Positions 1-59,239 of a stretch of DNA of 59,239 nt are shown here, piece by piece (within the stretch, counting starts at the first letter, position 1; every line of letters starts with the position of its first letter). Made by a program: the position numbers and the translations under genes. The DNA comes from Clostridiales bacterium (GTDB taxonomy: Bacteria > Bacillota > Clostridia > Christensenellales > Pumilibacteraceae): assembly GCA_022511445.1 (NCBI GenBank), contig JAFLVE010000109.1, positions 1-59,239 of the forward strand, given 5' to 3'. The notes beneath the pieces were generated by a model. It saw nothing but the letters and a program-made list of their open reading frames with translations, was not told the DNA's origin and searched no databases.

Positions 1-1
1 T

Positions 2-3000
2 AAGAACAAGATAGATTTAAGCAGGCTTACTATTGAATATATAGCCAACCCCAACGATTATCCGCTTGATAATCTTAAGGCAAGCCGTATATACAATCTC
101 GTAAGAACTGCGGACGGTTTGGGCGTTTATACCGATATGGTTTACAGCGAAAGCTCGAAGGTGGAAAACACGTCCGGAACATATTTAATAGAAGCAAACC
201 ACCACAGCACTCTCAGTATTTACACCTCGCCGATTGTAAACGTAGACGGGGTAGGTCCTATCGTGGTCAAGCGTCCGTCCGACATTGCCGATACGATGCT
301 TCCCGTAGAAAATTCCTACTTGAAGCTTCCCAATTCTCCTACCGACTTCCCGTACGCGTCCTTGGGCTCGAACGATCTGTTCTCCGAAGGCTTGTACCGT
401 CATATCGTGGTTACGTTAGGCGAGGCGGCGGCTCAGGGCAGAAACGAGTATACCGGCGGATTTATACGCCTCGAAAGCAGCAGAACCGATATTCCGCTCC
501 AGATTAATATCCTTAACTTTATGCGCAATATCGACGAGGGCGGCATAAAGATTTACGGCTCGCATAACGGCGTTTCGGAAAGCGGACCGACGGAAGAAGA
601 TCTGATTGCGGCAATCGACGACGACGATGACATTCCCGCCGAGCTTACTTCCGTTATTATGGGTCTGTTCGAGGACTCGAACGGCGTTGTCGATCACACC
701 TCCGTAAAGCTTTACGTATACGTTAAGTACGAAGCTCCGTCCGATGACCAGTCGGAGTTTGAGCCTGCGATACTTCAGATACCCACCGGCTTTAAGGCAA
801 GCGAGGGAATGCGTTTTGACATGACCGGGCTGATGGAGCTGACGCCTACCGCGGATCCGACCGCTCTTGCGAATCCCGATTACTATAAGATTTGGGAGAT
901 TACGCTTTCCCTCGACCAGGAAACCGCGACCGACGGCACGAAGCCGGGGAACGTCGTTGTTTACAACCAGAGTGGCAGCAGCGACGTCGTAAGCCGCATT
1001 TCCGCCGCGCTCGATACGACCGTCATGACGGGCATGAAGTCGATAATAAAAACGGAGGACGGATTCAGGTCTATCGAGTTCGAGTTTGACTCCGCCGCGA
1101 CTATTACAAAATATATTTACCTCAATATCACGACCCATGCGGCCTTCGAGGGATATAACGGAATTAAGTACGATTATTCTAAACTTGCGCTTACGCTTGA
1201 ATCGGAGTTTAACGGTATAGCGATAAGCACCGAGCCCATTCGTAACGGTGACGCGTACGTTCCTATTCAGATTACTCCGAGTCAGCTCGATAAGGAGCTT
1301 AACGGAGACGCGATTTACTTGAAATTCGTGGATAATACGAACGGAATCAGTAAGGAAATTCCCGACGTTCGCGTTCTTTTAACGACCCGTACCGTCGTAT
1401 ACGATATCGATTTGGAAGAAGCCGAGTATTCCGTAGTCACGAACGGAAAGGACGGCGTTTATCAGGAAACGCCCATTACCGTTCTTTATAACCACGGCGG
1501 CGTTCCGCCTTCATCCACCGACGGCGTAGCGGTTAAGATTGCCGTTCAAAAAGAAGACGGCACCTTTAGCTTTGTCGAAAGCGCCTCGATAGATTACAAT
1601 ATCGATATTAAAAAGGAAGAGCTGCAGGGGAGCGGCGAGAAAAAGACTTACAAGTACACGCTCCGCGTTAAGGACAGCATGCTTTCGAGCGACAGCACGC
1701 AGTATTACGTGTACGCATACTACGAAAGTGACGAAAGCATCTTCGCGTATGCTCCCATAAGAATTACCACAACTGCGCTTGACATTGCGCTTTCCGATAC
1801 CGTAACCGATAACATTGCGGGCTCTGTTGCAACCCTTAACTTTAAGACAACCGAGCAGACCTACGACTTAAGCGCAAAGATTATAAACAAGGGTACTTCG
1901 GTTGACAACGACGGCTCGCACACAATAACCTACGCGCTCTTCTCCGATTCCGACCGTCGCAATCCGCTCGGAGAGGGTATCGCCTCGATAGAAAACGGTA
2001 TATTCAAGCTCCTTCAGCCGAGAGAGGCTTCGGGCACGATTTATTACAGAGCGAGCTTCGAGGACAGCGAGAGCGGCAAGACGCGCACTCTCGATCTTAC
2101 GATTAACTATACTACGTCGATAAGCAAGGTTTCGCTTACGGGTATAGACGAACATACGTATACCGAAAACGAAAGTCCCGATTACGCAGGCACTATAACG
2201 CTGTACTACGTTTCCGCTACGGCGTACACTAAGCTTGACCTTGCGGGTCACATAAGCGTGCTGACGGCGTTTGATATTGCTCCTACCGATTACACAGTTC
2301 GCTTTACCGCAGACAACGGCAACCTTATCAACGGCGCCATATTCGGCGGCAGCAGTAAGGTTATTATCCCGCTTTCGGCAGGCTCGACCCCGCTTACCAT
2401 TACCGTTACGGACGACACCGAAACCGTAGTTTCGATTAAAGTATTGCTCAATATCGTAGAGCTTCAGTCCGCTACGCTCGGCGAGTCCCAAGGTAGGATA
2501 GAGCTGTTCAGGAATGAGCAGAAATCCGTTACCGCTTCGCTCGCCGACGATTATTCCGTATTTAAGCCGTCATTCGATATTTCGGGCGACAGCAGGATTA
2601 TCGCCTCTAAATCGGACGGAAGCAATTCCGCCACCTTTACGTTATCGCTTGACCGCAACAAGTTTAAGTCCGATACCGATTCCGACGATACGCCTTACTA
2701 CCTTACCGTCACAATGACTTATCTCTACAAAGACGAGTTAAGTATGTCTGCCGATATAGTAGGGTCGCTTGCAACAACCGTAACGTATACTTTAACCGTA
2801 TACAAGGATTTCGGCAAGCTCGACTTTAACCTGTACGAAAACGATTCGTTGGTAGCCGCAAATTCGTCGATTAACATCAATAGCTCCGCTACCTATAAGC
2901 TTAAGTTTGACGTGCCTCAAGACAGTTGGTTCGTAGACGGCGACTGGACGTTTACCGCAGAATCCCTGCAAACCAATGTCGCCACGCTCTTAAACGGCGG

Positions 3001-6000
3001 CGTGTTTGTGTCCGGCGCGGTTACCGTCCTTCCTTCGACGACAGGCGCGGGTGCGGTTACGTTTAACTTTACCGCAAGGGGTTACGGCGCAGTGCTCACG
3101 TGTTCCAAGTCGTACACCTTCACCGTGCCCGGCAACGTTAGCGTTACTATAACGCCCAAGATTAACGGCGTTTCTCAAAGCGCGCTTACGTTCGGAGACC
3201 AAGAGACATCTAAAACAATAGAAATAGACTTTGACGGTGAAAATGCCGCCGAGTTTACCTACTCCGTAACCGTAACGGGCGCGGGTACAGCGTCGAGCGG
3301 CTGTGAAATCGACTTCGTAGGCGACGCAACCGCAGACTCCGTAAGCCATGCGGACGGCACCGACGTGTACACCCGCACGTTTAAGGTGACTAGGCCTACG
3401 ACGCTTATCCTCTCGTCGGCAGTCAAGCTTAACGGCGTAACTTTCTACTCCAAAAAGTATACCCTCGTTCTTACCGCGACGGCGCCCGACTTTACCGTAA
3501 AGAGCGCGAGCGACGCGGAAAAGGTTAACCCCGCGGAAACTCTTAAGCTCAGCGTTGAAAACAGCGCCGAAAAGTTTAAGGGCGAGTATACGGTTTCTTA
3601 CAGCATCGTTCAGTCCGAAACGGGCGTAACTTTAGGTAGCCCCGACGGTCATGATAATTGGGCCGTTACGCTTACCGCGCCCGAAAAGAACGTAAAAGAT
3701 AAGCTTGTAACCGTTCGCGCAAAGGTTGACGTAACGAGCGGCGCGTACAAACTCACGACGTACTACGTAGACAAAACGATTACCGTAGTCGGCATTCCTC
3801 TTCCTACAATCGATTGGAAGAACGGTATTACGGTGCTCGGTCCGAGCGCGGTTACCGCACCCGGCAAGATGATAGATTTGTCCACGTACGTAAACTTCAA
3901 TTCTCAAGTTAACGACAGCTACGGCGAGTCGTACACGTATACGGGCGAGATTTACGCCTACTCGGTGTCCTCCACAAGTCTTACTTCCGGGTTTGACTAC
4001 ACGCTTACTTCCGACGGTAAGCTTAATATACTTCAGAGCAATAACACCAAGAAGGGCGGCAAGATAACAATCGAAGTTACCGCCACGCTCGGCGCGGGCG
4101 CAAACAAGGGCAGCACGGTCAGCGCGACTCTTGTCGTCGTGATTATGCCCGAGCTTACGACAAGCGCGCCTAAGTTCGTTTCCGGTAAACCCGGCACGTA
4201 CACGCTCGGCACGCTTGCATATCCCGCAAACAGCACGGAAAACGGCACCGATTACTCCGTCAAGTACTCGTTGGTAAATAGCGGCGACGGCGCTTACTTC
4301 ACGCTGTTCGGCGATAGGATTACGGTAGAACAACCTGTCAAGGAAGTTAAAACCGTTCCCGTCAAGGTAGATATCGTTATCACCTCGGGCGAGTACGCGG
4401 GTACTGCGTTTACCACAAACATCGACGTTACCGTGCTCGGCACAAAGCTTAACGAGAGCGGCTCGGCAACTATCTCTTGGACCGCGGGCGAGGATAGCAA
4501 CGAATACTCGTACGTTACCGCTTCGAGCTTGGTTGACATGAACACGCTTACCGGCTGGTCGATATCCACGATTAGTGTTTCCACCGACAGCACGTCCTTT
4601 ACTCGCTTTAGGAATAACGGACAAATTGAAGCGGCATTCTCCGTAAATAAGGACTTTAACATAAGAGCCGTGGGCTCCTCGGATGCCGCAACCTTAACCG
4701 TTTACTACGATATCGTGCTTACCGGTACCGCGTCCGAAAGTCCCGTGCATTGCTACGGCGAGGGCACTATTACCGTAGAAGCCATTTCGCCCGAACTGAC
4801 GGTCGAGATTGACGGAGTAAACAACAGCGAGATTCAGCCGTCCGTGTCCATTCCCGGCGGACAGTCCTTTATCGTAAACTACACAGAAAAACACGGGCTT
4901 ACTCTCAGTGGAATAGATATATCCGATTTGGGCAGCGCACTCTCGTACACGGTATCCGGCTCGTCCATCCAGTTTACGGCGTCGTCCGTAGCCTTGGATC
5001 AGCCGATGAACGTTGTAACCGTAACTCTTAAGTATAACGGCAAAAACAGCGAAGTTACCGTCGATAAGAAGATTAATATCACCGTTACCGCAACTGTGCT
5101 TTCCGCATTCGACGTAACCAATACGAGCATAGAAGTCCTCTATCTTAACAGCGGTTCTTCCAATACTTATTACAACGTTTACTCGGTATGGACGGCTTCG
5201 GCGACAAACGATAGTAAGCATCCCGTACAGCTCGATATAAGGTCGTCGACCTACCTTTACAATCTCTTCGACAATAGCAACAGCGCGTCGAGCAAGATTA
5301 CGGTATACATGTTCGATAACCAAGGCGTAATGCAGGGAAGCAAGGAATATCAGACAAGCCGGCTTGCAAACAACGTCACGTCCATTACGCTCGATTTGTC
5401 CGAAACGGCTGCAAGCGAGATTCAGCGTTTGGTGCTTGTAATGCAGTTTAAGCGCACCATGTCGACAAGCGCCACGCTTACCGTAAACTACTACACCACT
5501 TCGGACGGCGGTAGATCCACCGATAACTACACGCAAAAGAGCTACACGATTCGCAGAATTAGTAACGGCACCGTTCCCGTAACGTTTGACGCCAACGGCG
5601 GAACCATAGCGGGTCGTCCCACGACTACCGTAAGCGGCAACGCAGGCGCAACATTGCATGCACCCGCCGCCGACCCCGTCCGCGAAGGTTATAGGTTTGA
5701 GGGTTGGTATCCTTTCACAAATCCCAACGCCACAGTCGATTCGGATATTATCGAAAATACCGACTTCTCGGTGCTCCGTGCAAACGACACGTTCACCATT
5801 GTATTTAACACCACCTATTACGCCGCGTGGTCGATTGTTCCTACAACGGTTACGCTCGATCCCGACGGCGGACAAATCAGCGGGGTAATGGGCACTAAAG
5901 AGATACAAGTGCACTTCGGCGAAGCGTACGGCGGTCAGTTGCCTACGGCGTCCGCTATGTCCAAAACGGGCTACACCTTTGCCGGCTGGTATTTGGAGGA

Positions 6001-7501
6001 GAACTTGGAAGCGCCCGTGCGTATTACATCCTCCACAATCGTTACCAAGTCGACCGCGCATACGCTTAAAGCTCATTGGACCCCGAAAACGTACAGAGTA
6101 ACGCTTGTCGATTCGCACGGCAAGGCGGAGATTACCTCTATCACGGTCACATTCGGCGGCGACTTTACCGGACTTCCCGAAGGTCTTACCGATACCGGCT
6201 ACACCTTTAAGGGTTGGTACGATAAACCGAATCCCGAAGAGAGTGATAACGCCGTTACTTCGAGTACGCAGATTAATTCCGAGCTCCTCGATAATTACGC
6301 TCTCTATGCGGTGTGGGAAGCGGTTAAATTCAACGTCTCGTTCAATAGAAACGGCGGCGACGGCAGTTCCGATCCGAGCCCCAAAACAGGCGTCGAGTAC
6401 GGCTCCGTATACGGCGAGCTTCCGACGGTGTCGAGAGCGGGATATACATTTGACGGTTGGACAAAGACCATAAACGGCAGCGATTACATCTACGCTTGGT
6501 CGAAAGTCACGGAGACTGCGGGCTTTACGCTTTACGCGCATTGGACGGCAAACACGGTTACCGTATCGTTCGACCGTAACGGCGGCGACGGCGAGGCGGA
6601 TCCGATTTCGAAAACCGTCGAGCGCGGCTCCGTTTACGGGCAGCTTCCGACGGTCACAAGGACGGGTTACGAATTTAAGGGCTGGACCAAGACTCTCGAC
6701 AGCGACGACTTTGTCAACGCTTGGGATACGGTCGATTCCGAAATCACCCTTCACGCGTCTTGGACCGCTAAGGAATACACCGTAACGCTTGTAAATATCT
6801 ACGGCAATCCCGCGGTAACGTTTATAAAAGTTAAATTCAACGAGAAGTTCACAACCCTTAGCGACCCCGCCGCCGTCACAGGCTACGAGTTTAAGGGCTG
6901 GTACGACAACGCGAATTACGGCGGAACGGCGGTTACAAACCAAACCGACGTAACAGACCTTGCGGACGGCTATACGCTGTACGCTAAGTGGGAGGCGAAA
7001 AAGATTACCGTTAACTTTGTCACAAACGACGGCGTCGGTACCGCGCAAGCTAAGGACGTTTACTACGGCGGCACTTACGGCACGCTTCCTACGCTTACAA
7101 AGGAAGGTCATACTTTCGACGGCTGGACAAAAACAAACGGCGGCATCGATTTTGTGTATGATTCGAGCAAGGTGGAGGAGACTGCCGATACCGTTACGCT
7201 CTACGCCAAGTTCACGCCCAAAACCTACACGGTAATACTTGTCGACTCTCACGGCAAGGCGCAGGTAACTTCCGTTACCGTCACTTTCGGCGGAAGCTTT
7301 GACGGACTTCCCGAGGAACTCGAGGACGACGGCTACACGTTCGATGGTTGGTACACAAGCCTCGAAGAGGGCGGTCAAAAGGTCGACGGCGAAACTCCCG
7401 TTACCAACCTTGACGAAGGCTATACGCTTTATGCCAAGTGGACGGCTAATTCCCCCGAGGAAGCGGGCGGCGCAGATAACCAGTCCGACCCGCAGTCCTA
7501 A
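2..7501 (+). CDS. Giant surface protein with InlB-type repeats (5' end outside window)
   Basis: The reading frame is open from base 2, so the gene begins upstream of the window and 2499 residues are visible. The first ~1850 residues are Ser/Thr/Val-rich beta-type sequence, probably tandem Ig- or cadherin-like modules, in which I do not recognise a named domain. From about nt 5570 to 7456 there are eight units of 70-85 residues of the Listeria-Bacteroides (InlB B / Flg_new) repeat type. Typical signs are 'FDANGG' or 'VDSHGKA' openings, 'GYTFxGW' cores and 'LYAxWTA' ends. Units 3 and 8 are especially alike. Such repeats occur in secreted adhesin-like proteins. The C-terminus ends in a short acidic tail with no LPXTG motif, no membrane helix and no choline- or GW-type anchor, so attachment to the cell is unexplained. 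The stop TAA is at 7499-7501. Surface location is inferred from the family. Confidence 0.85.
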   Translation, partial: KNKIDLSRLTIEYIANPNDYPLDNLKASRIYNLVRTADGLGVYTDMVYSESSKVENTSGTYLIEANHHSTLSIYTSPIVNVDGVGPIVVKRPSDIADTMLPVENSYLKLPNSPTDFPYASLGSNDLFSEGLYRHIVVTLGEAAAQGRNEYTGGFIRLESSRTDIPLQINILNFMRNIDEGGIKIYGSHNGVSESGPTEEDLIAAIDDDDDIPAELTSVIMGLFEDSNGVVDHTSVKLYVYVKYEAPSDDQSEFEPAILQIPTGFKASEGMRFDMTGLMELTPTADPTALANPDYYKIWEITLSLDQETATDGTKPGNVVVYNQSGSSDVVSRISAALDTTVMTGMKSIIKTEDGFRSIEFEFDSAATITKYIYLNITTHAAFEGYNGIKYDYSKLALTLESEFNGIAISTEPIRNGDAYVPIQITPSQLDKELNGDAIYLKFVDNTNGISKEIPDVRVLLTTRTVVYDIDLEEAEYSVVTNGKDGVYQETPITVLYNHGGVPPSSTDGVAVKIAVQKEDGTFSFVESASIDYNIDIKKEELQGSGEKKTYKYTLRVKDSMLSSDSTQYYVYAYYESDESIFAYAPIRITTTALDIALSDTVTDNIAGSVATLNFKTTEQTYDLSAKIINKGTSVDNDGSHTITYALFSDSDRRNPLGEGIASIENGIFKLLQPREASGTIYYRASFEDSESGKTRTLDLTINYTTSISKVSLTGIDEHTYTENESPDYAGTITLYYVSATAYTKLDLAGHISVLTAFDIAPTDYTVRFTADNGNLINGAIFGGSSKVIIPLSAGSTPLTITVTDDTETVVSIKVLLNIVELQSATLGESQGRIELFRNEQKSVTASLADDYSVFKPSFDISGDSRIIASKSDGSNSATFTLSLDRNKFKSDTDSDDTPYYLTVTMTYLYKDELSMSADIVGSLATTVTYTLTVYKDFGKLDFNLYENDSLVAANSSININSSATYKLKFDVPQDSWFVDGDWTFTAESLQTNVATLLNGGVFVSGAVTVLPSTTGAGAVTFNFTARGYGAVLTCSKSYTFTVPGNVSVTITPKINGVSQSALTFGDQETSKTIEIDFDGENAAEFTYSVTVTGAGTASSGCEIDFVGDATADSVSHADGTDVYTRTFKVTRPTTLILSSAVKLNGVTFYSKKYTLVLTATAPDFTVKSASDAEKVNPAETLKLSVENSAEKFKGEYTVSYSIVQSETGVTLGSPDGHDNWAVTLTAPEKNVKDKLVTVRAKVDVTSGAYKLTTYYVDKTITVVGIPLPTIDWKNGITVLGPSAVTAPGKMIDLSTYVNFNSQVNDSYGESYTYTGEIYAYSVSSTSLTSGFDYTLTSDGKLNILQSNNTKKGGKITIEVTATLGAGANKGSTVSATLVVVIMPELTTSAPKFVSGKPGTYTLGTLAYPANSTENGTDYSVKYSLVNSGDGAYFTLFGDRITVEQPVKEVKTVPVKVDIVITSGEYAGTAFTTNIDVTVLGTKLNESGSATISWTAGEDSNEYSYVTASSLVDMNTLTGWSISTISVSTDSTSFTRFRNNGQIEAAFSVNKDFNIRAVGSSDAATLTVYYDIVLTGTASESPVHCYGEGTITVEAISPELTVEIDGVNNSEIQPSVSIPGGQSFIVNYTEKHGLTLSGIDISDLGSALSYTVSGSSIQFTASSVALDQPMNVVTVTLKYNGKNSEVTVDKKINITVTATVLSAFDVTNTSIEVLYLNSGSSNTYYNVYSVWTASATNDSKHPVQLDIRSSTYLYNLFDNSNSASSKITVYMFDNQGVMQGSKEYQTSRLANNVTSITLDLSETAASEIQRLVLVMQFKRTMSTSATLTVNYYTTSDGGRSTDNYTQKSYTIRRISNGTVPVTFDANGGTIAGRPTTTVSGNAGATLHAPAADPVREGYRFEGWYPFTNPNATVDSDIIENTDFSVLRANDTFTIVFNTTYYAAWSIVPTTVTLDPDGGQISGVMGTKEIQVHFGEAYGGQLPTASAMSKTGYTFAGWYLEENLEAPVRITSSTIVTKSTAHTLKAHWTPKTYRVTLVDSHGKAEITSITVTFGGDFTGLPEGLTDTGYTFKGWYDKPNPEESDNAVTSSTQINSELLDNYALYAVWEAVKFNVSFNRNGGDGSSDPSPKTGVEYGSVYGELPTVSRAGYTFDGWTKTINGSDYIYAWSKVTETAGFTLYAHWTANTVTVSFDRNGGDGEADPISKTVERGSVYGQLPTVTRTGYEFKGWTKTLDSDDFVNAWDTVDSEITLHASWTAKEYTVTLVNIYGNPAVTFIKVKFNEKFTTLSDPAAVTGYEFKGWYDNANYGGTAVTNQTDVTDLADGYTLYAKWEAKKITVNFVTNDGVGTAQAKDVYYGGTYGTLPTLTKEGHTFDGWTKTNGGIDFVYDSSKVEETADTVTLYAKFTPKTYTVILVDSHGKAQVTSVTVTFGGSFDGLPEELEDDGYTFDGWYTSLEEGGQKVDGETPVTNLDEGYTLYAKWTANSPEEAGGADNQSDPQS

Positions 7502-7537
7502 TATCGTACAGTAAAAACTTTTCGGCGGAATAAAGCT

Positions 7538-8080
7538 ATGGCGGAAACATACACTGTCGATATATGCGGTAGGAAAGAAGCGCTTCCCGTTCTCGAGATA
7601 GGTAAAGGGGTTAAAATCTGTTTTTTCAATCTTCACGGCAACACATCTCTTACCGAGTATTGCGGGAAAAAGCTTGCAGAGCGTATAAAGGCATATAATC
7701 CCGACGTTCTTATCACGGCCGAAAGCAAGGGCTTACAGCTTACTCACGTTGTGGCGCGGGAGCTTAACCACCCGTTATATGCGGTTGCGCGAAAGAGCAA
7801 AAAGCTGTATATGCAGGACGGAATAGAGGTGTCGGTAAAAACCATTACTACCGCAACCGAGCAACATCTGTACCTTTCTGCGCACGACGTCGAGCTTATC
7901 AAGGGTAAGCGCGTCGCAATAGTCGACGACGTTATCAGCACCGGCGGATCGCTAAACGCGCTTGAGGCGCTTGTCGAAAAGGCGGGCGGCACGGTTATTT
8001 GCCGCGCGTTTGTCCTTGCCGAAGGTGACGCAAAGGATAGAAGCGACGTGGAATATCTCGCGACGATCCCGCTTTTGTAG
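7538..8080 (+). CDS. Adenine phosphoribosyltransferase-family protein
   Basis: This 180-residue protein carries the PRPP-binding loop of type I phosphoribosyltransferases, VAIVDDVISTGGS, at residues 126-138, preceded by the expected 'PDVLITAESKG' segment near residue 55. The layout resembles Apt (adenine + PRPP to AMP + pyrophosphate), but the N-terminus and hood region differ from classic Apt, so xanthine or another base is possible. Length fits the Apt family. It starts 36 bp after the giant surface gene, with only a weak Shine-Dalgarno (GGCGGA), and is followed by a good terminator at 8112-8142. No purine riboswitch is visible upstream. Cytoplasmic purine salvage is inferred. Confidence 0.7.
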   Translation: MAETYTVDICGRKEALPVLEIGKGVKICFFNLHGNTSLTEYCGKKLAERIKAYNPDVLITAESKGLQLTHVVARELNHPLYAVARKSKKLYMQDGIEVSVKTITTATEQHLYLSAHDVELIKGKRVAIVDDVISTGGSLNALEALVEKAGGTVICRAFVLAEGDAKDRSDVEYLATIPLL

Positions 8081-8111
8081 TACCGAAATAATACTATCCA
8101 AAATAAAAATG

Positions 8112-8142
8112 CACCGCGAGAGATTTTTCGCGGTGTTTTTTT
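8112..8142 (+). terminator. Intrinsic terminator after the phosphoribosyltransferase gene
   Basis: CACCGCGA pairs with TCGCGGTG across an 8-nt loop, followed directly by seven T residues. Confidence 0.85.
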
Positions 8143-8164
8143 ATGTTGTATATAATTTTAATGC

Positions 8165-8190
8165 AAGAAGCGGCAAAAAAGCCGCTTCTT
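8165..8190. terminator. Inverted repeat between convergent genes
   Basis: AAGAAGCGGC pairs with GCCGCTTCTT around a six-A loop, 23 bp past the 3' end of the minus-strand coat-like operon. Neither strand has a clean T-run right after the stem, so it may be a back-up terminator or an mRNA 3' stabiliser. Confidence 0.5.
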
Positions 8191-8212
8191 TGTCCTTGGT
8201 AATTTAGATTTA

Positions 8213-8842
8213 TCAGTCGTTACAGCCGCAGTTACAGCCGGCGTCCCAAACGACGGAGCCGAATTGCTTTTTTGCCTCGTTAATCTTGCTCACGTCGGCT
8301 TGCTCCGTTTCGTAAAGTCCGCGCGACGACATATATTCAAACGTTTCGTACTGGTCCTTGGCGCATTCAATAAGGTTTTCCTTTATAATGTTTCTAAGCG
8401 GCTCCTCCGCGCTCTCGCATAATGCGGTCGAGTATAGCTTTACAAGCTGTTTTTCGCATCCGAGCACGTCCGAAATTATCTCGTAGTCGTCGAGAGAACA
8501 GCGTTTTTGCGCGTTAGTCGTGTCGTTGCAGTCGCAGTTCCAATCGCAGGTTGCCGCCGTCTCGTCCGAGGGGTCGTATTCCACCGTGTCGCCGTACTCG
8601 TTTGCGCCGCCGTAGGTGCCGCTGCCGAAGCGCTCGTTCTCGTCGTCTTCGCTTTCTCCTTTATACAGCTCGCTTAAGTCGGTCGATTCCTTTGTTACAA
8701 AGCGGGTGGTGTCTACGCCGAACGACGGATCGACGGGGGTATACTCATCCTCGGCGTTCTCGCTGTCAGTGTAACCGTCCTTGTTTACGCTGTCGTACTT
8801 ATCGTCCTCCGAAAAGGGCATATAGTTTTCGTAATTATCCAT
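8213..8842 (-). CDS. Spore-coat-like protein, CotF-type helical C-terminus, Cys-rich tail
   Basis: This 209-residue protein has an acidic, low-complexity N-terminal half rich in Asp, Glu, Tyr and Ser, with a CDWNCDCND cluster near the middle. A helical region of about 70 residues follows (from 'SLDDYEIISDVLGCEKQLVKLY') that resembles the ferritin-like CotF coat family. The last residues are Cys-rich (CNCGCND). The start has a strong AAGGAG Shine-Dalgarno. It lies 12 bp downstream of the small gene at 8855-9037, and both probably share the sigma-G-like promoter at 9066-9096. A spore-coat or forespore role is inferred from the helical similarity plus that promoter. The Cys clusters could support cross-linking or metal binding. 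Confidence 0.6.
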   Translation of the reverse strand: MDNYENYMPFSEDDKYDSVNKDGYTDSENAEDEYTPVDPSFGVDTTRFVTKESTDLSELYKGESEDDENERFGSGTYGGANEYGDTVEYDPSDETAATCDWNCDCNDTTNAQKRCSLDDYEIISDVLGCEKQLVKLYSTALCESAEEPLRNIIKENLIECAKDQYETFEYMSSRGLYETEQADVSKINEAKKQFGSVVWDAGCNCGCND

Positions 8843-8854
8843 GATTTTCTCCTT

Positions 8855-9037
8855 TTAGTTTTTTTCGAGATAGTTTGCAAGGGTTTCGTAACGCAGTCTG
8901 TGTCCGTTTGCGAGTCTGCCGAGCTCGCATCTCAGCTCGCCGTCATCCGTCTCCGAAACGTAGTTACAGCACTTTTTGTAAGCAAGCTTTTCGCTGCGCA
9001 TAAGCTCGCTGATTTCTTCAAGGCTTTTTGTGGTCAT
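8855..9037 (-). CDS. Small helical protein, first gene of the coat-like operon
   Basis: This 60-residue protein is predicted all-helical, with two Cys residues at about 23-24 and another at 37. It resembles the short spore-coat-associated proteins that sit next to CotF-like genes in Clostridia. The Shine-Dalgarno AAAGGAG is 6 nt from the ATG. It is the promoter-proximal gene ahead of the Cys-rich coat-like gene. I cannot name a family with certainty; sporulation involvement rests on the operon partner and the candidate sigma-G promoter. Confidence 0.55.
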   Translation of the reverse strand: MTTKSLEEISELMRSEKLAYKKCCNYVSETDDGELRCELGRLANGHRLRYETLANYLEKN

Positions 9038-9065
9038 TTTTTGCTCCTTTTTTGTTTTGTAAGGT

Positions 9066-9096
9066 TAATATGAGAAAAGGCGGTTAATATTATTCA
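9066..9096 (-). promoter_or_regulatory. Candidate sigma-G (forespore) promoter
   Basis: Read on the minus strand, TGAATA (9091-9096) and CATATTA (9066-9072) are separated by 18 bp. This fits the published sigma-G consensus TGAATA-N17/18-CATACTA with one mismatch. It lies about 30 bp upstream of the ATG of the coat-like operon and no good sigma-A promoter competes with it. Confidence 0.6.
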
Positions 9097-9164
9097 TGCG
9101 TTTTCCGCCTTGTGATTATAGAGAATACCGCGCTTATAATATAAAAACGAAATTTAAAAACCGC

Positions 9165-9199
9165 TTGATTGTTGACGATAAAAGTTGTATAATTAGCTC
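9165..9199 (+). promoter_or_regulatory. Promoter of recX, predicted leaderless start
   Basis: TTGATT (9165-9170), a 17-bp spacer and TATAAT (9188-9193) are followed by only six bases before the recX ATG at 9200. The expected transcription start is therefore the A of the ATG. No Shine-Dalgarno lies in the preceding bases. Confidence 0.65.
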
Positions 9200-9817
9200 A
9201 TGGGAAAAATTACCGACATATCGCGTCAAAAGCGTGTAAAAACGCGTTTTTCGGTGTATATTGACGGCGAATTCGTCTGCGGGCTCGACGAGGTGACCGT
9301 TGCCGCCTCGAGGATATCGATAGGCGACGAGATAGACGCGGAAAAGCTTAAAGAGCTTGTGTTTACCAGCGAGGTTAACTGCGCTTTCGAGCGCGCCGTG
9401 TCGTACCTTTCCGCCGCGCCGAGGTCGCGTAAGGAAATATACATGTATCTTGTAGGTAAGGGCTATGATAAACCGATAGCTCTCGAAGTGCTCGGCAAGC
9501 TCGATTCTTACAAGTATATTGACGACAGAGCTTACGCCGAGCTGTATATAAAGTCCAAATCCGCCAAGTACGGCGCTTTTCGCATTGCGGCGGAGCTTAG
9601 ACAAAAGGGCGTGGACGGCAAGATAATAGACGAGCTTTTGGAGGACGCGGAAGAGGACGCGGAGGCCGTTGCGCGAAAATACTTAAAATCGCACCGTGGC
9701 GCGGACGTACAAAAGCTGAAAAGGTTTCTCGCCTCGAGAGGTTACAGCTGGGACGCGATTTCTTCCGCAGTATCCGCGCTCGCAGACGAGCTTTCTTCGG
9801 AAGAATACTACGATTAA
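9200..9817 (+). CDS. recX: Regulatory protein RecX
   Basis: This 205-residue protein matches RecX in length and organisation: an N-terminal beta segment ('FSVYIDGEFVCGL'), then repeated three-helix units with the signatures 'RSRKEIYMYL', 'YIDDRAYAE' and 'FLASRGYSWDAI'. RecX binds RecA filaments and modulates recombination and the SOS response. The gene stands alone between divergent coat-like genes and the S58 peptidase gene, 17 bp upstream of the latter. recA is not in the window. The promoter geometry predicts a leaderless mRNA. Family assignment is confident; the regulatory sign (inhibition or activation of RecA) varies between species. Confidence 0.9.
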   Translation: MGKITDISRQKRVKTRFSVYIDGEFVCGLDEVTVAASRISIGDEIDAEKLKELVFTSEVNCAFERAVSYLSAAPRSRKEIYMYLVGKGYDKPIALEVLGKLDSYKYIDDRAYAELYIKSKSAKYGAFRIAAELRQKGVDGKIIDELLEDAEEDAEAVARKYLKSHRGADVQKLKRFLASRGYSWDAISSAVSALADELSSEEYYD

Positions 9818-9834
9818 AATAAACGAGGTTTATT

Positions 9835-10737
9835 ATGAGCGGAAAATTTCTACTTCCCAACGGGATTAAAATAGGTCACGCACACGACGACTACACGGGC
9901 GTTACGTGCATACTCACCGATAAAGCCGTCGGAGGAGTTTCGGTGCGCGGCGGCGCGCCGGGTACGCGCGAGACAGATATGCTCCGCGCCGATAAGTCGC
10001 AGGGCTTTGTGGACGCGATTGTGCTCTCCGGCGGGTCCGCGTACGGTCTTGAAGCGGCGTGCGGCGTTGTGGAATACCTGCGCGAAAAAAATATAGGCTT
10101 TTCGGCGTGGGATAAGGTTGTGCCGCTTGTCGCGCAGGCAATCCTTTTCGACCTTAATACGCCGGGCGAATATCACTATCCCGATAAAGCTATGGGGCGC
10201 CTTGCCGCCGAGAATGCTAAATCGAGCGGTGTCGAGTTCGGCTCGGTAGGCGCGGGAAAGGGCGCTACCGTCGGGAAAATTCTCGGTCCTTACGGAGCAA
10301 GTAAAAGCGGTATCGGCGGGGCGACCGTCACCTTCGGAGAGGTGTTTGTCTCCGCGGTTGTCGCGGTCAACGCGCTCGGCGACGTTTACGATCACCGCAC
10401 GGGTAAGGTGCTTGCGGGCGCCAAAATGAACGGTGCTTTTATCGATACGGAGGGCGCGCTTCTGTCCGGCGGGTTTGCCGCAATGATGAGCGCGGGCACC
10501 AACACCACGATAGGTTGCGTTATGACAAACGCCGCGCTCGACAAGGCTTCCGTTAATAAGCTTGCCGCCGCCTCGCACGACGGGCTTGCAATGTCCATTC
10601 GCCCCGTGCACACCGACGCGGACGGCGATACTATGTTCGCTCTCTCGTGCGGAGATAAAAAGCTCGATTTATCTATGCTTATGGCGCTCTCCGCGGAGGC
10701 TACGGCGCTCGCAATCGAAAACGCCGTCAAACAGTAA
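9835..10737 (+). CDS. P1 (DmpA/S58) family aminopeptidase
   Basis: This 300-residue protein is of the DmpA/BapA peptidase family S58, N-terminal-nucleophile enzymes that cleave themselves into two chains. Seen here are the N-terminal 'IGHAHDDYTGVTCIL' strand, a Gly-rich 'SGGSAYGLEAACG' segment, and 'GTNTTIGCV' near residue 225, whose Thr is the expected autocleavage nucleophile. Family members release N-terminal residues from peptides or amides; the substrate here is unknown. The start has GAGG 7 nt upstream of ATG. No signal peptide is present, so it should be cytoplasmic. Spacing to recX is 17 bp, so the two may be co-transcribed. Confidence 0.85.
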   Translation: MSGKFLLPNGIKIGHAHDDYTGVTCILTDKAVGGVSVRGGAPGTRETDMLRADKSQGFVDAIVLSGGSAYGLEAACGVVEYLREKNIGFSAWDKVVPLVAQAILFDLNTPGEYHYPDKAMGRLAAENAKSSGVEFGSVGAGKGATVGKILGPYGASKSGIGGATVTFGEVFVSAVVAVNALGDVYDHRTGKVLAGAKMNGAFIDTEGALLSGGFAAMMSAGTNTTIGCVMTNAALDKASVNKLAAASHDGLAMSIRPVHTDADGDTMFALSCGDKKLDLSMLMALSAEATALAIENAVKQ

Positions 10738-10846
10738 GGGTATGCCTTTACTGCCGTCACGGCGCAATTTACGGCGAATTTTCGCGTTGTTATATTTTAT
10801 ATCGGAAAAATCGGTGAATTTTCAGTCCTAAAAAAGAGTTACCATT

Positions 10847-12319
10847 ATGAAAAACGTTGTTACCGCAAACGAGATGCGCGACGCCGAAAAGGCGATGAAT
10901 TCGCGTGGAATAGATAACGGCATGCTGCGATTCTGCGCGGCGCTCTGCGTTGCCGACGGACTCATAGACCGAGCTAAAGGCGACGGGATAAAAACCGCCG
11001 TGTTTTGCGGCAGCGGCGGAAACGGTGCGGACGGGCTGCTTGCCGCGGCGCGCCTGTCTCGGCAGGGCTGCAACGTTTCGGCGTATATAGTGGGCGACTT
11101 TGCATCGGCTTGCAAAAAGCTCGAGCCGTATACCGAATTTGCAAAAGTGGCGGGTGTTCCGCTTATTCCCGCCTCGGAGTACGGCGGCGGCGCGCACAAC
11201 GTTGTGGACGCTATTTTCGGTATAGGGCTTAACCGTCCGATAGACGGCGAAGTTAAAGAGCTTATTAATAAGCTTAACGGCGAGAAGAGCTTTAGGCTTG
11301 CGGTAGATATTCCGTCGGGAATAGAGGCTACGACGGGCGAGGTGCTCGGAGTCGCGTTTTCCGCGCACGTAACGATGACTTTTGCCGCGTACAAGCGCGG
11401 TATGCTTTTCGGCGCGGGTAGAGACTATTGCGGCAAGATAATAGTCGAGGACGTAGGCATAGAGACGAAAAGCAAGATTACGGTGTGCGACGACGGGGAT
11501 TTCCGCACGTTTAAGAGAATGAGTAATACCCATAAGGGTAACTACGGAAAGATTTACATTATCGGCGGAAGCGCGGCTATGATAGGCGCGCCGATACTTT
11601 CCGCCGCGGCGGCGCACGCCGCGTATCTAAACGGCGCAGGCACCGTTACTGCGTGCGTGCCCGACGAGCACCGCGTCGCGCTCTCGTCCCGCGTTACCAT
11701 GTCGATGATGAAATTCCTTAAAACCGATAACGACGGGTTTATAGTTTTCGATAAGCAAGCGCTCGACGAGATTATAGGCGGATCTACCGCAATCGATATC
11801 GGAATGGGAATGGGTAAAGCTCCCGAGCTAAAGCGCATAATAGAGTATTTGTGCGGTAACTTTACGGGTACGCTTGTTATAGACGCCGACGGGCTTAACG
11901 CGTTAGCGGGGGATTACGCTTTTTTGAATAAAGCAAAGTGCAAGATTATCCTCACGCCGCACATAGGTGAGTTTAAGCGTTTGACGGGCTTGGACGCTAC
12001 GATTGAAAACGCCGTAGCGCTTGCGAAAGAAGTGAAGGGCGTCGTCGTTTTAAAATCCGCAACCACCGTTATTACTGACGGGGAAGACGTAAGAATAAAT
12101 ATTACAGGCACTCCCGCTATGGCAAAAGGCGGCACGGGCGACGTGCTCGGCGGCTGTATAGCCGGTCTTTCCTCGTCGTTTAATCCCTTCGACGCGGCGA
12201 CGATTGCGTGTTACCGAAACGGGCTCGGCGCAGAACGTGCGGTAAGCTCTTACGCCGAATTGATGCTCACTCCCCGCGATATTCTTAAAATGGCAAACTA
12301 CCCCGAGCTTTTCGAGTAA
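10847..12319 (+). CDS. nnr: Bifunctional NAD(P)H-hydrate epimerase / dehydratase
   Basis: This 490-residue fusion repairs hydrated NADH and NADPH. Residues 1-215 are the YjeF_N epimerase domain (CGSGGNGADGL, VDAIFGIGL, VDIPSGI), which interconverts R- and S-NAD(P)HX. Residues ~220-490 are the ribokinase-like dehydratase domain with NYGKIYIIGGS, a central VIDADGLNAL and the signature KGGTGDVLGG near residue 430. The length is that of the usual two-domain protein. It ends in a bidirectional terminator facing the mazEF operon. In Bacillus a related gene also lies near the alr-endoAI-endoA region, so the neighbourhood is partly conserved although alr is missing. Confidence 0.92.
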   Translation: MKNVVTANEMRDAEKAMNSRGIDNGMLRFCAALCVADGLIDRAKGDGIKTAVFCGSGGNGADGLLAAARLSRQGCNVSAYIVGDFASACKKLEPYTEFAKVAGVPLIPASEYGGGAHNVVDAIFGIGLNRPIDGEVKELINKLNGEKSFRLAVDIPSGIEATTGEVLGVAFSAHVTMTFAAYKRGMLFGAGRDYCGKIIVEDVGIETKSKITVCDDGDFRTFKRMSNTHKGNYGKIYIIGGSAAMIGAPILSAAAAHAAYLNGAGTVTACVPDEHRVALSSRVTMSMMKFLKTDNDGFIVFDKQALDEIIGGSTAIDIGMGMGKAPELKRIIEYLCGNFTGTLVIDADGLNALAGDYAFLNKAKCKIILTPHIGEFKRLTGLDATIENAVALAKEVKGVVVLKSATTVITDGEDVRINITGTPAMAKGGTGDVLGGCIAGLSSSFNPFDAATIACYRNGLGAERAVSSYAELMLTPRDILKMANYPELFE

Positions 12320-12344
12320 TCTATTCTAAAACTTTTCATATAAG

Positions 12345-12369
12345 AAAAAGCGCCGAAAGGCGCTTTTTT
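12345..12369. terminator. Bidirectional terminator between nnr and mazF
   Basis: AAAAAGCGCC and GGCGCTTTTTT flank a GAAA loop. A-tract and T-tract on both sides make it usable from both strands; it overlaps the last codons of mazF. Confidence 0.85.
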
Positions 12370-12715
12370 ATACAAATCCGAGTGAAATGAGCGTTGCGCG
12401 CTCTATCTTTCGCATGGCTTCCGAATCGACCTCGCCGACGCGCGCTTTTAGGCGGCGTTTGTCGAGCGTTCGCATTTGCTCTAACAGTATGACGGAGTCC
12501 TTATTCAGTCCGAAGCTTCCCGACGGCACTTCCACGTGGGTGGGGAGCTTAGCCTTGGTTATTCGGCTTGTGACCGCGCAGACGATAACCGTCGGCGAGA
12601 ACTTGTTGCCGACGTCGTTTTGGATAATAAGCACGGGTCGAACTCCGCCTTGCTCGGAGCCGATAACAGGGCTTAAATCCGCATAATATATCTCTCCGCG
12701 TTTGTAGTTAGGCAC
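12368..12715 (-). CDS. mazF: MazF/EndoA-type endoribonuclease toxin
   Basis: This protein is a close match to the Bacillus EndoA type: [18 protein letters not shown], then [26 protein letters not shown] and a C-terminal ISLGFV. The family cleaves mRNA at short specific sequences until neutralised by its antitoxin. A longer frame opens at 12733, but an AAGGAG Shine-Dalgarno lies inside it, 6 nt before a GTG at 12715. Starting there gives 115 residues, almost exactly the EndoA length, so I use that start. The antitoxin candidate is upstream on the same strand, 69 bp away. The active-site Arg and Thr/Ser positions of the family appear intact. Confidence 0.92.
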
Positions 12716-12784
12716 AAATTTCTCCTTCAGCACCGTGCCGCCGCGTACGGATTCACACGTTTTGGCTACATGTGCTTTTTGCCG

Positions 12785-12988
12785 TTAAAGATTCGCCCAA
12801 TCGAGATTGATTTCGGCGCACTCGTTTATGCCGTCTTCCCATTTATCGGTTTGCTCCATTATATGCGCGTCGATAACGTAGCGACTCAATAATTCGGCGA
12901 TAAGAGCGGGAACGCTTTTGCCGTAGCGCGCCGCATTGCTTTTAAGTATGCCGTCCAAAATTTCGTTCACCTCGATTTTGTACTCCAT
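12785..12988 (-). CDS. EndoAI-like ribbon-helix-helix antitoxin
   Basis: This 67-residue protein lies directly upstream of mazF. Its N-terminal ~40 residues fit a ribbon-helix-helix DNA-binding fold (strand 'EYKIEVN', then two helices). The C-terminal end, 'GINECAEINLDWANL', resembles the toxin-binding tail of Bacillus EndoAI ('GYMEMAKINL'). It should neutralise MazF and repress the pair. The Shine-Dalgarno is AAAGGAGA. It is shorter than EndoAI (about 93 residues). The role is inferred from position and tail similarity. Confidence 0.7.
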   Translation of the reverse strand: MEYKIEVNEILDGILKSNAARYGKSVPALIAELLSRYVIDAHIMEQTDKWEDGINECAEINLDWANL

Positions 12989-13113
12989 GAATTGTCTCCT
13001 TTTTTTTGAGTAATATACGCATAGTTTTTGCTCGAAGAATGTTTGTTATGTATCTTTTTCGACATATTCCGCGCCGGGTAGGGTACCGAGTGCGAGTATC
13101 TCGTTTTAGGCAT

Positions 13114-13140
13114 AAAAAAATCCCCGCGGGAATGCGAGGA
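13114..13140 (-). terminator. Terminator of the 13166-13609 gene
   Basis: On the minus strand TCCTCGC pairs with GCGGGGA (one G-U) across a 6-nt loop, then seven T residues follow. Confidence 0.75.
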
Positions 13141-13165
13141 CAAGCGTTTATGCTTATTGAATTAT

Positions 13166-13609
13166 TTATGCGTTTTGAGGCTTTGCCGCGACGCCGCAGT
13201 ACACGGGCGGGGAGATCATGGGCACGCCGTTACTTACCTGAGTATACTGCGCTATCATGAGCGACATTGCGGAAAACACGTTGCCGCAAAGCATATTGAA
13301 TTCGTCCGCGGTGAGCTTTTTGAGAAGCTCGCGGAAATCGACTTCGCCGTTTACGTATTCGTCGGCGAGGTTGCGGCGAATGTTGTACACAACGGTAATC
13401 TCGAAAACGCCTTCCGGCTCGAAATCCATACGGCGGACTACCTCGAATTCTGCAACGGAGCCTTCCTGCTTTTGGAAAAAGACTTCGTCTTGCGTTTTGC
13501 CGCGGTAGTTTACGCCGGGCTTAATCTGCAGCCTGTCAAAAGTCGAGCGGCGAAGCGTGATTTGAACGGCGCCGTCCTTAAAAATTTTTCCGAGTTCTAT
13601 TTTCTCCAT
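13166..13609 (-). CDS. Possible SecB-like chaperone-fold protein
   Basis: The 147-residue product is soluble, without signal peptide or membrane segment. It alternates beta strands ('FEVVRRMDFEPEGVFEITVVYNI') and ends with a helix followed by 'GVPMISPPVY'. That ending recalls the Gly-x-Pro...Pro-Pro-(Ile/Val) segment of SecB-family export chaperones. I cannot confirm the family from sequence alone; DUF1934-like or other small beta proteins remain possible. It is monocistronic, with a perfect consensus promoter (13641-13669) divergent from the PfkB-kinase promoter, a GGAGG Shine-Dalgarno and its own terminator. Confidence 0.4.
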   Translation of the reverse strand: MEKIELGKIFKDGAVQITLRRSTFDRLQIKPGVNYRGKTQDEVFFQKQEGSVAEFEVVRRMDFEPEGVFEITVVYNIRRNLADEYVNGEVDFRELLKKLTADEFNMLCGNVFSAMSLMIAQYTQVSNGVPMISPPVYCGVAAKPQNA

Positions 13610-13640
13610 TTTTTCCTCCGAAATTAAATGCGTATGATTT

Positions 13641-13669
13641 ATTATACCGCACGCTTAAGTGTTTGTCAA
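13641..13669 (-). promoter_or_regulatory. Consensus sigma-A promoter of the SecB-like gene
   Basis: Minus strand: TTGACA (13664-13669), 17-bp spacer, TATAAT (13641-13646). Both boxes match consensus exactly. Confidence 0.8.
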
Positions 13670-13714
13670 TAGATTTTTTGTGCGTGGAATTAAGCCGCTT
13701 TCCGTATTTCGCTA

Positions 13715-13743
13715 TTGACAAACGTTTATAAAAGTGATATGAT
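13715..13743 (+). promoter_or_regulatory. Sigma-A promoter of the PfkB kinase gene
   Basis: TTGACA (13715-13720), 17-bp spacer, TATGAT (13738-13743). It overlaps an upstream in-frame start and so decides for the ATG at 13778. It shares TTGACAAAC with the divergent promoter 45 bp away. Confidence 0.8.
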
Positions 13744-13777
13744 GTTTAACGGTAAGCATAAAATACGAGGTCTAAAG

Positions 13778-14689
13778 ATGAAGCTTTTCGTATCCGGTCT
13801 CATTAATGTGGAGACCAACCTAAGGATAAGATCCTTTCCCGTTACTTATTACCCGATAGACTATCCGTTTTTCGGCATTAACTCAACCGTGTCCGGAGTG
13901 GGGTATAATATTTCCAAGGCGGTTAAAACTCTCGGCGACGAGGTCGTTTTCGGGTCGCTTATCGGCAAGGACCACGAGTCGAAAAGGATTGTAGGCGAGC
14001 TCGACGATAAGGGTTTTGCCCGCGACTGCGTTTTCGACTATCTCGACAGAACGCCCGTTTCGGTCGTTTTGTACGAGCCGGGCAGCGGCGGAAGGCGGCA
14101 GGTGTATTGCGACCTTAAGGATATTCAGGACCATACCTACGGCGACGCGAAAAGCATTTCGAGCGCGATAAACTCCTCCGATATGTGCGTGCTTTGCAAC
14201 ATCAACTTTAACCGCTCCCTCTTGCCTATAGCAAAGGCGGCGGGGAAAACCATTGCAACCGACGTGCACGTATTAAGCGATATTTTCGATCCATTTAACC
14301 GCGATTTTATGTCGTACGCGGACATTCTGTTTTTGAGCGACGAGGAAATAATCGGATCGCCGCGCGACTTTCTCGAAAAGCTTAAAAACGAGTATCACGC
14401 CGGGATTATCGTTATAGGTCTCGGCTCCGACGGAGTTATTATGTATGAGCGCGCTTACGACGCGTTTACAGAGCTTCCCGCTGTCGACATAGGCGGAGTT
14501 GTAAACACGGTGGGTGCGGGCGACGCGCTGTTTTCCGCGTTTATCCATTACTACAATAAGTGCGGCGCGCTCGAAGCGATTAAAAAGGCGGAGATTTTCA
14601 CAGCGCTCAAAATTCGCCACGACGGCGGTTCGGTCGGCTTCTCGACGGAAGAGCAGGTGGAGGAAATCTACCGCACGTATAAGTTTTAA
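13778..14689 (+). CDS. PfkB-family carbohydrate kinase
   Basis: This 303-residue ribokinase-fold sugar (or nucleoside) kinase has the N-terminal Gly-rich 'VSGVGYNISKAVKTLGDEVVF' segment that binds substrate. Near residue 246 it has the catalytic GAGD motif ('VNTVGAGDALFSAF') with its base Asp. The frame is open further upstream, but the promoter at 13715-13743 covers that part and an ACGAGG Shine-Dalgarno precedes the ATG at 13778. The substrate cannot be told from sequence. It stands alone, with a bidirectional terminator shared with the J-domain gene. Confidence 0.88.
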   Translation: MKLFVSGLINVETNLRIRSFPVTYYPIDYPFFGINSTVSGVGYNISKAVKTLGDEVVFGSLIGKDHESKRIVGELDDKGFARDCVFDYLDRTPVSVVLYEPGSGGRRQVYCDLKDIQDHTYGDAKSISSAINSSDMCVLCNINFNRSLLPIAKAAGKTIATDVHVLSDIFDPFNRDFMSYADILFLSDEEIIGSPRDFLEKLKNEYHAGIIVIGLGSDGVIMYERAYDAFTELPAVDIGGVVNTVGAGDALFSAFIHYYNKCGALEAIKKAEIFTALKIRHDGGSVGFSTEEQVEEIYRTYKF

Positions 14690-14701
14690 TTATCATTAAC
14701 G

Positions 14702-14731
14702 AAAAAAACGAGGTAAAGACCTCGTTTTTTT
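14702..14731. terminator. Bidirectional terminator between kinase and J-domain genes
   Basis: AACGAGGT and ACCTCGTT flank an AAAG loop, with A- and T-tracts outside. Confidence 0.85.
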
Positions 14732-14758
14732 GCTATAATACAAGTTAAATAATTAAAA

Positions 14759-16210
14759 TTATTTTTTCTTTTTCGGTCCGGTGTAGCCGAGGATGCTCGC
14801 CTGGAGGAACAGCGATTGCGCGAGCGATTCGTTTTTGTACGTGCCGAGTCCGTCGCGGTAGCAGACGCCGAGATTGTACACGGCGGCGGGGAAGTGAGAC
14901 TCGAACGCCTCGCGGAACCAATAGTACGCGCGGTCGTAGTCGTGCTCCAAAACCGTGCCGTTAAAGTACATTTCGCCGAGTGCGTTTTGCGCTTCGGGAT
15001 CGCCGCGCAGCGCCTGGTCGTACAGTACGTCGAACTGCGCCCAAAACGCGCGCTCCTCGAGTTTTTTGCGGTGCTCTTCTATCCTGCGTTCGTTTTCGGC
15101 TATCAGCCGCCGTTCCGCGAGAATCATGTCTGTGGTGTAGCCGATAGACAGGTTGTATGCGGCGTGCGCCTGCGGGTCGGAGAAGGTTTCAAACGCGTCG
15201 CGCGCTCTTGCCAATTTTTGCATGCATTGCTCGGAGGAGTCGTTTGCATAACGCTTTTCTATGCGGGCAAAGGCCTCGGCAATCTCCTCGTCGGTCGCCC
15301 AAATCAAAACCCCAAGCTCGCCGTACTTGGTGGGTCTTGCGAGCTTTTTGTCGGCTTGAACCTTTTTAGCCCATGCCTCTGCAAGTTCGTCCATTGTCTT
15401 AAAGTACGAGTCCGGGTCGACAAGCTTGCGCTTTTGGTCCTCCGCAGCTTTCATTTTGGCGAGCTCTTTTTCGGCAAGCTCGACTCTGCTCTCTACGTTG
15501 AGGAGGAACTCGCGTATTTCCTTTCTGCGGTCCTGCTGAGCGATCGAAAGGGCGGGAGCGCCGCTACGCAGCGATTCGGGGTGGGAAGAAAGAAGCTTTT
15601 TTATTTGAGTTACCAAGTCCGCCGCTTTGGTCGAAACCGAGTCGCTGACTTTGCCGACGTCCACTTTTGTGGCGGATTTTATCCAATCGATTTTTTCCTG
15701 AAGCACCGCCACGCGTTCCGCCTCCTGCTTAGCGCGTTTTTCGGCGGAGGTGACTGCGGACTTTGCCGCCGCAAGCTCGGACGAAAGGCGTTCGCATTCG
15801 CGGCGCAGCGCTTCAACCTCGTCGGTGTCTATGCCCGCCGCCGCGTAGTCCTCGTTTACAGCCGAGTCGTAGCCTGCGTCGTAGCCGTCGTTAAAGCCGA
15901 GCACGAGAAGGTTTTGCATTGCAACGCCTATGCTCGGCGTGGGCGCGACGAAGGAGGGAGCGGCTCTCCCGTGCTTAATGCGCGACCTTTCCGCCTCCTC
16001 AAGACGAAATGCGCTGTCGAAAAGCTTGCGCGAGGCGGGGTCTGTAAGCACGTTGTACGCCTCGTCGAGGTCCTTGAATATCTCCGCCGCCTCCGCATTG
16101 CCCGCGTTTCTGTCCGGGTGGTATTTTTTTGCAAGCACGCGAAATTGCCGCTTGATTTCGTCGTCGGTTGCGTTTTGTCGTACTTGCAGAATGCGGTAGT
16201 AGTTTTTCAT
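14759..16210 (-). CDS. J-domain protein with a second degenerate J-like domain and Sel1 repeats
   Basis: This 483-residue protein opens with a canonical DnaJ domain (residues ~3-70) including the HPD triad in 'KKYHPDRN', so it should stimulate an Hsp70 ATPase. A long region with coiled-coil character follows (~130-270). At ~287-360 is a second J-like domain ('GVLIWATDEEIAEAFARIEKRYAND...FETFSDPQAHAAYN') in which HPD is replaced. Two Sel1-type helical repeats complete the protein ('DPEAQNALGEMYFNG', 'PAAVYNLGVCYRDGLG'), with a KKKK C-terminus. An in-frame start exists 6 codons earlier, but GAGG is placed for the ATG at 16210. No zinc-finger domain is present, so it is not DnaJ itself. Client-specific co-chaperone function is inferred. 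Confidence 0.85.
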   Translation of the reverse strand: MKNYYRILQVRQNATDDEIKRQFRVLAKKYHPDRNAGNAEAAEIFKDLDEAYNVLTDPASRKLFDSAFRLEEAERSRIKHGRAAPSFVAPTPSIGVAMQNLLVLGFNDGYDAGYDSAVNEDYAAAGIDTDEVEALRRECERLSSELAAAKSAVTSAEKRAKQEAERVAVLQEKIDWIKSATKVDVGKVSDSVSTKAADLVTQIKKLLSSHPESLRSGAPALSIAQQDRRKEIREFLLNVESRVELAEKELAKMKAAEDQKRKLVDPDSYFKTMDELAEAWAKKVQADKKLARPTKYGELGVLIWATDEEIAEAFARIEKRYANDSSEQCMQKLARARDAFETFSDPQAHAAYNLSIGYTTDMILAERRLIAENERRIEEHRKKLEERAFWAQFDVLYDQALRGDPEAQNALGEMYFNGTVLEHDYDRAYYWFREAFESHFPAAVYNLGVCYRDGLGTYKNESLAQSLFLQASILGYTGPKKKK

Positions 16211-16250
16211 ATTGACCTCGGTGAACACTTTCGGCTACGGGATTTTAATT

Positions 16251-16279
16251 ATTATAATACATTTTTATTTATCAGTCAA
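16251..16279 (-). promoter_or_regulatory. Sigma-A promoter of the J-domain gene
   Basis: Minus strand: TTGACT (16274-16279), 17-bp spacer, TATAAT (16251-16256). Confidence 0.75.
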
Positions 16280-16415
16280 GATAAAATTTTATTCTCTAAA
16301 CTGTTACGCCGCGCCTCGCCGCTAAAATAAAAAAGATGCGAATTTAAAAAAATACTTGCTATTTTCGGGCGTATATGATAGACTGTAATGTAAACAGGCA
16401 GGGAAGACTTTTTTT

Positions 16416-18500
16416 ATGCAACCAAAAAAGAAAAATATATTAATAGTCGACGACTCGGAGCTTAACAGGCTGCTTCTTTCCGATATTCTGTTCGAGGATT
16501 ACAACATTATCGAGGCGGAAAACGGAATGCAAGCCATGGCTATTCTCCACGAGCATGGTGTGGATATTTCCATGATGCTTCTCGATATAGTTATGCCCGA
16601 GATGGACGGCTTCGAAGTTCTCGCCGCAATGAACAAAAACGGCTGGATTGAGACTATTCCCGTTATCATGATTTCCGCGGAGAGCGGCGGCGCCATTATA
16701 GACCACGCCTACGACCTCGGCGCAATCGACTACATAAACAGACCTTTCGACGAGCGTACCGTAAAGCACCGCGTTGCAAGCAACCTCATGATGTCGCTCA
16801 AGCAAAAGGAAATGCAGGAGCTTTTGTCCGATCAGATCTATCAGAAGGAAAAAGACAACAACCTCATGATAGAAATTCTGTCGCATATAGTAGAGTTCCG
16901 AAACGGCGAGAGCGGGCTGCACGTGCTTCACGTCCGCACCATTACCGAAAAGCTGTTAAAAGAGCTTGCTAAAAGGACGGATAAATATCCGCTTACTCCC
17001 GCAAGAATTAAGCTTATTGCGACCGCTTCCGCATTGCACGATATAGGCAAAATTTCCGTTCCGAGCGAGATACTCAACAAGCCGGGCAGATTCACTCCCG
17101 AGGAGTTCGAGATAATGAAGCGCCACACCGTAGAGGGCGGCGACATGCTTAAAACGATTCCGCTCGAGGGCGAAAACGATCTTATTCAAGTCAGCTACGC
17201 TATTTGCCGCTGGCACCACGAGCGTTACGACGGCAGGGGATATCCCGATAAGCTGGTAGGCGACGAGATACCTATCGAGGCGCAGGTAGTTTCGGTTGCG
17301 GACGTTTACGACGCTCTTACGAGTAAGCGTTGCTATAAGGATTCGCTGGCGCCTCAAAAAGCGCTGCAAATGATAGTAAACGGCGAGTGCGGCGCGTTTA
17401 ACCCCGAACTTCTCGATTGCTTGCTTTCTATCGGCAACGAGATTGAGGACGCGCTTAAAGTGGCGTCGTACGGCGAAACTACGCAGGCGGAAATTAACGA
17501 CACCATTCAGCAGCTGTTTTCCAATTCCGAAGGCTCCGACGTTACCCGCCGTATGGTTAAGCAGCTCGAGACCGAGCGGCTTAAGTTTAAGCATCTTGCC
17601 GACATGTCGCACGAGATAATGTTCGAGTGCGTATTCTCGCCCGAAATGGTTAAGCTGTCCGATTGGAGTGCGGAATCGCTCGACCTCCCGTCCACGATAG
17701 TCAATCCTCGCGAGAACAACGCTTGGTGCGCCGTATTCCCCAAAAAATACTTTGAGGACTTTGTGGAGGCGTTAAAAAATACCAACCCCACGCACGACAT
17801 AGTCACAAGGCAAATGGAGCTCGATACCGGCACTGGCAAAAAGTGGTACAAGGTTATCGGTAAAGCGCTGTGGATAGGCGAGGAAAATCCCGAGCTTGAC
17901 GGCGCTATATGCAAGATTATCGACGTCGACGAAGAAACTACAACCATGAAAAAGCTCGAGCGCCGTGCCGAGCGCGATCCTATGACCGGTCTTTACAATA
18001 AGGCGGCGGCGCGCAAGCATATAACAAAATTCCTTACGTCCGAGACAAAGACAAAGTATGCTCTTATGTTTGTGGACATCGACGACTTTAAACACGTTAA
18101 CGACAACTTCGGTCATGCGTTCGGCGACAAGGTTATACAAGAGGTCGCGTACAGAATACTGAATAACATTCGTAGCTCGGATATTGCGGCGCGAATGGGC
18201 GGCGACGAGTTCCTTATTTTCCTCGAATTTACGGACGAGTATGCAGACGAGATAGAGGCGCTTACCGAACGTATTTATCACGGAGTTTCGGGTCCTGTCG
18301 ACTCTTGCAACGTTTCTGTCAGTATGGGCGTTGCGTGTATCGACGGCACCCCGTTCGATTACGATTTACTTCTCAGCATGGCGGACGTCGCTATGTACTC
18401 CGTTAAAAAGAGTTCCAAACAATCATACGGTTTCTACGATGATAGCATGAAAGGGCTTTTAAAGTCGGCTACGTCGAAGGACAAAGGAGATAAAAAATGA
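16416..18500 (+). CDS. Response regulator REC-HD-GYP-PAS-GGDEF
   Basis: This 694-residue protein combines a phospho-receiver with both c-di-GMP turnover domains. REC covers residues ~5-120 (phospho-acceptor Asp57 in LLDIVMPEMDG). HD-GYP spans ~150-350 with HD at 208-209 and HHERYDGRGYP at 267-277, a full phosphodiesterase signature. A PAS-like region follows (~395-520), then GGDEF (~530-680) with an intact GGDEF at 595-599, expected to make c-di-GMP. The usual Lys of the REC 'KPF' motif is Arg (R109). No membrane segment is present. Its stop overlaps the ATG of the HPt gene, so the two are translationally coupled. The cognate histidine kinase is not in the window. Confidence 0.9.
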   Translation: MQPKKKNILIVDDSELNRLLLSDILFEDYNIIEAENGMQAMAILHEHGVDISMMLLDIVMPEMDGFEVLAAMNKNGWIETIPVIMISAESGGAIIDHAYDLGAIDYINRPFDERTVKHRVASNLMMSLKQKEMQELLSDQIYQKEKDNNLMIEILSHIVEFRNGESGLHVLHVRTITEKLLKELAKRTDKYPLTPARIKLIATASALHDIGKISVPSEILNKPGRFTPEEFEIMKRHTVEGGDMLKTIPLEGENDLIQVSYAICRWHHERYDGRGYPDKLVGDEIPIEAQVVSVADVYDALTSKRCYKDSLAPQKALQMIVNGECGAFNPELLDCLLSIGNEIEDALKVASYGETTQAEINDTIQQLFSNSEGSDVTRRMVKQLETERLKFKHLADMSHEIMFECVFSPEMVKLSDWSAESLDLPSTIVNPRENNAWCAVFPKKYFEDFVEALKNTNPTHDIVTRQMELDTGTGKKWYKVIGKALWIGEENPELDGAICKIIDVDEETTTMKKLERRAERDPMTGLYNKAAARKHITKFLTSETKTKYALMFVDIDDFKHVNDNFGHAFGDKVIQEVAYRILNNIRSSDIAARMGGDEFLIFLEFTDEYADEIEALTERIYHGVSGPVDSCNVSVSMGVACIDGTPFDYDLLLSMADVAMYSVKKSSKQSYGFYDDSMKGLLKSATSKDKGDKK

Positions 18501-18847
18501 CAGTAAAGGAATGTTACGACGAAATGGGCGGAAATTACGAGTCTGTTGTCGGCAGACTTCGTAGCGACGAAAGAATCGTCAGATTCTTATCCCGCGTTCC
18601 CACCGACCCGTGCGTCACAGAGCTCGAAACGTCGATGGCGTCGGGGGACGCGCCCACCGCGTTCCGCGCCTCGCACACGCTTAAAGGTATATGCCTTAAC
18701 TTATCGCTCGATAAGCTGTCCGTATCGGCTAACGCGCTTACCGACGAGCTGAGAGGAAAGGACGCCGTCTCGGATGAGGCGAAAAGGCTTTACGAGGAAG
18801 TAAAGGCCAACTTTGCAGTCGTTGCCGCAGCTATTTCCAAGCTTTAA
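18497..18847 (+). CDS. Histidine phosphotransfer (HPt) domain protein
   Basis: This 116-residue single-domain HPt protein has the phospho-accepting His at residue 60 in 'FRASHTLKGICLNL'. It should relay phosphate between a hybrid kinase and a receiver, most simply the REC domain of the gene it overlaps by four bases (ATGA). Length and helical content fit the four-helix-bundle HPt fold. It is followed 23 bp later by a small coiled-coil gene. Confidence 0.88.
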   Translation: MTVKECYDEMGGNYESVVGRLRSDERIVRFLSRVPTDPCVTELETSMASGDAPTAFRASHTLKGICLNLSLDKLSVSANALTDELRGKDAVSDEAKRLYEEVKANFAVVAAAISKL

Positions 18848-18870
18848 TTATACGATAAAAGGAGAAAACA

Positions 18871-19098
18871 ATGTCTAAGAAAAGAGACTTAAAAAAGGCG
18901 ATAGAGGAAGCCGAAGCGGAGATCGAGTCGCTCGAGAAAAAGCGCAACCGTTCCCAAAGCGCTATTCTTCAGGCGTTTTTGGAGCACAAATCGCCCGACA
19001 ATGCCGACGCGGAGTATTTCCGCGTATATTCGCAGCTTATCGATCTTGCGCGTTCCAACTTAAGGAAGCTTCGCGCCGAGCTCGAGGAATTGGGCTGA
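18871..19098 (+). CDS. Small coiled-coil protein after the HPt gene
   Basis: This 75-residue protein is highly charged and almost entirely helical, with heptad-like segments at ~5-30 ('KKAIEEAEAEIESLEKK') and at the C-terminus ('LRKLRAELEEL'). A good AAAGGAG Shine-Dalgarno precedes the ATG by 6 nt. It is third in a likely operon with the REC-HD-GYP-GGDEF and HPt genes. I recognise no family. A scaffold or partner role in that signalling unit is only a guess. Confidence 0.65.
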   Translation: MSKKRDLKKAIEEAEAEIESLEKKRNRSQSAILQAFLEHKSPDNADAEYFRVYSQLIDLARSNLRKLRAELEELG

Positions 19099-19236
19099 TT
19101 TACGCCTGTAAAAAAAACTTCTCGGCTTTCGGATAAGTAAACGGTAACGCGTGTAAAAACTCACGCGTGTTGTGTCGTAGCAATATCGGTAATCCGCCGC
19201 GGCTATACTTTGCCGCGTAAAAATACGGAAAAATAT

Positions 19237-19270
19237 TAAGAGCTTGCTTTGTCGGGCTCTTATCTTTTTT
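19237..19270 (+). terminator. Terminator upstream of uvrB
   Basis: TAAGAGC pairs with GCTCTTA across a 12-nt loop, followed by TCTTTTTT. Confidence 0.65.
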
Positions 19271-19317
19271 GTAAAAAACTCTGTTATATTAAATCGGTCG
19301 TTCGTCCCGTTAAATGA

Positions 19318-19347
19318 TTGACATTTTGGGTGAAAAAAGGGTATAAT
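19318..19347 (+). promoter_or_regulatory. Sigma-A promoter of uvrB-uvrA
   Basis: TTGACA (19318-19323), 18-bp spacer, TATAAT (19342-19347), about 33 bp upstream of the uvrB ATG. Confidence 0.75.
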
Positions 19348-19379
19348 ATACGGCAATAGTTTTAGGAAAAGAGAGACGA

Positions 19380-21356
19380 ATGAAGTTTAAAATTCACAGC
19401 GCATATAAGCCGACGGGAGATCAGCCGCAGGCGATAGACGAGATAGCGACGGGCATAGAGGACGGGCTTGCGGCGCAGGTATTAAAGGGCGTTACGGGCA
19501 GCGGCAAGACTTTTACTATGGCAAACGTAATCGAGCGTGTTCAACGCCCGACGCTTGTGCTTGCACACAACAAGACGCTTGCCGCGCAGCTGTGCAACGA
19601 GTTCCGCGAGTTCTTTCCCGAAAACCGCGTCGAGTTTTTCGTGTCGTATTACGATTACTATCAGCCGGAGGCGTATATTCCATCTACCGACACCTATATA
19701 GAAAAAGACCTTGCGATAAACGACGAAATAGATAAGCTCCGCCACAGCGCGACGTGCTCCCTTCACGAACGGCGGGATACGCTTGTGGTGGCATCCGTGT
19801 CGTGCATTTACGGCTTGGGCGCACCCGAGGAATATTACAGGCTTGCCGTGTCCGTTCGCCCCGGCGATAAGATTAGCCGTGACGCGCTTATATCTCGGCT
19901 TGTGGAAATAAACTACAAGCGCAACGATCTTGCGCCCGAACGCACCAACTTCAGAGTGCGCGGCGACACCGTAGATATTTTTCCCGCGAGTATGTCCGAG
20001 CACGGCATAAGAGTGGAGTTTTTCGGCAACGAAATAGACGGGCTGAGCGAATTCGATATAGTGTCGGGTAATATCGTATCGAGATTACAGCACGCGGCGA
20101 TTTTTCCCGCAAGCCACTATGCGGTGGAGCATGCGACGATGCTGAAGGCGATTGAGCAGATAGAAGCGGACTGCGAGGCGCAGGTCAAGTTTTTCACCGA
20201 CAACGGCAAGCTGATAGAAGCGCAGAGAATAGGCGAGCGCGTGCGCTACGATATAGAAATGATGAAGGAGATAGGCTACTGCTCGGGCATAGAAAACTAT
20301 TCGAGATACTTCGACGGACGACTGCCCGGTCAGCCGCCGTTCACTCTCCTCGACTATTTTCCGAGCGACTTTTTGATGTTTATCGACGAGAGCCATATGA
20401 CCATTCCGCAGCTTCGCGCAATGTACAACGGCGACAGGTCGCGCAAAAGCGCGCTCGTCGATTACGGCTTCAGGCTTCCCGCCGCTTTCGATAACCGTCC
20501 GCTCAAGTTTGACGAGTTCCGTGCACGCGTAGGACAAGTGGTGTACGTTTCCGCTACGCCCGGTCCGTACGAGCTGGGGCTCACCGGCGGAAAGGTGACG
20601 AGGCAGGTTATTCGTCCGACGGGGCTTGTCGACCCGCCCGTTACCGTAAAGCCTACCAAAGGTCAAATAGACGATTTGCTCACAGAGATTAAGGACACGG
20701 TGGCAAACGGTGGGCGCGTGCTCGTTACCACGCTTACAAAGCGTATGAGCGAAAACCTTGCCGACTACCTCGCGGAGCAGGGCGTAAAGGTAAAATACCT
20801 GCACAGCGATATAGACACCATGGAGCGCGTGAGTATTATCAATGCGCTTCGCCGCGGCGATTTTGACGTCATCGTCGGGATAAACCTTTTGCGCGAAGGA
20901 CTCGATATTCCCGAGGTCAAGCTGGTAGCTATCCTCGACGCCGACAAGGAAGGTTTTTTGCGCTCGGACACTTCGCTTATTCAGACGATAGGCCGCGCCG
21001 CCCGAAACAGCGAGAGCAGGGTAATTATGTATGCGGACTCAATTACGGGCTCTATGAAGCGCGCCATAGACGAAACGGAGGATCGCCGCTCCGTTCAGCT
21101 CGAATACAACAGGCAAAATAACATAACGCCGACGACGATTATTAAACCCATTAAAAACACCATAGAGATAACCAAAAAGGACTCTAAGGTAGAGCTTAAG
21201 GATATAAATAAGGAGCTTGATCGGCTGCGCGCGCTTATGAACGCGGCAAGTAAGGAGCTTGACTTTGAAACGGCGATATCGTACCGAGACAAGATAGCCG
21301 AGCTTAAGGAGCTTATGCGAGATATGTCCAAGTCTGCGCCCAAAGGCAAAAAGTAG
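19380..21356 (+). CDS. uvrB: Excinuclease ABC subunit B
   Basis: This 658-residue UvrB is the damage-verifying helicase-like subunit of nucleotide excision repair. Visible are Walker A GVTGSGKT (residues 38-45), the aromatic beta-hairpin region '[21 protein letters not shown]' that inserts behind the lesion, helicase motifs 'DESHMT', 'VSATPG' and 'QTIGRAARN', and a C-terminal UVR coiled coil ('[24 protein letters not shown]') that recruits UvrC. Length is typical. uvrA follows after 18 bp. uvrC is not in the window. Confidence 0.97.
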
Positions 21357-21374
21357 ACCGAAGAGGAAGGAAAT

Positions 21375-24179
21375 ATGAAGGATAACAAAAACGAAATTAT
21401 AATAAAAGGCGCGCGGGAAAACAACCTTAAAAACGTAAACCTCACCGTGCCCAAAAACAAACTCGTCGTGTTTACCGGACTTTCGGGAAGCGGCAAAACG
21501 TCGCTTGCCTTCGATACGATTTTTGCGGAAGGTCAGCGCAGATATGTGGAGTCGCTCTCTTCGTACGCGCGCCAATTCCTCGGGCAGATGGACAAGCCTG
21601 ACGTGGACAGCATAGACGGTCTTTCGCCCGCAATCTCCATAGACCAAAAAACGACGGGGCGCAACCCGCGCTCGACGGTGGGCACAGTAACCGAGATTTA
21701 CGACTATATGAGGCTGTTGTTTGCGCGCGTGGGCGACGTGTACTGCTACAACTGCGGCGCGGAGATACACCAACAAACGGTAGACCAAATAGTTGATAAA
21801 ATATGCGAGCTTCCCGAGGGCAGCCGCGTAATGATAATTTCGCCCGTAATCCGCGGCAAAAAGGGGGAATACGTCAAGCTGTTCGAGGATTTTAAAAAGG
21901 CGGGCTATTCGCGTATGCGGGTGGACGGAGCGCTTTACACCCTCGACGAGGAGATTAAGCTCGACAAAAACTCCAAGCACGATATATCGGTCGTTGTGGA
22001 TAGGCTCGTTATAGAAAAGGGGATTCAGCAACGCCTTACCGACTCCGTCGAGACCGCAATAAAGCTGTCGGACGGGCTTGTTATAGCGTTCTACGACGAC
22101 AAAGAGATACTGTTCAATACCAAATACACGTGCGGCAACTGCGGACTTTCGCTGTCCGAGGTGGAGCCGAGGCTGTTTTCGTTTAACAGCCCGTGGGGCG
22201 CGTGTCCGACGTGCTCCGGTCTCGGGTTTTTGACGAAGGTCGATCCCGACCTTCTGTTTTTCGAAAACAGCTCCGTTCGAGATCTCCTCGACAGCGGACA
22301 GCTCGACAACACGCCGCACTTCGAGCATTGCATGAACGCGCTTGCTTCTAAGTACAAATTTTCGCTGTCCACGCCCTTTAAGAAATTGAAAAAAGAGGTG
22401 CAGGATATAATTCTGTACGCCAAGGACGAGCCGCTTGTCGTCGAGTATACCACCGGTCACTATCACAGGAGCGAACGCGTTTCCTACGAGGGCATGATTC
22501 CTTTCCTCGAGCGCAGATTGCAGGAAACGACGAGCGACGGCGTGCGGTGGCGCATAAGCCGCTTTACAAACTCTCAGCCGTGCCCCGACTGCGGCGGGAA
22601 GCGTTTAAGAAAGGAAGCGCTTGCCGTAAGGCTTAACGGCAAGAATATCGACGAATTGTGTTCGCTCCCGATAAGGCATTTGCGCTCCTTTTTCGACGAA
22701 CTGAATTTATCGGAGAGTAAGGCGATTATCGCAGAGCGCGTGCTTAAAGAGATTCGCGCGAGGCTTGATTTCCTTATAGACGTCGGACTCGATTATTTGA
22801 CTCTTTCCCGCAGCGCGCAGACCCTTTCGGGCGGCGAGGCGCAAAGGATTAGGCTTGCCACGCAGATAGGCTCCGGACTTTCGGGCGTTCTTTATATTCT
22901 CGACGAGCCGAGTATTGGGCTTCATCAATGCGACAACCAAAAGCTTATCGACACGCTAAAGCACTTAAGAGATCTCGACAACACGCTTATCGTAGTCGAA
23001 CACGACGAGGACACAATGCGCTCCGCCGATTACATTGTGGATATAGGTCCGGGCGCGGGCGTTCACGGCGGCGAGGTCGTCGCCGCAGGTACGGTAGACG
23101 AGATTATAAAGTCCGGCTCGATTACCGGTAAATTCCTCTCCGGCGAGCGCAAAATCCGCGTTCCCGAAAAGAGACGGCTGTTCGACGAAAGCATAACGAT
23201 TCGCGGCGCGGCGGAAAACAATCTTCAAAACATTACGGTAAAAATTCCGCTCGGCGTGTTTACCGCGGTGACCGGCGTTTCCGGCAGCGGTAAGTCCTCG
23301 CTTATAAACCAAACGCTTTATCCCGCCGCCGCCAATATGTTCAATTCGGTTAAACAGCGCGTGGGGAAGTGCGACGGAATAGACGGACTCAACAAGATAG
23401 ACAAAGTTATAAACATCGACCAAAGCCCGATAGGGCGGACGCCGCGCTCCAATCCCGCGACGTACACGGGCACAATGGCGACCATAAGAGATTTGTTTGC
23501 GGAGACTCCCGCGGCGCAGGAACGCGGCTACAACTCGGGCAGGTTCTCGTTTAACGTTCGAGGCGGCAGGTGCGAGAGCTGTGAGGGCGACGGAATTATC
23601 CGTATCGAAATGAACTTCCTGCCCGACGTGTACGTGCCTTGCGACGTGTGCCACGGAAAGCGGTTTAATAGGGAAACGCTTCAGGTAAAGTATCGCGACA
23701 AGTCGATTGCGGACGTTCTCGATATGACGATAGAAGAGGCGTACGAATTCTTTAAAAACATTCCCACGCTTAAGCGTAAGTTGGGCACGCTCCTCGACGT
23801 AGGACTCGGATATATAAAGCTCGGTCAGCCCGCTACGACCCTTTCGGGCGGCGAAGCGCAGCGTGTAAAACTGGCGACCGAATTAAGCAAGGTATCCACA
23901 AGCAACACTCTATACGTACTCGACGAGCCCACGACGGGACTTCATTCCGCCGACGTGGAGCGCCTTATAGACATTCTCGACCGCCTCGTCGAAAACGGAA
24001 ACACGGTAGTCGTTATAGAGCACAACCTCGACGTTATTAAGTGCGCGGACTATATAATCGACCTCGGACCGAGCGGCGGCGACGCGGGCGGACAGGTTGT
24101 CGCGTGCGGTACGCCCGAGCGCGTAGCCCAAAACCCCGAAAGCAGAACAGGCGAATATCTGAAAAAGGTGTTGGGATGA
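21375..24179 (+). CDS. uvrA: Excinuclease ABC subunit A
   Basis: This 934-residue canonical UvrA is the dimeric damage sensor that loads UvrB. It has two ABC ATPase modules (Walker [10 protein letters not shown] near residue 35 and GVSGSGKSS near 631; LSGGEAQR signatures in each). It also has the UvrB-binding domain between ~120 and 245, an insertion domain, and the Cys zinc modules 'CPTCSGLG', 'CPDCGGKR' and 'CESCEGDG...CDVCHGKR'. The Shine-Dalgarno AGGAAGGA precedes the ATG. Its last bases overlap the start of the leucine-rich-repeat gene. A second, shorter UvrA-like protein is encoded at 49166-51694. Confidence 0.97.
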
Positions 24180-25549
24180 ATAAAGACGAAGCTTTTAATA
24201 TAGAAGGCGACACTCTCGTCAAATACTCGGGAGAAGCCGAAAATATCGTTATTCCGAGCGGCGTAAAAAAGATAGGCGCGGAGGCGTTTGCTCAAAATAA
24301 AATCTTAATTACTCTCGACCTTAACGAGGTGGAAGAGATCGATTTCCGCGCTTTTTACTGCTGTTTTAATCTTGAAAAGGTTGTTGCAAGGTCTGTCGTT
24401 TGCGTAGGCGACGACGCGTTTAGAGCGTGCCATATGCTGCGTAAAATCGAATTCGGAAAACTCGAGCGCGTTGGCGACGATTCCTTTTTCGGCTGCATGT
24501 ATCTCACCGAGATAACGGGCACGCAAAACCTTGTCGATATCGGGGAGAATGGGTTTAACGGAACAAAGTTTACGCACATCGACATATCGCCGGACGCCGT
24601 ACGTATCGGCGGCGGCGCGTTCAGCTGTTCGGATATTATAAGCTTTACCGTGCCGAGCGGCATAAAAACGCTTGAAGCGTGCGTTTTTTCGGGGTGCGAA
24701 AAGCTTAAAAGAGTTACTCTTCCCGACGGGCTTGAGCGCATAGAGAACGGCGCGTTTTTCGGTTGCCATATGATTAGGTACATAGAGCTTCCGTCGGCAC
24801 TTACGCATATCGGGCGCGATGCGTTTGAAAGGTGCCGCATAGCCGATATTTGCAACAACTCCGAGATGGAGATTAAGGCGGGGAGCGGAAAATACCAAAA
24901 CGTCGCTTTAAACGCCGTGCACGTCTATTCGCCGCGCGAGGGAAAGCCGACGCGCGAGATAATAGACGACTACGTTTTTTGCGTGGACGAGAGAGACGGT
25001 ACGCCGTATCTTCTCGAGTATCTCGGAAGCGAAAAGGATCTTGTATTGCCTAAGGATTTTCACGGTAAAAGCTACCGTATATACAGGTTTGCGTTTTGCG
25101 AGTCCGATATAACCTCCGTCGACTTCGGGTCGGGAGTCGAAGCGATAGAAAACCTTGCGTTTTATAATTGCGAAAACTTAAAATCGGTAAAGCTCGACGG
25201 GGTTAAGGTCATAGACAGACTTGCGTTTAAGCTTTGTAAGTCCATTACGAGCGTCAGTCTCGACAGTATCGAGATTATAGGCGTAGGAGCTTTTCTCGGC
25301 ACGGGCATGCAATATCTCGTGGTGGGAAGGTCGGTGCGCGAAATTCGTCGCTGTTCGTTCGATTATTGCATGAAGTTTAAAACCGTTTACTATTTGGGTA
25401 CTCCCGACGAGTTCAAAAACGTTAAAATATCAGGCGGCGAGGGTCCGTTCATAACTCGGCTGACTAAATACTACTCGGAAAGTGAACCGACCGATACCGA
25501 GCACGTCTACTGGCACTACGACGGCGACAAAATAGTGCTTTGGGATTAG
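24176..25549 (+). CDS. BspA-type leucine-rich-repeat protein coupled to uvrA
   Basis: This 457-residue protein is built of LRR_5 (BspA/Treponema type) repeats of about 23 residues ('IVIPSGVKKIGAEAFAQN', 'TLPDGLERIENGAFFGC', 'FGSGVEAIENLAFYNC'). It falls into two blocks, ~15-250 and ~300-430, with a non-repetitive linker. There is no signal peptide, anchor or membrane helix, so unlike most BspA-like proteins it looks cytoplasmic. The start ATG at 24176 overlaps the uvrA stop (ATGA). A longer in-frame extension inside uvrA is rejected because of that coupling. LRR_5 proteins usually bind other proteins; any link to DNA repair is suggested only by the overlap. Confidence 0.8.
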   Translation: MNKDEAFNIEGDTLVKYSGEAENIVIPSGVKKIGAEAFAQNKILITLDLNEVEEIDFRAFYCCFNLEKVVARSVVCVGDDAFRACHMLRKIEFGKLERVGDDSFFGCMYLTEITGTQNLVDIGENGFNGTKFTHIDISPDAVRIGGGAFSCSDIISFTVPSGIKTLEACVFSGCEKLKRVTLPDGLERIENGAFFGCHMIRYIELPSALTHIGRDAFERCRIADICNNSEMEIKAGSGKYQNVALNAVHVYSPREGKPTREIIDDYVFCVDERDGTPYLLEYLGSEKDLVLPKDFHGKSYRIYRFAFCESDITSVDFGSGVEAIENLAFYNCENLKSVKLDGVKVIDRLAFKLCKSITSVSLDSIEIIGVGAFLGTGMQYLVVGRSVREIRRCSFDYCMKFKTVYYLGTPDEFKNVKISGGEGPFITRLTKYYSESEPTDTEHVYWHYDGDKIVLWD

Positions 25550-25578
25550 AACGATAATATTTTTTTAAGATAAAAGCA

Positions 25579-25609
25579 ATACTACAAACATCATGTTTGT
25601 GGTATTTTT
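25579..25609 (+). terminator. Terminator-like hairpin spanning the yetF-type start codon
   Basis: ATACTACAAACA (25579-25590) pairs with TGTTTGTGGTAT (25594-25605) over a 3-nt loop, 12 bp with one G-U, then four T. The ATG of the next gene begins at 25593, inside the loop and descending arm. Confidence 0.7.
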
Positions 25610-26297
25610 AAAATCGATAATTATTTTCGTGGTGGTGTTCTTTGTTATCCGCCTTATGGGAAAGAGGCAAATAGGCGAAATGCAGCCCTTCGAGCTTGTT
25701 ATTACGCTTATTATCGCCGAGGTCGGCTGTATTCCGATGAACGACCCGTATATCCCGCTGTACTACGGGATAGTGCCTATCGTTACGCTGGGTATGCTTC
25801 ATATCGTGCTGTCCTTTGTGTCGAGAAAATCGGTTAGGGTGCGTAAAATGCTAAGCGGCAACAGCATAATCGTCATCAATCCCGACGGAATAGTGTACGA
25901 CGCGCTCTGCAAGATGAATATGAATATCGACGACTTGAGAGAGGCAATCCGCACCGCGGGCTACGTCGATTTTACCGAAATCGCCTACGCCATTTTCGAG
26001 ACGAACGGCAAGCTCTGCGTCGTGGAAAAACAGACTTCTCCGCAAAGCGAGAGCTCGGGCGAGAGTAAGCCCCTTCTTCCGATAGAGCTTGTCGTCGACG
26101 GGAAAATTAAAGAGGACAACCTTTTGCTGTCCGGCACGGACAGAGCGGATATAGAAAAGGTTTTGCGCGATAAAAAGCTTAAACTTAAGGACCTGCTTTA
26201 TGCCGATATAAGGCAGGACGGCAACGCCTTTTTTGCGCCTAAGTACGATAAAGCGTTTTGCACGAAGCTTGCCATATCGGGCGGAGGTAATTGGTAA
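25593..26297 (+). CDS. DUF421 (YetF-type) membrane protein
   Basis: This 234-residue protein has three N-terminal membrane helices and the family signature 'RLMGKRQIGEMQPFELVITLIIAEVGCIPM'. A cytoplasmic DUF421 domain follows ('GNSIIVINPDGIVYDALCKMNMNIDDLREAIRTAGY'), and a C-terminal part of about 100 residues. The family includes Bacillus YetF and sporulation-linked paralogues; its biochemical role is unknown to me. The start fits family proteins but lies within a strong hairpin and lacks an obvious Shine-Dalgarno. The DUF4363 gene begins immediately after the stop, a pairing I know from other Clostridia. Confidence 0.85.
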   Translation: MFVVFLKSIIIFVVVFFVIRLMGKRQIGEMQPFELVITLIIAEVGCIPMNDPYIPLYYGIVPIVTLGMLHIVLSFVSRKSVRVRKMLSGNSIIVINPDGIVYDALCKMNMNIDDLREAIRTAGYVDFTEIAYAIFETNGKLCVVEKQTSPQSESSGESKPLLPIELVVDGKIKEDNLLLSGTDRADIEKVLRDKKLKLKDLLYADIRQDGNAFFAPKYDKAFCTKLAISGGGNW

Positions 26298-26690
26298 ATG
26301 AAAAAACTGATTGTTATCGTCTCCGTTTTTGCCGTCCTTCTTGCCGCAATGATTTGCGAGATGGTGTTTGTAAACGACTATTATTCCAAGCTTCAATCCG
26401 ACCTTGAGACGGTTAAAAAAAGCATAGACCTTCACGAGGAAAACGTCGATAACGAAACTACGATTGCGCTTTGCGAGGACGTCGCAAAAAAATGGGAGGA
26501 GGGCAAAAACTGGCTGCTCCTCATCCAAAACCACAATACCGTTCGAAACTTCGACGACAAAATTGTCAGTCTCGTCGAGGTTGTAAAAAGCGGCAACTAT
26601 AACGACGCTGTGATTTTTATTAACTCCGCAATCAACTATATCGACGACGTACTTCTCGACAGCATGCCGTTTGCAACAAATATACTGTAA
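26298..26690 (+). CDS. DUF4363 family membrane-anchored protein
   Basis: This 130-residue protein has one N-terminal membrane helix (~3-22, 'LIVIVSVFAVLLAAMI') and an extracytoplasmic helical domain ('NETTIALCEDVAKKWEEGKNWLLLIQNHNTV') typical of DUF4363. Its ATG follows the stop of the DUF421 gene directly, with GGAGGT in the end of that gene as Shine-Dalgarno, so the two are co-translated. The family's function is unknown. Co-occurrence with DUF421 suggests a complex at the membrane. Confidence 0.8.
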   Translation: MKKLIVIVSVFAVLLAAMICEMVFVNDYYSKLQSDLETVKKSIDLHEENVDNETTIALCEDVAKKWEEGKNWLLLIQNHNTVRNFDDKIVSLVEVVKSGNYNDAVIFINSAINYIDDVLLDSMPFATNIL

Positions 26691-26780
26691 GCTTTTTTCC
26701 GCAATGCGGAAAATACATACTTTGAAAATGTGTCGAATTTTCGTTCATTTTCGCATAGCGGTCCAAAAGGCGAAAAACGA

Positions 26781-26815
26781 TTGATTTATAGAGAGTTTTG
26801 GTGTATAATTACACT
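26781..26815 (+). promoter_or_regulatory. Promoter of holA, predicted leaderless start
   Basis: TTGATT (26781-26786), 17-bp spacer, TATAAT (26804-26809), six bases, then the holA ATG at 26816. The geometry is identical to that at recX, and no Shine-Dalgarno is present. Confidence 0.65.
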
Positions 26816-27766
26816 ATGGAATTTTCCGAACTTCAAAAGAGCCTATCAGACCCGCCCAAGCCGTGCTATTTGCTGTACGGCGACGACGAGTTTGTGCTTG
26901 CCCGCGCGGTCGCGCTTATTAGCGGTGTGGCGGGCGGAATAAAGGAATTTAACGTTGTGGACAAGGAGTTCAAAAGCGCAACCGCGCTTGTGGAGGAGCT
27001 TATGCAGCTTCCAGTTATGGGCTCCTACCGTGTGGTTATCGCGCGCGGAAAGCTCGACGCTTCGTCCGTTGCCGATTACCTCGATAAACCCAATCCCACG
27101 TCGGTGCTTGTTTTTGTGTCGTACACTCCTCACGACAGCTGGAATCACACCTCCACGCCGAGCGCGCCGAACGGCGTTACGCTCGTTTCCTGCAATAGGG
27201 TGGATATAAAATATATCTATTCGTTCGTAAGGCGTATCGCAAAGGAATACGGTACGACTTTCCCCGATAAAGCGGTCGCAAGGCTGTATAACCGTTGCGG
27301 CGGGTATATGACAAGGATTAACTCGGAGGCGCAAAAGCTGTCGGTGTACCGTGCCGGCGGCACCGTGTCGGAGGAGGACGTCGACGAGGCGGTCGAGCCC
27401 GATATTGAGTACGTAGTTTACGACTTGGGCGATTGCATTATTTCGGGCAATACCGCGCGCGCGCTCGAGATAGTGGGCGAAATGGCAAAGGCTAACGACC
27501 TTACCGCCGCGTTCACGTTGCTTTACAACAGATTCAAACGGCTTTTTGCCGCCGCGTTAGATCCCGACGGGTTAAACGATTTCGGGCTTAAACCGTACAT
27601 GATTAATAAATTAAAGGCGGAGAGCGCAAAGTTGAGTAAACGTCGGCTTAAGTCTATAATCGACATGCTTGCCGACGCGGATATGAGCTATAAGTCGGGC
27701 GTGATAAGTCAGCTCGACGCGCTCACGTCGTTTGTTTCGAGAGCTACATACGGAGGTGCCGATTGA
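26816..27766 (+). CDS. holA: DNA polymerase III subunit delta
   Basis: This 316-residue clamp-loader subunit delta opens the beta sliding clamp during replication. It has the N-terminal 'PCYLLYGDDEFVLARAVALI' start typical of HolA, a Rossmann-like first domain, a middle helical domain ('AVARLYNRCGGYMTRINSEAQKLS') and a C-terminal collar domain ('YKSGVISQLDALTSFV'). An in-frame GTG lies 6 codons upstream inside the -10 box, so the ATG at 26816 is chosen. The following membrane-protein gene overlaps its stop by four bases. In many Firmicutes holA neighbours rpsT; that gene is not seen here. Confidence 0.9.
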   Translation: MEFSELQKSLSDPPKPCYLLYGDDEFVLARAVALISGVAGGIKEFNVVDKEFKSATALVEELMQLPVMGSYRVVIARGKLDASSVADYLDKPNPTSVLVFVSYTPHDSWNHTSTPSAPNGVTLVSCNRVDIKYIYSFVRRIAKEYGTTFPDKAVARLYNRCGGYMTRINSEAQKLSVYRAGGTVSEEDVDEAVEPDIEYVVYDLGDCIISGNTARALEIVGEMAKANDLTAAFTLLYNRFKRLFAAALDPDGLNDFGLKPYMINKLKAESAKLSKRRLKSIIDMLADADMSYKSGVISQLDALTSFVSRATYGGAD

Positions 27767-28299
27767 TTAATATCGCAAAAAAAAGATTGCCTGCGGCGCT
27801 TGTATCGATATTCGTGTATTTAAGCTACTGTGCGGCGGGCTGGTACTTAGCGCGTAGCCAAATGGGGTATATGGGCGAGCAGTATTCGCTGCCCGGCTGG
27901 TTTGCCAACGATATTTGGGCGTTCTTTATCGCGGGACTTTTGCCGTTTGCGCTGTACGCAGTGCTTTCTATGTTCGTTTTTCGTACGCTTACCGTTAAAA
28001 TCCGCGGGAACGTGGACGCCGTTCGTTACGGACTTAACTTTGCCGTCTTTTTCGCCAATATCGTTGTTTTCGGGCTGAATTTTATTTTTCTTGCCGCGCC
28101 CGCCGCGGTAGGCGTTATGAAAACGCTACTGGCGCCGGTTGTAACGATTTTGTTTACCTCGCTGTATCTTGTGTACGCGTTCCGACAGGAGTACGTCGAC
28201 AGGTCCGCTTTTAACGCTATCGTCGCACAAGTGCTCGGTACCATGATTACCGTTTACGGTATCGTTGCCGCGATAGGGATTGTGAGCTCGGTGGTGTGA
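27763..28299 (+). CDS. Unknown polytopic membrane protein
   Basis: This 178-residue protein has about five hydrophobic helices (roughly 10-30, 48-72, 88-112, 118-140, 150-175), short loops and no recognisable motif. It starts with TTG at 27763, overlapping the holA stop (TTGA), with an excellent GGAGGTG Shine-Dalgarno 4 nt upstream. It sits one base-pair gap before the pseudo-M28 lipoprotein gene, suggesting holA, this gene and the lipoprotein form one transcript. Function unknown. A membrane partner of the lipoprotein is a reasonable but untested idea. Confidence 0.75.
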   Translation: MINIAKKRLPAALVSIFVYLSYCAAGWYLARSQMGYMGEQYSLPGWFANDIWAFFIAGLLPFALYAVLSMFVFRTLTVKIRGNVDAVRYGLNFAVFFANIVVFGLNFIFLAAPAAVGVMKTLLAPVVTILFTSLYLVYAFRQEYVDRSAFNAIVAQVLGTMITVYGIVAAIGIVSSVV

Positions 28300-28300
28300 T

Positions 28301-30145
28301 ATGAAAAAAACAAGATTTGTAATTATCGTACTGTGTATTGTGCTCGCGGCATTTGCGCTTATTTCCTGCGGCGAGCCTGGCGCGCCAGAGCATACCGTTT
28401 CCTCAAGTAATTATACCGTAAAGACAAGCACGGTCGAACAAAACCTCGAGGAGTACGTTAAAAACCATCCCGACAGAACGGCGGCGACTGACGGGGAGGA
28501 GAACGCCGCAATTTACCTTCTTGAAAAGCTTGACGGTTACGGTTTGGATTCCGCAGAGATGACGGAATTCACATATACCGAAAACAACAAATCGAAAACG
28601 AGCAGAAACGTTTCGGCTGTATATAAAGAAGAGGGCGCAACCAAAAACGTTATTATAGGCGCCTACTACGATAATTGTTACGGGCTTGTATCGAGCGTTT
28701 CCAAAGAGCCTATCGAAGTGGAAGGCGCGCTCGCTAACGGAAGCGGCGTTGCGGCGGCCCTTGCCGTTGCCGAATATCTCGGCGGAACGCACGACGAGCT
28801 CGGTTTTAACGTCACCCTTGCGTTTTTCGGAAGCTCCGCGATAGGCGACGTCGGCGCGAGAGAGTTTTATAAAAGCATGAGCAGGACGGGTAAGGAAAAC
28901 ACTGTGCTCATGGTGGAACTTCAGAGGCTGGGCGTGGACCACGTTTACGCGTACAGCGGTCCCGGCACAAAGCGCGAGGCGTTTTTTGCTCGCGTCGCAA
29001 AGGATAACGAGTACAATATCTATAAGACAACCCAAAAATCCCCGCACATCGTCAATATGCGGGTATTGGACGGCGTGCCGTACTACGAGTGGGCTCAAAC
29101 AGGTTTGTATAATTGCTTCTATAACGGCGGCATTCCCACGCTTAACGTTGTCGGCGCCAACTGGGAGACGATAAGCCTTACCGACAAAGAGTCGGCAAAC
29201 AATCCCGACATCGCGTTTACCTCGGCGGACACTTTTTCCAACCTAAAACGTTTATATCCCGATTACGGCTCGAAAATAGCGCTTGCCGCGTCGTTTGTGA
29301 TTGCAAGCTTGCACGATCCCGAGTTTATTTCGGTCATGACGGCGGATAAAAGGGCGTTTAATCCGAACGCTGCAATAACGAGAGACTGGATTTGGGGGCT
29401 TGTCCTTATCGCCTTTCTTGTAATCGCTTACGTCGTTATGAATATCGTCGTGAAAAGAATGGGTAAGAAATATCCCGTTTCCGCGCCTCAGCCCAAAAAG
29501 ATTAAAATGGCAGTTTTCGGCGTTGACTACGAGGACGGCGGTCCCAACGATATCTTTATCGATTTTGCGGATTCCGCGCCTAACGGAGCGGGAGCGGAAG
29601 AGATTTTCCCGGGTATTCCCAATAACGATAAAAGAGGCTATCGCACGCAGAATGTGGACGATATATTCCCTCCGATAGTCCCGCGCACCGAACAGCGCGC
29701 AAAGCCGCAGGAGCCGAAAGATCCCGCCGCGCCTCAAGCTACCGAAGCCGAAAAAGCTAAAACGGATAACAATAATTCTTCTTCCGCCGAGCCCGAAAAG
29801 GCGGAAAAGGAAAGCGCCGCGAAAGAAAAGACCGACGAAGATAATAAGACCGAGAACGCAACGGATGAAAAGGGCGCGGAGGACAACGCTCCGCAAAAAA
29901 CAGGCTCGGCCGTTTCGGAAAGAAAAACTTCCGCCAAAAAGACGGACGGAACAAAAACGACTTTGACGGAAAAGCCGACGACAAAGAAGCAGTCTGCGAC
30001 TACTACAAAAAAGAGCACGACAAAAAGCGGGCTGACCGGAAGCGCGGCAACAACGGGAAAATCGACGCAGACCAAAAAGCCGACTGTAAAAAAACCGACA
30101 AGTAAAGGTGCGGACGAAAAGGGCGAAACCGGCGACGACAAATAA
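28301..30145 (+). CDS. Lipoprotein with M28 peptidase fold lacking metal ligands, plus long basic/acidic tail
   Basis: This 614-residue protein has a lipobox signal peptide (LISC, lipidated Cys23), then a domain with the M28 zinc-aminopeptidase layout at ~45-340. The expected metal ligands are all replaced. 'GAHYDS' reads GAYYDN (Tyr122), 'GADDNGSG' reads GALANGSG, 'FFGAEE' reads FFGSSA (S179/A180), 'NLDMIG' reads ELQRLG (Gln209), and the terminal 'DH' region reads LYNCF. The domain is therefore unlikely to be a working peptidase. A membrane helix follows (~363-384), then a ~225-residue disordered tail rich in Lys, Glu, Thr and Ala that should lie in the cytoplasm. This gives an outside lipid anchor plus a transmembrane crossing, an unusual topology. 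Ligand binding or signalling is inferred, not shown. Confidence 0.8.
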   Translation: MKKTRFVIIVLCIVLAAFALISCGEPGAPEHTVSSSNYTVKTSTVEQNLEEYVKNHPDRTAATDGEENAAIYLLEKLDGYGLDSAEMTEFTYTENNKSKTSRNVSAVYKEEGATKNVIIGAYYDNCYGLVSSVSKEPIEVEGALANGSGVAAALAVAEYLGGTHDELGFNVTLAFFGSSAIGDVGAREFYKSMSRTGKENTVLMVELQRLGVDHVYAYSGPGTKREAFFARVAKDNEYNIYKTTQKSPHIVNMRVLDGVPYYEWAQTGLYNCFYNGGIPTLNVVGANWETISLTDKESANNPDIAFTSADTFSNLKRLYPDYGSKIALAASFVIASLHDPEFISVMTADKRAFNPNAAITRDWIWGLVLIAFLVIAYVVMNIVVKRMGKKYPVSAPQPKKIKMAVFGVDYEDGGPNDIFIDFADSAPNGAGAEEIFPGIPNNDKRGYRTQNVDDIFPPIVPRTEQRAKPQEPKDPAAPQATEAEKAKTDNNNSSSAEPEKAEKESAAKEKTDEDNKTENATDEKGAEDNAPQKTGSAVSERKTSAKKTDGTKTTLTEKPTTKKQSATTTKKSTTKSGLTGSAATTGKSTQTKKPTVKKPTSKGADEKGETGDDK

Positions 30146-30150
30146 AAACA

Positions 30151-30181
30151 AAAGCGGAGCTTATTACATGCTCCGCTTTTT
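30151..30181 (+). terminator. Terminator after the pseudo-M28 lipoprotein gene
   Basis: AAAGCGGAGC pairs with GCTCCGCTTT over a 9-nt loop, ending in five T. Confidence 0.85.
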
Positions 30182-30291
30182 ATTGCTTGACTTAAGAGGG
30201 TAAGAGGTTAGTCTAATAAGCTAAATAATCACATATTGTCTTATCGCGATACACTCGAGCGAATTCGGTCGGGTTTAAGGATTCTGACTGC

Positions 30292-30321
30292 AAAATAAAA
30301 ACCCGAGTGGGTACTCGGGTT
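30292..30321 (-). terminator. Terminator of the 30333-30743 gene
   Basis: Minus strand: AACCCGAGT pairs with ACTCGGGTT over a short loop and runs into a T-rich tract. Confidence 0.8.
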
Positions 30322-30332
30322 AAAGTTTTTAA

Positions 30333-30743
30333 TCAGCCGCCGCCGAACAGGTTTGTAAACCAGTTGCCTACGTTTTCGAAGAATTGGGTAATCCCGAACT
30401 GATTGGACATATCCTTAACGACGGTTACGAAGTTAAATCTGTCAACCTCTATAAAGCACCAAAGTACAACAATTCCCAACGTTAGAATTACAAGGAATAA
30501 AACATTAAGCAGGCAGCTCTTTACGTTGAGCGGGCTTTTTATCTTTCTGAGCCTTGCGTCCGGATCCTGACTCTCTTTTATAGCCTGCTCAAGCTGTTGA
30601 GCGGTCATTTGATCGGGACTCATGGAAGATAAAGGCGGATTTGCGTCTGCGCCTTTTTTGCCTTTCTCCTTCTTTTCCTTTTTATTGTCCTTCTTAGGCT
30701 CTTTCGCCTTTTCGGGCTTTTTTTCTTTTTCGGGTTTTGCCAT
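30333..30743 (-). CDS. Single-helix membrane protein with Lys/Glu-rich N-terminus
   Basis: This 136-residue protein begins with ~35 residues almost wholly Lys, Glu, Pro and Ala, then a soluble stretch ('MTAQQLEQAIKESQDPDARLRKIK'). One membrane helix (~75-97, 'CLLNVLFLVILTLGIVVLWCF') and a ~40-residue tail ending in GGG complete it. I recognise no family. It is monocistronic with its own promoter (30775-30803) and terminator. The charged N-terminus is the cytoplasmic side by the positive-inside rule and could bind nucleic acid or acidic partners; that is a guess. Confidence 0.75.
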   Translation of the reverse strand: MAKPEKEKKPEKAKEPKKDNKKEKKEKGKKGADANPPLSSMSPDQMTAQQLEQAIKESQDPDARLRKIKSPLNVKSCLLNVLFLVILTLGIVVLWCFIEVDRFNFVTVVKDMSNQFGITQFFENVGNWFTNLFGGG

Positions 30744-30774
30744 AAAAATCCTCTTATACAGGAGTGTACCACCT

Positions 30775-30803
30775 ATTATAACGTATATTTATAAAAAAAT
30801 CAA
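30775..30803 (-). promoter_or_regulatory. Sigma-A promoter of the 30333-30743 gene
   Basis: Minus strand: TTGATT (30798-30803), 17-bp spacer, TATAAT (30775-30780). The same TTGATT -35 occurs at recX and holA, but here a leader with AAGAGG follows. Confidence 0.75.
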
Positions 30804-31068
30804 GTACATTTATAAAATTTGTTCATAATTTATTCACTGTTTTTATGGAAAAAAACGGTTTTATCATCGTACGCTTATGAAAAAAAGGGGAGGAAAAATT
30901 TTAATTGACATTAAACATGTATATGCGGACGGCTGTCCGTTTTCAATCGGGGGAGGATTTCGTATACAATATGCGATTAAGCCTCATGAGACGCCGCCGC
31001 TTATGCCGCAAAAAAACAGGTATTTTTATAAAAATATCGATAAACCGAAAAAAGTTGGTCAAAAAAGA
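30804..31068. other. AT-rich intergenic region before cdaA
   Basis: Together with the flanking promoters this makes a 374-bp gap. It holds a small hairpin with four T (CGGAC/GTCCG, 30926-30943) and AT-rich palindromes. An open frame of 70 codons (30877-31089) lacks a ribosome-binding site and runs into the cdaA promoter, so I do not call it. I see nothing else. Confidence 0.5.
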
Positions 31069-31097
31069 TTGAAAAGCTTAAAGTTATAATGTATAAT
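31069..31097 (+). promoter_or_regulatory. Sigma-A promoter of cdaA
   Basis: TTGAAA (31069-31074), 17-bp spacer, TATAAT (31092-31097), 20 bp ahead of the cdaA ATG. Confidence 0.75.
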
Positions 31098-31117
31098 AAA
31101 GCCGTAGGGGTATCGCT

Positions 31118-31954
31118 ATGTGGTTTTTCGAGAATATTTACAAAAAAATGGTTGAATATCCCGCGGCGTGCGCTATCGATGTCATTCTTACTGCGCTACT
31201 TATTTACGGGATAATCGCTTTCCTTAAAAAGAACAACGCCGTGCGGCTTGTGCTTTACCTTTTGCCGTTTACGCTGCTTGGGGTAGTCCTTTCGTCTCCC
31301 CACCTGCACATGGAGGTGTCGGGTAGGATTTTGTCGTACACCGTCGTTTTTGCTATTCTTGCGGTGGTGCTTTTGTTCCCGCAGGAGACAAAGCGCGGAC
31401 TGTTGAAGCTCGCTTCGCCTAAGGATACGCACGAAGCCTACGCTACCGAATACGCGGTATCGGACGACGTGCTTCACCACACCATTTCCGAGATTGTAAG
31501 AGCATCTCAAAACATGGCTAAAAAGAACGTCGGCGCTCTGATAGTCGTAACTACACAGGAAGTGCCCGAGCATATACTCGAATCGGGAACAAAGCTCGAT
31601 TCCATACTGTCATGCGCTCTTCTCGAAAGTATCTTTAACACAAAAGCGCCGTTGCACGACGGCGCCGTATTCGTGCGCGGCAACCGCATTGTCGCAGCCG
31701 GCTGCTTCCTCCCGCTTTCCCAGTCCACTTCGATTGACAAAGAGCTTGGAACTCGGCACCGCGCAGCGATAGGCGTTACCGAAAACTACAACGTGCTTAC
31801 GATTATCGTTTCCGAGGAAACGGGTGTAATTTCCACCGCTCAGCACGGCAGAATAAACCGTTACTACGATTCGCAAATGCTTACCGAAAAGCTTGAACAG
31901 GCTTACGGACTCAAGGCCGTAAAGGGCGGAAAAAACCGCAAAAAGGAGGGATAG
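31118..31954 (+). CDS. cdaA: Diadenylate cyclase CdaA
   Basis: This 278-residue membrane enzyme makes c-di-AMP from two ATP. Three N-terminal membrane helices (~20-36, 42-60, 70-88) are followed by the DAC domain with its two signature motifs, DGA at residues 181-183 ('LHDGAVFVRGNRIVAAGCFLPLS') and RHR in 'GTRHRAAIG' (211-219). Length and order match Bacillus CdaA. In most Firmicutes cdaA is followed by cdaR and glmM; here it is followed by a 54-codon remnant resembling only the membrane helix of CdaR, then by DUF1015. glmM is absent from the window. Confidence 0.95.
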   Translation: MWFFENIYKKMVEYPAACAIDVILTALLIYGIIAFLKKNNAVRLVLYLLPFTLLGVVLSSPHLHMEVSGRILSYTVVFAILAVVLLFPQETKRGLLKLASPKDTHEAYATEYAVSDDVLHHTISEIVRASQNMAKKNVGALIVVTTQEVPEHILESGTKLDSILSCALLESIFNTKAPLHDGAVFVRGNRIVAAGCFLPLSQSTSIDKELGTRHRAAIGVTENYNVLTIIVSEETGVISTAQHGRINRYYDSQMLTEKLEQAYGLKAVKGGKNRKKEG

Positions 31955-31956
31955 AA

Positions 31957-32121
31957 ATGGCAGACGAAGTAAAAAAGGACGGCGCGAAGGACGCGAAAAA
32001 GCCCAATAAGTTTAAGAGATTCCTTAAAGCGGTGTTTGTCCACAATATCGGCTGGAAGCTTCTTTCGCTGGCTTCCGCATTTATCATTTGGGCGCTTATC
32101 GCAGGTCTTTGGACGGTATGA
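31957..32121 (+). CDS. CdaR-like micro-protein: membrane helix only
   Basis: This 54-residue protein starts 2 bp after cdaA with a perfect AAGGAGGG Shine-Dalgarno. After a Lys-rich cytoplasmic start (~1-25) comes 'NIGWKLLSLASAFIIWALIAGLW', which matches the N-terminal helix of CdaR/YbbR proteins ('N..LKIISLLLAILLWFYV' style). It stops before any extracellular YbbR repeat. CdaR normally binds CdaA through this helix and controls its activity. The stop overlaps the ATG of the DUF1015 gene (ATGA). Whether this is a natural minimal regulator or the end of a deleted gene cannot be settled here; the intact Shine-Dalgarno and coupling favour translation. Confidence 0.7.
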   Translation: MADEVKKDGAKDAKKPNKFKRFLKAVFVHNIGWKLLSLASAFIIWALIAGLWTV

Positions 32122-33278
32122 TTTTGCGCGATTTGGTAGACTTTTCGTCCGAGATACTTATACCGAAAGGTGACGTATCCGACTTTGCGGTTGTTGCTTG
32201 CGACCAGTTTTCCTCTAATCCCGAATACTGGAATGCGCTTAAGAAAACCATGCCGCCGTTTTCCGCACTCGAGCTTATTTTGCCCGAGTGCTTTTTGTAC
32301 GAGAAGGAAAAGCGGCTTAAAAGCATATCGGACGCTTACGAAAAAATGGGTACGGATAGGTTTTATCCCGTGACGGGAACTGTTGCGGTTACGCGCACGA
32401 CGCCGTTCGGGCGCACACGCCGCGGTATCGTTGCGCCGATTAATCTCGACTGCTACGATTATAAGACGGGGAACAAGGCGCTTATACGAGCTTCCGAGCG
32501 GACAGTGGAGGAGCGCATTCCGCCGCGCGTTGCGATACGCGAGGCTTTGGGCGTGGAAATTCCGCATATTCTTTTACTTGTCGACGACGAGGATTTTCTT
32601 ATCGATAAGGCGGTTGACTCCGTAAAAAAAACGTCGCTTTACGACTGCGAGCTTCGCGGCGGCGGAGGGCATATTATGGGCGAGCTTGTTACCGACGTCG
32701 CGCCGCTGTACGCCGCCTGTGAAAAGATTATCGCCAAAATGGAAAGCAAATTCTCCCAGTCGCTTTTTGCGCTTGTCGGCGACGGCAATCATTCGCTTGC
32801 GACGGCAAAATACTGCGCTACGGCCAAGCGGACGCCCTTTAACGGCATGGCGCTTGTCGAAATAGAAAATATCTACGACGAGGGGCTTGTTTTTGAGCCT
32901 ATCCATAGGCTTGTTAAATGCGGCGATAAAAAAGCGTTTTTAGAAGGTTTCAAAGCCGAGATAAAAGGCGATGCCGAAACGGAGCTGTACCTTCCCGAGC
33001 CGATAAAAGTTGCGGTACCGAGCGATAAGGTCCAAGCTATAATCGACGTGGATAGATTCTGCGAGAAGTTTGTAAAAAACCACGGCGGCGATGTCGACTA
33101 TGTTCACGGCGAGGAAATGCTTCGTCGGGACGGACATGTAGGCATAAGAATGCGCGAGGTCGGGCGCGGCGAGCTGTTCGGTTATGTTTTAAGTAACGGC
33201 GTGCTACCCAAAAAGACTTTTTCGCTCGGCGAAGCGCAGGAAAAACGGTATTACGTGGAAGCGAGAAAAATTAAGTAA
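32118..33278 (+). CDS. DUF1015 family protein
   Basis: This 386-residue soluble protein matches DUF1015, with 'FAVVACDQFSSNPEYW' near the start and the family motif 'LVGDGNHSLATAK' in the middle. The ATG at 32118 overlaps the stop of the CdaR-like micro-protein; an upstream in-frame GTG or TTG inside that gene is less likely. DUF1015 genes are often found near serine or amino-acid biosynthesis genes, and here the aspartokinase gene follows 66 bp later. No biochemical role can be derived from the sequence. Confidence 0.8.
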   Translation: MILRDLVDFSSEILIPKGDVSDFAVVACDQFSSNPEYWNALKKTMPPFSALELILPECFLYEKEKRLKSISDAYEKMGTDRFYPVTGTVAVTRTTPFGRTRRGIVAPINLDCYDYKTGNKALIRASERTVEERIPPRVAIREALGVEIPHILLLVDDEDFLIDKAVDSVKKTSLYDCELRGGGGHIMGELVTDVAPLYAACEKIIAKMESKFSQSLFALVGDGNHSLATAKYCATAKRTPFNGMALVEIENIYDEGLVFEPIHRLVKCGDKKAFLEGFKAEIKGDAETELYLPEPIKVAVPSDKVQAIIDVDRFCEKFVKNHGGDVDYVHGEEMLRRDGHVGIRMREVGRGELFGYVLSNGVLPKKTFSLGEAQEKRYYVEARKIK

Positions 33279-33344
33279 CAGCATTAGCACGAAGGGCAAT
33301 CGGCGAATATAACATAGTAAACGATATTATTCGGAGCCCTTGCA

Positions 33345-34655
33345 GTGAAGGCGGTCAAGTTTGGCGGAACTTCGATGTCTACCGCCGAAAGTATCAAAAC
33401 GGTAAAGCGCATTGTCGAGAGCGATCCCGAAAGGCGCTTTATCGTTGTGTCCGCTCCGGGTGTGACCACCACGGAGGCAAAGGTTACCGACGTACTTATT
33501 TCCGTAGCCGAAAGGAAGGGAGCGGATAGAGTAAACTCGTTTGCAACGGTGAAAAACCGTTTTATCGGGATTTGTAACGGACTCGGTCTTGAAGGTTTTC
33601 TCGACGGGGATTTCAGGATGATTGAAACCGTGTTGCCAAATGCGGACGACGGCTACATTATTTCGCGCGGCGAGTATCTTTGCGCAAAGCTCGCGGCGCG
33701 TTTTCTCGGCTATCCGTTTGTCGACGCGGCGGGGATAATAAAATTTCACGGCGGCGTGTACGACGACGATACCACCGAAACGGTTTGCGCGCCCGTGCTT
33801 AACGGTTATAAGTGCGCGGTCATTCCCGGTTTTTACGGCAGTGACGAACAGGGTAAAACGGTAATTTTTCCGCGCGGCGGATCGGATATTTCGGGCGCAA
33901 TCGTAGCCCGCGCGGTGAATGCGTCGGTGTACGAAAACTTTACGGACGTCGACGGGTTTATGACGAGCGATCCGCGCGTCGTGCCTCACGCCGAGCCTTT
34001 AGATTTGCTTACGTACATGGAACTGCGCGAGCTTGCGTATATGGGTGCGAACGTGCTTCATCCCGAGTCGATTTTTCCGGCGCGGCGGGCGAATATTCCC
34101 ATTCACATACTCAACACGTTTAATGCGGCGGCTCACGGCACGATGATCGTTCCCACCGAGCTTTTTTTGAGCGGAAAGTACAAGCGCAAAAGAAGGTCGG
34201 TCGTAACGGCTGTCGCGGGCAAACGACATTTTAGCTCGCTGTATATCGATAAGTCGATGACATATGCGGAAGTAGGGTTTATCCGCCGCGTGCTCGGCTG
34301 CTTCGAGTCATTGAATATTCACGTCGAACATATCTCGAGCGGGATAGACTCCGTGACGGTTGTGTTTTCGGCGCGGGAGCGCGAAACGGCAGACAGGCTT
34401 ATGTGCGCGGTAAAAAAAGAAGTAAGCCCTGACCGAATTAATCTTACGACCGACGTGTCGCTTATCGCAATAGTAGGTCACGGTATGTGTCGCCGTCGGG
34501 ACGTCGTGGCGCGTGCGGTAAACAGGCTGAGTAACGCCGACATCAATCTTTTGCTGATAGATAGGAGCGCCTCAGAGATAAATATAATTCTCGCGGTGTC
34601 GGATAACGACTTCGAGCGCGCGCTCATCGCTCTAAACGGCGAGTTTGAGATATAG
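33345..34655 (+). CDS. Aspartate kinase
   Basis: This 436-residue aspartokinase phosphorylates aspartate, the entry step to lysine, threonine, methionine and diaminopimelate. The N-terminal 'VKFGGTSMSTAESI' is the family signature, followed by 'FIVVSAPG', 'FPRGGSDISGAIVA' and 'DVDGFMTSDPR'. Two C-terminal ACT domains ('MTYAEVGFIRRVLGCFESLNIHVEHISSGIDSVTVVF' region and the last ~70 residues) form the allosteric amino-acid site. It starts with GTG, GGAG lying 9 nt upstream. Which end-product inhibits it cannot be read from sequence. No lysine riboswitch is visible in the short upstream gap. Confidence 0.93.
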   Translation: MKAVKFGGTSMSTAESIKTVKRIVESDPERRFIVVSAPGVTTTEAKVTDVLISVAERKGADRVNSFATVKNRFIGICNGLGLEGFLDGDFRMIETVLPNADDGYIISRGEYLCAKLAARFLGYPFVDAAGIIKFHGGVYDDDTTETVCAPVLNGYKCAVIPGFYGSDEQGKTVIFPRGGSDISGAIVARAVNASVYENFTDVDGFMTSDPRVVPHAEPLDLLTYMELRELAYMGANVLHPESIFPARRANIPIHILNTFNAAAHGTMIVPTELFLSGKYKRKRRSVVTAVAGKRHFSSLYIDKSMTYAEVGFIRRVLGCFESLNIHVEHISSGIDSVTVVFSARERETADRLMCAVKKEVSPDRINLTTDVSLIAIVGHGMCRRRDVVARAVNRLSNADINLLLIDRSASEINIILAVSDNDFERALIALNGEFEI

Positions 34656-34707
34656 CTTTAGATATAATTTATTAACAAAATCTTTGCGTAGGTATATGCT
34701 TATTCGC

Positions 34708-34737
34708 TTGACAGCGGATAGGTTTTTATGTTAAAAT
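34708..34737 (+). promoter_or_regulatory. Sigma-A promoter of the rplU operon
   Basis: TTGACA (34708-34713), 18-bp spacer, TAAAAT (34732-34737). Confidence 0.7.
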
Positions 34738-34743
34738 ACTTTT

Positions 34744-34806
34744 TGAGCCGCACGGAAAGGGTTATAAATCCGAAAGGTACCCCGACGGCGAATACTAAAA
34801 CGGAGG
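34744..34806 (+). ncRNA. Candidate L21 leader
   Basis: The ~70-nt leader between promoter and rplU contains CGGA/TCCG pairing, a GGTACC core and CGACGGCGAATACT before the Shine-Dalgarno. This resembles, from memory, the L21 autoregulatory leader of Firmicutes. Position, length and high conservation of that RNA support the call, but I could not run a covariance model. Confidence 0.45.
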
Positions 34807-34813
34807 TTATGCT

Positions 34814-35116
34814 ATGTTTGCTATTATCGAGACAGGCGGAAAACAGTACCGCGTAAGCGTCGGCGACGTTATCGATGTAGAGCGTATCGAGGCAGAAGAG
34901 GGCGCTACAATCGAGCTGAAGGTGCTTATGACGGGCGAGGGCGACAGCATTGTTGTCGGCGCGGAAGCTGAAAGTAAAAAGGTTTCGGCTACCGTACTTA
35001 AACAGGTCAAGTCCAAAAAAGTCGTTGTGTTCAAGTACAAAGCAAAAAAGAACGTGCGTAAAAAGCAAGGCCATCGCCAGTTCTATACGCGCGTCAAGAT
35101 CGAATCCATTGCATGA
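34814..35116 (+). CDS. rplU: 50S ribosomal protein L21
   Basis: This 100-residue protein is a standard L21: '[24 protein letters not shown]' at the N-terminus and '[22 protein letters not shown]' at the C-terminus, which contacts 23S rRNA. It is the first gene of rplU-prp-rpmA, the canonical Firmicutes order. CGGAGG lies 8 nt upstream of the ATG. The next gene overlaps its stop by four bases. Confidence 0.98.
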
Positions 35117-35433
35117 TAACGGTAACGTTTTTCAAGGAAAACGGAAGTATCGTTAAAGTACGGGCTCGCGGTCACAGCGGACTGTCGGAATACGGCTCCG
35201 ACGTACTGTGCGCGGCGGCGTCGGCGCTTATACAAACGGCATATCTTGCGGTAGCGGATATATTAGGTAACGTTAAGTATAAACGCAACGACGATAAAGG
35301 TGAGTTCGAGTTCGAGATTCCAAAGGACTGCATAGACCGGCACGACGTAGACGTAGTGCTTCGTGCTTTGACAATAGGTCTAAGCGATTTACAAAGCGGT
35401 TATCCGCAAAACATTAAATTGGAGGAACAGTAA
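35113..35433 (+). CDS. prp: Ribosomal-processing cysteine protease Prp
   Basis: This 106-residue Prp (YsxB) has catalytic His21 and Cys33 in '[20 protein letters not shown]'. The family removes the N-terminal extension of L27, which is required for ribosome function in Firmicutes that carry the extension. The substrate gene rpmA follows 1 bp downstream and its product has the matching cleavage sequence. The start overlaps the rplU stop (ATGA). Confidence 0.95.
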
Positions 35434-35434
35434 C

Positions 35435-35713
35435 ATGTTTATTAATATTCAGTTATTCGCTCACAAAAAGGGCGGCGGTTCGACCAAGAACGGAAGAGAC
35501 AGTAACGCGCAGCGCCTCGGCGTTAAACGCGCGGACGGTCAATTCGTTTTGGCGGGCAATATTTTGGTTCGTCAGCGCGGCACCAAGGTTCACCCCGGCA
35601 ACAACGTCGGTCGCGGCGGAGACGACACTCTGTTCGCGCTTGTGGACGGCAAGGTGAAGTTTGAAAGCAAGGGCGACCGCAAGCAAGTAAGCGTTTACCC
35701 TGTGGCACAGTAA
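35435..35713 (+). CDS. rpmA: 50S ribosomal protein L27 with Prp-cleaved N-terminus
   Basis: This 92-residue protein has the L27 core '[20 protein letters not shown]' preceded by the extension MFINIQLFA. In Firmicutes Prp cuts after the FA of such extensions, exposing the residues that reach the peptidyl-transferase centre. GGAGG is 8 nt from the ATG and a strong terminator follows. Confidence 0.98.
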
Positions 35714-35714
35714 C

Positions 35715-35739
35715 AAAAGGGCGCACGCGCCCTTTTTTC
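35715..35739 (+). terminator. Terminator of the rplU operon
   Basis: AAAAGGGCGC pairs with GCGCCCTTTT over a 2-nt apex, followed by T-rich sequence. Confidence 0.85.
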
Positions 35740-35758
35740 TTTACGCGGTAGGTGGAAT

Positions 35759-36568
35759 ATGTACAAAACCGAAGCGAACAGAATAACAGTAGATAAAGAC
35801 GATCTCGACATTAAGGCAACACTTGAATGCGGGCAATTTTTCCGTTACGAAAAAAACGACGACGTGTATACCGTCAAGTCGGGCGGTAACGTTTGCCGCG
35901 TTTACACTTCGGGCGACTATTCCGTTATCGACACGGATCAGGTCGATTATTTTGTAAACTTCTTCAATCTCGACCGCGATATGCTCAGAGCCAAACGCAC
36001 GCTGTCGAGGTTTCCCGAGCTACAGGACGCGCTTAACTCGTGCGGTGCGTTAAGGATACTGCACCAACCGCTTTTCGAAACGATTATCTCTTTTATAATT
36101 TCGGCGCAAAACAACATTCCGCGCATTAAGGGTATTATAAATCGGCTGTGCGGCCTGTGCGACGACGTGTTTCCCACGCCGGAGCAGATTGTTGCCTTAA
36201 CCGTGCGCCGTCTCGACGGAATAGGTTGCGGCTACCGCTCCCAGTACATTTACGACACGGCGTGCATTTGTGCCGAAACGGATATACTTAACCGATTGTA
36301 TGCGGCAAGCACGGTCGACGCGCAAAAAATGCTTAAAACGCTTCCCGGCGTCGGGCAGAAGATAGCCGATTGCGTCGCGCTGTTTTCGCTCGGGAGGCTC
36401 GAGGTTTTTCCCGTCGATACCTGGATAATAAAAACGATGCGCGTCGGCATGGAGACCGAAATGCAGCTTCGTACGAGGGTTATGGAGCGCTACGGAGAGC
36501 TCGCCGGCTACGCGCAGCAGTTTATTTATTACTACAACGCAATTCTCCGCGCGGGGAGTAAGGCGTAG
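35759..36568 (+). CDS. 8-oxoguanine DNA glycosylase/AP lyase (OGG1 type)
   Basis: This 269-residue HhH-GPD base-excision glycosylase has an N-terminal OGG-type domain ('LDIKATLECGQFFRYEKND'). The helix-hairpin-helix follows, 'LKTLPGVGQKIADCVALFSLGR', with Lys in 'GQKIAD' as the expected Schiff-base nucleophile. The catalytic Asp is in 'EVFPVDTWI'. Lys plus Asp indicates a bifunctional glycosylase/AP lyase removing 8-oxoG and related lesions. GGTGG lies 5 nt before the ATG. It stands alone between two terminators. Confidence 0.88.
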   Translation: MYKTEANRITVDKDDLDIKATLECGQFFRYEKNDDVYTVKSGGNVCRVYTSGDYSVIDTDQVDYFVNFFNLDRDMLRAKRTLSRFPELQDALNSCGALRILHQPLFETIISFIISAQNNIPRIKGIINRLCGLCDDVFPTPEQIVALTVRRLDGIGCGYRSQYIYDTACICAETDILNRLYAASTVDAQKMLKTLPGVGQKIADCVALFSLGRLEVFPVDTWIIKTMRVGMETEMQLRTRVMERYGELAGYAQQFIYYYNAILRAGSKA

Positions 36569-36628
36569 ATTTTATGCGCAAGCGTTTGTTTTGCGGGCGT
36601 GTGTAACAGCTTAAAAAATTGTATTTAC

Positions 36629-36654
36629 GGACGGAGCGTGCGCGCTCCGTTTTT
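36629..36654 (+). terminator. Terminator of the glycosylase gene, abutting the yqfC promoter
   Basis: ACGGAGCG pairs with CGCTCCGT, followed by TTTT. The last T is also the first base of the sigma-E-type -35 element of yqfC. Confidence 0.8.
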
Positions 36655-36682
36655 CATATTCGAGACAGAGCTCTCATACAAT
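36654..36682 (+). promoter_or_regulatory. Sigma-E (mother-cell) promoter of yqfC
   Basis: TCATATT (36654-36660), exactly 14 bp, CATACAAT (36675-36682). This matches the published sigma-E consensus KMATATT-N14-CATACAHT at every position. It lies 15 bp before the yqfC ATG. Confidence 0.8.
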
Positions 36683-36697
36683 ACATCGGAGTAGATT

Positions 36698-36952
36698 ATG
36701 AGCTTTGTCGATCAGATATCAAAGATGTTCGGGGCGCTTCCCGAGTTTAAGTTTCAGGCGACGCTATTCGGCGGTAATGCGATTTACGTCGAGGGCGGGA
36801 AGCCTATTAAGCTTGACGACGACGAGATGGTGTTTAAGGTGAACGGCGGAATGCTTACCGTTGTCGGCGAATCTATGTCGGTTAAAGAGCTTACGGGCGA
36901 CTGCGTTGCTATCGTCGGCGAAATAAAGTCTGTTGCGGTGGAGAAATTATGA
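36698..36952 (+). CDS. yqfC: Sporulation protein YqfC
   Basis: This 84-residue protein belongs to the YabP/YqfC family ('MVFKVNGGMLTVVGESMSVKELTGDCVAIVGEIKSV'). YqfC is made in the mother cell and is needed for efficient sporulation together with YqfD in Bacillus. The matching sigma-E promoter directly upstream supports this. CGGAG precedes the ATG. Its stop overlaps the yqfD start (ATGA). Confidence 0.92.
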   Translation: MSFVDQISKMFGALPEFKFQATLFGGNAIYVEGGKPIKLDDDEMVFKVNGGMLTVVGESMSVKELTGDCVAIVGEIKSVAVEKL

Positions 36953-38415
36953 AAAAAATCGAACCCACCGCCGCGGATCGTGCCGCCGCCGAAGCCGAAA
37001 AAATAAAGCTGCGCCGTGAAAAGGAAAAGATAAAATCGGAGCAAGCGGCAAAGCGGAAAGAGGAAAAGGCAAGACGGGCGGAAGAGGCGGCAAAGCGTAA
37101 AGAGGAAGAAAAAAAGCGCAAAGCCGAGGAAGCAAAGCGGCGCGAAGAAGAGCGCGCCGTTATCGAGGAAAAAAATCGGATAATAGCGGCGCGGCGGCTC
37201 GAACGCAGAAAAACGGTGTACGCCGCGGTAATAAAAAGGCTTCGACACGGCGACGGTGCGTTTTGCTACCGTAATTACGGCGTATTGCCGCGCGTGGAGA
37301 TAGAGGTGCGCGGAGACGTTACTTCCGTTCTTACGAGGCTAGGCGCGGCGGGAGTAAAAGCCGTCGACGTAAAAAAATCGGACGGCAAATTTCGATTTAA
37401 AGTGCAAAAAAAAGACTTGAGTAAAGCTATTGCTTTTTTGGACGAAATGTGTTACAATTATATATTAGGCGAGACCTACGGCTTGCCTCGTGTGGCGCTT
37501 TATTGGCTTGCGCGTGCGGGTTTAATAGTAGGAGCCGCGGCGTCGGCGCTCGCTATGTACTTTTCATATTCCCATATTTACGCCGTACACGTTTCCGGAA
37601 ACGAAAAAATCAGGGAAGAAGCAGTTCTTTCCGCGCTTAAAGCGGAGGGTATCACCGTCGGCACCGATAAGTCCGAAATCGACCTCGACAGGGTTGTGGC
37701 GATTGTAAACGGTATTGACGGGATAGCTGATTGCGACTGTTCGCTTTCGGGTACCGCGCTGTACGTTAACGTTCTCGAATCGGGCGATTTTACCGAGATA
37801 GATTCTTTCGGTGCGTACGAATCGGTTTACGACGCGGTTATAACGCGCGTAGTAATGCGGAGCGGCACCTCCAAGGTCAAGCGCGGCGACGCGGTTAAAA
37901 AGGGCGACGTTCTCGCCGACGGAACCGTGTATTCCACGGCGGGCGAGCCGCTTTACACCGCGGAGTGCGAGGGCGAGATTTACGGCAATGTTTCGATAGG
38001 CTACAACGTTTCCGTTTCGCCTGTCAAGGTCGTTCATAAACGGACGGGAAAAGTGTACAAAAAGAGCGCGTGGACGCTTTTCGGCAAGACTTTTTTTAAG
38101 CCGCGTTCGCCGTACGATTCGTATGAGAGCTTTTCGTATACGGCTTCTTACGACGTATTGATTCCGCTTTACATTACGACTTACGAGTTTTACGAGACGG
38201 AGCGCGTCGAGACGGAACGCACCGTAGAGCAGGCTGTTGCGGAGCTTGCGGAGGAGAAGCGCGAGGAGCTCGGGTTTTTCGACAGAGACAAGTTCGAAAT
38301 GACGTACACGGCGGCGGAAACGGATACGGGGCTTATAAATATTCATTTGTTTTTCAGCGGCGAGGCGCTTATCTCCCGCGGCTGTGCGGCTCCCGTAGCG
38401 AACGGGAATAAATAA
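36949..38415 (+). CDS. yqfD: Sporulation protein YqfD with long charged N-terminal coiled coil
   Basis: This 488-residue protein is about 90 residues longer than Bacillus YqfD (~398). The extra part is residues ~1-90, an almost uninterrupted Lys/Arg/Glu/Ala helix ('EKARRAEEAAKRKEEEKKRK'). The YqfD core follows ('RLRHGDGAFCYRNYGVLPRVEIEVRG'), a membrane helix near residue 180-205 and an extracytoplasmic domain with FtsQ/POTRA-like 'VHVSGNEKIREEAVLSAL'. It sits in the conserved cluster ahead of phoH. Mother-cell sporulation role is from the family; the extension's function is unknown. Confidence 0.88.
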   Translation: MKKIEPTAADRAAAEAEKIKLRREKEKIKSEQAAKRKEEKARRAEEAAKRKEEEKKRKAEEAKRREEERAVIEEKNRIIAARRLERRKTVYAAVIKRLRHGDGAFCYRNYGVLPRVEIEVRGDVTSVLTRLGAAGVKAVDVKKSDGKFRFKVQKKDLSKAIAFLDEMCYNYILGETYGLPRVALYWLARAGLIVGAAASALAMYFSYSHIYAVHVSGNEKIREEAVLSALKAEGITVGTDKSEIDLDRVVAIVNGIDGIADCDCSLSGTALYVNVLESGDFTEIDSFGAYESVYDAVITRVVMRSGTSKVKRGDAVKKGDVLADGTVYSTAGEPLYTAECEGEIYGNVSIGYNVSVSPVKVVHKRTGKVYKKSAWTLFGKTFFKPRSPYDSYESFSYTASYDVLIPLYITTYEFYETERVETERTVEQAVAELAEEKREELGFFDRDKFEMTYTAAETDTGLINIHLFFSGEALISRGCAAPVANGNK

Positions 38416-38455
38416 CCGTAAATTAAGGAATAAATTACTTTCGGAGAAGTTTTTT

Positions 38456-39403
38456 TTGGAGATTACCGAAGACAACTTAAAGGCGGTATGCGGTGCATAT
38501 GATACCAATCTAAAAGCGATTGAATCGTTATGCGGCGTTACCGTGCGAATTACCGGCACGGGTCCCGTAATTTCGGGCGACGGCGCGGAGGAGGCGACGC
38601 TTTTAATGGAAAAGCTTGCCGCTCTTGTCGAGCGCGGCGAAAAGATAGACCCCGCCACGGTAAAACGCGTGCTCGATATTCTCCGCACAGATAAGGGCGG
38701 CGTGGAGGCTATATACTCCGTTTCGGCATGCACCACCGCGCACGGCAAAAAAATTTTCCCAAAGACCGTCGGGCAAAAGAAGTTTATAGACGCGGTCAAC
38801 GCCAACCTTATGACTTTTGCAGTCGGACCCGCAGGCACGGGAAAGACCTATCTCGCCGTTGCGCTTGCGGCGGCGGCGGTCAAGCGCGGCGACGTCGATA
38901 AGATTATTTTAACCCGTCCCGCGATAGAGGCGGGCGAAAAGCTCGGTTTTTTACCCGGCGATTTGCAGATGAAGGTCGACCCGTATCTTAGACCGCTGTA
39001 CGACGCGCTCGGCGATATGTTCGGCGGCGACTACATTAAGCTTATCGAGCGCGGAATAGTGGAGATAGCGCCTCTTGCGTACATGCGCGGAAGAACGCTC
39101 TCCCGCGCGTTCATGATACTCGACGAGGCGCAAAACACCACGCCCGAACAGATGAAAATGTTTTTAACCCGCTTCGGCGAGGGAAGCCGTGCGATAATAA
39201 CAGGCGACGTTACGCAGATAGATCTTCGCGGCGCGCCGTCGGGACTAATCGAAGCGGAAAATGTGCTCAAAAATATTCCGTCCATTGCATTCGTGCACTT
39301 GACGGAAACGGACGTTGTACGTCACGACCTCGTGTCCAAAATAGTTTCCGCGTACAACGACTATTCGCAAAGGAGAAATCATGGAACAGACGGAGAAGTC
39401 TAA
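38456..39403 (+). CDS. phoH: PhoH-like ATPase
   Basis: This 315-residue PhoH family P-loop protein has an N-terminal KH-like segment, Walker A 'GPAGTGKTYLA' near residue 122, 'LTRPAIEAGEKLGFLPGDL' and Walker B 'MILDEAQNTTPEQ'. It starts with TTG (GGAG 9 nt upstream) and follows yqfD after 40 bp. The family is linked to RNA metabolism; here it neighbours YbeY and Era as in other bacteria. Its 3' end overlaps pgpH by 23 bp. Confidence 0.95.
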   Translation: MEITEDNLKAVCGAYDTNLKAIESLCGVTVRITGTGPVISGDGAEEATLLMEKLAALVERGEKIDPATVKRVLDILRTDKGGVEAIYSVSACTTAHGKKIFPKTVGQKKFIDAVNANLMTFAVGPAGTGKTYLAVALAAAAVKRGDVDKIILTRPAIEAGEKLGFLPGDLQMKVDPYLRPLYDALGDMFGGDYIKLIERGIVEIAPLAYMRGRTLSRAFMILDEAQNTTPEQMKMFLTRFGEGSRAIITGDVTQIDLRGAPSGLIEAENVLKNIPSIAFVHLTETDVVRHDLVSKIVSAYNDYSQRRNHGTDGEV

Positions 39404-40850
39404 AAGTAATTCCGCAGAGCCCTCTAAGGCGCCGATAAGCGCGTACTTTTGGCTTGCGGGAATTTTCGCAATAGTATTCGCTGTTATCTACATAGCGCTT
39501 ATTTTGCGAGTGCATTTTTTGGATATTCCGAGCGGGGAATCGGTTATAAGCGAAACGGCGTCGAACAGCTTGTTTGCGCTCGTTCTCGTCGTCATGCTGA
39601 GCGCGTTGTACACTTATACCGTTGTATCGCGTAAAGAGCTTTTGTTAAGCCTTAGAGAGGCGGGCGCAATAATGACCGTGTTCGCGCTCGTTACGACGAC
39701 AAACATCTTTCTCGCACACGTCAGCCCGTTCGCCATGTTTGTTGCGCTTACGTCGCTGCTTGCGCTCCCGTTTTCCAAAAAACGCGACGCGTTTATCCTC
39801 AACGTGTTTACTTGCCTTATATCTTCCTTCTCGCTTATTAACATTGCGGAATCGACGCACCTTCCCATAATTATTTTTACTTCCATTGCGGGGCTTTTGT
39901 GCGGAGCGATTGCGGCGTACAGCTTCCCCAACGGAATGACGCGTATCGCCTCGATATTCCGTTCGCTTGTTACTTCGGTTTTCGTAATCGGTATGTACGC
40001 CGTGCTTCTCTGCGCGTACTCGCTCGACGCCGCTCAGCTTGTCGATAATATTGTTTTTATCGGACCGTTTGCCGCAGGGCACGTATTGCTTGCGGGTATT
40101 CTCGTTCCGATTATCGAGAGCATATTCAACATAACGACAGACTCCAAGCTGGTGGAGCTTACCAATCACAAGGCGCCGCTTATTCACAGGCTTATAACGG
40201 AAGCGCCCGGTACGTTTAACCACAGTCTTTCTCTTGCCAACTTTGCGGAGATTTGCGCCAACGCGATAGGCGAGGATCCGTACCTTGCAAGGGCGTGCGC
40301 CTACTACCACGACGTGGGTAAGCTTAATAATGCCGAGTATTTTACGGAGAACCAGGCGGGCTACAACCCTCACGACGATATTCTGCCCGAGGTGTCTGCG
40401 GAAATTATCCGTCAGCACACGACTGACGGCTATGAGCTTTGCAAAAAGTACCACATCCCGGAGGAGGTCGCGCGCATAACGATAGAGCACCACGGCACGC
40501 TTCCCATAGCGTACTTTTACAATAAGGCTCAAAAGCTGACGGACAGCGACGTCGACATGGATGAATACCGTTATCACGGCGAAACCCCCACCGGAAAAAT
40601 CGGCGCGATTATTATGATTTGCGACGCGGCGGAGGCGGCGATTCGCGCCATGGATAATCCGGACGGCGAGCGCGTGGACAAGTTCTTGAAAAAAATGATT
40701 GACGACAGACTGCGGCTCGGCCAGTTTGACAACTGCTCAATAACCATGAAGGATCTTAACGCGCTCAGAGAGGCTATTGTAGGCGCGTACGGCGGTCTGT
40801 TCCATAAACGTATCAAATACAACAACGGACGCGGTGGCGACAATGATTAA
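39381..40850 (+). CDS. pgpH: c-di-AMP phosphodiesterase PgpH lacking the extracellular sensor domain
   Basis: This 489-residue 7TM-HD protein has the HD phosphodiesterase domain at ~250-480 ('NHSLSLANFAEICANAIG', catalytic HD in 'ACAYYHDVGKLNNAEYF', 'EHHGTLPIAYF'). PgpH/YqfF proteins hydrolyse c-di-AMP to pApA. Bacillus YqfF is about 711 residues, with a ~250-residue extracellular 7TMR-HDED domain between the first two helices. Here only about 20 residues separate them ('LRVHFLDIPSGESVISETAS'), so that sensor is missing while the membrane bundle is retained. AGGAG precedes the ATG. The next gene overlaps its stop by 8 bp. Confidence 0.9.
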   Translation: MEQTEKSKSNSAEPSKAPISAYFWLAGIFAIVFAVIYIALILRVHFLDIPSGESVISETASNSLFALVLVVMLSALYTYTVVSRKELLLSLREAGAIMTVFALVTTTNIFLAHVSPFAMFVALTSLLALPFSKKRDAFILNVFTCLISSFSLINIAESTHLPIIIFTSIAGLLCGAIAAYSFPNGMTRIASIFRSLVTSVFVIGMYAVLLCAYSLDAAQLVDNIVFIGPFAAGHVLLAGILVPIIESIFNITTDSKLVELTNHKAPLIHRLITEAPGTFNHSLSLANFAEICANAIGEDPYLARACAYYHDVGKLNNAEYFTENQAGYNPHDDILPEVSAEIIRQHTTDGYELCKKYHIPEEVARITIEHHGTLPIAYFYNKAQKLTDSDVDMDEYRYHGETPTGKIGAIIMICDAAEAAIRAMDNPDGERVDKFLKKMIDDRLRLGQFDNCSITMKDLNALREAIVGAYGGLFHKRIKYNNGRGGDND

Positions 40851-42171
40851 GCTTACAGGCGACTATCAGCCCGAATTTTTGCGCCTTGCGGGAATAGTTT
40901 TCGACATGCTCGAGTTGTCGGGGTGCGCGTCGGTCGACGTGGCGCTCATAAACGACGAGGAAATGCGCGAGCTGAATAAATCCACTCGAGGCGTGGACAA
41001 GCCGACCGACGTACTCAGCTATCCCGCGCTGTCCGAGATTAAAGCGTTTGATAAAGCCAATTATCCCGAGGACTTCGACAGAATGCAAAACGCGGTGGTT
41101 CTCGGCGAAATAGCGATTAACACCGACGCGGCGGCACGGCAGGCGGAGGAGTTCGGAACGGGTGAGCGCGAGATAAACTATCTGTTTGTTCACGGACTGC
41201 TGCATCTCCTCGGTTACGACCATATCGAGGAAAATGATAAAGAGAAAATGCGCGCTCTCGAGGAGAAGGCGCTTTCGGCAAAGGACGAATCGGTTGTCGT
41301 CGCGGTCGTGGGCAGACCGAACGCAGGCAAAAGCTCCATCGTAAACGCCATTGTGGGGGAAAAGGTTTCTATCGTTTCACCGAAGCCCCAAACCACGCGC
41401 GACCGTATTACGGGTATATGTACCGAGGGCAACAAGCAAATAGTGTTTTTGGACACCCCGGGAATGTTCAAGCCGCGCACGAAGCTTGACGAACACCTTG
41501 ACAAAAGCGTAAAAAGCGCGCTCGGCGGCGACGCGGACGTCGTCGTCCTTGTTCTCGACAGCACGAAAGGCGTGACGCCCGACGACGAGAAAACGATTAA
41601 TTCGCTTATAAAAAGCGGCGCGCCGCTGTATATTGTCGTCAACAAAACCGACCTAAAGGGCTACGAAGCTATTTATCCCATACTCGATAAGCTGAATAAG
41701 TACATGAGCGGAGATAACGCCGTAAAAGACGTTATACCCACAAGCTGTCGAAACGGAAACAATATCGAGCTTCTCAAAAAGATATTAAAAGGCGAATGCC
41801 GCGAGGGCGGGTTTTTGTTCCCGCCCGACGAGTATACCGACAGACCCGTCAAGTTTATTATAGGCGAGACCATTCGCGAAAAAGCGCTGTTGTTTTTGCA
41901 GGACGAGATTCCGCACGGCGTGGGAGTTGCGGTGCTTTCCGTCGACGAGAACTCGTCGCCCGTCCGCATTACCGCCGACGTAATTGTGGACAGACAGTCG
42001 CACAAGCGCATAGTGATAGGCGACGACGGCGCAATGATTAAAAAGATAGGCAGCTATGCCCGCCGCGATATTGAGCAGATGCTCGATACAAAGGTTTTTT
42101 TGGAGCTTTTCGTAAAGGTGCGCGAGGGCTGGCGCGACCGACAAAACATTTTGCACGATATAGGATATTGA
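40843..42171 (+). CDS. YbeY-Era fusion: rRNA maturation factor joined to GTPase
   Basis: This single frame of 442 residues holds two normally separate proteins. Residues ~1-148 are YbeY, with the zinc-binding 'HGLLHLLGYDH' (His117, His121, His127), an endoribonuclease-like factor for 16S rRNA maturation. Residues ~149-442 are Era: G1 GRPNAGKSS from 157, G3 DTPG, G4 NKTD and a C-terminal KH domain ('QSHKRIVIGDDGAMIKKIG') that binds the 16S 3' end. Both parts are full length and motif-complete. No stop or start-site signal separates them (linker 'EKALSAKDES'). In relatives dgkA and cdd often lie between these genes. The ATG at 40843 overlaps pgpH; an in-frame GTG 3 codons earlier is possible. 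Confidence 0.92.
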   Translation: MIKLTGDYQPEFLRLAGIVFDMLELSGCASVDVALINDEEMRELNKSTRGVDKPTDVLSYPALSEIKAFDKANYPEDFDRMQNAVVLGEIAINTDAAARQAEEFGTGEREINYLFVHGLLHLLGYDHIEENDKEKMRALEEKALSAKDESVVVAVVGRPNAGKSSIVNAIVGEKVSIVSPKPQTTRDRITGICTEGNKQIVFLDTPGMFKPRTKLDEHLDKSVKSALGGDADVVVLVLDSTKGVTPDDEKTINSLIKSGAPLYIVVNKTDLKGYEAIYPILDKLNKYMSGDNAVKDVIPTSCRNGNNIELLKKILKGECREGGFLFPPDEYTDRPVKFIIGETIREKALLFLQDEIPHGVGVAVLSVDENSSPVRITADVIVDRQSHKRIVIGDDGAMIKKIGSYARRDIEQMLDTKVFLELFVKVREGWRDRQNILHDIGY

Positions 42172-42198
42172 TTTTTTCGCCGACACTCCGTATATAAT
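42168..42198 (+). promoter_or_regulatory. Promoter of yqzL-recO
   Basis: TTGATT (42168-42173) starts at the last bases of the YbeY-Era gene. TATATA (42191-42196, 17-bp spacer) or TATAAT (42193-42198, 19-bp spacer) is the -10. Transcription would begin near 42203-42205, within or at the edge of the ACCTCCC arm described next. Confidence 0.55.
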
Positions 42199-42201
42199 TT
42201 T

Positions 42202-42236
42202 ACCTCCCAAGATAAACTAACAAAAACACGGGAGGT
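42202..42236 (+). promoter_or_regulatory. Hairpin that would sequester the yqzL Shine-Dalgarno
   Basis: ACCTCCC (42202-42208) is perfectly complementary to GGGAGGT (42230-42236), the Shine-Dalgarno of yqzL, with a 21-nt loop. ACCTCCC also copies the anti-Shine-Dalgarno of 16S rRNA. Folding would block translation of yqzL and possibly of recO downstream. Confidence 0.55.
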
Positions 42237-42242
42237 GCGGTA

Positions 42243-42353
42243 ATGACCGAGGAAGAGCGGAAGATGTGGGAGCTTTTTTGCATGACAGGCGAGCCGAGAT
42301 ATTACTCGATGTACGCCGAGATGAAAAATCGCAACCGAGACGAAATCGAATAA
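42243..42353 (+). CDS. YqzL-family small protein
   Basis: This 36-residue protein reads 'MWELFCMTGEPRYYSMYAEM' after a short charged start. It resembles YqzL ('W..F..TG....Y..F'), the small protein encoded just upstream of recO in many Firmicutes. It has a very strong Shine-Dalgarno (GGGAGGTG) and lies 9 bp before recO, exactly the conserved position. Its function is unknown; coupling of recO expression is one possibility. Confidence 0.75.
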   Translation: MTEEERKMWELFCMTGEPRYYSMYAEMKNRNRDEIE

Positions 42354-42362
42354 GAGGTGAAT

Positions 42363-42992
42363 ATGCGCGATTTTTCGGATAATTGCGTAGTACTCAGAAT
42401 AAAGGATTACCGCGACGATGACAGGCTTGCTGATGTGTTCACGGCGGAACACGGGCTTGTCACCGTCGTTTTTCGCGGCGTAAAAAAGGAAAAAGCCAAG
42501 CTGAAGCCGTTCGCTCAGCCGTTTACCGTGTTTTCTTCGCGGCTCACGTCGTCTAAAGGCGTTTACCTCACGCCGATAGAGCCTATGCTGATAAGCGACG
42601 GGTTTACGCTTTGCTCAGACCTTAAACTGTTTACCGCCGCGTCGGTCGCGGCGGAAGCGACGGTCGCCGCGCTCGTAGACGACGAAAAACACCCCGAGCT
42701 TTACATAGAGTTTTTAAAGTTCCTGTCGGCGGCGGAATTTAACGGCGACCCGTACTATCAATCGGCGGTGTATATGCTCCGCCTTCTCGAATTGTCCGGC
42801 TTTTACCGCGAGTACGCGTTTGAACAAAACCCGCTTTCGCCGCAGCGTATGCTCGGTTATGCGCAACGCATGGGGTACGAAAAAAGGGAAGAGTCGGATA
42901 TGTCCCGCCGTGCGCTTAAGTTTATTTCGTCCGAATTCCAAAAGAATTTCGATATAGGACTTAAAAGCGTACAGTCTATCGATTTGTACTGA
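42363..42992 (+). CDS. recO: DNA repair protein RecO
   Basis: This 209-residue RecO has the N-terminal OB-fold ('CVVLRIKDYRDDDRLADVFTAEHGLVTVVFRGVKK') and the helical C-terminal domain. RecO helps load RecA on SSB-coated single strands. It is somewhat shorter than usual and lacks the four-Cys zinc module of many homologues. An in-frame GTG two codons upstream overlaps the Shine-Dalgarno (GAGG), so the ATG at 42363 is used. Confidence 0.9.
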   Translation: MRDFSDNCVVLRIKDYRDDDRLADVFTAEHGLVTVVFRGVKKEKAKLKPFAQPFTVFSSRLTSSKGVYLTPIEPMLISDGFTLCSDLKLFTAASVAAEATVAALVDDEKHPELYIEFLKFLSAAEFNGDPYYQSAVYMLRLLELSGFYREYAFEQNPLSPQRMLGYAQRMGYEKREESDMSRRALKFISSEFQKNFDIGLKSVQSIDLY

Positions 42993-43057
42993 TTTTTACG
43001 TGCGGAAAAAGTTGGGGATAAAAACGCAGAATAATCCAAAATTTTCAAATTAAAACT

Positions 43058-43084
43058 AAAAGGCAGTTAAATCGCTTGCCTTTA
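43058..43084 (+). terminator. Weak terminator-like hairpin after recO
   Basis: AAAGGCA pairs with TGCCTTT over a 12-nt loop, without a long T-run; it overlaps the ppdK -35 box. Confidence 0.35.
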
Positions 43085-43104
43085 ATTATTATATTTGTTA
43101 AAAT
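43076..43104 (+). promoter_or_regulatory. Sigma-A promoter of ppdK
   Basis: TTGCCT (43076-43081), 17-bp spacer, TAAAAT (43099-43104), 39 bp before the ATG. Confidence 0.65.
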
Positions 43105-43143
43105 AATAAACGACAAAAACCAATTTAAGGAGAAACGAACAAA

Positions 43144-45807
43144 ATGGCAAAAACGGCAAACAAGGCAAAGAAGTATTGCTATCTTTTCACCGAGGGTAAC
43201 GCCAATATGCGCGAGCTTTTGGGCGGTAAGGGCGCAAACCTTGCAGAGATGACCAACATCGGTCTTCCCGTTCCGCAGGGCTTTACCATTTCCACCGAAG
43301 CGTGCACGCAGTACTACGAAGACGGTCGCAAGATCAATCCCGATATTCAGAAAGAAATCATGTCGTACATCGACAAAATGGAAAAAATCTGCGGCAAGAA
43401 GTTCGGCGACAAGAACAATCCGCTTCTCGTTTCCGTCCGTTCGGGCGCAAGAGCGTCCATGCCGGGCATGATGGACACCATTCTTAACCTCGGTCTTAAC
43501 GAGGAAGTCGTTAACACCATTGCAACCAAATCGGGCAATCCCCGCTGGGCGTGGGACTGCTACCGCCGCTTCATTCAGATGTTCTCCGACGTCGTTATGG
43601 AAGTTGGCAAAAAATATTTCGAAAAACTCATCGACAAGATGAAGGAAGAAAAGGGCGTTCAGTTCGACGTAGAGCTCAACGCGGACGACCTCAAAACACT
43701 CGCCAATCAGTTTAAGGCAGAGTATAAAAAGCAGCTCGGCAAGGACTTCCCCGACGACCCGAAGGAACAGCTCTTCGAGGCTATCAAGGCAGTTTTCCGC
43801 TCCTGGGACAACCCCCGCGCAAACATCTACCGTATGGACCACGACATTCCGTACAGCTGGGGTACCGCCGTTAACGTTCAGATGATGGCGTTCGGCAACA
43901 TGGGCGACGACTGCGGCACGGGCGTTGCGTTTACCCGTAACCCCGCCACCGGCGAGAAGGGCCTCATGGGCGAGTTCCTTATGAACGCTCAGGGCGAGGA
44001 CGTTGTCGCAGGTGTTCGTACGCCTATGCCTATCAGCAAAATGGCTGAAGTTCTTCCCGACGTTTACAAGCAGTTCCTCGAGGTCTGCGACACGCTCGAA
44101 AAGCACTACCGCGATATGCAGGATATGGAGTTTACCATCGAGCAGGGCAAGCTTTACATGCTCCAGACCCGTAACGGCAAGCGCACCGCCGCCGCCGCTA
44201 TCAAGATTGCTTGCGACCTTATCGACGAAGGCATGATCTCCGAGAAGGAAGCGCTTATGCAGATCGACGCCAAGTCGCTCGACATGCTTCTCCACCCGAC
44301 GTTCGACACGAAGGACCTTAAGGACGCCGACAAGAACAACGTAGTCGGCAAGGGCATTGCCGCCTCTCCGGGCGCTGCCGCAGGTCATATCGTCTTCTCC
44401 GCAGAGGACGCGGTCGAAAAGGGCAAGCTCGGCGAAAAGGTTATTCTCGTTCGTTTGGAAACCAGCCCCGAGGATATCGAGGGCATGAAGTTTGCTCAAG
44501 GCATACTTACCGTTCGCGGCGGACAGACCTCGCACGCGGCAGTTGTTGCGCGCGGCATGGGTACCTGCTGTGTATCCGGCTGCGGCGACATCAAGATGGA
44601 CGAGGACAACAAGCAATTCACCCTCGCCGGCAAGACCTTTAAAGAGGGCGACGTTCTCTCTCTCGATGGCTCGACCGGTAACATCTACGACCGCCTTATC
44701 AAGACCGTTCCCGCCGATCCCAACTCCGGCTACTTCGGCAGAATTATGGCTCTTGCCGATAAGTATAAAAAACTCGGCGTCCGCACCAACGCGGATACTC
44801 CCAAAGACGCGAAGCAAGCGGCCGCTTTCGGCGCGCAGGGTATCGGTCTTTGCCGTACCGAGCATATGTTCTTCGATCCCGAGCGTATCGGCGCGTTCCG
44901 CGAGATGATTTGCGCGGACACCAAGGAAGAGCGCGAGGCCGCGCTTGCCAAGATCGAGCCCATGCAGCAGGCGGACTTCGAGGGGCTTATGGAAGCTCTC
45001 GAGGGTCAGCCCGTTACAATCCGTTTCCTCGATCCGCCCCTCCACGAATTCGTTCCGACCGACGAAGAGGATATCAAAGCGCTCGCCAAGGCGCAAAAGA
45101 AGACTGTTGCGCAGATTAAGCAGATTATAAACGACTTGCACGAGTTTAACCCGATGATGGGTCACCGCGGCTGCCGCTTGACGGTAACATATCCCGAGAT
45201 TGCGGTTATGCAGACCAAAGCGGTTATCAAGGCCGCCGTCGCCGTGCAGAAGCGTCATCCCGATTGGAAGGTAGTTCCCGAAATCATGATTCCGCTTGTA
45301 GGCGAAATTAAAGAGCTTGCTTTCGTAAAGAAGACCGTCGTCGAAACCGCCGACACCGTTATTAAGGAAGCGGGCGTCAAGCTTAAGTACGAAGTGGGCA
45401 CCATGATAGAGATTCCGCGCGCGGCGCTTACTGCGGATGAGATTGCAAAAGAGGCGGAGTTCTTCTGCTTCGGCACCAACGACCTCACGCAGATGACCTT
45501 CGGCTTCAGCCGCGACGACGCGGGCAAGTTCCTTCCCAGCTACTACGCGAACAAGATTTACGAATCCGATCCGTTCAGCAGGCTCGACACAATCGGCGTC
45601 GGTAAGCTTATGGAAACTGCCGTTAAGCTCGGCAAGACCACCCGCAAAAAGCTGCACTGCGGCATTTGCGGCGAGCACGGCGGCGATCCTTCGTCCATCG
45701 AGTTCTGCCACGCAATCGGTCTTGACTACGTTTCCTGCTCGCCGTACCGCGTGCCTATCGCAAGGCTCGCCGCCGCGCAGGCAAACATCAAGAATCCGAG
45801 AAAGTAA
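43144..45807 (+). CDS. ppdK: Pyruvate, phosphate dikinase
   Basis: This 887-residue PPDK interconverts pyruvate + ATP + Pi and PEP + AMP + PPi, a glycolytic or gluconeogenic step common in anaerobes. The N-terminal ATP-grasp domain ('GGKGANLAEMTNIGLPVPQGFTIS') is followed by the swivelling domain with phospho-His464 in 'GGQTSHAAVVARGMGT'. The C-terminal PEP barrel has 'FCFGTNDLTQMTFGFSRDD' and Cys842 in 'GICGEHGGD'. Length is typical. The codon choice (many C-ending codons) is sharper than in neighbours, as in a highly expressed gene. AAGGAG is 11 nt before the ATG. Its last nine codons and terminator recur at 46569-46688. Confidence 0.97.
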   Translation: MAKTANKAKKYCYLFTEGNANMRELLGGKGANLAEMTNIGLPVPQGFTISTEACTQYYEDGRKINPDIQKEIMSYIDKMEKICGKKFGDKNNPLLVSVRSGARASMPGMMDTILNLGLNEEVVNTIATKSGNPRWAWDCYRRFIQMFSDVVMEVGKKYFEKLIDKMKEEKGVQFDVELNADDLKTLANQFKAEYKKQLGKDFPDDPKEQLFEAIKAVFRSWDNPRANIYRMDHDIPYSWGTAVNVQMMAFGNMGDDCGTGVAFTRNPATGEKGLMGEFLMNAQGEDVVAGVRTPMPISKMAEVLPDVYKQFLEVCDTLEKHYRDMQDMEFTIEQGKLYMLQTRNGKRTAAAAIKIACDLIDEGMISEKEALMQIDAKSLDMLLHPTFDTKDLKDADKNNVVGKGIAASPGAAAGHIVFSAEDAVEKGKLGEKVILVRLETSPEDIEGMKFAQGILTVRGGQTSHAAVVARGMGTCCVSGCGDIKMDEDNKQFTLAGKTFKEGDVLSLDGSTGNIYDRLIKTVPADPNSGYFGRIMALADKYKKLGVRTNADTPKDAKQAAAFGAQGIGLCRTEHMFFDPERIGAFREMICADTKEEREAALAKIEPMQQADFEGLMEALEGQPVTIRFLDPPLHEFVPTDEEDIKALAKAQKKTVAQIKQIINDLHEFNPMMGHRGCRLTVTYPEIAVMQTKAVIKAAVAVQKRHPDWKVVPEIMIPLVGEIKELAFVKKTVVETADTVIKEAGVKLKYEVGTMIEIPRAALTADEIAKEAEFFCFGTNDLTQMTFGFSRDDAGKFLPSYYANKIYESDPFSRLDTIGVGKLMETAVKLGKTTRKKLHCGICGEHGGDPSSIEFCHAIGLDYVSCSPYRVPIARLAAAQANIKNPRK

Positions 45808-45812
45808 TAGTT
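45778..45812 (+). repeat. Direct repeat, left copy (ppdK 3' end)
   Basis: The 35 bp covering the last codons, stop and following bases of ppdK are identical to 46569-46603. Beyond it, similarity continues at roughly three bases in four through the terminator. Confidence 0.9.
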
Positions 45813-45860
45813 ACGGCTAATTAGTGGATTACTAATAAAGCTATTACAATAATCAGTATC

Positions 45861-45899
45861 ATAGAGCTTATTCCATAACGGGATAAGCTCTATTTTTTT
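45861..45899 (+). terminator. Terminator of ppdK, hairpin copy 1
   Basis: ATAGAGCTTATTCC pairs with GGGATAAGCTCTAT (one G-U) around ATAAC, then seven T. Near-identical hairpins are at 46651-46688 and 47839-47874. Confidence 0.9.
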
Positions 45900-45985
45900 G
45901 TAAAAAAATGGCTAAATAAGAGTTAAAGGTGTTTTTTACGGCTTGCTTCCACCCAAGTTGAACACTTGTTTTTAGTGTTATGCAC

Positions 45986-46014
45986 TTGATTTACTTGCGA
46001 AAATTTGATAAAAT
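45986..46014 (+). promoter_or_regulatory. Promoter ahead of the decayed small genes
   Basis: TTGATT (45986-45991), 17-bp spacer, TAAAAT (46009-46014). Confidence 0.6.
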
Positions 46015-46051
46015 GGGATAAAGAGTTAAAAAATCAGAGACAAGCAGAGAT

Positions 46052-46165
46052 ATGACACTTGAACAACTCACTGAAATAATCAGAACAGCCGATAAAAAGA
46101 CAATCCACAAGGAACTTCTTGCGCTTTGGCTATATTTACTGCAACAAGGACAAGAAGCTCGGTAA
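46052..46165 (+). CDS. Short ORF at the start of the inserted segment
   Basis: This 37-codon frame begins ~30 bp after the promoter with a weak AGAGA ribosome-binding site. It reads a plausible helical start ('MTLEQLTEIIRTADKKTIHKEL') before running out of phase with the next ORF, which it overlaps by 47 bp. It may be a separate small gene or the N-terminal half of the 46119 gene split by a frameshift. Codon use (many A- or T-ending codons) differs from neighbouring core genes. Confidence 0.4.
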   Translation: MTLEQLTEIIRTADKKTIHKELLALWLYLLQQGQEAR

Positions 46166-46397
46166 AATCAATGTCGTTGACCTATTCAACGGCGACGAAC
46201 AGCAGTCGCAAGATTTTATCGACAGTAAACATAAATTCGTTTATGACGGCTGCATTACACGCAATGTAAAAAACTTTGAACAGTACGAGTTTATTACAAT
46301 CACAATATGCAAAATTCGCCCGTCCCGTGATCCGTTTGAGGACGAAGAAGCGATTGAACACGAAGTGCTATTCTACGCGAAGGAGATTACACAATGA
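46119..46397 (+). CDS. Unknown 92-residue protein of the inserted segment
   Basis: This ORF starts with TTG (AAGGA 5 nt upstream) or is continued by frameshift from the ATG at 46052. The product is soluble and mixed alpha/beta, ending 'DEEAIEHEVLFYAKEITQ'. I recognise no family; the style is that of small phage or plasmid proteins. The stop overlaps the ATG of the next ORF by four bases, a typical compact mobile-element arrangement. It lies between the two copies of the ppdK 3' end. Confidence 0.5.
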   Translation: MRFGYIYCNKDKKLGKINVVDLFNGDEQQSQDFIDSKHKFVYDGCITRNVKNFEQYEFITITICKIRPSRDPFEDEEAIEHEVLFYAKEITQ

Positions 46398-46516
46398 CGA
46401 TTCACAACTGCTCAAACTGCCCGTATTGCCAATGAACTGCCGACTTCTATTTGTGTTGGTGTACATACTATAAAAAATTCGTGCGCCTAACGGAAAGCTG
46501 TTCGCGAGAGGATTAG
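46394..46516 (+). pseudogene. Cys-rich mini-protein with an in-frame TGA
   Basis: From the ATG at 46394 the frame reads 12 codons with CSNCPYC, a CAA, then TGA (46433-46435), and continues in the same frame for 26 codons ('DFYLCWCTYYKKFVRLTESC') to TAG at 46514. The two halves together look like one small Cys-rich protein of the kind seen in phages, so the TGA is either a nonsense mutation or, less likely, a recoded codon. The start overlaps the previous ORF (ATGA). Confidence 0.5.
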
Positions 46517-46568
46517 ACAAATTTCAATGTACATTTTGCGTGTCGCCCCTCGGGGTAACACGTCCGCA

Positions 46569-46603
46569 CAGGCAAACATCAAGAATCCGAGAAAGTAATA
46601 GTT
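46569..46603 (+). repeat. Direct repeat, right copy (ppdK 3' end)
   Basis: This is identical over 35 bp to 45778-45812, including the ppdK stop codon, but with no ppdK frame in front. It lies 791 bp from the left copy. Confidence 0.9.
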
Positions 46604-46650
46604 TCGTCCATTTAGTGGGTTACTGAAACATCATTACAATAGTTATTATT

Positions 46651-46688
46651 ATAGAGCTTACTCCATAACGGAATAAGCTCTATTTTTT
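46651..46688 (+). terminator. Hairpin copy 2
   Basis: Same hairpin as at the ppdK terminator, with one C in the left arm, followed by six T. Confidence 0.85.
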
Positions 46689-46698
46689 GTGTAATAAC

Positions 46699-46726
46699 TT
46701 GACAAATCGAAGGGCGAGTGTATAAT
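46699..46726 (+). promoter_or_regulatory. Sigma-A promoter of the lipoprotein gene
   Basis: TTGACA (46699-46704), 16-bp spacer, TATAAT (46721-46726). Confidence 0.7.
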
Positions 46727-46763
46727 AAAGATATAATATTTTCATAGATACGGAGAGATAGGA

Positions 46764-47816
46764 ATGAAAAAAACAAAGTTTATTGCAACTGTTGTTTCCA
46801 TTGCGCTTGCGTGCGTGCTCTGCATTGGGCTCACGGCATGCGGCAGCGACGCCGCTAACGTGAAAGGCGATGAAATAACCGCCGGGGAATGGGCGGCGGC
46901 GTTCAGTGCAGGCAACTTCAAGAACGTGAAGATCGAGACCGAGACGATAAACGAGGGCGAATTCTTCACGGAAGGTGCGAATGATAAGTTGACGACCAAA
47001 ACGACGTACGTAATCGCCGACGGCAAGCAGTATATGAAGACAGAGGCTACCGTTCAGAGAGGTTCCGAAGAGTTGGAGACAATGGCGGAAAAAATGAACC
47101 GAGAAGTATATATCTCGGCAACGGAGGGCGACTATTCAGTTTGGTACACGCAAGACGCGGATAACAAATGGCAAATGTCCCTCAATCACGGCGACATTGC
47201 AAGCGAAATTGTAGAAAGCTTAACGGTGATGGCGTCCATGTTCGATAAATTCTATTACGAAAGCGAAAATAATGGTTATGAGCTGATAGAGCAGTCTTCC
47301 TATGGAAATACGACATACAAATTCAAGCACGGCAAGCTTGCCGCAACTTATCATCCGCCTTTCAATTATAAAGAAAACGATACTCTGGCGTACGGAGTTA
47401 CCACGACGCAATCGATGACGATTACATACGGCGATCAGAAGGTGACCATCCCCAATGTGGAAGGCACTACGCCGTACAATAACAAAGTGTGGCAGACCTA
47501 TCAGCTCTACGTGGAGGGCGTTAATGATGGTAATCCATTCAATATCGACGATCACTCTATTCCCGGTATCGGCAGACTTTACAGGCAAACCTTTCAGGTC
47601 GTAACGAGCCCCAACGGCATCGTACGCGCGCACATAAACGGCGATGACGTTACGGGCATTTGGGGTATGAGGGCAGACGGTATTGAATTCTACTCCGAGA
47701 GTTTCGGCGACTACCCGATTAATATCGAGTACGACGGCACCTATCTTACCATGGAGGTTCCCGGCGATTTCGACGGATTTAAGCTGACGGCTGTTCTCGA
47801 AAGGGTTCAGGATTAA
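46764..47816 (+). CDS. Lipoprotein of unknown function
   Basis: This 350-residue protein has a clear lipoprotein signal peptide (Lys-rich start, hydrophobic core, lipobox LTAC with the Cys at about residue 21). The mature part is beta-rich and acidic ('AAFSAGNFKNVKIETETI', 'TTKTTYVIADGKQYMKTEAT'), recalling secreted proteins that sense or bind ligands, with no named domain recognised. GGAGAGATAGGA precedes the ATG. It has its own promoter and is followed by hairpin copy 3. It belongs to the accessory island after ppdK. Confidence 0.75.
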   Translation: MKKTKFIATVVSIALACVLCIGLTACGSDAANVKGDEITAGEWAAAFSAGNFKNVKIETETINEGEFFTEGANDKLTTKTTYVIADGKQYMKTEATVQRGSEELETMAEKMNREVYISATEGDYSVWYTQDADNKWQMSLNHGDIASEIVESLTVMASMFDKFYYESENNGYELIEQSSYGNTTYKFKHGKLAATYHPPFNYKENDTLAYGVTTTQSMTITYGDQKVTIPNVEGTTPYNNKVWQTYQLYVEGVNDGNPFNIDDHSIPGIGRLYRQTFQVVTSPNGIVRAHINGDDVTGIWGMRADGIEFYSESFGDYPINIEYDGTYLTMEVPGDFDGFKLTAVLERVQD

Positions 47817-47838
47817 CCGATATTTTTACGGCGACAGA

Positions 47839-47874
47839 AGAGCTTATTCCATAACGGAATAAGCTCTGTTTTTT
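47839..47874 (+). terminator. Hairpin copy 3, terminator of the lipoprotein gene
   Basis: AGAGCTTATTCC pairs perfectly with GGAATAAGCTCT around ATAAC, then G and six T. It is the most perfect of the three copies. Confidence 0.9.
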
Positions 47875-47902
47875 GAAAAAAGCGTTATAAAAAGCAAAAA
47901 TT

Positions 47903-47937
47903 GTTTTTTTCAGCACGTTCCCACCAAAGTTAAATAC
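47903..47937 (+). repeat. Partial repeat of the segment after hairpin copy 1
   Basis: These 35 bases match 45931-45965 at 26 of 35 positions (shared GTTTTTT, CCCACC/CCACC and AAGTT blocks). The segment follows hairpin copies 1 and 3 but not copy 2. Confidence 0.45.
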
Positions 47938-47947
47938 AACGATTTTA

Positions 47948-47976
47948 TTGATAAAAAAACAAAAATATGCTATATT
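47948..47976 (+). promoter_or_regulatory. Promoter of the DUF1963 gene
   Basis: TTGATA (47948-47953), 17-bp spacer, TATATT (47971-47976). Confidence 0.55.
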
Positions 47977-48022
47977 ACTAAGCAGTAAACAGTAGTAATT
48001 GTTTTCAATAAAACGGTGTATT

Positions 48023-48985
48023 ATGAATGAAAAAATCAAAAAATTCAGAAAAATAGCCATTATATATACTGTATTGGCGATTGTTCTTATCGTTGTGTAT
48101 TCTATACTCAAAGCCTTATCCTATCCGTATGCAAGCCCTGCTTTCCCGATTGTAGGCGGAATTATTGCACTTGCGGCTGTAGTATGTTGGGTTTTATACG
48201 GTTTAGGACGCAAAAAAATAAAAGAAAAACGGCAAGCGGAAGAGGGCGCAAAACAAGAATTTGCCGAATGGCTGAAGGAGTTCGAGCCACTTACAAAAAC
48301 CTCCGCCGAGCTTATTCACGCCGATTCCGACAGTAAAAGCTTTTCCAAGTTCGGCGGACTGCCTATTGTTCCCGACAACTTTGAATGGCCGACATTAAAC
48401 GGAAATCCGATGCCGTTTGTATTACAGCTGGACTTTTCGGAAATCAATTCGGATGGTAGATTAAATAATTTACCCGTTTCCGGTCTTATGTACTTATTCG
48501 TAGAAGAGGTGTTTGAACCGGAATTCGATTATATACCGAAAATTTTGTTTTTTGACAAAGCGAACAAGTTATCGTGTGCGAATGTGCCGAATAATCTGCA
48601 AAAAAAATACAAGGAAATTTTCGTTGCGCCAAACTACATTAAAACATATCCCGACGTTTCAGACTGTGACGAGGCATTTAAAATATCTTGTAACAGACCT
48701 TTCGGAGGAATGGATGACGAATATGACGCGCTTAGTGAAGAGAATGTGGAGTGTCACCTTGTCGGCGGATGGCCGAGTCACTTACAGGGCAGTTTTGAAA
48801 AAATCCGCGAGGAAATCGACGGCGACAAATGGGTTTTGCTGTTGCAGGTAAAAAGCGAGTCGTCCGAAAACTTTGACGAGGAATTGATGTGGGGCGATTG
48901 CGGATTGCTTTATATCTATATCCGTGAAAAAGATTTGATTGCCCGTAATTTTAACAATGTCATATTGGAAATGCAGTGTTACTGA
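48023..48985 (+). CDS. DUF1963 (YwqG-like) protein with two membrane helices
   Basis: This 320-residue protein has two N-terminal membrane helices (~10-30 and ~40-62) followed by a basic stretch and a DUF1963/YwqG domain. Typical family blocks are 'SKFGGLPIVPDNFEWPTLNGNPMPFVLQLDFSEI' early and 'LLQVKSES...WGDCGLLYIYI' near the end. YwqG-type proteins are usually soluble and of unknown function, often near toxin or immunity loci. The ATG at 48023 is preferred over an upstream TTG. The DNA is more AT-rich than the core genes around it, consistent with acquisition. Confidence 0.8.
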   Translation: MNEKIKKFRKIAIIYTVLAIVLIVVYSILKALSYPYASPAFPIVGGIIALAAVVCWVLYGLGRKKIKEKRQAEEGAKQEFAEWLKEFEPLTKTSAELIHADSDSKSFSKFGGLPIVPDNFEWPTLNGNPMPFVLQLDFSEINSDGRLNNLPVSGLMYLFVEEVFEPEFDYIPKILFFDKANKLSCANVPNNLQKKYKEIFVAPNYIKTYPDVSDCDEAFKISCNRPFGGMDDEYDALSEENVECHLVGGWPSHLQGSFEKIREEIDGDKWVLLLQVKSESSENFDEELMWGDCGLLYIYIREKDLIARNFNNVILEMQCY

Positions 48986-49022
48986 TATAATTTCAATTAA
49001 TGTCGCCACTTTCGGCGTAGAA

Positions 49023-49109
49023 ATGATCTACAAAAAGGGATATTCCGACGGGCAAAATATAAAAGAGTTTTTATTACATAACGGCTTAGGCGGAGGCGCT
49101 CTCGATTAA
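49023..49109 (+). pseudogene. Possible gene fragment of 28 codons
   Basis: A short frame 'MIYKKGYSDGQNIKEFLL...' ends at 49109, between DUF1963 and the UvrA-like gene. It lacks a clear ribosome-binding site. It looks like the C-terminal end of a larger helical protein rather than a complete gene; I do not recognise which. Confidence 0.25.
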
Positions 49110-49165
49110 AAGCGAAAACACCTTTAACCAAAAAGATGATTTTAAATTCAGAGGAAAATATAACT

Positions 49166-51694
49166 ATGAAAGAAACTCACGATATACCGAACAAAATTAA
49201 AGTTCGCGGCGCGCGAGTGCATAATTTGAAAAACATAAACGTTGACGTTCCGTTAAATAAAATCGTGGGAATCGCGGGCGTTTCGGGATCGGGCAAGTCG
49301 TCCTTGGCGCTCGGTATCCTATATGCGGAAGGGTCAAGGCGGTATTTGGAGTCGTTGTCAACCTATACGCGCAGGCGCATGACGCAGGCGGAAAAGGCGC
49401 AGGTCGACGAAGTGCTTTACGTTCCCGCGGCACTTGCTTTGCGGCAACGCCCGGGAGTTCCGAGCATTCGCAGTACGTTCGGGACGGGAACGGAACTTTT
49501 GAATCACTTGCGACTGATGTTTTCGCGCCTTGCTTCCCACCGTTGTCCGAACGGACACTATGTTGAGCCCTCTAAAGACGTTGCGGCGGGGTTGGAGCTT
49601 TGCTGTCCCGCTTGCGGCGTGCATTTTATGCCTCCCGGCGCGGAGGAGTTGGCGTTTAACAGTCAGGGCGCTTGTAAACGCTGCGACGGTACGGGCATTA
49701 CGCGGGTCGTCGACGAGTCCAAGCTGGTCCCCGACGAGTCCTTGTCGATAGACGAGGCCGCTGTCGCGCCGTGGCAGACGTTGATATGGTCCCTTATGAA
49801 AAACGTCGCCCGCGAAATGGGTGTTAGGACGGACGTTCCGTTTCGGGATTTGACGGAGGAGGAGCGCGAGATAGTGTTCCACGGTCCCGCCGAGAAAAAG
49901 CACATTTTATATTTTAACGAAAAAACGAACGTGTCGGCGGAAATGGACTTTACCTATTTTAACGCCGTTTATACCGTTGAAAACGCTTTGTCTAAAGTTA
50001 AAGACGAAAAGGGCATGAAGCGCGTGGAAAAGTTCCTGCGCCAAGCGATTTGCCCCGACTGCGGCGGCACGAGATTGAGCGATGCCGCACGCGCTCCCAA
50101 GCTTTGCGGACTTTCTCTTGCGGAAGTGTGCACAATGACGCTCGTCGAGCTGATTGAATGGGTGGACGGCGTTCCCGCGTCGCTACCCGAAGATATGCGC
50201 CCCATGGCGAAAAGTCTTTGCGATTCATTCCGAAGCACCGCCAAGCGGCTTATTGATTTGGGGCTTTCCTATCTTACGCTCGACCGCGCGGCGTCAACTT
50301 TATCTACGGGCGAGCGGCAGAGAATGCAGCTCGCCCGCGCCGTGCGAAACAGAACGACGGGCGTTTTGTATGTTTTGGACGAGCCGTCTATCGGTCTTCA
50401 CCCATCTAATATAGAAGGGCTTAAGGGCGTTATGCACGATCTCGTTTCCGACGGGAATACCGTAATCCTGGTGGATCACGATACGCACATTCTTTCCGAA
50501 GCGGATTGGCTTATCGAGCTCGGTCCCGAGGCGGGCGCGGGCGGGGGTACCGTTATCGCTCAAGGCACGCTCGAGGAAGTGGAAGCGGACGGTAATTCGC
50601 GTATAGGCGGCTTTCTTTCGGGTAAAACCGTGATTGAGGTCGGGGAGCGTATTCCCTCGGAGCGGATGTTCGAGCTTGGGAATATTCATTTATCCATCTC
50701 CGATATTCATACGGTAAAGCCTTTGGAGGTCGATTTTCCCAAAGGACGGCTGACCGCCGTAACGGGGGTGTCGGGCTCTGGCAAAACGACCTTGATTTTG
50801 GAAAGCCTTATTCCCGCCTTAGAAGCCTTGTGCAAAAACGAAATACCGCCCAAGCACGTTAAAAACGTTTGTGCGGAAGGTATATCTCGGATAAAGCTAA
50901 TCGACTCCGACCCTATAGGAATTAACGTGCGTTCTACCGTCGCGACGTATGCCGACGTTCACGACGAGCTTAGAAAGGTTTACGCAAAAACTCACGACGC
51001 GAAAGAGAGAAAATACAAGGAGGGCGATTTTTCCTACAACACGGGGATTCTTCGCTGTCCCACGTGCGACGGTACGGGATCTATCAGTCTCGATATTCAG
51101 TTTTTGCCCGACGTGGAGATTGTTTGTCCCGATTGCGGCGGCTCCCGCTATTCAAAGGACGCAAGCCTTGTAAAACGGGTGCCCAAACACGGCGGACAGG
51201 CTTACACCTTGCCCGAGCTTATGGCAATGAGCGTAGACGAAGCGCTCCTTGCTTGCTCCGATCTTCCTAACGTAGAGCGTAAATTACAGGTTTTGCACGA
51301 CCTCGGGCTTGGATATTTGACGCTCGGAGAGGCAACGCCGAGTCTTTCGGGCGGAGAGGCGCAGAGGCTGAAGCTTGCGAGCGATATGGGAAAAGGACAA
51401 TCGGATACGGTATTCGTATTTGACGAGCCTACGATCGGACTTCATCCTTTGGACGTCGAGGTGCTGCTTAGCGTGTTTACGAATTTGATAAAAAAGGGCG
51501 CAACCGTCATCGTAATCGAGCACGATTTCGACGTAATAAAGAATGCCGATTACGTAATAGATATGGGTCCGGGCGGCGGCAACTTCGGCGGTAAGATTAT
51601 CGCGAAGGGAACGCCGCGGGAGATTTGTGATTGCGAGGAAAGTCTTACGGGAAAGTACTTAGAGCAATACACTTTAAGTTGGCGCTCGAATTAA
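49166..51694 (+). CDS. UvrA-like ABC ATPase lacking the UvrB-binding domain
   Basis: This 842-residue paralogue of UvrA has two ABC modules (GVSGSGKSS near residue 32; GVSGSGKTT near 540; 'LSTGERQR' and 'LSGGEAQR' signatures) and zinc Cys pairs ('CPNG', 'CPAC', 'CKRCDGTG', 'CPTCDGTG', 'CPDCGG'). Compared with the UvrA encoded at 21375, the segment holding the UvrB-binding domain is cut to about 30 residues. That is typical of UvrA2/DrrC-type proteins linked to tolerance of DNA-binding drugs. GAGG lies upstream of the ATG at 49166; an ATG at 49136 is in frame but has none. It sits in the accessory island, away from uvrB-uvrA. Confidence 0.88.
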   Translation: MKETHDIPNKIKVRGARVHNLKNINVDVPLNKIVGIAGVSGSGKSSLALGILYAEGSRRYLESLSTYTRRRMTQAEKAQVDEVLYVPAALALRQRPGVPSIRSTFGTGTELLNHLRLMFSRLASHRCPNGHYVEPSKDVAAGLELCCPACGVHFMPPGAEELAFNSQGACKRCDGTGITRVVDESKLVPDESLSIDEAAVAPWQTLIWSLMKNVAREMGVRTDVPFRDLTEEEREIVFHGPAEKKHILYFNEKTNVSAEMDFTYFNAVYTVENALSKVKDEKGMKRVEKFLRQAICPDCGGTRLSDAARAPKLCGLSLAEVCTMTLVELIEWVDGVPASLPEDMRPMAKSLCDSFRSTAKRLIDLGLSYLTLDRAASTLSTGERQRMQLARAVRNRTTGVLYVLDEPSIGLHPSNIEGLKGVMHDLVSDGNTVILVDHDTHILSEADWLIELGPEAGAGGGTVIAQGTLEEVEADGNSRIGGFLSGKTVIEVGERIPSERMFELGNIHLSISDIHTVKPLEVDFPKGRLTAVTGVSGSGKTTLILESLIPALEALCKNEIPPKHVKNVCAEGISRIKLIDSDPIGINVRSTVATYADVHDELRKVYAKTHDAKERKYKEGDFSYNTGILRCPTCDGTGSISLDIQFLPDVEIVCPDCGGSRYSKDASLVKRVPKHGGQAYTLPELMAMSVDEALLACSDLPNVERKLQVLHDLGLGYLTLGEATPSLSGGEAQRLKLASDMGKGQSDTVFVFDEPTIGLHPLDVEVLLSVFTNLIKKGATVIVIEHDFDVIKNADYVIDMGPGGGNFGGKIIAKGTPREICDCEESLTGKYLEQYTLSWRSN

Positions 51695-51754
51695 ATAACG
51701 CGAACGCCACAAAAAAATTACAACCCGTTTATTTGAGAATTATTAAAAAACCTC

Positions 51755-51783
51755 TTGACAAGTAAACTTGGCAATGGTATAAT
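51755..51783 (+). promoter_or_regulatory. Perfect sigma-A promoter of the DUF6442-XRE pair
   Basis: TTGACA (51755-51760), 17-bp spacer, TATAAT (51778-51783), all consensus. It rules out an in-frame start at 51755. Confidence 0.85.
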
Positions 51784-51806
51784 GGCTTTGCAAAGAAAAC
51801 TTGTCA
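51756..51806 (+). promoter_or_regulatory. Operator half-sites over the DUF6442-XRE promoter
   Basis: TGACAAGT (51756-51763) and ACTTGTCA (51799-51806) form a perfect 8-bp inverted repeat bracketing the core promoter. A second palindrome CAAGT-AA-ACTTG (51759-51770) overlaps the -35. The XRE protein two genes on is the obvious candidate to bind them. Confidence 0.65.
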
Positions 51807-51817
51807 GGAGTGTCTTT

Positions 51818-52168
51818 ATGGAAGAAGAGGAAAAGCGCCTTTCCAAAGAAGATATTTTGGATAGGTCGCGCAAGGAAAACGAAAAAATGGGCGACGAGAG
51901 GGAACGGCAGTTTCGTCAGTACGGCATAGCTATCGGGTCGATAGTTGGAATGGTGCTGTTGCTTGTAATCTATTTAGTCGACGTTTTTGCGCTTAATCGA
52001 AACAGCTACGAGATAATAGGGGTAATGGTTGCTATAAACGGCTTTAATATGCTATGGCAGGGGATATACGGCAATAAGTTTAAAAAGTTGTTTCTTGCCG
52101 TCGGTATTATCAGTCTTGTTATGAGCGTTGCGTATTTAGTAATGTGGATTGTCGATTTGGTGGGGTAA
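51818..52168 (+). CDS. DUF6442-type small membrane protein
   Basis: This 116-residue protein has a charged N-terminal third ('EEEKRLSKEDILDRSRKENEKMGDERE') and three membrane helices (~40-60, 68-86, 92-113). It matches the DUF6442 family that pairs with small XRE regulators. The ATG at 51818 is chosen because AGGAG lies 7 nt upstream and the promoter covers any earlier start. The stop overlaps the XRE start (TAATG). Function unknown; it may be the target or sensor part of the pair. Confidence 0.8.
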   Translation: MEEEEKRLSKEDILDRSRKENEKMGDERERQFRQYGIAIGSIVGMVLLLVIYLVDVFALNRNSYEIIGVMVAINGFNMLWQGIYGNKFKKLFLAVGIISLVMSVAYLVMWIVDLVG

Positions 52169-52377
52169 TGGACGAAAAGCTCGTACTTAAAAACCGCATA
52201 AAGGAAGCGAGGCAAAAAGCGGGGCTTTCGCAGGAGGCGCTCGCAAACCTCGTCGGCGTTTCCCGTAATACGATTTCGAGCATAGAAACGGGGCAGTTTT
52301 CGCCGACCGCCAAGCTCGCTCTTATCCTATGTATCGCCCTCGACGAAAAATTCGAAAATCTTTTCTACTTTGCGTAA
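52168..52377 (+). CDS. XRE-family transcriptional regulator
   Basis: This 69-residue protein is essentially only a helix-turn-helix domain of the Cro/C1 type ('IKEARQKAGLSQEALANLVGVSRNTISSIETGQFSPTAKLALILCIALDEKFENLFYF'-style layout). Its start ATG overlaps the stop of the membrane-protein gene. A longer frame from a GTG at 52144 is unlikely. It probably represses its own operon through the CAAGT/ACTTG sites at 51756-51806. A terminator follows. Confidence 0.9.
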   Translation: MDEKLVLKNRIKEARQKAGLSQEALANLVGVSRNTISSIETGQFSPTAKLALILCIALDEKFENLFYFA

Positions 52378-52386
52378 ATAAATAAA

Positions 52387-52417
52387 CAGCCTGTCCCGAT
52401 ATCGGGCAGGCTTTTTT
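52387..52417 (+). terminator. Terminator of the DUF6442-XRE operon
   Basis: AGCCTGTCCCGAT and ATCGGGCAGGCT form a 12-bp stem with one G-U pair, followed by six T. Confidence 0.85.
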
Positions 52418-52455
52418 ATGCTTTAATGGAATATTCTAAATATGGTCTAAAACAA

Positions 52456-52484
52456 TTGAAAAGACGGGCGGTATGTGATAAAAT
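52456..52484 (+). promoter_or_regulatory. Sigma-A promoter of the hut operon
   Basis: TTGAAA (52456-52461), 17-bp spacer, TAAAAT (52479-52484), leaving a ~60-nt leader before hutH. I see no terminator-like HutP structure in that leader. Confidence 0.65.
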
Positions 52485-52551
52485 GTAAAAGTACGGTTTT
52501 GTATTTTTTTACGGAAAATTACGTAGGTAATTGCGTTACAGAGGAGTTAAT

Positions 52552-54078
52552 ATGCAAGTTGTTTTAAACGGCAGAGAGCTTACAATCGAACAGGTGGTTG
52601 CGGTCGCGAGAGAGGGGGCTAAAGTCGCTCTTTCTTCCGAGGCGCGCTCTGCCGTAAATAAGGCGCGTGAATACGTCGACAAAAAGCTGTCCGAAAAGGC
52701 GGTTATCTACGGGCTTACCACCGGCTTCGGTAAGTTTTCGGATATTTTCATTTCGGAAGAGGATACGCGGGTACTGCAAAAGAATCTTATTATGAGCCAC
52801 TCCTGCGGAATGGGAAATCCGCTGCCCACAGAGGTGGTAAGGGCGGCGATGCTTCTGCGTTGTAACGCTTTAAGCCGCGGAAACAGCGGTATAAGGCTCG
52901 AAACGCTTCAAACGCTTATAGATATGATAAATGCGGGCGTCCACCCGCAGATACCCGAAAAAGGCAGTCTCGGCGCGAGCGGGGACCTCGCGCCGCTTTC
53001 GCATATCGTTCTCGTAATGCTCGGCGAGGGACATGCCGAGTACAAGGGTAAAATCCTTACCGGCGCGCAGGCGATGGAAAAGGCGAAAATCTCCACAATC
53101 GAGCTTGCCGCAAAGGAGGGGCTCGCGCTTATTAACGGAACGCAGATTATGACGGCAATCGGCGCGCTTGCGGTGTACGACGCCGTGAATCTATCCAAGA
53201 CCGCCGACATTATAGGCGCAATGACCTGCGAGGCGCAGCTCGGTATTAAAAAAGCGTTCGATCTTAAAATTCACGAGCTTCGCGGACACAGCGGGCAAAA
53301 GGATTCCGCCCAAAATCTTTTGGTTATACTTCGGGATAGTTCCCTTGCGCTTGACTATAATCCCGATAAGGTGCAGGACGCGTATACTATTCGCTGTATG
53401 CCGCAGATTCACGGCGCGAGCAGAGACGCAATAGATTATGTGTATAACGCGGTGACGAGGGAAATAAACGCCGTTACCGATAATCCGATAATATTTCCCG
53501 ACGAGGACGAGGTTATCTCGGGCGGGAATTTTCACGGTCAGCCGATTGCGCTTGCGCTCGACTTTTTGGGAATAGCTTTAAGCGAGTATGCGGACGTATC
53601 CGAGCGGCGCATAGAGCGCATGGTCAATCCTCAGCTTAACAACGGGCTTCCCGCATTTTTAACAAAGCACAGCGGGGTAAACTCCGGCTTTATGATAGCG
53701 CAGTACTCGGCGGCTTCCATGGTGTCCGAAAACAAGATTTACGCGCACCCCGCGAGCGTAGACTCCATTCCGTCGTCCGCGAGCCAGGAGGACCACGTTA
53801 GCATGGGCACCACCGCGGCGCGCACCGCGAGAATGATACTCGACAACAGTCAAAATGTGCTAGGAATCGAGCTGTTTACGGCGTATCAATCGCTGTACCT
53901 TAGAGGAAAGGAAAAGCTGTCCTCGGCTACTCGCGCCGTGTTCGATTATATCGCGCAGTTCGTCAAGCCCGTGGAGGACGATATAGTAATGCACTACGAG
54001 CTTGTTAAGTTCGATAAGATGATTAAGGCTAACGAGATAGTAAAGGTTGTCGAAGCGGTTTGCGGACCGCTGAAGTAA
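52552..54078 (+). CDS. hutH: Histidine ammonia-lyase
   Basis: This 508-residue HutH converts histidine to urocanate and ammonia. Residues Ala142-Ser143-Gly144 in 'GSLGASGDLAPLSH' form the MIO electrophile by self-cyclisation. Other family blocks are 'IYGLTTGFGKFSDI', 'NGTQIMTAIGA' and 'QEDHVSMGTTAAR'. An in-frame start seven codons earlier is passed over because GAGGAG lies before the ATG at 52552. It is the first gene of hutH-hutU-ftcD-hutI-fchA. Confidence 0.97.
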   Translation: MQVVLNGRELTIEQVVAVAREGAKVALSSEARSAVNKAREYVDKKLSEKAVIYGLTTGFGKFSDIFISEEDTRVLQKNLIMSHSCGMGNPLPTEVVRAAMLLRCNALSRGNSGIRLETLQTLIDMINAGVHPQIPEKGSLGASGDLAPLSHIVLVMLGEGHAEYKGKILTGAQAMEKAKISTIELAAKEGLALINGTQIMTAIGALAVYDAVNLSKTADIIGAMTCEAQLGIKKAFDLKIHELRGHSGQKDSAQNLLVILRDSSLALDYNPDKVQDAYTIRCMPQIHGASRDAIDYVYNAVTREINAVTDNPIIFPDEDEVISGGNFHGQPIALALDFLGIALSEYADVSERRIERMVNPQLNNGLPAFLTKHSGVNSGFMIAQYSAASMVSENKIYAHPASVDSIPSSASQEDHVSMGTTAARTARMILDNSQNVLGIELFTAYQSLYLRGKEKLSSATRAVFDYIAQFVKPVEDDIVMHYELVKFDKMIKANEIVKVVEAVCGPLK

Positions 54079-54087
54079 GGTGTAATT

Positions 54088-56106
54088 ATGATAAACAATA
54101 AGGAAATCGACGGGGCGATGACTATAAAGCTCGACGGGGTTTTACCCGAATACCCACGATTTAAAGAGGGAATACGGCGCGCGCCCGACAGGGGCTACCG
54201 CTTAAGTAAGGCGCAGACCGCGCTTGCGCTTAAAAACGCGCTTAGGTACGTTCCCGAAGAGCTTCACGAGATTTTAGCGCCCGAGTTTTTGGAGGAGCTG
54301 AAAACGCGCGGGCGCATTTATGCTTACAGGTACCGTCCCGAAGGGCGCATTTACGGCAAGCCGATAGACGAGTACAAGGGCAAGTGCATAGAAGGTAAAG
54401 CCTTTCAGGTGATGATAGACAACAATCTCGACTTCGAGATTGCGCTCTATCCGTACGAGCTTGTAACCTACGGCGAGACAGGTCAGCCCTGTCAAAACTG
54501 GTTGCAGTACCGGCTTATCAAAAAATATCTCGAGGAGCTTACCCGCGAACAAACGCTTGTAATCGAGTCGGGGCATCCGCTCGGACTGTTCCCGTCACAC
54601 CCGTCTGCGCCGCGCGTTATTATTACAAACGCGCTTATGGTGGGGATGTTCGACAACATGAACGATTGGGAAATTGCCGAACAAATGGGCGTTGCCAACT
54701 ACGGTCAGATGACCGCCGGCGGCTGGATGTACATAGGGCCGCAGGGCATAGTCCACGGAACGTTTAACACCATTCTCGGCGCGGGACGAAAATTTTTGGG
54801 TATCTCGGAAAAGGGCGACCTCGCGGGGCGCACGTTTGTTTCCTCCGGTCTCGGCGGAATGAGCGGCGCACAGCCAAAAGCCGCAAACATAGCCAACGCG
54901 GTCGGTATCTTTGCCGAGGTGGATAAATCACGGATACAAACACGGTACAATCAAGGCTGGGTTAACGTAGTAAGCGACAACCTTAAAGAGGTATTTTCTC
55001 TTGCCGAAGAGCACGTTAAAAGCAAAAAGACAATCTCCATAGCGTATCACGGCAATATTGTCGACCTGCTCGAATACGCCGACAAAATAAACTTTAAAAT
55101 CGACCTGTTATCCGATCAAACCTCGTGCCACAACGCGTATAACGGCGGCTATTGCCCGCAGGGGCTCACATTCGAACAGCGCACGCAAATGCTCCACGAC
55201 GATCGCGACGGTTTTATTAAATGCGTAAACGCCTCGCTTAAAAAGCATTTCGAGGTAATAAAAAGGCTTACCGAAAAAGGCGCGTACTTTTTCGACTACG
55301 GCAACTCGTTTATGAAAGCGGTGTACGACAGCGGTGTAAAAGAGATCAGTAAAAACGGCGTAGACGAAAAGGACGGGTTTATTTTTCCGTCGTACGTCGA
55401 GGACATAATGGGTCCCGAATTGTTCGATTACGGTTACGGTCCGTTCCGTTGGGTATGTCTTTCGGGAAAGAAAGAGGACCTTAAAAAGACAGACAAAGCG
55501 GCAATGGATTGCATCGATCCGAACAGGCGTTTTCAGGACAGAGATAACTATATCTGGATAAAGAATGCCGAAAAGAACAAGCTGGTTGTCGGTACGCAGG
55601 CAAGAATACTCTATCAGGACGCAGAGGGCAGAATGCGCATCGCGCTTAAATTCAACGAGCTGGTTCGAAACGGCGAGATAGGCCCCGTCATGCTTGGGCG
55701 CGACCACCACGACGTTTCGGGAACGGATTCTCCCTTCCGCGAGACCTCCAACATAAAAGACGGTAGCAACGTTATGGCGGACATGGCAGTTCAGTGCTTT
55801 GCTGGTAACGCCGCGCGCGGCATGAGCCTTTGCGCGCTCCATAACGGCGGCGGCGTGGGAATAGGCAAGGCGATTAACGGCGGCTTCGGGCTGGTACTCG
55901 ACGGAAGCGAGCGCGTGGACGAAATCATAAAAAGCGCTGTTGCGTGGGACGTAATGGGCGGCGTTGCGCGCAGAAACTGGGCGAGGAACGAGCACTCGAT
56001 ACAAACCTCGATGCTTTATAACAAGCAAAGCGGCGATAAGGCGCACGTCACCATTCCGTACCTTGCGTCCGACGAGCTTATAGAAAAGCTCACGAAAGAT
56101 TTGTAA
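54088..56106 (+). CDS. hutU: Urocanate hydratase
   Basis: This 672-residue urocanase uses tightly bound NAD+ to hydrate urocanate to imidazolonepropionate. The NAD-binding 'NYGQMTAGGWMYIGPQGIVHGT', the central 'DQTSCHNAYNGGYCPQG' and the C-terminal 'GRDHHDVSGTDSPFRETSNIKDGS' are family signatures. It is of the longer (about 670-residue) type found in anaerobes rather than the ~555-residue proteobacterial or Bacillus type. It follows hutH after 9 bp. Confidence 0.95.
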   Translation: MINNKEIDGAMTIKLDGVLPEYPRFKEGIRRAPDRGYRLSKAQTALALKNALRYVPEELHEILAPEFLEELKTRGRIYAYRYRPEGRIYGKPIDEYKGKCIEGKAFQVMIDNNLDFEIALYPYELVTYGETGQPCQNWLQYRLIKKYLEELTREQTLVIESGHPLGLFPSHPSAPRVIITNALMVGMFDNMNDWEIAEQMGVANYGQMTAGGWMYIGPQGIVHGTFNTILGAGRKFLGISEKGDLAGRTFVSSGLGGMSGAQPKAANIANAVGIFAEVDKSRIQTRYNQGWVNVVSDNLKEVFSLAEEHVKSKKTISIAYHGNIVDLLEYADKINFKIDLLSDQTSCHNAYNGGYCPQGLTFEQRTQMLHDDRDGFIKCVNASLKKHFEVIKRLTEKGAYFFDYGNSFMKAVYDSGVKEISKNGVDEKDGFIFPSYVEDIMGPELFDYGYGPFRWVCLSGKKEDLKKTDKAAMDCIDPNRRFQDRDNYIWIKNAEKNKLVVGTQARILYQDAEGRMRIALKFNELVRNGEIGPVMLGRDHHDVSGTDSPFRETSNIKDGSNVMADMAVQCFAGNAARGMSLCALHNGGGVGIGKAINGGFGLVLDGSERVDEIIKSAVAWDVMGGVARRNWARNEHSIQTSMLYNKQSGDKAHVTIPYLASDELIEKLTKDL

Positions 56107-56137
56107 GACATTGACGGCAGAATAAAGGAGAGTAAAA

Positions 56138-57034
56138 ATGGCTAAGTTAGTCGAATGCGTGCCCAACATAAGCGAGGGCAGAAACACAGAGATAATAGAG
56201 GCTGTGGTCGATAAGGTTCGCGAGGTTAAGGGCGTGGTGCTTCTCGATTACAGCAGCGACCCTTCGCACAACCGCACCGTAATAACGTTTTTGGGCAGTC
56301 CGGACGGCGTAGCGGAGGCGGCTGTATCGCTTGCAAAAAAAGCGGCGGAATTAATCGACCTAAATAAGCACACGGGCGAGCATCCGAGAATGGGTGCGGT
56401 GGACGTTATTCCGTTTATACCCGTAAAAGATGTTTCCATGGCGGAGTGCGTGGAGCTGAGTAAGGTTGTTGCAGGGCGCATCTATCAAGAAGCGAAAATC
56501 CCCGTCTTCCTTTACGAGGAATCGGCAACCGCTCCGCACAGAGTAAACCTTGCGTCTATCCGAAAAGGACAATTCGAGGGAATGGCTAAAAAGGTTAAGG
56601 AAAATGAATGGGAGCCCGACTTCGGCGGAAGGAAAATTCACCCGACCGCAGGCGTCGTTGCCGTGGGTGCGCGCATGCCGCTTGTCGCGTTTAATATCAA
56701 CCTGTCCACTTCGGATGTTGAAATCGCAAACAAAATCGCAAAGATAATTCGCAAAAGCAGCGGCGGACTCGATTGCGTAAAGGCGCTCGGAGTTATGCTC
56801 GAAGAGCGTAACGTAGCGCAGGTTTCAATTAATATGACAAACTTTCACAAAACTCCGCTGTACCGCGTATTAGAGCTGACTAAGGCGGAGGCGGCGCGCT
56901 ACGGAGTTCACGTAATCGGCACCGAGATTATAGGGCTTACGCCTATGCAGGCGCTTATAGACTCTGCGGAGTACTATTTGCAGATAGAGGATTTCGATTT
57001 TACAAAGCAGGTACTCGAAAACCATATTCTTTAA
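56138..57034 (+). CDS. ftcD: Glutamate formimidoyltransferase
   Basis: This 298-residue protein matches the transferase domain of FTCD and moves the formimino group from formiminoglutamate to tetrahydrofolate, releasing glutamate. The catalytic His82 is in 'TGEHPRMGAVDVIPF'. 'VECVPNISEGRN' opens the protein, and 'IHPTAGVVAVGAR' lies in the middle. The cyclodeaminase activity, fused in animals, is a separate protein at 58277. AAAGGAG precedes the ATG. Confidence 0.95.
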   Translation: MAKLVECVPNISEGRNTEIIEAVVDKVREVKGVVLLDYSSDPSHNRTVITFLGSPDGVAEAAVSLAKKAAELIDLNKHTGEHPRMGAVDVIPFIPVKDVSMAECVELSKVVAGRIYQEAKIPVFLYEESATAPHRVNLASIRKGQFEGMAKKVKENEWEPDFGGRKIHPTAGVVAVGARMPLVAFNINLSTSDVEIANKIAKIIRKSSGGLDCVKALGVMLEERNVAQVSINMTNFHKTPLYRVLELTKAEAARYGVHVIGTEIIGLTPMQALIDSAEYYLQIEDFDFTKQVLENHIL

Positions 57035-57044
57035 GGAGAATTAA

Positions 57045-58277
57045 ATGCTGTTAGTAAAAAACATCGGCATTTTGCAGTCGCCTGTCGGTACGCACAGCCT
57101 TAGCGGAAAAGAACAGGCGAAAAATATAAAGCTGCATAACGCGGCGGTTATCGTTGACGGCGGCGTGATTAGTAAGATATTTGCTGACGGCGAGCTTCCC
57201 GAAACGTCGGCGTTTTCGCACTGTACCGTAATCGACGCGGAAGGCCGGTTGGTGACGCCCGGACTTGTCGACTGTCACACTCACTTGGTTTTCGGCGGCT
57301 GGCGGCAGGGCGAGGTACACAGTAAGCTTCGCGGCGACAGCTACCTTGATATTTTAAAGTTGGGCGGCGGGATTTTGGATACCGTCCGCAACACGCGTAA
57401 GTTAAGCGAGGACGAGCTCTACGAAAGGAGTAAAGGCTTTGTAGAGGAAATGCTTGCCTTGGGCGTTACCACGCTCGAAAGTAAAAGCGGGTACGGGCTT
57501 AACCTCGACGACGAATTGAAACAGCTTAAAGTGAACAAGCGCCTTAACGAAAACACGCCCATGGACGTTGTTTCGACCTTCCTCGGCGCGCACGCCGTTC
57601 CGACCGAATACGACGGAATGGCGGACGAGTACATAGACTATATTTGCGAAGTTGTTTTACCCGAAGTAAAAAGGCAAAGGCTTGCCGAGTTTTGCGACGT
57701 GTTTTGCGAGGACGGCGTGTTTAACGTTGAGCAAAGCAGAAAGCTGCTTCTTTGCGCGCAAAAGTTCGGGCTTAAAAGCAAGATTCACGCAGACGAGATA
57801 GAAGCGATCGGCGGCACCGAGCTCGCGGGCGAATTAAAAGCCGTATCCGCAGAACACTTAATAGCAACCGATAAAAAGGGGATAGAGAGTTTAAGCCGCG
57901 GCGGGGTTACGGCGGCGCTGTTACCCGCAACGTCGTTCTATCTTAACAAAAACTATGCGAAGGCGCGAAAGATGATTGAGAGCGGCGTTCCCGTTGCGAT
58001 TGCTTCCGACTTTAACCCCGGCTCTTGTCCGTCGCTCAATTTACAGCTTGCTATAAACCTCGGTTACATTAAGTACAGAATGTACCCGGAGGAAATTCTT
58101 ACGGCGGTAACGCTAAACGCTGCTTGCGCAATCGGCAGAGGGGAAAGTACAGGAAGCGTCGAGGTGGGGAAAAAAGCCGACCTTGTTATATGGAATGCAC
58201 CCGACTTTGAAACTGTCTGTTATCGGTTTGGCACAAATCAAGTTAAAACCGTAATTAAAAACGGAGAAATCGTATAA
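57045..58277 (+). CDS. hutI: Imidazolonepropionase
   Basis: This 410-residue amidohydrolase opens the imidazolone ring to give N-formimino-glutamate. Metal ligands are seen in 'TPGLVDCHTHLVFGG' (HxH), in 'SKIHADEIE' and 'VSAEHL' (His), and in 'IASDFNPGSCPS' (Asp). Length matches the family. AAGGAG lies 6 nt before the ATG. Its stop overlaps the fchA start by one base (TAATG). Confidence 0.95.
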   Translation: MLLVKNIGILQSPVGTHSLSGKEQAKNIKLHNAAVIVDGGVISKIFADGELPETSAFSHCTVIDAEGRLVTPGLVDCHTHLVFGGWRQGEVHSKLRGDSYLDILKLGGGILDTVRNTRKLSEDELYERSKGFVEEMLALGVTTLESKSGYGLNLDDELKQLKVNKRLNENTPMDVVSTFLGAHAVPTEYDGMADEYIDYICEVVLPEVKRQRLAEFCDVFCEDGVFNVEQSRKLLLCAQKFGLKSKIHADEIEAIGGTELAGELKAVSAEHLIATDKKGIESLSRGGVTAALLPATSFYLNKNYAKARKMIESGVPVAIASDFNPGSCPSLNLQLAINLGYIKYRMYPEEILTAVTLNAACAIGRGESTGSVEVGKKADLVIWNAPDFETVCYRFGTNQVKTVIKNGEIV

Positions 58278-58897
58278 TGGAACTTTCCGATAAAACTCTC
58301 GAATCGTATTTGGAAATACTCGCATCGGATGCTCCCGCGCCCGGCGGTGGGAGCGCCTCCGCGTTTTGCGGCGCTCAGGGCGCGGCGCTTGTCGAAATGG
58401 TTGCAAGGCTCACTCTTGGGAGAGCGAAGTACGCCGAGTACGCCGAGCTTTGCGAAAGCGTTATAACTAAGGCGGCGGAGCTAAATAAGGCGCTCATTAT
58501 TCAGGTGGATGCCGATGCGGACGCGTACGAGGCGGTAAGGCGGGCGGTCAGACTGTCTAAGTCACTTCCGCAAGCCGAGCAGGACGTTGACTTAATAGCG
58601 GCTGCGGTCGAGTTTGCAACGGAAACTCCGTATAAAACCATGGAGCTATGTTTGGAGGCGCTTAACTTAGCCAAGTCCTTGCTTAATAAATCGAACAAAA
58701 ATGCGGCAAGCGACCTCGGCGTTGCGGCGCTCAACCTTGTAACCGGAGTGTACGGTGCTTACCTAAACGTTAAAATCAACATTTTCGGGCGTGAGGACGA
58801 GAGGGCTGAGTTATACCGAACAGGCTGCGACAAGATAATAGCTGAGGCAAAGACGATTGCGAAGGAAATTTTTAATGCCGTCGACTCCGCTCTGTAA
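58277..58897 (+). CDS. fchA: Formimidoyltetrahydrofolate cyclodeaminase
   Basis: This 206-residue helical protein of the FTCD_C family converts 5-formimino-THF to 5,10-methenyl-THF and ammonia. The signature 'APAPGGGSASAFCGAQGAALVEMVA' is near the N-terminus. With FtcD it makes histidine breakdown feed one-carbon units into folate, instead of releasing formamide as HutG does. Last gene of the operon; no clear terminator follows. Confidence 0.92.
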   Translation: MELSDKTLESYLEILASDAPAPGGGSASAFCGAQGAALVEMVARLTLGRAKYAEYAELCESVITKAAELNKALIIQVDADADAYEAVRRAVRLSKSLPQAEQDVDLIAAAVEFATETPYKTMELCLEALNLAKSLLNKSNKNAASDLGVAALNLVTGVYGAYLNVKINIFGREDERAELYRTGCDKIIAEAKTIAKEIFNAVDSAL

Positions 58898-58926
58898 AGG
58901 AAATATGTCGTAAAATAGCGCAAAAA

Positions 58927-58969
58927 TTATCACAAAAAACTTGCGAACACAACAATATTGTGATAAAAT
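58927..58969 (+). promoter_or_regulatory. Promoter framed by an inverted repeat, ahead of the last gene
   Basis: TTGCGA (58941-58946), 17-bp spacer, TAAAAT (58964-58969). TTATCACAA (58927-58935) and TTGTGATAA (58958-58966) are perfect 9-bp inverted repeats enclosing the -35 and touching the -10. A smaller palindrome ACAATATTGT lies at 58953-58962. This looks like a repressor operator. Confidence 0.55.
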
Positions 58970-59032
58970 ACTTTGGGTTTAAAATAATTCCCGTTTACTT
59001 ATTTAACAAAATCAAACAAAGAAGGCGTGATA

Positions 59033-59239
59033 ATGAAACTTGTTAAAAGTAAAATAGGATTCTTTATTACCGTAGCTATAATAGCGCTTGTGTTTTTAAT
59101 TATCGGGGTTTTTGTCGTTTACCCGTCCCATAACGCGTATGCGGCGGAGGTTCAATACGGCAGTGGCGAATCGGGCGACGTGTATCTTATATCTTCCGCG
59201 GTGGAATTAAAAAAGCTTTCGGAAACGTCCGACGATTGG
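59033..59239 (+). CDS. Secreted surface protein, N-terminal part (cut by window end)
   Basis: Sixty-nine codons are visible, starting at the ATG at 59033. A basic start and a long hydrophobic segment ('FFITVAIIALVFLIIGVFVVY') are followed by 'NAYAAE', a likely signal-peptidase site. The mature start contains 'VYLISSAVELKKLSE', the phrase that opens many GLUG-type or InlB-repeat surface proteins of gut bacteria. The gene runs off the window, so domain content is unknown. Confidence 0.75.
   Translation, partial: MKLVKSKIGFFITVAIIALVFLIIGVFVVYPSHNAYAAEVQYGSGESGDVYLISSAVELKKLSETSDDW

Follow-up and report, generated by a model that had tools for sequence, protein, structure and literature searches.

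We found that the RNA-cutting enzyme YbeY and the GTPase Era, ribosome-assembly factors that most bacteria make as separate proteins, are encoded as a single polypeptide in the window, the whole 59,239-nucleotide stretch of DNA that was analysed. We estimate a probability of about 85% that the product is one intact, bifunctional protein which, judging from the sequences, would serve as the only YbeY and the only Era of the cell throughout the genus. The fusion gene occupies one unbroken frame with no internal stop, both in the ORF reading and in the translation, and contains the following domains and motifs.

40843..42171, + strand: ybeY-era fusion gene, with an ATG start at 40843 and a TGA stop, 442 codons
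40876..41277, + strand: YbeY domain, residues 12-145; PF02130 at 114.9 bits (cut-off 25) and TIGR00043 at 117.3 bits (cut-off 45)
41191..41223, + strand: YbeY zinc-site motif HGLLHLLGYDH with H117, H121, and H127, read directly from the translation
41299..41646, + strand: Era GTPase domain (MMR_HSR1), residues 153-268; PF01926 at 96.2 bits (cut-off 21.9)
41905..42135, + strand: Era KH domain (KH_2), residues 355-431; PF07650 at 57.6 bits (cut-off 22)

The Era G motifs are intact in the translation (G1 GRPNAGKS, G3 DTPG, and G4 NKTD), and the Era equivalog models of NCBIfam are exceeded, with 321.7 bits against a cut-off of 237 for NF000908 and 256 bits against 116.25 for TIGR00436. On the YbeY side, H117, H121, and H127 are invariant in all 14 aligned proteins of the genus. 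The pattern HxxxHxxxxxH is the zinc site of YbeY. The catalytic motifs of both fused domains are intact; the endoribonuclease activity of YbeY with its role in 16S 3'-end processing, and GTP hydrolysis and 16S 3'-end binding by Era, are predicted. The profile scores and motifs bear out the sequence-only reading, which had described a motif-complete YbeY followed by a complete Era.

With YbeY placed N-terminal to a complete Era in one frame, the protein belongs to the YbeY-Era fusion type described in a 2023 review (PMC10582724). This type of fusion is already known, and we report a new instance of it, not its first occurrence. In the sections of the literature consulted here, fused YbeY-Era in clostridia was already published by Wood et al. 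in 2019 (PMC6738653), and the 2023 review (PMC10582724) names an N-terminal YbeY as by far the commonest fusion of Era, occurring in several Clostridia, some Selenomonadales, and Thermoleophilum album, while it treats the function of the YbeY-fused Era as an open question. We found no mention of fusions in the consulted sections of PMC9159920. The published clostridial fusions come from the same broad bacterial group and likewise carry YbeY ahead of Era in one polypeptide, whereas linker lengths, sequences, and a number of origins were not found in those sections. The Era-RNase III fusion of some Rickettsia, as presented in the consulted part of the review (PMC10582724), similarly joins Era to an rRNA-processing nuclease, but the nuclease is of another family and this fusion is absent from the window.

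The fusion gene is located in an operon-like run on one strand, which consists of a yqfD-type gene, phoH, the gene of an HD-domain protein, ybeY-era, a very small frame, and recO. Three of the flanking genes are as follows.

38456..39403, + strand: phoH-type gene, upstream; PF02562 at 293.1 bits (cut-off 27), start codon uncertain
39381..40850, + strand: gene of an HD-domain protein, upstream of ybeY-era; PF01966, HDIG; 489 codons
42357..42992, + strand: recO, downstream; TIGR00613 at 84.8 bits (cut-off 48.7)

The HD-domain protein gene runs 8 bases into ybeY-era, which suggests coupled translation of the two. Related bacteria with separate ybeY and era genes (phoH - ybeY - era - recO) share the phoH-type, HD-protein, and recO flanks and the same motifs, but have two genes where the window has one, with dgkA or cdd between them in some species. 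Between 41150 and 42400, we counted two promoter-like sites versus a mean of 1.0 in shuffled sequence and eight terminator-like sites versus 1.9. The promoter-like site near the junction is on the opposite strand, the terminator-like sites of the coding strand fall within the frame of Era, and both counts were taken as uninformative. The small frame between ybeY-era and recO, at 42243-42353 on the + strand, has 36 codons, begins MTEEERKMWELFCMTGEPRYYSMYAEM, and carries GGGAGG ahead of its ATG; we take it to resemble YqzL of Bacillus subtilis.

Conservation of the fusion in the genus

The sequence-only reading had proposed a search for the same fusion in related genomes. Such a search showed that 19 of the 20 genomes of the genus (g1), that of the window included, carry it with a junction of equal length. 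In a profile search of these 20 genomes (E ≤ 1e-4 for YbeY and E ≤ 1e-40 for Era), each of the 19 gave one YbeY match and one Era match, both in one frame. Neither protein was found in the twentieth genome, G008, which is 78% complete and split into 410 contigs. No second copy of ybeY or era was found by profile search in any of the 20 genomes, which are incomplete drafts with possible gaps. The proteins of the other 18 fused congeners are 72-96% identical to that of the window. When the whole protein was searched against the window's genome, one full match was obtained together with six others, all within residues 129-284, which correspond to the GTPase part. Beyond the genus, a Terriglobia MAG matched the protein in the Era part only.

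We compared the rates of change along the gene in the 19 genus sequences and obtained pN/pS values of 0.26 for the junction, 0.25 for the YbeY body, 0.16 for the Era G part, and 0.20 for the KH part. With pS at 0.65-0.69, near saturation, these ratios are rough, and the weight is carried by the unbroken frame and the third-position excess. Judged by these patterns of substitution, the junction evolves as coding sequence under codon-level constraint.

The assembly of the window is a fragmented draft in 118 contigs with a completeness of 92%, and errors happen in such drafts. A stop codon lost or a frame shifted in sequencing or assembly would then have merged two separate genes, an outcome that the sequence-only reading had itself raised in the form of an error removing a stop at the junction. 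However, the junction has an identical in-frame length in all 19 congeners that have the genes, it is under codon-level constraint, and 13 of the assemblies, all MAGs, stem from several isolate series and not from one study, an observation on the same data that adds no further sequences. Because the fusion is conserved in 19 of the 20 congeners, window included, we rejected the lost-stop artefact for practical purposes, and we regard the probability of any such error as negligible in view of the conserved fusion, frame, and constraint.

The junction and the in-frame methionine

The region that joins the two domains contains three features.

41224..41310, + strand: junction between the YbeY zinc motif and G1 of Era; 29 codons (87 nt) in each of the 19 congeners that carry the gene
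41248..41250, + strand: in-frame ATG, Met136, present in 19 of 19 congeners
41275..41286, + strand: linker proper, residues 145-148 (4 residues), from the AlphaFold2 secondary structure; pLDDT of 83 for residues 141-150 and 74 for residues 151-160

The length of the junction is the same in all 19 sequences of the genus and, with 29 residues between the motifs, stands at the lower end of the range of 29-74 found in the 43 fused loci measured. In the AlphaFold2 model, the last YbeY helix spans residues 130-144 and the first Era strand spans residues 149-157, leaving a linker of about four residues instead of the approximately ten given in the sequence-only reading. The model is of moderate confidence, being built from 14 sequences with a mean pLDDT of 70.5 and a pTM of 0.60, and the relative placement of the domains in it is uninformative. 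The unfused YbeY proteins of the window's family often extend 24 residues beyond the zinc motif to a stop, and a start of M-K/R-S-G-F is common in the unfused Era proteins of the family. The fusion, which is without the last YbeY residues and the start methionine of Era, reads ...MRALEEKALSAKDESVVVAVVGRPNAGKS; of the M-K/R-S-G-F start common in its unfused relatives, the Met and the GF are absent in this genus. Foldseek matched Era and YbeY structures separately, with none described as both among the best 50, and a sequence search of solved structures returned YbeY and Era as separate chains among the best 60 of 88 matches.

The sequence-only reading had stated that there is no stop, start, or ribosome-binding site between the two domains. 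The part on the stop stands and the part on the start does not, as Met136 is encoded by an in-frame ATG near the junction. The presence of this ATG in 19 of 19 congeners, preceded in six of them by a 5-nt SD-like match, would fit a scheme in which initiation at Met136 produces free Era in addition to the fusion; the protein could also be cut at the junction. We consider both unlikely. A methionine is located 8-10 residues past the zinc motif in all 88 unfused and all 43 fused YbeY tails measured (the motif-based counts of tails and spacing cover the 131 of 169 loci with clear motifs). Because every one of the 88 unfused tails has this methionine, Met136 is best explained as a conserved residue of YbeY rather than as evidence of an internal start. 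The longest SD-like match ahead of Met136 is at most 3 nt in 10 of the 19 congeners, including the window with 3 nt, 4 nt in three, and 5 nt in six; SD strength is a weak test here because, ahead of the fused gene's own start codon, the match is only 3 nt long in 14 of the 19. An Era started at Met136 would carry 21 residues ahead of G1, approximately 12 above the usual number. As for cleavage, the modelled junction consists of a helix and four residues and would offer little exposed linker, and we infer that the fused protein is not separated by proteolysis. A dedicated internal start is not supported by the conservation of the methionine in unfused tails or by the SD-like matches, with some species less clear; a minor shorter product may be made in the six congeners with the 5-nt match.

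Distribution and probable origin of fusions in the order

We examined 170 loci from the same order, one per genome, which were hand-picked for spanning matches and listed frames of at least 440, with some unfused loci included. Both genes were present in 169 loci, and 44 of these were fused, a proportion that is not a rate given the non-random choice, made partly from among the matches listed. The fused loci comprise 19 from the genus of the window, four from three other genera of its family, 18 from family f25, two from f27, and one from f24. All 18 f25 loci examined are fused, having been chosen for spanning matches or long frames (a nineteenth f25 genome, G235, was left out). In the family of the window, many relatives have YbeY and Era as two proteins; the loci examined there come from 65 of its 68 genomes with a match, all except G073, G081, and G085. 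Not all spanning matches seen at first look are fusions, and G150, G278, and G212, for example, have an internal stop and were classed as separate. A long frame around Era can also mislead, as in G084, which has a frame of 472 and is unfused.

A quick tree was built from Era alone with 169 loci (LG+G4, no mixture model), from which G260 was dropped as it has no YbeY match. On this tree, the fused or unfused label requires seven parsimony changes, three of them forced by well-supported branches, versus approximately 39 for shuffled labels, a count that cannot separate gain from loss of the fusion. For the fused f27 pair, the tree program issued a warning that long branches meet there. Fused and unfused members are found side by side in genus g73 of f24 and in genus g4 of the window's family. 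Junctions were measured in 43 of the 44 fused loci.

Among the 125 unfused loci, with a mechanical choice of the start codon, ybeY and era overlap in 50, lie 0-20 nt apart in 35 more, and are separated by more than 100 nt in 16. In genera g8 (12 of 12 examined) and g18 (8 of 8) of the window's family, the unfused genes overlap by ATGA. In these loci (e.g., L085 and L077), the last ybeY codons double as an SD-like sequence and the ATGA start of era. An SD-like match of at least 4 nt falls within the last ybeY codons in 22 of the 25 overlapping pairs of the family. The distance from the zinc motif to G1 is 98 nt in the unfused g8 and g18 loci versus 87 nt in the 19 fused loci, a difference of 11 nt. 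One small deletion could produce the fusion from the g8 and g18 arrangement. Such a deletion in an overlapping pair would have removed the ybeY stop together with the ribosome-binding site and start of era, and a net loss of 11 nt could restore one frame while dropping stop, SD, and start at once. Judged from these lengths, the deletion route is the most likely origin, with g8 and g18 as stand-ins for an ancestor, the sister group of the genus not being settled by the Era tree.

YbeY is fused to a different partner in family f4, of which 11 loci were examined. In all 10 loci with a YbeY match, the YbeY frame is longer by 139-151 residues, and the extension is a cytidine deaminase according to Pfam in the three tested (L146, L143, and L138); the other loci with an extended YbeY are L150, L155, L149, L158, L166, L179, and L180. 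In both kinds of fusion, the C-terminus of YbeY is joined to another domain, but the partner in f4 is a metabolic enzyme, and era stays a separate gene close downstream. We know of no tie between cytidine deaminase and 16S maturation. A literature search revealed no description of a YbeY-cytidine deaminase fusion, as judged by the titles and the starts of the abstracts of the papers listed. At L178:698-1501 (+ strand), YbeY is extended at its C-terminus by 95 residues, for which Pfam gives no match at an E-value of 1e-5 and which, by eye, are perhaps a decayed deaminase domain.

Proposed joint action of YbeY and Era

YbeY takes part in maturing the 3' end of 16S rRNA and makes contact with uS11, and Era attaches to that 3' end and to the platform. 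In the sections consulted, a YbeY-Era two-hybrid contact in E. coli was positive in two of four plasmid combinations (PMC5101352), and reviews describe both genetic suppression and contact between the two (PMC10582724, PMC6912228). Such independent evidence of contact and suppression is stronger evidence of joint action than the fusion is. Because ybeY fuses to a cytidine-deaminase gene too, the fusion alone is weak proof of a YbeY-Era partnership. Together, the conservation in 19 of 20 congeners, the conserved frame, and the published contacts lend good support to the sequence-only reading of a natural fusion of two interacting factors of 16S and 30S maturation.

We propose that the GTPase and KH domains of the fused protein would bind the nascent 30S platform and that the YbeY domain would be carried to the platform in cis with each binding of Era, so that a single binding event would combine the GTPase cycle of Era at the 3' end of 16S rRNA with the action of YbeY near uS11. 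Action in cis, taken alone, seems to us slightly better than an even chance, and the fusion may represent a selected 1:1 functional unit. It may instead be a neutral by-product of gene order that is tolerated and not selected, ybeY often lying just ahead of era so that small deletions or frame-shifts would join the two from time to time. Neutrality is compatible with the fused protein doing both jobs, and we give it somewhat less than even odds. Overlapping or nearly touching ybeY and era genes are common, the ybeY tail also fuses to an unrelated neighbour in the form of the f4 deaminase, and the junctions of other fusions differ greatly in length, reaching 74 residues between the motifs, all of which would fit neutrality. 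However, the fusion persists in all 19 genus members with the genes and in the 18 f25 loci examined, the length of the junction is invariant within the genus, and contact between YbeY and Era has been reported independently.

The repeated switches between fused and unfused within a single order, the shortness of the junction in this genus, and the contrast with the YbeY-deaminase fusions go beyond the consulted sections of PMC6738653 and PMC10582724. The cooperation of YbeY and Era is unsettled. A natural fusion with a very short linker is a ready subject for structural work on the state that YbeY and Era form with the 30S subunit, and the fused and unfused relatives collected here allow comparison. 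We also suggest, tentatively and with considerable doubt, that the fusion originated several times in the order and that the junction in this genus is nearly rigid, in which case YbeY would keep one position relative to the G domain of Era while the two act on the nascent 30S platform. If this fixed geometry is true, the fused protein would preserve in natural form a YbeY-Era complex that is otherwise transient.
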